This document shows, one piece after another, positions 1 to 23,167 of a stretch of DNA of 23,167 bases. Origin of the DNA: a virus; IMG/VR virus record IMGVR_UViG_3300011116_000600, positions 1-23,167 of that record; one strand, written 5' to 3'. Numbering within the stretch: the stretch's first letter is position 1; each line of letters opens with the position of its first letter. Both the position numbers and the translations under genes were made by a program. The notes beneath the pieces were generated by a model. That model had not been told where the DNA came from. It saw nothing but the letters and a program-made list of their open reading frames with translations, and did no database searches.

Positions 1-1
1 G

Positions 2-1015
2 GTTCTCTGGGTAATCACAGATATAAAAGGATGGTGGAATCCCCCAACACCAGATATATTAGATATCAAGCGTGGGTGGAATGACGGTTCTTATGATGTT
101 AAAGGCAGGTATCAATCTAGAGAGTTAACTTTAGAGGGCTCTATCCTATGCACAGTCCCAACGCTTGCTCCTGCCGCTCGCTCTCGTTTAGTTGCAGCAA
201 TCAACCTTGTAAGACAGGGTGCTTGGCTAAAAACAGAGGAAGACCCTACAAAAGCATCTTATGTTCGCCTTAGCGGGGAACCAAATATAGAAACTGTTAG
301 CGCTAGAGGAAGAATTGATTTTTCTATAGGTCTTAGGGCAGCTGACCCTATTAAATATTCATGGAATAACGATGACGTAACTTATGGATACGACACCGTA
401 TCTATAGATGCTCTATCTGCAAGCCCATCTCACACAGGTATAGCAACCATAACAAATGATGGAGATGTAGATGTTAGCGTGTATTTAAGCATAACTGGTC
501 CAATAGTTGGCCCAGCAAGTATTATAAATACTACAAACTTGGAGACAATTACAATAACAGGCACTCTAAGAGGTGCTACAACAAAGACTGTAAACAATAA
601 AGCTATATCAAATAGCGTTGTTACCCTAACCACATCTACTGCTCACGGACTTGTTATAGGAGATGTAGTGACTGTTTCATCGGTGGGTGCTGCTTATAAC
701 GGAGAACAGGTAGTTAGTTCCATACCTACAACAACAACTTTTACATATTTACTTACTGGGTATACAGGAGGCAATGTATCTTCTACAGCTGGATCTGGAA
801 CAGTAGCCTATGGACCAGACCTTTTAGAGATAGATACTTATAACAGAGAAGTAACTCTTAATGGAGAATTTACTGGAGCAAGATTAAAATTAGAAGTTTA
901 TAACGAATGGATTACTCTCTCTCCTGGAGCAAATGTCATAAGTTTTTATGACAATGGTGCCGCTAATTCTACTGCAAATTTAACTATAGACTACAGGTCT
1001 GGCTGGCTTGCTTAA
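2..1015 (+). CDS. Distal-tail-like (Dit/siphovirus tail component) protein, 5'-truncated
   Basis: The frame is open from the left edge of the window and ends at TAA 1013-1015, leaving 337 residues; the true start lies outside. The last third looks like the C-terminal half of a siphovirus distal tail protein: a beta-rich stretch (around 479-575), then LLEIDTYNREVTLNG and a closing strand set ending in DYRSGWLA. This family normally forms the hub joining tail tube to baseplate. Between the TITGTLRG strand and the IDT..VTLNG strand sits an extra ~79-aa module (575-811) of the type repeated in the next gene. An internal GTG at 479 could be mistaken for a start, but the upstream frame reads as coherent protein. 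The following gene starts 25 nt later and is probably co-transcribed. The Dit assignment rests on motif resemblance and position. Confidence 0.6.
   Translation, partial: VLWVITDIKGWWNPPTPDILDIKRGWNDGSYDVKGRYQSRELTLEGSILCTVPTLAPAARSRLVAAINLVRQGAWLKTEEDPTKASYVRLSGEPNIETVSARGRIDFSIGLRAADPIKYSWNNDDVTYGYDTVSIDALSASPSHTGIATITNDGDVDVSVYLSITGPIVGPASIINTTNLETITITGTLRGATTKTVNNKAISNSVVTLTTSTAHGLVIGDVVTVSSVGAAYNGEQVVSSIPTTTTFTYLLTGYTGGNVSSTAGSGTVAYGPDLLEIDTYNREVTLNGEFTGARLKLEVYNEWITLSPGANVISFYDNGAANSTANLTIDYRSGWLA
575..811 (+). repeat. HGL/GD repeat module, copy 1 (in Dit-like protein)
   Basis: This encodes the core TAHGLVIGDVVTVSSV followed by NGEQVVSSIPTTTTFTY and an N-V-S-S-T-A-rich tail. It is the first of six copies of the same protein module spread over two adjacent tail genes. 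The pattern (HGL..GD.V.I..V, then NG...V.S.PTTTTFTY) resembles modules in phage tail proteins that are often annotated as FCCH-like; that label is from memory. Confidence 0.75.
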
Positions 1016-1040
1016 CTAAAAGACATAAGAAAGAGACGAC

Positions 1041-4001
1041 ATGGCAGAACACGTTATTACACCAGCGGAGTACCGCTATTACGTTGCCGACCTCTTAACT
1101 AATAATGTTTTATCAGAGATAGGGTTTACCTCTGTTTCGTACGAGCGTGCTTTAAGTAAGTCAGGTTCTTTTACTGGAACTATTCCTGTAATTGACTCTA
1201 CGTCTCATCTTAATTTATATGAAAATACTATGCCTGGAAAAACTGCTCTCTATGTATTAAGAGATGGGGTTTGCGTTTGGGGCGGGATTATTTGGGGTAG
1301 ACAATACTCTCCTGCTAATAAAACTTTACAGGTAGATGGCAGCGAGTTTACTAGCTATCTCTACCATAGATTTGTATGGCAAACACTTTATTACGGGTCA
1401 GAATCTTACTACTGCAAACAATATAAAGCAGACGGCTCTACAGCAACTATCTACACAGATGTGTCGCATGGATTTTCTGTAGGAGAGACAATAAGAATTA
1501 GAAGCCTAAATCCTGCTATAAATGGCGACCACACTATAACCTCTACTCCTTCTTCAGCTAGTTTTACTTTTGCTACAGCAGCCACCCTTGCACTTAGCCC
1601 GTCTACTACAGGGCTGGCTAGAACAATTGTTGATACATACGACATGGTTAGAGATTTACTTGGTTACTTAAAAGAAGACTTCTCTAATTTAGAGTTTGTT
1701 AACGATGAGATTAAGCCATCTGATGATTTAGAGTATTCCATATCAAATAAAGAAATGACAGCTGGGTTAGCGACTCTTACTACTACAGTTCCCCATGACT
1801 TGATATCTGGACAACAAATACAGATGGTAGATGTTGATAATTTAATAGATGGATATCAGATTATTACTGCTACACCTGCTTCTGACATTTTCACAGTAGA
1901 TGTTGGTGGCTCGTCTAATATAGCCAGTACTGCCCTTGGCGGAATATCTACTTACAATATAACCTCTGCAACAATAGAAACAACTTCTTTAATAATAACA
2001 ACTAAAGCCATATCTAATAACATTGTAACTCTTACTACTTCAGCCACCCACGGGCTCTCTGTTGGAGACTACATAAGTATCTCTAATGTAGAGAATACTA
2101 TTTCTGTATCAAAAGTTGGAACTACTGGTGTTTCTGGCGAGAAGACAGTAGTAGTTCCAAATAATACAGACATTATAGTTGGAATGATGGCTTTTGGTAC
2201 AGGAATTGGGTCTAGCGCAACTGTACAATCTATTTCAGGTACTACCATAACTTTAGGAATAGCAAATGTAGGAACTGTATCTGGAACTGTAAGTTTTGCA
2301 TACCAAGCTATTATAAACGGGTCTTATTATGTAAGTTCTGTTCCTACAACTACCACTTTCACATATGAAAAATCTTCTCCCAATGTAGCAGCTGTTTCTA
2401 TATCAAAAGCCGATGAAGTTACTAGTTTTTCTATAACAAATAGCGGATCTACTGCTTATTTATATAATTCTAATAAAAACCCTACTTTATATTTAATTAG
2501 AGGAAATACTTATACATTTAATATAAGCGCTGTTGGTCATAATTTTTGGATTCAAACTACTAGTGGCGGATACAGTTCAGGGAATGTGTACTCTTCAGGT
2601 GTAACAGGTAACGGTACTGCAAACGGTTCTATTATATTTACAGTTCCATCTAACGCTCCATCTACTCTCTACTATCAGTCCCAGCAAGATAGTGTTATGT
2701 CTGGAAGATTAACCATATACAGTTATGGTCAAGTTTCTTATAAGTCTTGCATTTTAACAACATCTACACCTCACGGGCTTTCTACAGGAAAGAGTTTTAT
2801 AGTTTCTGATGTAGGTGCTGATTATGATGGTACATTTGCAGTATCTAGTGTCCCGAATAGCACGTCCTTAAAATATAACTCTTTATCCTTACTTAATCGA
2901 GCAACAGAAGCAGTCTACGGGGGAACTTTAAAATGGGGTCCTAGAGCAGTTGCTGGAACATATGGAGCCTACTCTGGAAACTCGGATACTGACATACAGG
3001 TATCTGAAGACTTAAGCGGAAAATATATAGGGGTATCCCAGCAAATATTTAGAGGATCAGATATGCGATCTTTTGGAGATATATTAGAAGAGTTTTCTAA
3101 AGACTTAAATGGTTTTGAGTACAGGATAGATTGCGATTTTCAAAGTGGTTCTTTTGTACGAACATTTAGTTTTGTTCCATTTATAGATCCTCCTAATAAA
3201 ATTGCTGTAGTAAATAAAGCTCTTACATCAAATGTTGGAACTATCACTACAGAAAGTGCTCACGGGCTTTCGGTCGGGGATGAGATAGTGATTACAGATG
3301 TAGGTCTTTATTTTAATGGCACTAGAGAAATACTTTCTACCCCGACAACTACTACTTTTACATTCTCTTCTTATGCTAGCAACGTTTCCTCTACAGCATG
3401 TTCTGGTTATATAGGAATAGTTCATCCGCTTAGTGTTTTAGGTGCAGATCAGTTTGTTTTTGAGTACCCAGGGAATGTGCTTCAATTTAATCTAACTGAG
3501 AATGCAGAAAACTCTGCAACTAGAATGTGGGTTGTGGGAGCTACTGATAATTTAGACAATACTGCAAGTGCTCCTTATGCCGCATCTACATCAACAGACT
3601 TATTAGATTTAGGATGGCCACTTATTGACCAGGTTGATTCTAAAACTGACAATGTAACTGTTGCATATGGAGAGAGTGCACTTTATTCGTACGCTAGAGA
3701 TTTTGCTGGAGAGGCTAGACCACCAGAGGGAAGTTTTTCCATAACAATTAACGGCTCTATAGGACCATATGTTGGAGATTTTTTACCAGGAGATTGGTGC
3801 TCAATTATTATAGATGACGACTTTGTTAGAATGCGTCTTGCTAGTGATTTAGAGCCAAGAGGCGATATAATTGTTAGAAAAATTATAGGATATAAAGTTT
3901 CTGTACCTGATAGCCCGTCTTTCCCTGAAAGTGTGACGCTAGAACTTATAAGTGAATGGAAAGAAGACCGAAGAATATCTACTCTAAAAACTACTGGTTA
4001 G
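1041..4001 (+). CDS. Large tail/baseplate protein with shuffled repeat modules and a cupredoxin-like domain
   Basis: This 986-aa protein starts at ATG 1041 behind an AAGAAAGAG-type ribosome site. The framework parts (residues about 1-123, 195-230, 640-720, 793-986) resemble actinophage minor tail proteins of the ReqiPepy6 gp37-like/tail-hub type: YRYYVADLLTNNVL, then a WGGIIWGRQY strand, and a C-terminal GDWCSIIIDDDFVRMRL segment. Five copies of an HGL..GD module are inserted at about residues 124-194, 231-305, 318-445, 566-616 and 722-792. Copy three is split by a different module at about 352-422. Residues 453-562 form a cupredoxin-like beta domain. More than half of the protein is therefore inserted domains, probably surface-exposed decoration of the baseplate. 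The next gene follows after 15 nt. The tail-hub role is inferred from order and weak similarity. Confidence 0.65.
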   Translation: MAEHVITPAEYRYYVADLLTNNVLSEIGFTSVSYERALSKSGSFTGTIPVIDSTSHLNLYENTMPGKTALYVLRDGVCVWGGIIWGRQYSPANKTLQVDGSEFTSYLYHRFVWQTLYYGSESYYCKQYKADGSTATIYTDVSHGFSVGETIRIRSLNPAINGDHTITSTPSSASFTFATAATLALSPSTTGLARTIVDTYDMVRDLLGYLKEDFSNLEFVNDEIKPSDDLEYSISNKEMTAGLATLTTTVPHDLISGQQIQMVDVDNLIDGYQIITATPASDIFTVDVGGSSNIASTALGGISTYNITSATIETTSLIITTKAISNNIVTLTTSATHGLSVGDYISISNVENTISVSKVGTTGVSGEKTVVVPNNTDIIVGMMAFGTGIGSSATVQSISGTTITLGIANVGTVSGTVSFAYQAIINGSYYVSSVPTTTTFTYEKSSPNVAAVSISKADEVTSFSITNSGSTAYLYNSNKNPTLYLIRGNTYTFNISAVGHNFWIQTTSGGYSSGNVYSSGVTGNGTANGSIIFTVPSNAPSTLYYQSQQDSVMSGRLTIYSYGQVSYKSCILTTSTPHGLSTGKSFIVSDVGADYDGTFAVSSVPNSTSLKYNSLSLLNRATEAVYGGTLKWGPRAVAGTYGAYSGNSDTDIQVSEDLSGKYIGVSQQIFRGSDMRSFGDILEEFSKDLNGFEYRIDCDFQSGSFVRTFSFVPFIDPPNKIAVVNKALTSNVGTITTESAHGLSVGDEIVITDVGLYFNGTREILSTPTTTTFTFSSYASNVSSTACSGYIGIVHPLSVLGADQFVFEYPGNVLQFNLTENAENSATRMWVVGATDNLDNTASAPYAASTSTDLLDLGWPLIDQVDSKTDNVTVAYGESALYSYARDFAGEARPPEGSFSITINGSIGPYVGDFLPGDWCSIIIDDDFVRMRLASDLEPRGDIIVRKIIGYKVSVPDSPSFPESVTLELISEWKEDRRISTLKTTG
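1410..1622 (+). repeat. HGL/GD repeat module, copy 2
   Basis: This encodes VSHGFSVGETIRIRSL, then NGDHTITSTPSSASFTF, at residues about 124-194 of the baseplate protein. It interrupts the framework between the YLYHRFVWQTL segment and the DTYDMVRDLLGYL segment. Confidence 0.7.
1731..1955 (+). repeat. HGL/GD repeat module, copy 3 (divergent)
   Basis: This encodes VPHDLISGQQIQMVDV, then DGYQIITATPASDIFTV, at residues about 231-305. HGL has become HDL and the GD pair is lost (GQ), so this copy is the most diverged in the core. The module boundaries and spacing are preserved. Confidence 0.6.
1992..2375 (+). repeat. HGL/GD repeat module, copy 4, split by another module
   Basis: The first half encodes KAISNNIVTLTTSATHGLSV and ISISNV. 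The second half, NGSYYVSSVPTTTTFTY, appears only after about 70 foreign residues. The KAISN(N/S)(I/V)VTLTTS lead-in is nearly identical to copy 1 in the upstream gene, so these two copies are probably recently related. Confidence 0.7.
2094..2306 (+). other. Module nested inside repeat copy 4
   Basis: Residues about 352-422 carry VGTTGVSGEKTVVVPNNTDI, then VGMMAFGTGIGSSATV, SISGTTITL and a closing VSGTVSF strand. This is a known style of beta module in phage tail fibres (G.GI...T.V.SI.GTTITL). It sits exactly between the two halves of the surrounding HGL/GD module without disrupting either half. The boundaries are approximate. Confidence 0.6.
2397..2726 (+). other. Cupredoxin-like domain with altered metal ligands
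   Basis: Residues about 453-562 read NPTLYLIRGNTYTFNI, VGHNFWIQT, then FTVPSNAPSTLYYQSQQDSV and MSG. The layout matches phage cupredoxin-like domains ending in an LYYQCQ.H..M.G signature. His500 and Met553 are kept, but the expected Cys is Ser (S548) and the second His is Asp (D550), so copper binding is unlikely. The fold assignment rests on motif memory. Confidence 0.6.
2736..2888 (+). repeat. HGL/GD repeat module, copy 5 (short)
   Basis: This encodes TPHGLSTGKSFIVSDV, then DGTFAVSSVPNSTSLKY, at residues about 566-616. It lacks the longer lead-in and the S-T-A tail found in the other copies and directly follows the cupredoxin-like domain. Confidence 0.7.
3204..3416 (+). repeat. HGL/GD repeat module, copy 6
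   Basis: This encodes SAHGLSVGDEIVITDV, then NGTREILSTPTTTTFTF and NVSSTACSGYIG, at residues about 722-792. The NVSSTA.SG tail closely matches the tail of copy 1 in the upstream gene. Confidence 0.75.
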
Positions 4002-4016
4002 GAAAGATGAATAAAA

Positions 4017-5429
4017 ATGGTGAGTAGAAGAAGAAGTAGTAATAAGAATTTAGGCAATAATATTGCTGAAGTTCATAGAAGGCTGCGATATTTAGAAAGA
4101 CGCCCTGCCAAAACTAAACTTGGAAGTAGAATTGTAAACGCTGCTGCTATTACCCCAAACACTATTACTGAAGATCAAGTAAGTTTTGGCGCGACCATAA
4201 TAACTGATGAGACAGACCTAACTTTAGCAACAGATAATCCTAAAGACGGTCTTATAGTAATAAATCCAGGTACTGGAGAGTCTGCTGTCTATAGTTACGA
4301 TTTAGATTCTTATATTTATATATCTGATACTACTGCTCAAACTAGTTCTATAGAGGCTATATCTATAGCTCAGGGGAAAAGTAAGACCTATGTAAGTGCC
4401 TCGGAGCCTACTGGAGGAACCTACAACGAAGGCGATCTCTGGATAGATACTGATGATGGAAATAAACTTTATAGGTATAACGGCACCGCCTGGGTGTCTA
4501 CGCAAGATGCTGCAATCAGTACAGCACAGGCTACTGCAAATGGTAAAAATACAATTCACTACTCCACCTCAGACCCAGGCTCGACTGCAAATATCGCGGG
4601 TGATATCTGGTGGAAATACGCTTCAGGTATTGTAATAAAACAGTATGTTGGTGCTGGAGGAACTACTTGGAATGAATCTACTGTAGGAAATGCTGTAATT
4701 GCTAATTTAGATGCAGGAAAAATTACAGCAGGCTACCTTGATGTTTCTGGATCGGTAAAAATTACTACTGATAAAACAAAATCAGGAAACCAATCACGTG
4801 TAGAGATAAACTCTGACGGTTTTTATGCATACGATGGCGACGTTGCTACTGTGTCCATTACAAAGAGTGGAGTAGCAGCATTTTCTGGAGCAATATATGC
4901 TACCAGTGGCACTTTCAGCGGGACTATTAATGCTAGTGGGACTATCTCTGGCGGAACTATTTCTGGAGCAACTATTATTGGCGGGATATTTCGAACTGCC
5001 GCGACAGGCAATACAAGAGTAGAAATTAATTCGACTACATCTGTAGATTTAATTAAATTTTATGTAGGGGCTGGCGCAGACCCAGTAGGGCAAATTGGAG
5101 TTCAATCCAACGGTGTTGTATTAATAGGTCCTGCATCTAACGTTTTAGGTCTTACACCTGACGGTGGTGCAGCGTTAACCACTACTCAGCATCAGTTAAC
5201 TTTTTCATCTAACGGTAGTGCAAAGTTAGGCGCTGCTCTAAATTATATTCTTTTTAACGAGTCTAGTACTTCAGTAGCTTTACATAGTTCTAGTCCTGCA
5301 GGTAGCCTTGCTCTTAGAAATATACAGGCACTTACTGTAGGCACAGCCACAAGTCAAGGCGTATCTTCGGACGGAGCTGTAACAGCAGGCTATAATTGGA
5401 CTGTAGGAGACATAGTTCTTACTTACTAA
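4017..5429 (+). CDS. Tail fibre/tip-like protein with glycine-serine beta repeats
   Basis: This 470-aa protein uses ATG 4017 behind a GGAAAGA site. The N-terminus is basic with a short predicted coiled coil (IAEVHRRLRYLERRP). The middle has two consecutive carrier-type strand motifs, GDLWIDTDDGNKLYRYNGTAWVS and later GDIWWKY...TWNES, then NLDAGKITAGYLDVSGSV. Such motifs are common in siphovirus central-fibre and tip proteins. Residues about 285-325 carry a short-period repeat (GTFSG/TINASG/TISGG/TISGA/TIIGG) typical of a beta-helix or beta-prism shaft. The C-terminal part has many S/G-rich beta strands. It is probably a trimeric structural fibre or receptor-facing tip protein. No catalytic motif is visible. 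It lies between the baseplate protein and the adhesin, 14 nt from the latter's start. Confidence 0.6.
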   Translation: MVSRRRSSNKNLGNNIAEVHRRLRYLERRPAKTKLGSRIVNAAAITPNTITEDQVSFGATIITDETDLTLATDNPKDGLIVINPGTGESAVYSYDLDSYIYISDTTAQTSSIEAISIAQGKSKTYVSASEPTGGTYNEGDLWIDTDDGNKLYRYNGTAWVSTQDAAISTAQATANGKNTIHYSTSDPGSTANIAGDIWWKYASGIVIKQYVGAGGTTWNESTVGNAVIANLDAGKITAGYLDVSGSVKITTDKTKSGNQSRVEINSDGFYAYDGDVATVSITKSGVAAFSGAIYATSGTFSGTINASGTISGGTISGATIIGGIFRTAATGNTRVEINSTTSVDLIKFYVGAGADPVGQIGVQSNGVVLIGPASNVLGLTPDGGAALTTTQHQLTFSSNGSAKLGAALNYILFNESSTSVALHSSSPAGSLALRNIQALTVGTATSQGVSSDGAVTAGYNWTVGDIVLTY

Positions 5430-5443
5430 GAATACTTCCAACT

Positions 5444-7927
5444 ATGTCAAAATATATAAATGTAGGCGGAACTTGGAAACTTGTAAGCGGTGCTTATATA
5501 AATGTTGCTGGATACTGGAAACGAATTGTATCTGGGTATATAAATGTTGCTGGATATTGGAAACTATTTTTTGAGTATCAACTAACTCCTGCTATTGCCT
5601 CTCGCGCTGAAATTTCTGTAAATAGTTCTACATTTCCCACAACTCTTACTGGAACAAACTATCACTGGACTAATGCAACTTCTTTGACTTACAAATTTCA
5701 AGTATCAACTGACGATACTACATGGACTGACATTGCTTCGGCTGTATACATTGCTAATCCTTCCATAGCGGCTTCAAATACAGTAACTTATACAACCCTG
5801 CAAGCCGACTATACCCAAGCTCTTATGTATTTTAGATTTTTAGTAATAGCGGTAAATTCTTACTACTCAACTACAACTACTTCTTACAGCACATCCACCG
5901 CTGTGGGGATAGCCCCTCTAGCACCTACAAACCTAAGCGCTACAAAAAGTGGCTCTTCTGTAATAAATCTTTCATGGACAGCCTCTGGATTTTCTACCAC
6001 AACTTATGAAATTTACTGGGGAGGTACATCTTCTAGTACTCCTAATGCTGGAAGTACTCCAGATTTTTATGTATCTGCTCCTACAACTACCTATTCCAAT
6101 ACAGGGCTATCTCCAGTTACTACCAGATATTATTGGATAAGAGCAGTAAATATATACGGCACAAGTGCATGGTCTACAAGTAACGCAGTTTTTGCAACGA
6201 CAGATGCATCGGTTCCATCTGCTCCAACTATAGGAACTGTGACTGTAACTAATAATTCAACAGTATCTATACCATTCACAGCGCCTGCAAGTAACGGCGG
6301 GGCATCCATCACCAGCTACACAACCACCTCCAGCCCTTCAATTTCATTAAGTACCTCTGGAACTTCTACCCCACTCACAGTTACAGGTACTTTTGTTTTA
6401 GGTCAGGCTTACACATTCACAATTGTTGCTAATAACTCTGCTGGCTCATCTGCATCTTCTAGCGCAAGTAACTCTGTTACCCCTAATGTTGCTTCTCGCC
6501 CTGGACCACCAACACTGACATCTTCTTCTTCTACATCTTCTTCTATTACTTTTGCTTGGAGTATTGGCTCAGATTCAAGTTCATTAGTAAAAATAGATAT
6601 AGGATTTTCTGCAGCAGGTGGTACAGATGTTGTTAACGGGGCTACTACAACTTCTTCATCTAGAACTCAGTCCAGCCTTACTTCTACCCATACTTACTAT
6701 GTACGCATAACCTCGTACAGCACTGCATACGGTTACGGAGACTACTTAGACTTTACTGTAGCAACTACAGGGACAAGTCCTTTGCAGACTTCTTCCCCCT
6801 CCTTGAGTGGAAGTGGCTTATACAACACAAACTTAACTTTTTCTGGTGGCTCTTATACAAATACTGCATCCTTAACTACCCATCTTGTATTTGCTGTTGC
6901 TAATTCTTTTACTAGTTCAACTCCTACAAAGACCTCTTCTAGTCCTTATACAATAACAGCTCTTGATTCTGACTCTCCAGGAAATTATTTTGCAGTTAGA
7001 GATACAGTAGTAGGAACCAATTCTATAACTTACTATTACTATTCCAGCGCAACTCATACAAGCCAAGACACTATGCCTGTTCCAACATTTTCTGCTGCAA
7101 CATCTGCTATTGGCGGATTCTCATTTACAATTACAAACTACGATGCTGGTAATATTTATTATATTTCTAGTGTATCTAATGGCTCTGTTACTTCTGCTGG
7201 TGGCATGTACCCAACTACAAGCACGATAACTGTTACAGGACTTACCTCCGGGCAATCTTCTACGGTAGCACTTGTTGTAGATAAAACAGGTTTTGTAGAC
7301 AACACTGCTAGCATAACTGGAACCGCTACAGTTGTTATAACCCCAGGGGTTCCCAACATAGTGTCTACTTCTTCTACAAACAGCACTATAACAATTACTT
7401 GGTCAAGTGGTGGAGATACAGATTCTTACAGAATGACTGTAGGTACTTCTGCAGGGGCATCAAATGTAAGAGACTTGTACACTTCCTCTACTTCCTCTAC
7501 AACAACTGGCCTTAGCCAGTCTTTCACATACTACATAAGTATTTATGGATACTGGTCAGCAACATCCACCTACGGCTCTCCAGCATCCACAACAATTGCT
7601 ACTACAGGCTCTGGAACAACTGCAGGTACTACCACTACAACTGCAGGTACTACCACTACAACTGCAGGTACTACCACTACTACTACCACTACTACTACCA
7701 CTACTACTACTACTGCAGCTCCTTCAACTAGAACCGTTCCAAGCGTAGTCGGAACTCTTGAGACTAATGCAATTTCAGCAATACAAGCACAAGGATTAGT
7801 TGCCTCTGTATCTTATGATTACGGTGGAAACTTCTCTAATGATGGAACAGTTAAATCCCAAAGCCCTGCTGGTGGTGCCACCGTGAATGTAGGGTCTACA
7901 GTAAGCATAGTAGTTTGGGTTTACTAA
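5444..7927 (+). CDS. Adhesin-like tail protein: WK repeats, FN3 domains, poly-Thr stalk, PASTA domain
   Basis: The chosen start is ATG 5444, giving 827 aa; an upstream in-frame codon at 5396 would overlap the previous gene by 34 nt. Residues about 4-41 hold three 14-aa repeats (YINV.G.WK). Ig/FN3-like domains follow at about 157-245, 256-345, 353-440 and 635-720, with conserved W and Y..(R/I)A.N strands. A Thr-only stalk occupies about 726-757 (TAGTTTT repeats then a long T run). The last ~64 residues (764-827) match a PASTA domain: VPSVVGTLETNAISAIQAQG, then SQSPAGGATVNVGSTVSIVV. PASTA domains in cell-wall kinases and PBPs are associated with muropeptide or wall binding, so a host-surface role fits. 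No signal peptide is visible. The downstream SAM enzyme starts 1 nt after the stop. Confidence 0.75.
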   Translation: MSKYINVGGTWKLVSGAYINVAGYWKRIVSGYINVAGYWKLFFEYQLTPAIASRAEISVNSSTFPTTLTGTNYHWTNATSLTYKFQVSTDDTTWTDIASAVYIANPSIAASNTVTYTTLQADYTQALMYFRFLVIAVNSYYSTTTTSYSTSTAVGIAPLAPTNLSATKSGSSVINLSWTASGFSTTTYEIYWGGTSSSTPNAGSTPDFYVSAPTTTYSNTGLSPVTTRYYWIRAVNIYGTSAWSTSNAVFATTDASVPSAPTIGTVTVTNNSTVSIPFTAPASNGGASITSYTTTSSPSISLSTSGTSTPLTVTGTFVLGQAYTFTIVANNSAGSSASSSASNSVTPNVASRPGPPTLTSSSSTSSSITFAWSIGSDSSSLVKIDIGFSAAGGTDVVNGATTTSSSRTQSSLTSTHTYYVRITSYSTAYGYGDYLDFTVATTGTSPLQTSSPSLSGSGLYNTNLTFSGGSYTNTASLTTHLVFAVANSFTSSTPTKTSSSPYTITALDSDSPGNYFAVRDTVVGTNSITYYYYSSATHTSQDTMPVPTFSAATSAIGGFSFTITNYDAGNIYYISSVSNGSVTSAGGMYPTTSTITVTGLTSGQSSTVALVVDKTGFVDNTASITGTATVVITPGVPNIVSTSSTNSTITITWSSGGDTDSYRMTVGTSAGASNVRDLYTSSTSSTTTGLSQSFTYYISIYGYWSATSTYGSPASTTIATTGSGTTAGTTTTTAGTTTTTAGTTTTTTTTTTTTTTTAAPSTRTVPSVVGTLETNAISAIQAQGLVASVSYDYGGNFSNDGTVKSQSPAGGATVNVGSTVSIVVWVY
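5453..5564 (+). repeat. Three 42-nt direct repeats encoding YINV.G.WK
   Basis: Copies begin at 5453, 5495 and 5537 (tatataaatgt...tggaaac). The second and third are identical over about 28 nt except for one base; the first is diverged. The period of 42 nt equals 14 codons, so copy number can change without a frameshift. Confidence 0.85.
7619..7714 (+). repeat. 21-nt tandem repeat plus ACT/ACC triplet array (poly-Thr stalk)
   Basis: Three in-frame 21-nt units (actgcaggtactaccactac + a/t) at 7619-7681 are followed by a run of act/acc triplets to about 7714. The array encodes the Thr-rich stalk between the last FN3-like domain and the PASTA domain. Both periods are multiples of three, so slippage would change stalk length but not frame. 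Confidence 0.9.
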
Positions 7928-7928
7928 T

Positions 7929-8930
7929 ATGACATACTTTTTTCCAATAAGTATGGCTCAAATAGATCCAAACGGTCTATGTAATTCTGGGTGTTGGTTT
8001 TGTCCAGTTGCTTATACTCCTAACCCAGAGTTTGCAAAAAAGCATATGCCAATAGAGCTTCTAGAAAGCATTGTAAAACAATTACATGAAGGAAAAGGCT
8101 CTTTTGTCTCTGAAAGTTTTAATTTTATATACACCGCTCACTACAATGAAGTTTTATTGTATAAGTATTTTAAAGAAATGTTAGATATATTTAGAAAATA
8201 TAGAATACAAACAATCGTATTAACTAATGGAATACCTCTTACTAAAAATAAAATAGATATTATTAAAGAGTATAAAGATGTGGTTTATGGAATATGCATG
8301 AATATACCTGCAGCAGACGAGGAATCTTGGTCAAGATATACCAACTCTAACCCAAAAATATTTAATAAAGTTATGGAAAATATAGAGTACGCGATGGAGA
8401 ATCTTCCAGAGATGGTAGTCCATGGTCAACTGTCTATACAGATAAATGGGGTGGATAACAACTCTTTGGCTAAAAACGGCGGGTGGGTAGAGATTTTAGG
8501 CAATGCCCCCGAGATGAACCTAAGCATTGAAGATGGTGATTTAAATAAGCACTACATTAAATTCAAAGAGATGTTTCCTAAACTAAACGTGTATAAAATG
8601 AATAATTTAATAGACCGCGCAGGGCATTTAGATAAGTACGGTGCTCTCACAAATATACAAACTATTGACAAGACCCTAAGAAAAGACAACAAAAAAGTTA
8701 TCAGATGCGGTAATGGTATAGAAGTTGGTGGAAGACCTAATGGGTGGATACACGTAAATCCAAATGGAGATATGTTTATATGCTGCAATGACTATGATTT
8801 TGAAACCATATATGGAAATATTAATGAAAAACCAATTAAAGACATATGGATGAGTTTAGACCACCATAAAATGATAATAAATTCTTATAAAACGCTGTGT
8901 ACCACCTGCGCATCTGCTATCTGGGGTTAA
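7929..8930 (+). CDS. Radical SAM enzyme with SPASM-like C-terminus
   Basis: This 333-aa protein starts at ATG 7929, one nucleotide after the adhesin stop. Residues 18-25 are CNSGCWFC, the C-X3-C-X2-C motif that binds the SAM-cleaving 4Fe-4S cluster. The C-terminal part has Cys260, then NPNGDMFICC (C285, C286), a GNINEKPIKDIW turn and CTTC (C324, C327). That is the layout of SPASM/twitch domains that carry auxiliary clusters and occur in enzymes modifying peptides or carbohydrates. The substrate cannot be read from sequence. It sits in a 1-nt-spaced chain with the adhesin upstream and a glycosyltransferase downstream, suggesting tail-protein or glycan modification. The radical SAM call is firm; SPASM is likely; function is open. 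Confidence 0.85.
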   Translation: MTYFFPISMAQIDPNGLCNSGCWFCPVAYTPNPEFAKKHMPIELLESIVKQLHEGKGSFVSESFNFIYTAHYNEVLLYKYFKEMLDIFRKYRIQTIVLTNGIPLTKNKIDIIKEYKDVVYGICMNIPAADEESWSRYTNSNPKIFNKVMENIEYAMENLPEMVVHGQLSIQINGVDNNSLAKNGGWVEILGNAPEMNLSIEDGDLNKHYIKFKEMFPKLNVYKMNNLIDRAGHLDKYGALTNIQTIDKTLRKDNKKVIRCGNGIEVGGRPNGWIHVNPNGDMFICCNDYDFETIYGNINEKPIKDIWMSLDHHKMIINSYKTLCTTCASAIWG

Positions 8931-8931
8931 T

Positions 8932-9831
8932 ATGTCAAGTATCTTCATACAAATAGCTGCATATCACGACTATGAACTTTCAAGAACAATACTTGACTCT
9001 ATAAAAAAATCATCTGGAGAAAATAATATAAATTTTGGAGTACATCTTTGTTATTATCAAAACAATAATATAAAAATACCTGATTTACCAAATGTAAAAT
9101 ATGAAGTAAGCAGGGCTCCTGAAAATATAGGTTTAGGTGTTGGTAGGCTTATAGCCCATAGCTTCTATGCTGGAGAAGATTACTACTTTCAGATAGATTC
9201 GCATAGCCGTTTTGACCAAGATTGGGATAAAAAATTAATATCTTGGGTGAAAGAGTATCAAGATGTGGGGTTTGAAAAGCCATTAATAACTAACTACCCT
9301 AAAAACTACTCTTACGAGGATATGAAAGTTAAACTAGAAAACTCTACGACTATAACTGTCATCTCTTTTCATGAAAATATTAAACAATTTCAAGAAATAA
9401 TGGTTCCTACTCAGACAGCTATAGGAATCTCTAAAGAAACTGTATTTTCTAAATCAATATCTGGAGGTTGCATATTCACTCTTGGTAGTTTTATAGAGCC
9501 TAATCCAAAGATTGCCTTTTACGGAGAAGAAATATTCATAGCAGCAAGAGCCTATACAAATGGGTTTGACCTACTTGTACCTAAAGAAACCTTCATGTAC
9601 CACCTCTATTACAATCATGACGCCCCTTCAAAAAATCTTAGAAGAATAGTCTGGGAAGATTTTCCTAAAGAATTTAAAGAAATTGATATAGAGTCAAAAA
9701 AACAAATATGGAACACATTCAAAGAGAATAAGGTGGGAGATGGGTATCTAGGAACAGCAAGGACTTTAGAAGAGTTTCAGACCCACACAGGGTTAGATTT
9801 TAAAAACGGAATAGTCAACGAATCTTCTTGA
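8932..9831 (+). CDS. GlcNAc-transferase-family (PF11397/GT60-like) glycosyltransferase
   Basis: This 299-aa protein starts at ATG 8932, one nucleotide after the SAM gene. The N-terminus SSIFIQIAAYHDYELSRTI matches the opening strand of this GT-A family. Residues 86-94 are FQIDSHSRF, where D89-S-H91 takes the place of the usual DXD metal/nucleotide-sugar motif. Further on are FYGEEIFIAARAYTNGFD and a HLYYNHD segment, which are conserved acceptor-side features. Family members in eukaryotes add GlcNAc to hydroxyproline of Skp1, and bacterial and phage members are poorly characterised. The genomic position suggests a phage structural protein or host surface glycan as acceptor, but this is inference. 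It ends before the promoter region, so it probably closes the late tail operon. Confidence 0.8.
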   Translation: MSSIFIQIAAYHDYELSRTILDSIKKSSGENNINFGVHLCYYQNNNIKIPDLPNVKYEVSRAPENIGLGVGRLIAHSFYAGEDYYFQIDSHSRFDQDWDKKLISWVKEYQDVGFEKPLITNYPKNYSYEDMKVKLENSTTITVISFHENIKQFQEIMVPTQTAIGISKETVFSKSISGGCIFTLGSFIEPNPKIAFYGEEIFIAARAYTNGFDLLVPKETFMYHLYYNHDAPSKNLRRIVWEDFPKEFKEIDIESKKQIWNTFKENKVGDGYLGTARTLEEFQTHTGLDFKNGIVNESS

Positions 9832-9849
9832 TATTTTGACCTATAATTA

Positions 9850-9858
9850 TGGTATAAT
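9850..9858 (+). promoter_or_regulatory. Extended -10 promoter candidate
   Basis: TGGTATAAT is a TGn extended -10 element joined to a perfect TATAAT. A TTGACC lies at 9836-9841, but the 11-nt spacer is too short for a standard -35, so the extended -10 would have to carry recognition. The start of transcription would fall near 9865. Confidence 0.5.
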
Positions 9859-9871
9859 TTAACTAAGATTA

Positions 9872-9899
9872 TTGACTGATAATTAAAAAACGATATAAT
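9872..9899 (+). promoter_or_regulatory. Sigma70-type promoter for the small-protein/early operon
   Basis: TTGACT (9872-9877) and TATAAT (9894-9899) are separated by 16 nt, close to consensus. Transcription would start near 9905-9907, just at the AGGGAGGG ribosome site of the gene at 9916, leaving a leader of only about 10 nt. The tail genes end at 9831, so this marks a transcription boundary between late and early blocks. Confidence 0.7.
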
Positions 9900-9915
9900 A
9901 TGCAGGGAGGGCAAG

Positions 9916-10128
9916 ATGTCAGAAATGCTAACAAATGAAGAGAAATCTAATCTTATCGAGCAGCATAAGAAGAATCTGCTCTTTAACCTATTTAACATAG
10001 AACTAACAGTCATTGAAGAAGAGTGTAAAGACACTCCAGACGAAAGCATCTTATCTAGTCTTAATTCTCAGATTTCCGAGATAAACTTGAAAATGAGCGC
10101 CTTAAACGCCGAGCTAGCAAAACTCTAA
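9916..10128 (+). CDS. Small acidic coiled-coil protein, paralogue A
   Basis: This 70-aa protein uses ATG 9916 behind a strong AGGGAGGG site. It has an N-terminal LTNEEKSNLIEQHKKN helix, an FNIELTVIEE segment, and a C-terminal heptad-like helix (LNSQISEINLKMSALNAEL). It resembles the next protein in the LT..EK...I..H.KN and FN.ELT..EE positions and in the overall layout. No enzymatic motif is visible. Position directly after the promoter and a good ribosome site suggest high expression early in infection. Function unknown; a small scaffold, chaperone-like or host-modulating role would fit equally. Confidence 0.7.
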   Translation: MSEMLTNEEKSNLIEQHKKNLLFNLFNIELTVIEEECKDTPDESILSSLNSQISEINLKMSALNAELAKL

Positions 10129-10153
10129 ATAGCAACTATCAAAAAAGACTAAT

Positions 10154-10176
10154 ATTAGCGTTACAAAAACGCTAAT
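10154..10176 (+). other. Perfect 9-bp hairpin between the paralogous small genes
   Basis: ATTAGCGTT (10154-10162) pairs fully with AACGCTAAT (10168-10176) around a 5-nt loop ACAAA. No T tract follows, so it is not a classic intrinsic terminator. It ends 7 nt before the AAGGAG of the next gene and could act as an mRNA processing or stability element. Confidence 0.75.
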
Positions 10177-10193
10177 GGACACAAGGAGAAAAA

Positions 10194-10412
10194 ATGGCAT
10201 CATCTGATTTAACTACTGATGAAAAAGTATCGGTTATAAACATACATATAAAAAATATTAGATACAATAAATTCAATGCCGAGCTCACTTTGCTCGAAGA
10301 AAACGCAGCAATATCTCCTGACGCATCCGCAGTTACCCACTCTAATGCTCAGATTGCAAAAGCAGAGGCTCAAATTGCAGCACTAGAGGCTCAGATAGAA
10401 TCTTTGTCTTAA
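10194..10412 (+). CDS. Small acidic coiled-coil protein, paralogue B
   Basis: This 72-aa protein uses ATG 10194 behind AAGGAG. It has LTTDEKVSVINIHIKNIRYN, FNAELTLLEE, a proline turn and an alanine-rich heptad helix (AKAEAQIAALEAQIESL). It matches the upstream protein in order and spacing of motifs, so the pair arose by duplication or shares a family. No membrane segment or signal peptide is visible. Function unknown. The C-terminal helix suggests homo- or hetero-oligomers. Confidence 0.7.
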   Translation: MASSDLTTDEKVSVINIHIKNIRYNKFNAELTLLEENAAISPDASAVTHSNAQIAKAEAQIAALEAQIESLS

Positions 10413-10444
10413 CTTGTAAACATAGACCTAAGGACAACTGACAC

Positions 10445-10612
10445 ATGGACAAAAGTAAAAACGAACTTATGATTATTGCTCTTCAACAACGTATTGGGGA
10501 AATTGTTTCTCAGTACGAGGGTCAAATTGCATCTCTTCGAGCGGACTTAACGCAGATGATGGCAGTTGACGACATAGTTAACTCTCCAGATAAGTTAGAA
10601 GACAAGCCATAG
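10445..10612 (+). CDS. Small coiled-coil protein (55 aa)
   Basis: ATG 10445 to TAG 10610-10612, with an AAGGACA site about 9-13 nt upstream. The protein begins MDKSKNELMIIALQQRIGEI and continues as a single amphipathic helix up to LRADLTQM, followed by an acidic tail (SPDKLEDKP). It is the third consecutive short helical protein here but shows no clear motif match to the other two. Its stop overlaps the GTG of the next gene (taGTG), which supports real translation and coupling. It resembles small phage coiled-coil proteins of unknown role. Confidence 0.65.
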   Translation: MDKSKNELMIIALQQRIGEIVSQYEGQIASLRADLTQMMAVDDIVNSPDKLEDKP

Positions 10613-11082
10613 TGTATGAAGTAAAAGATGGTTCTCGTACGCTTCAATTTAGTGGAAAACTTTTAGCCGAGTCTTCTTCTTGGCGTAGAGGTTCTACTAG
10701 GTGGATAGAGTTTGCTCTCTACCGTACAGAGAACGGATCTTATGTTTTATCACGTATAGGCGTATCTTTGATGTACCACGGGGCGGCATGCCCACTTATT
10801 GATAGATATGATTTAATAGAAGGAATGACAGAAAATCTTGCTAAAGATGCTTTTCCATGCGATATTTGTAATCCAAATAAAACTTTACCTATAGTTTTTC
10901 CAGAAAAATACCGCTACTGGGCTCAAGTTAGTGACAACCCGAGACCAGTTATAAATGCTCTTTACAAATATGATTTTGTCGGGGCAAGATACCTAACTGG
11001 AGTTGCTATAAGACTTTTAGAAGAAGCATCTAAAAATGATGAAAAAATAGATTCTGTGTATAGAATAGAGACTATTCCATAA
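10612..11082 (+). CDS. Conserved hypothetical protein with three cysteines, GTG start
   Basis: This 156-aa protein starts at GTG 10612, overlapping the previous TAG by one base; no better ATG exists before the conserved region. The N-terminal half reads as beta strands: RWIEFALYRTENGSYVLSRI, then SLMYHGAACPL (C60). FPCDICNP (C83, C86) follows and could bind metal with C60 and H56. The C-terminal half is helical (YLTGVAIRLLEEA). Proteins of this look occur near replication genes in actinophages, as far as I recall, without assigned function. It precedes the polymerase by 27 nt. I do not recognise a fold with confidence. Confidence 0.65.
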   Translation: MYEVKDGSRTLQFSGKLLAESSSWRRGSTRWIEFALYRTENGSYVLSRIGVSLMYHGAACPLIDRYDLIEGMTENLAKDAFPCDICNPNKTLPIVFPEKYRYWAQVSDNPRPVINALYKYDFVGARYLTGVAIRLLEEASKNDEKIDSVYRIETIP

Positions 11083-11109
11083 AGTTAGCAAAAATGATTG
11101 AGAGACAAA

Positions 11110-12933
11110 ATGACAGAGGGATTAGACGGAGTTCAAGTAACACTTGTTGATTCCGTAGAAAAAGCTAATGAATTTATGTCTTGGCTTAGCCAACGCAGAC
11201 CACATGATGCGATAGCAATTGATACTGAAACTGGAGAACGCCCTGGTATGCCTAGGGAACATGCTCTATCTCCTTGGCATGGAGATTTACGTCTTGTACA
11301 AGTTGGCGATGGAATGCATGGATGGTCTATTCCTTGGGCTGAATGGGCTGGAGTTTTCTACGAAGCAATGGAAAAATTTAATGGACCTATTGTGTGCCAC
11401 AATATTGCATTCGAAGCGCGTTGGTTTGCTGTTAAATCAAAATGGGAAATACCTTGGCATCGCTCTCACGATACGATGATTATGGCTCACCTAATTGACC
11501 CTCTTGGTCCAGGGGCTCTAAAAACACTTTCTTCCCGCTTTGTTGATAGGAATGCCGCTCATCTGCAAGATAAGTTAGATATAGATTTAGCAAAGAATGG
11601 TTGGACTTGGGGAACTGTTCCAACTAATTTTAAACCTTACTGGTCTTATGGCGCTTTAGATACTATTTTAACAATGCGTTTATGGGAAAAGTTTTACGAG
11701 AAATGCGGTCCAGATAAGCCTTACCACAAAGCCTATGAATTAGAAATGGCTACAAGAAAAATTGTAACTCGTATGGAAATCAATGGAGCAAGAGTTGATT
11801 TAGAGTATTCAAAAAGAAAATATGAAGAACTCATTCGATATACGGAATCTGTAAAACTGTGGGCGGCAAAAAACTATGCTGGCACAAGCATAACAAGCAA
11901 TATTCAAATAGTTAGGTTATTTGAAAAACTAGGCGCTGATATAACAGAAACAACTCCTTCTGGTCAAAAATCTGCCAGTAAAGATCAACTAGAGCTTCTT
12001 ACAATTACTGGAAATGAAGAGATAAAAAATCTTGCCGAAACTATACTAAAACAAAGAAAAGCAGATAAACTTGCTAATACTTATTTTTTAAACTTCCTAG
12101 GTAAGTCAGTAGATGGAATACTTCACCCTTCTGTAAAAACCCTTGGTGCTAGAACTTCTCGCATGTCTATTACTGACCCAGCCCTTCAAACACTCCCTAA
12201 AGGCGATGACACTGTTAGAACAGCATTTATACCTAAAGATAAAGACCATGTAATTATCACATCAGATTTAGACCAAGTTGAGTTTCGCATGTTTGCATCT
12301 TTGTCAAAAGACCCTAACCTGATTCAACTATTCCACCGTGCTGATGCAATTAGTTCTGACCCGTTTACCGAAATTGGTAGAGAGGTGTATCAAGAGCCAA
12401 ACCTAACTCGCTCGGATAAGAGACGTAACTTAATTAAAGGTATGGTTTATGGAAGACTTTACGGTGCTGGAGTTGCTAAACAGGCTCTAACTGCAGGTGT
12501 AGCAGAGCATCAAATGAAATCCGTATCCGATGCTTTTGACCATAGATATCCTGGAATGATTAGATTTCAAAAAGAAATTGAAAATATTGGCGCTAGAAGA
12601 ACTAAAGAAGAAGGTCAAGGATATGTTTACACTTGGACTGGTAGAAAGATACCTTGTGACGATAACCGTGTATACACTTTAATTAATTATTTAATTCAAG
12701 GAGGGGCTGCAGAAGTTTTTAAATCTAATTTAGTAAAACTTGACCAAGCAGACCTGACCGAGCATTTGATTGTCCCCGTTCACGATGAAATTGTTCTTCA
12801 AGCTCCTAGAGAAGATGCTAAGGAAGTTATGGAAACTGTAAAAAAGTGCATGACAACAACCGAAGGCTGGGATGTCCCACTTACTGCTGGGATTGACGGT
12901 CCATTAGAAACTTGGGGACAAAAATATAAATGA
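11110..12933 (+). CDS. polA: Family A DNA polymerase with 3'-5' exonuclease domain
   Basis: I prefer ATG 11110 (607 aa; GAGAG site at about 11100-11105) over the in-frame TTG at 11098. The exonuclease domain shows ExoI AIDTETGE (D38, E40), ExoII CHNIAFEARW (E102 where most members have Asp) and ExoIII YGALD (Y180, D184). Polymerase motif A is SDLDQVEFR (D386), motif B RRNLIKGMVYGRLYG (R439, K443, Y447), and motif C PVHDE (H558, D559, E560). Y447 aligns with Phe762 of E. coli Pol I, a Tyr also found in T7 polymerase. There is no 5'-3' exonuclease domain, as usual for phage PolA enzymes. It is the replicative polymerase and overlaps the RuvC-like gene by ATGA. Confidence 0.95.
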   Translation: MTEGLDGVQVTLVDSVEKANEFMSWLSQRRPHDAIAIDTETGERPGMPREHALSPWHGDLRLVQVGDGMHGWSIPWAEWAGVFYEAMEKFNGPIVCHNIAFEARWFAVKSKWEIPWHRSHDTMIMAHLIDPLGPGALKTLSSRFVDRNAAHLQDKLDIDLAKNGWTWGTVPTNFKPYWSYGALDTILTMRLWEKFYEKCGPDKPYHKAYELEMATRKIVTRMEINGARVDLEYSKRKYEELIRYTESVKLWAAKNYAGTSITSNIQIVRLFEKLGADITETTPSGQKSASKDQLELLTITGNEEIKNLAETILKQRKADKLANTYFLNFLGKSVDGILHPSVKTLGARTSRMSITDPALQTLPKGDDTVRTAFIPKDKDHVIITSDLDQVEFRMFASLSKDPNLIQLFHRADAISSDPFTEIGREVYQEPNLTRSDKRRNLIKGMVYGRLYGAGVAKQALTAGVAEHQMKSVSDAFDHRYPGMIRFQKEIENIGARRTKEEGQGYVYTWTGRKIPCDDNRVYTLINYLIQGGAAEVFKSNLVKLDQADLTEHLIVPVHDEIVLQAPREDAKEVMETVKKCMTTTEGWDVPLTAGIDGPLETWGQKYK

Positions 12934-13397
12934 GATACATACTTTCAGTTGACCCTGGCAAAGTCAGTGGCATATCTTTACTATTGTGGTCTGGCAGCGA
13001 AAACGAACTTCCAGAAAAAAAGTTTTCTATAGAGGCAGATGAAGAGTCCTACTCCTCCTCTATAAACCTTGCTTTAGACGGGTGGAAGAGATACGATTCT
13101 TTAATGGTGGTTTGCGAACGTTTTGTGATTACAGCCCAAACTGTAAAAAACTCTCAAGCGCCTTTTAGCCTCGAGCAAATAGGAGTTTTAAAGCATTTGT
13201 GTAGGTCTAATGGGTATAAAGCCGAAGACATAAGTTTTCAGTCTCCAGTAGACGCTAAAACTATGTTCCCTAACGAGGCTCTAAAGAAAATAGGTACTTG
13301 GCATAAGGGCGGGGAAGGGCATGCAAATGATGCTATCCGACACGCTCTACTAAAATTAGCAAAGACAGGATGGAAACCAAAAGTTCTGTTAGACTAA
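12930..13397 (+). CDS. RuvC-like Holliday junction resolvase (RNase H fold)
   Basis: This 155-aa protein starts at ATG 12930 inside an ATGA overlap with the polymerase. It begins MRYILSVDPGKVSGISLLLW, the first strand and loop of RuvC/YqgF-type nucleases, with D8 as the first catalytic Asp. E63 lies in VVCERFVI, and HANDAIRHAL (D134, H137) supplies the C-terminal acidic residue. The family resolves branched DNA or debranches replication intermediates before packaging. Actinophages often place it between polymerase and helicase. Length is close to typical phage RuvC-like proteins. Confidence is high for the fold, moderate for substrate. Confidence 0.8.
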   Translation: MRYILSVDPGKVSGISLLLWSGSENELPEKKFSIEADEESYSSSINLALDGWKRYDSLMVVCERFVITAQTVKNSQAPFSLEQIGVLKHLCRSNGYKAEDISFQSPVDAKTMFPNEALKKIGTWHKGGEGHANDAIRHALLKLAKTGWKPKVLLD

Positions 13398-13399
13398 GG

Positions 13400-13442
13400 T
13401 ATGGACAGAAAAAAACATTAGACTAGTTTTTTAGAGTCCATA
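13400..13442 (+). other. Two-tier inverted repeat between resolvase and helicase
   Basis: The outer arms TATGGAC (13400-13406) and GTCCATA (13436-13442) are fully complementary. The inner arms AAAAAAC (13410-13416) and GTTTTTT (13426-13432) are also complementary, with a 9-nt loop and a small internal bulge. The T run lies inside the stem rather than after it. Candidate roles are attenuation, RNA processing or protein binding ahead of the helicase gene. Confidence 0.65.
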
Positions 13443-13469
13443 TATACAACATAGTGACGAGGAGTTAAA

Positions 13470-16247
13470 GTGGCGGTATCGGTTGATATTGACGCTAAAG
13501 GCGAGCACATACTTATCAATGCAGAGTGGCGCTATAAAGAGCTCTGTAAGAGCCTTCCTGGAGCCTCCTGGAGCGTCTCAGAGCAGGTATGGCGCGTACC
13601 TTTGAGTTGGACGACCTGTTTAGCGCTACGATCTACGTTTCGTTCGGAGTTGGTAATTAAGCCCAATTTAGCGGCTTGGGCAGCCAACGAGGTAGAGACT
13701 CGTATAAATCCTGCCAATGCTTTAAGAGAGTTAGAAACTTATGATGGGGACAGTGTTCTATTTCCTCACCAGAGAGCAGGAGTTGCTTTCTTAGCAACTG
13801 CTAAAAGAGCCCTCCTAGCCGATGAACCTGGCTTAGGGAAATCACTTGCTAATTCAGAAACTGTACTAACGCCGTCTGGTTTCATACCTATCTCTGAGAT
13901 AGAGGTTGGGTCGTATGTAATCGGTTCAAATGGAAAACCTACAGAGGTTGTAGGAGTTTTTCCTCAGGGGGTTCGTGATATCTATAGAGTTACATTTTCT
14001 GATGGAAGTGATGCTTTAGTAGACCTGAATCATTTATGGCAAGTAGAGAACGCACGTACAGGATTTACCCGTGTGTTAACCACCAACGAGATTATAAAGT
14101 CTGGTTTAAGAAGAAGTGATGGGCATCGCAAGTTCAGAATTCCTCTAGTTTTACCTGTTCAATTCTCTAAAAGTTCTGAATTAGAGATTGATGCGTATGT
14201 TTTAGGACAAATACTCGGTGATGGAAATTGTGATGCATTAGGAAGAACAAGACTAACTACTGCTGACATAGAAACAGTTGAATTAGTAGTCTCTAATGGA
14301 TACCCGCTTACTTATCGTAGTAAATACGATTATTATTTTCCAGGCCTTGCTCCTAAAATGAAAGCACTAAAGTTAAACGGTCTAACATCATCTATTAAAA
14401 AAATCCCAGAAAAATATCTTCGTGCATCCGTCAAAGATAGATTGGCTCTTGTAAGAGGGCTTATGGACTCGGATGGGTGGGTAAGCAAAGATGGAACAAT
14501 AGTTCAATTCACTTCTGTATCTGTAGATCTAGTAGAGGGTATGACAGAGTTAGTTCAATCTCTTGGAGGAATAGTTAGACGCACCTACAAAAATAAACCT
14601 AAGGGAGGAAACTTCCCTGTACATACCTTGACACTTAATACTCCTTTTAATCCTTTTCATTTAGAGCGTAAAGCATCTCTTTGGTACGAGCGTAAAATTT
14701 ATCCTGCTTCTAGGTATATTGATTCAATAGAATTTGTGCGTAAAGAAGAAGCAACATGTATAAAAGTTAAAGCAGAAGATCATTTATTTGTTATGCGTAA
14801 TTACATTGTTACTCATAATACTGCTCAGGCTATTAGAGCCTTAAAAGAGTTACATAATAGAGAAGAAGATGTTTTCCCTATTTTAATTGTTTGCCCGAAC
14901 ACCCTAAAGAAAAACTGGGCTAGAGAATTTAATATGTGGTGGCCTGATGTTAAGACTCAAGTAATTAAAGGCTCTGCGTTACAGCGAAAACGTCAATTTG
15001 AAGAACCTGCTGAAGTTTTTATAATTAATTGGGAATCCCTACGCTCTCATTCGCGACTGGCCTCATACGGTTCTGTGTCTTTAACTAGGTGCAAAGCATG
15101 CGGAGGTCAAGATGAAAAAATTAGTGAGACAAGATGTGAAGTTCACAAACGCGAACTAAATAGCATAGATTTTAAAGCCGTTGTTGCAGACGAATGCCAC
15201 CGGGTAAAAGACCCCAAATCAAAGCAAAATCGTGCACTCTTGTCTGCTTCTGGAAATGCAGAAATTCGTTTTGCTTTAACTGGCACACCTATCTCCAACA
15301 ACGTTGTTGATATGTGGCCAATACTCCACTGGATTTCTACTAAAGATTGGCCAAGTAAGACAAAGTGGATTGAACGAATGGTAGACATCATGCTTAATGC
15401 TTTTGGCGGGATGATGGTTCTAGGCGTAAAACCGCATATGACCGATGAGTTCTATAAAAGCATTAACCCGTATATGCGCAGAATGTTAAAAAAAGTAGTT
15501 CTTCCACATCTACCTCCAGTTATGCATGAGCGTAGAGATGTAGAGATGTCTACTAAGCAGAAGAAGGCTTACGAACAGATGAGAGATAAGATGATTGCCG
15601 AATTAGAATCTGGCGACATACTCTCTGCTCCTGGAATTCTTACTCAAACTATACGACTTCTTCAATTTGCTAGTTCATATGCAACTATGCAGGTAAATGA
15701 AGAAACTGGAGAACAGAAGGCAGTTCTAGGAAATCCTTCTTGCAAGATTGATGCTTTGATGTCTGATATTGAAAACGGAGACTTTGGGGATGACTCGATT
15801 GCTGTATGCGCGGTATCTAAACAACTTATTAATCTATTAAGTGCTGAGTTAACCAAGCAAAATATCTTTCATGGACTGATCACTGGAGACCAAGACGAAG
15901 ACGAGCGACAGAAAGCCATTGACGACTTTCAATCTGGAAGAATAAAATGGATTTTATTTACTGCTCAGGCGGGTGGGGTTGGTATTACCTTGACCGCTGC
16001 TCGTCGTTTGATTATGCTTCAGAGACCTTGGTCTCTAGTAGACCATAAGCAAGTTTTAGATAGAGTTCATAGAATTGGTAGCGAAATTCATGACTCTATT
16101 GTGATTACTGACTATGTTACCGAAGGCACTGTAGAGGAAAGAGTTATCCAAGTCTTAGAAACTAAGGCTGATAACTTTGAACAAATTGTTCGTGACAAAG
16201 ACCAACTGCTTAAACTATTAAAAGAAGATAAAGAGGGGAATCTATGA
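13470..16247 (+). CDS. SNF2-family DNA helicase/ATPase precursor containing an intein
   Basis: Start GTG 13470 sits behind GAGGAG; the precursor is 925 aa. Residues 1-90 form a small N-terminal domain rich in W..vp pattern (SWSVSEQVWRVPLSW), as in SMARCAL1-like phage helicases. Walker A is DEPGLGK (118-124), completed by TAQAI after an intein at 125-450. Further motifs are DECH (574-577), LTGTP (603-607), AQAGGVGITLTAA (motif V) and DRVHRIGS (motif VI). A CX2C...CX2H cluster (C541, C544, C556, H559) is inserted before DECH and could bind zinc. Spliced extein length is 599 aa. It probably remodels forks or recombination intermediates. It overlaps the nuclease gene by ATGA. Confidence 0.9.
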   Translation: MAVSVDIDAKGEHILINAEWRYKELCKSLPGASWSVSEQVWRVPLSWTTCLALRSTFRSELVIKPNLAAWAANEVETRINPANALRELETYDGDSVLFPHQRAGVAFLATAKRALLADEPGLGKSLANSETVLTPSGFIPISEIEVGSYVIGSNGKPTEVVGVFPQGVRDIYRVTFSDGSDALVDLNHLWQVENARTGFTRVLTTNEIIKSGLRRSDGHRKFRIPLVLPVQFSKSSELEIDAYVLGQILGDGNCDALGRTRLTTADIETVELVVSNGYPLTYRSKYDYYFPGLAPKMKALKLNGLTSSIKKIPEKYLRASVKDRLALVRGLMDSDGWVSKDGTIVQFTSVSVDLVEGMTELVQSLGGIVRRTYKNKPKGGNFPVHTLTLNTPFNPFHLERKASLWYERKIYPASRYIDSIEFVRKEEATCIKVKAEDHLFVMRNYIVTHNTAQAIRALKELHNREEDVFPILIVCPNTLKKNWAREFNMWWPDVKTQVIKGSALQRKRQFEEPAEVFIINWESLRSHSRLASYGSVSLTRCKACGGQDEKISETRCEVHKRELNSIDFKAVVADECHRVKDPKSKQNRALLSASGNAEIRFALTGTPISNNVVDMWPILHWISTKDWPSKTKWIERMVDIMLNAFGGMMVLGVKPHMTDEFYKSINPYMRRMLKKVVLPHLPPVMHERRDVEMSTKQKKAYEQMRDKMIAELESGDILSAPGILTQTIRLLQFASSYATMQVNEETGEQKAVLGNPSCKIDALMSDIENGDFGDDSIAVCAVSKQLINLLSAELTKQNIFHGLITGDQDEDERQKAIDDFQSGRIKWILFTAQAGGVGITLTAARRLIMLQRPWSLVDHKQVLDRVHRIGSEIHDSIVITDYVTEGTVEERVIQVLETKADNFEQIVRDKDQLLKLLKEDKEGNL
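13842..14819 (+). mobile_element. Intein with LAGLIDADG homing endonuclease
   Basis: The 326-aa insert begins at Ser1 (SLANSETVLTPSG) directly after the Walker A lysine and ends ...RNYIVTHN, with Thr as +1 residue. The splicing ends are complete: block A at the N-terminus, DLNHLWQV (His188 of the precursor) as a block B candidate, and DHLFVMRNYIVTHN as blocks F/G. Two endonuclease motifs are visible: LGQILGDG (residues 245-252) and LVRGLMDSDG (327-336), each with an acidic residue, so the nuclease may be active. Excision would restore DEPGLGKTAQAI exactly. Confidence 0.92.
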
Positions 16248-17170
16248 GCGAAGTTGTAAGACTTTCTAACTCTGAAATTCAAACTTTTAAGGATTGCCGT
16301 AGGCGCTGGTGGCTTACCTACTACCGCCGTCTAAAGCCTAAATATCAAGATATGACAGGTGCTCTTGCTCTAGGTAGTCGTATCCACCAAGCATTAGATG
16401 ACCACTACTCAAAAGGCATTCCGTTACTTAAGGCTCACTCAGATTTAGTCGAGATAGATAAGCAACTTCTTCTTGTAGATTTTAGAGACGTGTCTAACCT
16501 AGAAACTGAAGCAGAACTAGGTAGAGTAATGCTTGAAGGATATGAGCAATGGGTAGAAGAGAATGGTATAGATGCTGAACTAGAAATTATTTCTACTGAA
16601 GAAACAATTATTGCTCCACTCTTTGGTGGAGAAGTTGAACTTCAAGGAAAACTAGACATGAGAGTTCGTCGTAAGTTAGATGGAGTTCGAATGTTTAGAG
16701 ACTTTAAAACAGTAGGAGGATCTCTTGCAGAGTTCTCTAACATGGCTCACATGAATGAACAAGTAATGACATACATGCTCTTAGAAGCAACTAAGGTAGA
16801 CGAAAAAGAGAGAAGTGATGGCGGAATATTTACTCTTCTTAAAAAAGTTCGTCGTACTGCTGCAGCCAAACCACCTTTCTATGACCAAATAGAAATTCGT
16901 CACAATGTATTTACTTTAAGGTCTTTTTGGAATAGAATCCACGGAACAATTACAGATTTAATGAAATCAAGAAAGGCTTTAGATGCAGGGGAAAACCATC
17001 AGTTTGTTGTATACCCGAGATCAAGTCGAGATTGCAAATGGAAGTGTCAATTTTTCGCTATATGCCCAATGTTCGACGACGGAAGCGCTGCTGAACAAGC
17101 AATTAGTGAAATGTACGAGGAGTCAGATCCTTATGCGTACTACAATACGGATAAAAAAGGAAGCGAGTAA
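16244..17170 (+). CDS. PD-(D/E)XK nuclease, Cas4/RecB-like with Fe-S cysteines
   Basis: This 308-aa protein starts at ATG 16244 inside the helicase stop (ATGA). The N-terminus has SEIQTFKDCRRRWWLTYYRR (C18) and GSRIHQALDDHY (H48). The nuclease core shows GKLDM (D138), then FRDFKT (D153, K155) and NEQVMTYML (Q173). The C-terminus has CKWKCQFFAIC (C264, C268, C274). One N-terminal plus three C-terminal cysteines is the hallmark of Cas4/AddB-type Fe-S nucleases. It probably resects DNA ends for recombination together with the neighbouring Sak4-like ATPase and ssDNA-binding protein. There is no CRISPR array here, so an adaptation role is not suggested. Confidence 0.88.
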   Translation: MSEVVRLSNSEIQTFKDCRRRWWLTYYRRLKPKYQDMTGALALGSRIHQALDDHYSKGIPLLKAHSDLVEIDKQLLLVDFRDVSNLETEAELGRVMLEGYEQWVEENGIDAELEIISTEETIIAPLFGGEVELQGKLDMRVRRKLDGVRMFRDFKTVGGSLAEFSNMAHMNEQVMTYMLLEATKVDEKERSDGGIFTLLKKVRRTAAAKPPFYDQIEIRHNVFTLRSFWNRIHGTITDLMKSRKALDAGENHQFVVYPRSSRDCKWKCQFFAICPMFDDGSAAEQAISEMYEESDPYAYYNTDKKGSE

Positions 17171-17173
17171 GGT

Positions 17174-17955
17174 ATGAGTCAAATACAAAGATCTCTTACA
17201 TTAATGGTTTACGGAGAATCAAAAGTTGGTAAATCTTCTTTTGCTGTAACCGCACCATACCCACGTCTTATGCTTGACGTAGAGGGTGGGCATCGATTCC
17301 TACCCATTGTCGTAAAGTATTGGGACCCCCTCCGTGAGGAGCCACCAGTTGCTGATGGAACTTGGGATACTTGCGTAGTAACAATTAGAGACTACGACAC
17401 AGTTATCAAGACTTATCAGTGGCTACAACTTGGAAAACATCAGTTTAAGAGTTTAATTATTGACTCTATATCTGAACTTCAAGTTAAATGCATGGATAGC
17501 ATTGCTGGTAACGAACAAATGAAGATGCAACAATGGGGCGAACTTCTTCGTCACATGGGTGGCCTACTTCGTGATATTCGTGATTTAACAATGCATCCAA
17601 CTAATCCACTTGAGGCAGTTGTATTAACTGCTATGTCAAGATCTAGTCAAGAAGGAAGAAACAAGCCTTATCTACAAGGTCAACTAGCTATCCAAGCACC
17701 ATATTTTTATGACATCTTGGGCGCTCTTACTGTAGAGCAAGTTTCCAATTCTGACCCTCTACAACCTCCATACAAGGTACGCCGTATGTATGTAGAGAGA
17801 ACTAATGAATACGAAGCAGGTGAACGAGTTCAAGGACGTCTTGGTTCTATTGTGGAGCAAGATAAATTATCTATAGAAGTTATGCTTAATACCATTTTTG
17901 GACCTAAGCAAACTGCAGTAACCGAAACTACTAAGCAAGAGAAAGAGGTAAAAGC

Positions 17956-17959
<4 letters not shown>
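17174..17959 (+). CDS. Sak4-like RecA-family P-loop ATPase
   Basis: This 261-aa protein has ATG 17174, three nt after the nuclease stop with a weak GTAAGG site. Walker A is GESKVGKSS (residues 14-22) and Walker B SLIIDS (D97). LDVEGGHRFL follows the P-loop strand, as in phage single-domain RecA homologues (AAA_24/Sak4). Those proteins anneal or exchange DNA strands together with a phage SSB. The C-terminal ~20 residues are charged and probably disordered (TETTKQEKEVKA). It overlaps the SSB-like gene by ATGA, matching the usual ATPase-SSB pairing. The Sak4 assignment rests on motif layout and context. Confidence 0.8.
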
Positions 17960-18489
<530 letters not shown>

Positions 18490-18503
18490 ATAGTTCTATT
18501 AGG

Positions 18504-18540
18504 AAGCCACCTTGTAAAAGTACTCGGTGGCTTTCTAGTA
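18504..18540 (+). terminator. Hairpin terminator after the replication operon
   Basis: AAGCCACC (18504-18511) pairs perfectly with GGTGGCTT (18526-18533) around a 14-nt loop that holds an extra GTA/TAC pairing. The following bases, TCTAGTA, give only a weak T-rich tail. Placement 15 nt after the SSB-like stop and before a new ribosome site fits transcription termination or attenuation. Confidence 0.65.
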
Positions 18541-18556
18541 TCTAATAAGGAGAAAA

Positions 18557-19594
18557 ATGAAAGTCCTACTTACTGGTTGTACGGCTCCTCAGTCTTCTAA
18601 AAATACTAACGAAAGAAATCCTTCCTTCGCTGGGATTATAAATATGTCCTTAATGGAACTTGGGTTTGATGTTACCTGGGAAGACCCGTCCGTAAAAATG
18701 AGTAAAGAGTATCTTTCTCAGTTTGATTCAGTTTTAGTAGGAATAGCAAAACCAACTAGCATAATTTCTCATAGGGCGTATGGCGCTTTATCAGTAGTAA
18801 ATCACTCGAGTGACTTAGGTAATCTTTCTATCTTTCTAGATACCCCCGATCCACATAAAATATATTTTAGTTTAGGTGACATATATAGAAAACCAGAATC
18901 TTTAATAAGTAGTTTTTTCTCCAAAAAAAGAGAATATAACTTAGCAATAAAACCAGAATACTTTAGTAATATTGTTTCTGGTGCAAAAAAACTTTATACG
19001 CAAGAGTGGCCAAATACGTTTATACCAGCCTACCCTTGGTCAAATAATGAATTTGTGTCCAAGCATATTCCTAATATAAACAAGACAAAGTTGTTTTTAG
19101 TTAAGCCTGATGCCGTACTTTTAGAAATCAGTAGTAGTAGTGGTAGTAGGGGTACAAAAATAAATTATGGCGACCACTGGTGCGTTGATAATTTAAAAAC
19201 CGAGTGGTCTAAGAAAACTATTATGTCTTTGTCTAAACCTTATGTAAGTTATAGAGAAAGTAGATGGGAATCTAACTCGGATATCTTAACAAGACTCGAT
19301 GGGTCTTTAGGGGCTCTTATATCAACATATAAAGATGGTAATCCTTGGTGGTCTTCAAGTTTATCTCAGGCTCTGTTTGTCGGGGTTCCAGTAGTAACTG
19401 ACTGGAGACTAACATCCTACTTAGGTAAAGAGTGGTCTTTTCTTGCTTCTACCGTAGAAGAAATGACCCCTGAAGAACGAACAATTCTGGCAGAAAATCA
19501 AAAAAATTCTTATATGAATTACTTGCCTTCCTGGGAAGAGATGAGAGAGAATATAGGAAGTATCTTGGCTCAAAAAACATACGTAAGAAACTAG
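18557..19594 (+). CDS. Glycosyltransferase-like protein (GT-B type suspected)
   Basis: This 345-aa protein has ATG 18557 after AAGGAGAAAA. It begins MKVLLTGCTAPQSSKN, a Rossmann-type first strand, with a second strand block DSVLVGIAKPTSI. The C-terminal half has a segment around residues 250-285 (DGSLGALISTYKDG, then SQALFVGVPVVTDWR) that looks like the donor-binding region of GT-B enzymes. A DGDP/EX7E signature is not clear. Similar proteins in phages sit in DNA-metabolism regions and may glycosylate modified bases or other acceptors. It lies between the replication terminator and small regulatory genes. Fold call is moderate; substrate unknown. Confidence 0.45.
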   Translation: MKVLLTGCTAPQSSKNTNERNPSFAGIINMSLMELGFDVTWEDPSVKMSKEYLSQFDSVLVGIAKPTSIISHRAYGALSVVNHSSDLGNLSIFLDTPDPHKIYFSLGDIYRKPESLISSFFSKKREYNLAIKPEYFSNIVSGAKKLYTQEWPNTFIPAYPWSNNEFVSKHIPNINKTKLFLVKPDAVLLEISSSSGSRGTKINYGDHWCVDNLKTEWSKKTIMSLSKPYVSYRESRWESNSDILTRLDGSLGALISTYKDGNPWWSSSLSQALFVGVPVVTDWRLTSYLGKEWSFLASTVEEMTPEERTILAENQKNSYMNYLPSWEEMRENIGSILAQKTYVRN

Positions 19595-19612
19595 ACTCGA
19601 AAAGAGAAAAAA

Positions 19613-20047
19613 ATGGCTAATATAGATATAGATTGGGTAAAAGAGCAACTCACTAAAAACAAGACTAGAAAAATGATAGGAGACTCTGTTCTAAAGTTAC
19701 TAGTAACTTGGGAAGAGATAAAAGAAAAAACTAAAGAACAAAAAGTAGATAATAGTAAAGAGATTGTAGAAATTTTTTATAAGTTATCTCTTGGACATGC
19801 TTTGGTCAAAGAAGATAAAAATGAAGTATGGATACAGGCGCAGGCTGGAGATTTAAAAGTAGCAGACTATGTACGAGTCAGATTTAATGCTTTTATGGAT
19901 GAAAAAGGTAAGAAGTATAATGGAAGAAGAGGTAGGGTTGTAGGTGTTCGGTATGGAGACATAATTATAAAAAGCAACGATAATATTTTTCCAATACTAG
20001 ATGGAGACCATTTAAAGCCAGAAGATTTAGAAAAACTGGTGTCTTAA
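19613..20047 (+). CDS. Hypothetical protein with KOW/SH3-like C-terminal half
   Basis: This 144-aa protein has ATG 19613 after AAGAGA. Residues 1-55 are helical and lysine-rich (KEQLTKNKTRKMIGDSVLKL). Residues about 80-135 read VADYVRVRFNAFMDEKG, NGRRGRVVGVRYGDIIIK and ILDGDHLKPEDLEKL, resembling a small five-stranded SH3/KOW-type barrel that could bind nucleic acid or a transcription partner. The stop TAA shares a base with the next ATG (taATG), so translation is coupled. I do not recognise a named family. Confidence 0.6.
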   Translation: MANIDIDWVKEQLTKNKTRKMIGDSVLKLLVTWEEIKEKTKEQKVDNSKEIVEIFYKLSLGHALVKEDKNEVWIQAQAGDLKVADYVRVRFNAFMDEKGKKYNGRRGRVVGVRYGDIIIKSNDNIFPILDGDHLKPEDLEKLVS

Positions 20048-20271
20048 TGAAAACTGTTACCTATAAATTTACGGTAAATGCAGACGACCACGAAGGAATA
20101 ATTACTGAAATAGAAAGACGCGTGTCTGATTACCTAGTTGTAGAACCAGAAGATTGTTTGAAATATGTTAATTATGAGACTACTGTAGAAGATAATACCG
20201 AAACAACTTCGCAATCACTTATGTACACTGCCTATGTAATAGCAAGGATTAAAGATGACTTCAGAAAATAA
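20047..20271 (+). CDS. Small hypothetical alpha/beta protein
   Basis: This 74-aa protein starts at ATG 20047 sharing its A with the upstream stop. It has a beta-helix-beta pattern: KTVTYKFTVNADD, ITEIERRVSDYLVV, then TAYVIARIKDDF. Two acidic patches are present. No catalytic or metal motif is seen. It overlaps the next gene by 17 nt, indicating a tightly packed operon. Function unknown. Confidence 0.6.
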   Translation: MKTVTYKFTVNADDHEGIITEIERRVSDYLVVEPEDCLKYVNYETTVEDNTETTSQSLMYTAYVIARIKDDFRK

Positions 20272-20563
20272 CACTGAAAAAAGCCCACTAAGAGTAGAAG
20301 CGCTACGAGAGGCTGCCAGAATTATTTCTGGAGAACGAGATGACCAGTACGGGAAGCCAGAAGAAAACTTTGAAAGAATTGCTAAAATTTGGGAAGTTAT
20401 TTTTGGTATACCTATTAGTACTGAAGATGTTGCTATGGCAATGGTTGGCGTAAAGGTTGCCCGTTATGCATCTAAGTCTGGATTTCAACCTGACACATGG
20501 ATTGACATTGCTGGATATGCAGCCTGCGGATACGAGGTTGGTAGCGTAAAAAATAATAAGTAA
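20255..20563 (+). CDS. DUF6378-like protein
   Basis: This 102-aa protein starts at ATG 20255 within the upstream gene. It has ALREAARIISGERDDQYGKP, ENFERIAKIWEVIFG, STEDVAMAMVGVKVARY and DTWIDIAGYAACGYEV. This series (EA..I.G.RD..YG.P..NF..IA..W, then DVA..M..VK.AR, then D...DIAGY) is the signature of DUF6378 phage proteins. Their conserved E/D/H pattern has been compared with MazG-like all-alpha NTP hydrolases, but that link is uncertain. A role in nucleotide metabolism is possible. Family call fairly confident; function is not. Confidence 0.65.
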   Translation: MTSENNTEKSPLRVEALREAARIISGERDDQYGKPEENFERIAKIWEVIFGIPISTEDVAMAMVGVKVARYASKSGFQPDTWIDIAGYAACGYEVGSVKNNK

Positions 20564-20582
20564 TTAGTAAAAAACTTCACAT

Positions 20583-20602
20583 AGGAGAAAGGGATAGATT
20601 TG
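20583..20602 (+). promoter_or_regulatory. Ribosome site deciding a TTG start
   Basis: AGGAGAAAGGG at 20583-20593 precedes TTG 20600-20602. No ATG is available between the site and the first conserved cysteine of the WhiB-like protein, so the TTG is the most likely start. Confidence 0.65.
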
Positions 20603-20869
20603 TCTAAAAAACCTTGGGAGTTCGAGGACTCTCTCTGCGCAGAAATAGGAACAGAACTTTTTTATATAGAAGACGGGTATAAAGAAGCAAGAGAAGTTAA
20701 TTTAGAATATAAAATGGCAAAAAAATTATGTAGTGGATGCGTAAATTTGATTGATTGTGCCGACTGGGGGATTAAACACGAAGCATTTGGTATATGGGGA
20801 GGGTTGACTCCTATAGAAAGAAGACAGATAAGAAAATGGAAAAAGATAACTCTTAATCAAATTTATTAA
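20600..20869 (+). CDS. whiB: WhiB-family Fe-S transcription regulator
   Basis: This 89-aa protein has a TTG start. Four cysteines, C13, C44, C47 and C53 (SLCAE...CSGCVNLIDCADW), match the C-X29-30-C-X2-C-X5-C cluster ligands of WhiB proteins. GIWGG (64-68) is the WhiB turn, followed by a basic tail (ERRQIRKWKK). WhiB proteins bind region 4 of the primary sigma factor and regulate transcription; phage copies such as WhiBTM4 interfere with host WhiB functions. Presence of this gene is the best evidence for an actinobacterial host. It sits in the late-early small-gene cluster with a second WhiB gene 0.8 kb downstream. Confidence 0.93.
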   Translation: MSKKPWEFEDSLCAEIGTELFYIEDGYKEAREVNLEYKMAKKLCSGCVNLIDCADWGIKHEAFGIWGGLTPIERRQIRKWKKITLNQIY

Positions 20870-20928
20870 TATAGAATAGAAAAAGCGACTAGAATTGTCA
20901 TATAACTTAGCCTAACTAGGAGGTTTGT

Positions 20929-21222
20929 ATGGCAGCAGAATCAGTCTTTGTTCCGATGGCACTCTGTGAACTTTGCTGGCTTGAAAATCACGCCAACTGG
21001 GAGCCTCAGAGTGTGGACGAAGAAGGCAAAATAATGATGAGGCTAGTTGGAGTAGATATTCCAGAAATAACTAAAACTGGAAATGTTGATGTTTGTTGCA
21101 TGTGTGGCTCTATAACTATTGCTGGAATATATGAACTAAAAGATCCGCAAAAAGTTTATTTTATAGAAGACGTTTCTTACAAAGATTTTGAGTACAACTT
21201 TGATACCATAGAGGAAGAATAG
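20929..21222 (+). CDS. Conserved small protein with two Cys pairs, zinc-binding candidate
   Basis: This 97-aa protein has ATG 20929 after a strong CTAGGAGG site. It has ALCELCWLENHANWEP (C13, C16) and VDVCCMCGSITIAGIYEL (C56, C57, C59); together they could form a Cys4 zinc site. The sequence between them is beta-rich (MMRLVGVDIP), and the C-terminus is acidic. Similar small proteins occur in actinobacteria and their phages as hypothetical proteins, as I recall. It sits between two WhiB-like genes, which suggests a regulatory or nucleic-acid role. Confidence 0.7.
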   Translation: MAAESVFVPMALCELCWLENHANWEPQSVDEEGKIMMRLVGVDIPEITKTGNVDVCCMCGSITIAGIYELKDPQKVYFIEDVSYKDFEYNFDTIEEE

Positions 21223-21234
21223 ACTTGGAGCAAA

Positions 21235-21573
21235 GTGTCAAAAGACGAAAGACCTGGAGAAGAACTCTGGCTTGAGTGGGATGGCTCTGGCTACAGAAAA
21301 GTAAGCAATAAAGAATTAATCTATTATACCTTTGACCATGTAGATATAGATAATGAAGTTGTAAGACGAGCTTTAGCATCTGCTATTCAAAGAGATGGTA
21401 TTGCTTGCTCGTTAGGGGATGGGTTTAAATTAATAGAAACCTCTATAATAAACCTTGGTTGGGTCGGTCTTTTAGAAGAAGAATTTGAATTTATGGTCTG
21501 CAATGAAAATTCTGAAACTGAATATGGAGATATAGTAGAGAATATACAGTCTGTTACTTGGATAGAAATATAG
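21235..21573 (+). CDS. Small acidic hypothetical protein
   Basis: This 112-aa protein uses GTG 21235, with TTGGAG five nt upstream; no ATG is available early. It begins MSKDERPGEELWLEWDGSGY and has an FDHVDIDNEVVRRALASAIQ helix, then acidic C-terminal strands with two Cys. No motif is recognised. It follows the zinc-binding candidate by 12 nt and appears co-transcribed. Function unknown. Confidence 0.6.
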   Translation: MSKDERPGEELWLEWDGSGYRKVSNKELIYYTFDHVDIDNEVVRRALASAIQRDGIACSLGDGFKLIETSIINLGWVGLLEEEFEFMVCNENSETEYGDIVENIQSVTWIEI

Positions 21574-21617
21574 AGATATATAGTGTTTTAGTTCAATAGT
21601 TTTATATATGTATAGTA

Positions 21618-21630
21618 TAAGATTAGATAT
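21618..21630 (+). promoter_or_regulatory. Leaderless-type -10 element before second WhiB gene
   Basis: TAAGAT (21618-21623) fits the actinobacterial TANNNT -10 pattern and lies 7 nt before ATG 21631. No ribosome-binding sequence precedes that ATG. Together these fit a leaderless transcript beginning at the start codon. No clear -35 is visible. Confidence 0.5.
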
Positions 21631-22146
21631 ATGTGGAAACCTGCGGAGAGCCTAAATTGGCAAAAAAATGCGCTCTGCGCTAAACCCAAAAATAGAAAGT
21701 ATTTGGATTGGTTTTTTTCTAAAGACTTTTCTAAAAAATATGCAGCAAAGAATCTTTGTTTTACCTGCCCTGTAAGAAGCGAGTGTTTGCAGTGGGCATT
21801 AGAGCATAAACAAATATGGGGCATATGGGGCGGAAGAGACGAGATTGATATTAGAAGGACTCTTTCCGTTTCTTATCTAGGGGAAGAAACTCGTAGACGC
21901 AGATATCCTAATTGTCCTTATTGTACTGCTAGGCCAATAAAATTAGAGACTTCTATAGAAAACCTTGGGCCAAACGGAAGGTGGACAACAGCAAAAGTTG
22001 TAACATGCACGGAGTGCAATTTTTCGTGGAGAAGTCGAACGAGTTCAAATGCTGTAGAAGCGTATAAGTTAGATAGAGAAGAAAGATTGATTAAACAAGA
22101 AAAAGAAAAAAATAAAAAGATAAAAAAAGTTAAGAAAAGTAAATAA
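21631..22146 (+). CDS. whiB: WhiB-like protein fused to a zinc ribbon and basic tail
   Basis: This 171-aa protein is about twice the usual WhiB length. The N-terminal half is a complete WhiB domain: C16, C43, C46, C52 (NLCFTCPVRSECLQW) and GIWGG (64-68). A second pair of CX2C motifs, C95/C98 (CPYC) and C126/C129 (CTEC), looks like a zinc ribbon. The last 30 residues are almost all Lys/Glu (EKEKNKKIKKVKKSK), a likely DNA-contacting or disordered tail. The protein may join sigma-factor binding to direct DNA binding. It starts without a ribosome site, probably on a leaderless mRNA. The WhiB part is secure; the ribbon is inferred from spacing. Confidence 0.88.
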   Translation: MWKPAESLNWQKNALCAKPKNRKYLDWFFSKDFSKKYAAKNLCFTCPVRSECLQWALEHKQIWGIWGGRDEIDIRRTLSVSYLGEETRRRRYPNCPYCTARPIKLETSIENLGPNGRWTTAKVVTCTECNFSWRSRTSSNAVEAYKLDREERLIKQEKEKNKKIKKVKKSK

Positions 22147-22192
22147 ATGCCTTCCACATACGGCTCTATCTCTCCAATAAAAAAAAGGAGAA

Positions 22193-22360
22193 ATGTGTAA
22201 TCTTTGCCCTTCCTACGCTGCAGTAAAAGCAGTGATACAAGAAAAAACAGTTTTACTTTGTGACATACACGCATTTCTTCACAGTGACACCATATGGGAT
22301 TCAGCCACAGCAATCTACGACCGCCTAGACATCCTCCCCCCTAAACCAACCCTCCCCTAG
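22193..22360 (+). CDS. Small CxxC...CxxH zinc-finger-like protein (55 aa)
   Basis: ATG 22193 follows AAAAGGAGAA and TAG is at 22358-22360. The 55-residue product begins MCNLCPSYAAVKAVIQEK and continues TVLLCDIHAFLHSD, so C2, C5, C23 and H26 form a CX2C-X17-CX2H pattern typical of small zinc fingers. The C-terminus is proline-rich (LPPKPTLP). It closes the plus-strand cluster, 46 nt after the second WhiB gene. Evidence is the strong ribosome site and the Cys/His pattern; family unknown. Confidence 0.65.
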   Translation: MCNLCPSYAAVKAVIQEKTVLLCDIHAFLHSDTIWDSATAIYDRLDILPPKPTLP

Positions 22361-22412
22361 TCTGCTCCGATTCCTCTTCCTATTACGGACAGGGAGCGCG
22401 AAAAAACCAGTT

Positions 22413-22499
22413 TTAAACTACTTCCACCCAACTCAAACTTTCCTCATTCCAGCGATACATTTTCCCATCTTGCGGATAAGCAACAGGCGAATTAACCAC
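22413..22499 (-). CDS. Mini-ORF with carrier-type WNEE..SWVEV motif, overlapping upstream gene
   Basis: On the minus strand a 28-codon frame runs from GTG 22499 to TAA 22413. Its product ends PQDGKMYRWNEESLSWVEVV, a pattern typical of the C-termini of phage tail-fibre-associated proteins (DGK.YRWNE..L.W.E). The start overlaps the stop of the gene at 22492-22785 by 8 nt in the +1 frame. Either a very small coupled gene or the displaced C-terminus of that neighbour is possible. No clear ribosome site is seen. Confidence 0.4.
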   Translation of the reverse strand: MVNSPVAYPQDGKMYRWNEESLSWVEVV

Positions 22500-22785
22500 G
22501 CATTAAAATCCTTGCCTCGGCTTCAGTTATGCCTAGTTTTGCAAGTAGGTTTTCTCTTGCCTTTGGGTCTGGCTTTGCTTCTCCTGCCAAGCCTTTGCCA
22601 TTCGGCGCGTAAACATTTACGTCGTCGGAATGAGCCGCTATGGACAATTCAGCCCACGTACTTGCTTCCTCGACTGAATCAAATTTATCGCCGTTTGGAT
22701 AATCGGGTTGAAATTGAAACGGTACATCATCGCCATCATTGTATATTTTAATGGCATAAGTTTCTGAATCTATTTCGTAACGCAT
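22492..22785 (-). CDS. Small conserved tail-fibre-associated protein
   Basis: This 97-aa protein starts at ATG 22785 (minus) behind AAGGAGATAAA. It begins MRYEIDSETYAIKIYNDGDD and continues FQPDYPNGDKFDSVEEASTW and YAPNGKGLAGEAKPDP, followed by a C-terminal helix (LLAKLGITEAEARILM). This layout (IYNDG, P.YPNGD.F.S.EEA..WA, APNGKG..GE.KP) recurs in small proteins next to tail-fibre genes of aquatic phages, from memory. It lies directly downstream of the fibre gene on the minus strand, suggesting a fibre assembly or tip role. An overlapping plus-strand frame has no ribosome site. Confidence 0.7.
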   Translation of the reverse strand: MRYEIDSETYAIKIYNDGDDVPFQFQPDYPNGDKFDSVEEASTWAELSIAAHSDDVNVYAPNGKGLAGEAKPDPKARENLLAKLGITEAEARILMRG

Positions 22786-22806
22786 TTTATCTCCTTAGTT
22801 TTTTGT

Positions 22807-23167
22807 TTAAGCATATGTAAACCCATTCCAATCAACACCACTTGGCATTGTCATTGAAGTCCAAGAGGTTCCATTTGTGGAATAATAGCCCTGCGTAGAA
22901 CCTCTTTCTGCAGTAATATATTTTCCAGCACCAAAAGCACATCCCGTCATTGTCATTGATGATGGGATTGAGCCTTCAGTCCAAGTTATAGCGTCAGTGC
23001 TGCGTGCTGTTTTACTCATTCCATAACTAAACGCCATAAATCCAGCCACACTTCCATAACATATCGCATACCAACCAGCGTACCCACTAGCAATTCCAGT
23101 TCTTGAAGTATAACTTGAACCGTTTGAAGATGACCACCAAGTTGTCCCGCCGCCGCCAGGAGCAGCA
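22807..23167 (-). CDS. Tail-fibre-like protein with propeller-type repeats, truncated by window edge
   Basis: The minus-strand frame is open from the right edge to TAA 22807-22809, giving about 119 C-terminal residues. It begins with a Gly-rich linker (APGGGGTTWWSSSNG). Sialidase/propeller-like blades follow: RSTDAITWTEGSIPSSMTM, then CAFGAGKYI and GYYSTNGTSWTSMTMPSG. The S.DG..WT pattern is typical of phage fibre proteins built from beta-propeller repeats that may bind host glycans. A GTG at 23049 exists internally, but the frame clearly continues upstream. The remainder of the gene lies outside the window. Confidence 0.65.
   Translation of the reverse strand, partial: AAPGGGGTTWWSSSNGSSYTSRTGIASGYAGWYAICYGSVAGFMAFSYGMSKTARSTDAITWTEGSIPSSMTMTGCAFGAGKYITAERGSTQGYYSTNGTSWTSMTMPSGVDWNGFTYA

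Follow-up and report, generated by a model that had tools for sequence, protein, structure and literature searches.

Why does one short module recur six times over two adjoining tail genes of a virus, where did its copies come from, and what could they contribute to the tip of the tail? These questions are raised by the stretch of DNA analysed here (hereafter the window), which is 23,167 bases long and comes from a viral record; the repeat sits in two neighbouring genes on its forward strand.

The two tail genes and their six module copies

The product of the first gene, which is cut at its 5' end by the window, carries the C-terminal domain PF22768 SPP1_Dit (1e-9 in Pfam) and matches phrog_33 (5e-18) and phrog_5577, both of them Dit and minor-tail families of PHROG; judged from its sequence, it is a distal tail protein (Dit) with core and C-terminal domain. 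By sequence, the 986-aa product of the second gene matches only minor-tail and connector PHROGs, e.g., phrog_1885, a minor tail protein family (2e-28). Its AlphaFold model (pLDDT 75.8), on the other hand, aligns with the hub of mycobacteriophage Douge (Z 10.7 over 199 residues), the Bxb1 tail tip (Z 10.2 over 191 residues) and Mu gp44 (Z 9.4 over 167 residues), and also with VgrG-type spikes, so that the predicted fold is that of a hub and the protein is, on this model, the central tail hub. Since residues 3-176 of Mu gp44 spread over model residues 9-713, about 520 residues, comprising copies c2-c5 together with a cupredoxin-like domain and an insert that interrupts c4, are accommodated inside one hub domain, and the model places c6 after that domain, between two hub domains. 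Searches of NCBIfam gave no matches for either protein or for the tail protein of 470 aa encoded downstream of them. Both genes are also carried by relatives that have a name, namely DSL-LC01, recorded as a lake-water actinophage, and otherwise Microbacterium phages; an actinobacterial host is therefore likely for the virus of the window, and the two WhiB-type regulators encoded further downstream are in keeping with such a host.

As for the repeat itself, six copies of a module of about 65-70 aa were recovered, c1 in the Dit and c2-c6 in the hub (Table 1). In a leave-one-out test, in which the profile never included the copy being scored, the six reached 36-71 bits, against maxima of 11-14 bits in 2000 shuffles per copy. 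A preliminary description of this DNA was thus right to report six copies over the two genes, while several of its particulars have to be amended: the span, given as 575-3416, is corrected to 599-3422; the unit of 55-75 aa is not contiguous in c4, which is split by a 70-aa insert; the motif PTTTTFTY is exact in c1 and c4 only; and the motif HGL..GD has diverged to HGF..GE in c2, HDL..GQ in c3 and HGL..GK in c5. Moreover, the insert in c4 sits exactly between the two module halves, in the loop that joins strands 2 and 3, and this nesting of one module in another had been overlooked.

Table 1. Features of the window, and the putative two-gene Dit of its relatives. Bits given for whole copies are leave-one-out scores; the halves of c4 were scored against a family profile of 62 positions.
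Feature	Position	Strand	Remarks
Dit-like distal tail protein gene	2..1015	+	5' end cut by window
Module c1, within Dit C-terminal domain	599..817	+	70.8 bits; slot empty in L010, L104
Central tail hub protein (predicted), gp27/gp44/Tal type, 986 aa	1041..4001	+	phrog_1885 and model alignments
Module c2, inside a hub domain	1422..1628	+	42.8 bits; UBA6 FCCH and phi92 barrel fold matches
Module c3	1737..1961	+	35.7 bits; kept in 58/58 relatives
Module c4, first half (strands 1-2)	2004..2099	+	42.1 bits to family-profile positions 2-29; whole c4, 65.7 bits
70-aa β module nested in c4 β2-β3 loop	2100..2309	+	splits c4; missing in 41/58 relatives
Module c4, second half	2310..2411	+	halves joined, 77 bits to family profile
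Cupredoxin-like domain (putative), between c4 and c5	2427..2717	+	49-50% identity to cyanophage proteins; phrog_677
Module c5	2724..2942	+	44.8 bits; missing in L010, DSL-LC01
Module c6	3216..3422	+	60.7 bits; missing in 36/58 relatives
Tail protein	5396-7927	+	four fibronectin type III matches, Thr-rich linker, C-terminal PASTA domain
Radical SAM/SPASM protein	7929-8930	+	directly after tail genes
GlcNAc-type glycosyltransferase	8932-9831	+	directly after radical SAM/SPASM gene
SNF2-type helicase	13470-16247	+	Walker A (GLGKS...HNT) interrupted by insert; Hint and LAGLIDADG homing-endonuclease matches
Two WhiB-type regulators	20600-20869 and 21631-22146	+	
ORF with repeated W..(S/N)G.....(W/Y)TS motifs	22807-23166	-	
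Putative two-gene Dit of relatives	L023 1997-5689 and 5714-7963		likewise L024-L027, L185-L187, L189, L190, L192, L228, L236

Several other genes of the window deserve mention. The tail protein with fibronectin type III and PASTA matches is a possible peptidoglycan-binding tip, and the radical SAM/SPASM protein and the glycosyltransferase encoded directly behind it might modify tail proteins. The insert that interrupts the Walker A motif of the SNF2-type helicase is probably an intein, because of its Hint and LAGLIDADG matches. The ORF on the reverse strand, for which Pfam gave no match, may encode a propeller-like tail fibre that is truncated where the window stops.

Fold, slots and recursive nesting of the module

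In structure predictions, the copies appear as small barrels in their own right. The predicted model of c2 matches the FCCH domain of UBA6 (Z 10.5, 2.2 Å over 77 residues), the barrel of the phi92 endosialidase (Z 10.0 over 77 residues, 22% identity) and that of K1F (Z 9.1), and the modelled innermost module of a relative's array gives Z 9.3 with UBA6 and Z 9.0-9.1 with the phi92 and K1F barrels. In these predictions, the module has the FCCH fold and the phage endosialidase β-barrel fold (Z 9-10.5). A shared fold is by itself no proof of kinship or function, since unrelated barrels, namely SpNox and riboflavin synthase, reach Z 7.5-8.0. On the level of profiles, E1_FCCH (PF16190) matches the hub at 25.6 bits (1.3e-5) and the Dit at 13.2 bits, both below the curated cut-off of 29.5 bits. 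When the PDB was searched with a profile of 43 diverse copies, 4hiz, the endosialidase of phi92, was hit at 2.7e-4; six of the 43 family members match E1_FCCH, and three match End_beta_barrel PF12195 (best E 0.0018), a domain for which the Pfam search gave no match in the window's own Dit or hub. Nor is there any ubiquitin-activating-enzyme context around the copies of the window, whose carriers are a tail Dit and a tail hub.

Comparison with relatives revealed the slots in which these barrels sit. In the Dits of L010 and L104 the c1 slot is empty, with both flanks intact and aligned, while it is filled in 60 of the 63 Dits compared. Among 58 hub relatives (a single viral-contig scan matched 496), c2, c3 and c4 are present throughout, c6 is present in 21 and absent from 36, the c4 insert occurs in 17 and is absent from 41 (e.g., L004, L005 and L006), and the cupredoxin-like domain is found in 5 and absent from 53; both c5 and c6 are missing in L010 and in phage DSL-LC01. 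The preliminary description had taken the module for an inserted, independently folding domain and had proposed a search for relatives lacking copies cleanly. Such relatives exist for c1, c5, c6, the c4 insert and the cupredoxin-like domain, each of which is missing somewhere, and the empty sites, together with the separate barrels predicted, uphold that view. Its "modular, rapidly evolving" surface is confirmed only in part: some slots do vary, but c2-c4 and, with few exceptions, c1 do not.

Three further observations concern the surroundings of these slots. The domain between c4 and c5 is 49-50% identical to tail proteins of the Prochlorococcus phages P-SSM2 and P-SSM5, making horizontal transfer between actinophages and cyanophages possible; its "cupredoxin-like" character is a reading of the sequence, in a region where the predicted model has low pLDDT. 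The Dits of L017, L018 and L019 (715-717 aa) possess an N-terminal extension of about 330 aa with two further module copies. The module is also present in a gene annotated as major tail protein in Microbacterium phages, e.g., A3Wally (MZ150783, 48608-48802).

The insert in c4 of the window resembles the module in being a barrel of this type, but profile comparison, with 7% probability over 27 columns, does not show it to belong to the same family. In L144, L149, L150, L151, L152, L160 and L170, a complete second module lies inside the same c4 loop, and the empty counterpart, a single module with matching flanks, is found in L148, L164 and L166. Depending on the clade, this loop holds nothing, a member of the same family or a different module. 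The Dit slot of L021 likewise reads first half, full module, second half.

Far deeper arrays occur in Microbacterium phages and their metagenomic relatives, whose hubs bear, at the slot of c5, one full module preceded by five first halves and followed by as many second halves. The automatic count is exactly 5:5 in L186, L187 and L192, and the same layout was read by eye, weaker units included, in L023, L024 and L025; it is preserved in phages only 24-44% identical over that stretch. Their Dit arrays count six levels in L023, L025 and L189 but seven in L024, L026 and L027, and when the two kinds are aligned, the extra 80 or so residues fall exactly within the innermost module, whose second half (FNG..VVETTPTATTFT.RDWD) resumes behind them. 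Tandem duplication was considered as the source of the arrays and rejected, as it predicts alternating halves, whereas a run of first halves, a full module and an equal run of second halves is seen. Because the phages with arrays are related, the shared 5:5 layout does not stand for many independent events; independent support for nesting comes from the differing depths and sites, that is, the one-level cases in c4 and the Dit, five levels in the hub, and six and seven in the Dit.

The structure of such an array was approached with a 476-residue fragment of L186, predicted from ten sequences (pLDDT 87.7). Most E1 matches to it cover the innermost module (model 187-264). Over model 149..303, however, 75 FCCH residues of Uba1 (5um6) align discontinuously at Z 8.3, and 74 residues of UBA7 (9jtc) align over the same range at Z 7.8; in the model, these alignments represent an outer barrel, to which the segment ahead of the inner module contributes the first half and the segment behind it the second. 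The outermost halves of the array would, by extension of this model, pair with each other. Among public predictions, the viral protein A0A6G6XIJ2 is matched over the entire array (E 1e-52, TM 0.61), and birnavirus capsids, the top Foldseek matches to the nested model, were judged spurious in view of their low probability and TM of 0.1. Empty and filled pairs, matched half counts and the model together show that the module's own β2-β3 loop is an accepted insertion site, used recursively to seven levels in relatives. In open-access papers on FCCH domains of phages, on nested baseplate insertions and on the Microbacterium phages, recursive nesting in a phage tail was not found described.

A further arrangement is met in five Microbacterium phages and eight metagenomic relatives. 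Their Dit gene stops within the nested array, and the gene behind it finishes with the strand by which a Dit is normally closed (..RSGW). In Microbacterium phage Pumpernickel, whose host is M. paraoxydans, the two are genes 95 and 96; Zooman, another Microbacterium phage, has M. foliorum as its host. In nine of these 13 loci, gene one has as many first halves as there are second halves at its own end and, five in number, in gene two, the last unit of gene one having been read by eye in L186 and L024; in the other four (L187, L190, L192 and L236), the automatic half counts are unequal or incomplete. When viral contigs were scanned for the second Dit gene, no more than two loci were recovered. 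The simplest reading of these sequences would be that the two chains fold together. We lean slightly towards the full version of it, according to which the barrel nests in itself via the β2-β3 loop to build a hairpin arm, and the Microbacterium-type Dit is encoded by two consecutive genes, the products of which complete five barrels as well as the core of the Dit by complementation in trans. The arm would run out via the first halves, turn at the innermost full barrel and come back via the second halves, with both its ends at the tail tip, and the second Dit gene would supply five second halves and the last strand. A Dit divided between two genes was not found described in the open-access literature; if the reading is true, a core part of the tail initiator exists as a two-chain assembly.

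Possible role and age of the copies

What, then, are these barrels for? We think it probable that plug-in barrels on Dit and hub provide low-affinity, many-valued attachment to actinobacterial surface glycans, and that nesting lengthens the arms. As the fold and the empty sites suggest, the termini of the module lie close together, which would allow a barrel to plug into a surface loop and leave the host domain undisturbed. Sequence, relatives without single copies and predicted structure together show a tail tip decorated with the module, on the Dit ring by c1 and on the central hub by c2-c5 in one domain and c6 between two. Turnover takes the form of gain and loss of whole modules at fixed loops, rather than recent copying between genes. 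Presumably exposed at the surface and, where nested, extended into longer arms, the modules most likely serve as auxiliary glycan-binding sites beside the main receptor-binding proteins.

The main reason for proposing glycan binding is the K1F endosialidase, the barrel of which is one of three polysialic-acid sites and a hotspot of host discrimination, in which mutations such as S460R, S468D and G504V alter the range of hosts infected (PMC12632334). The K1F segment aligned to our module, 424-507, is this same barrel. Furthermore, in evolved Dits the loops of the Dit domain that here holds c1 are known to be occupied by carbohydrate-binding modules (PMC7291167).

The fixation of c2, c3 and c4 in all relatives also fits a structural role, and the strongest rival accordingly holds that the barrels bind no sugar and instead act as structural spacers or docking platforms, spacing the domains of hub and Dit, widening the tip or anchoring side fibres. 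The nested arrays do resemble arms, and there is a precedent in the Dit "arm" of phage p2, which holds its receptor-binding protein (PMC7291167). Nevertheless, c6, c5, the c4 insert and occasionally c1 can be missing while the rest is retained, and among phage barrels of solved structure the one nearest to the module is a binder of polysialic acid; we regard this alternative as rather unlikely.

Weaker still is the idea of a neutral ratchet, in which the modules are tolerated passengers of no selected function, a fold with adjacent ends being easily inserted, into itself included, and seldom lost. It would account for a c4 loop that is empty or variously filled according to clade, as well as for the coexistence of six- and seven-level arrays among relatives. 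The constant layout of the hub array in phages so far diverged, however, and slots that stay filled over long periods, render it improbable.

Hardly credible, finally, is the earlier reading of a single module recently copied or gene-converted between adjoining genes to give a fast-changing surface, which could appeal to the 52% of residues shared by c1 and c4 and to the similar tails of c1 and c6, but which is contradicted by codons, tree and consensus alike. At positions with the same residue, c1 and c4 share the codon in 14 of 34 cases (14.2 expected from codon usage) and c1 and c6 in 14 of 26 (10.9 expected). In a tree of 107 module copies from 18 phages, the copies cluster by slot rather than by phage, with the minimum possible five changes, and every one of the 107 has its best match in another phage at the same slot. 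The shared KAISN lead-in and NVSSTA.SG tail, which the preliminary description had advanced as signs of copying, are both near the family consensus, for a profile of 100 copies reads ATSGTATLTTSAPHGLSVGD..NVASTAVSG, and are therefore not evidence for it. With synonymous codons randomised, the tree ordered by slot and c2-c4 present in 58 of 58 relatives, the copies are not recent; to judge from these sequences, they are paralogs of long standing, each of which has diverged within its own slot.

Comparison with known systems

The module type, decorated Dits and six-level recursive insertion (in RNA polymerase) are each already known. Closest in fold is the barrel of phage endosialidases (phi92, 4hiz; K1F, 1v0e/3ju4; PF12195), likewise part of a phage tail protein; it occurs, however, as a single copy in an enzyme tailspike, whereas the window has several copies in Dit and hub and no enzyme. 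With the FCCH domain of ubiquitin E1 (PF16190), the module has the fold and the HGL..GD motif in common, a resemblance of fold and not of function; another phage protein in the databases, A0A6J5SG50, is already named FCCH. Most database entries with the module are unnamed or minor tail proteins, and a module that recurs in Dit and hub of a large family of actinobacterial phages now gains a fold and a testable role.

The evolved Dits of siphophages of lactic acid bacteria carry, as in the window, a domain in a loop of the peripheral Dit domain, and are accompanied by Tals with extra domains (PMC7291167). The extra domain in a loop of the C-terminal domain, by which such Dits are recognized, is present in the window Dit, as the empty site in L010 and L104 makes evident, and by analogy it may be a carbohydrate-binding module. 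The evolved Dits differ in that their modules have another fold, while here the copies occur in both Dit and hub and are nested in relatives.

The nearest parallel to the nesting itself is SI3 of the cyanobacterial RNA polymerase β' subunit, in which a six-level recursive domain insertion is combined with the rpoC1/rpoC2 gene split (PMC13114784). The phage arrays are alike in their A1-B1-C-B2-A2 nesting, mostly of one barrel-like family, and in the presence of a gene split. Unlike SI3, they belong to tail proteins, reach 5-7 levels at one defined loop with a depth that varies among relatives, and have their gene split inside the nested array. With pairs of empty and filled sites and arrays that stand one level apart, the phages allow one to observe directly how a recursively nested protein grows.
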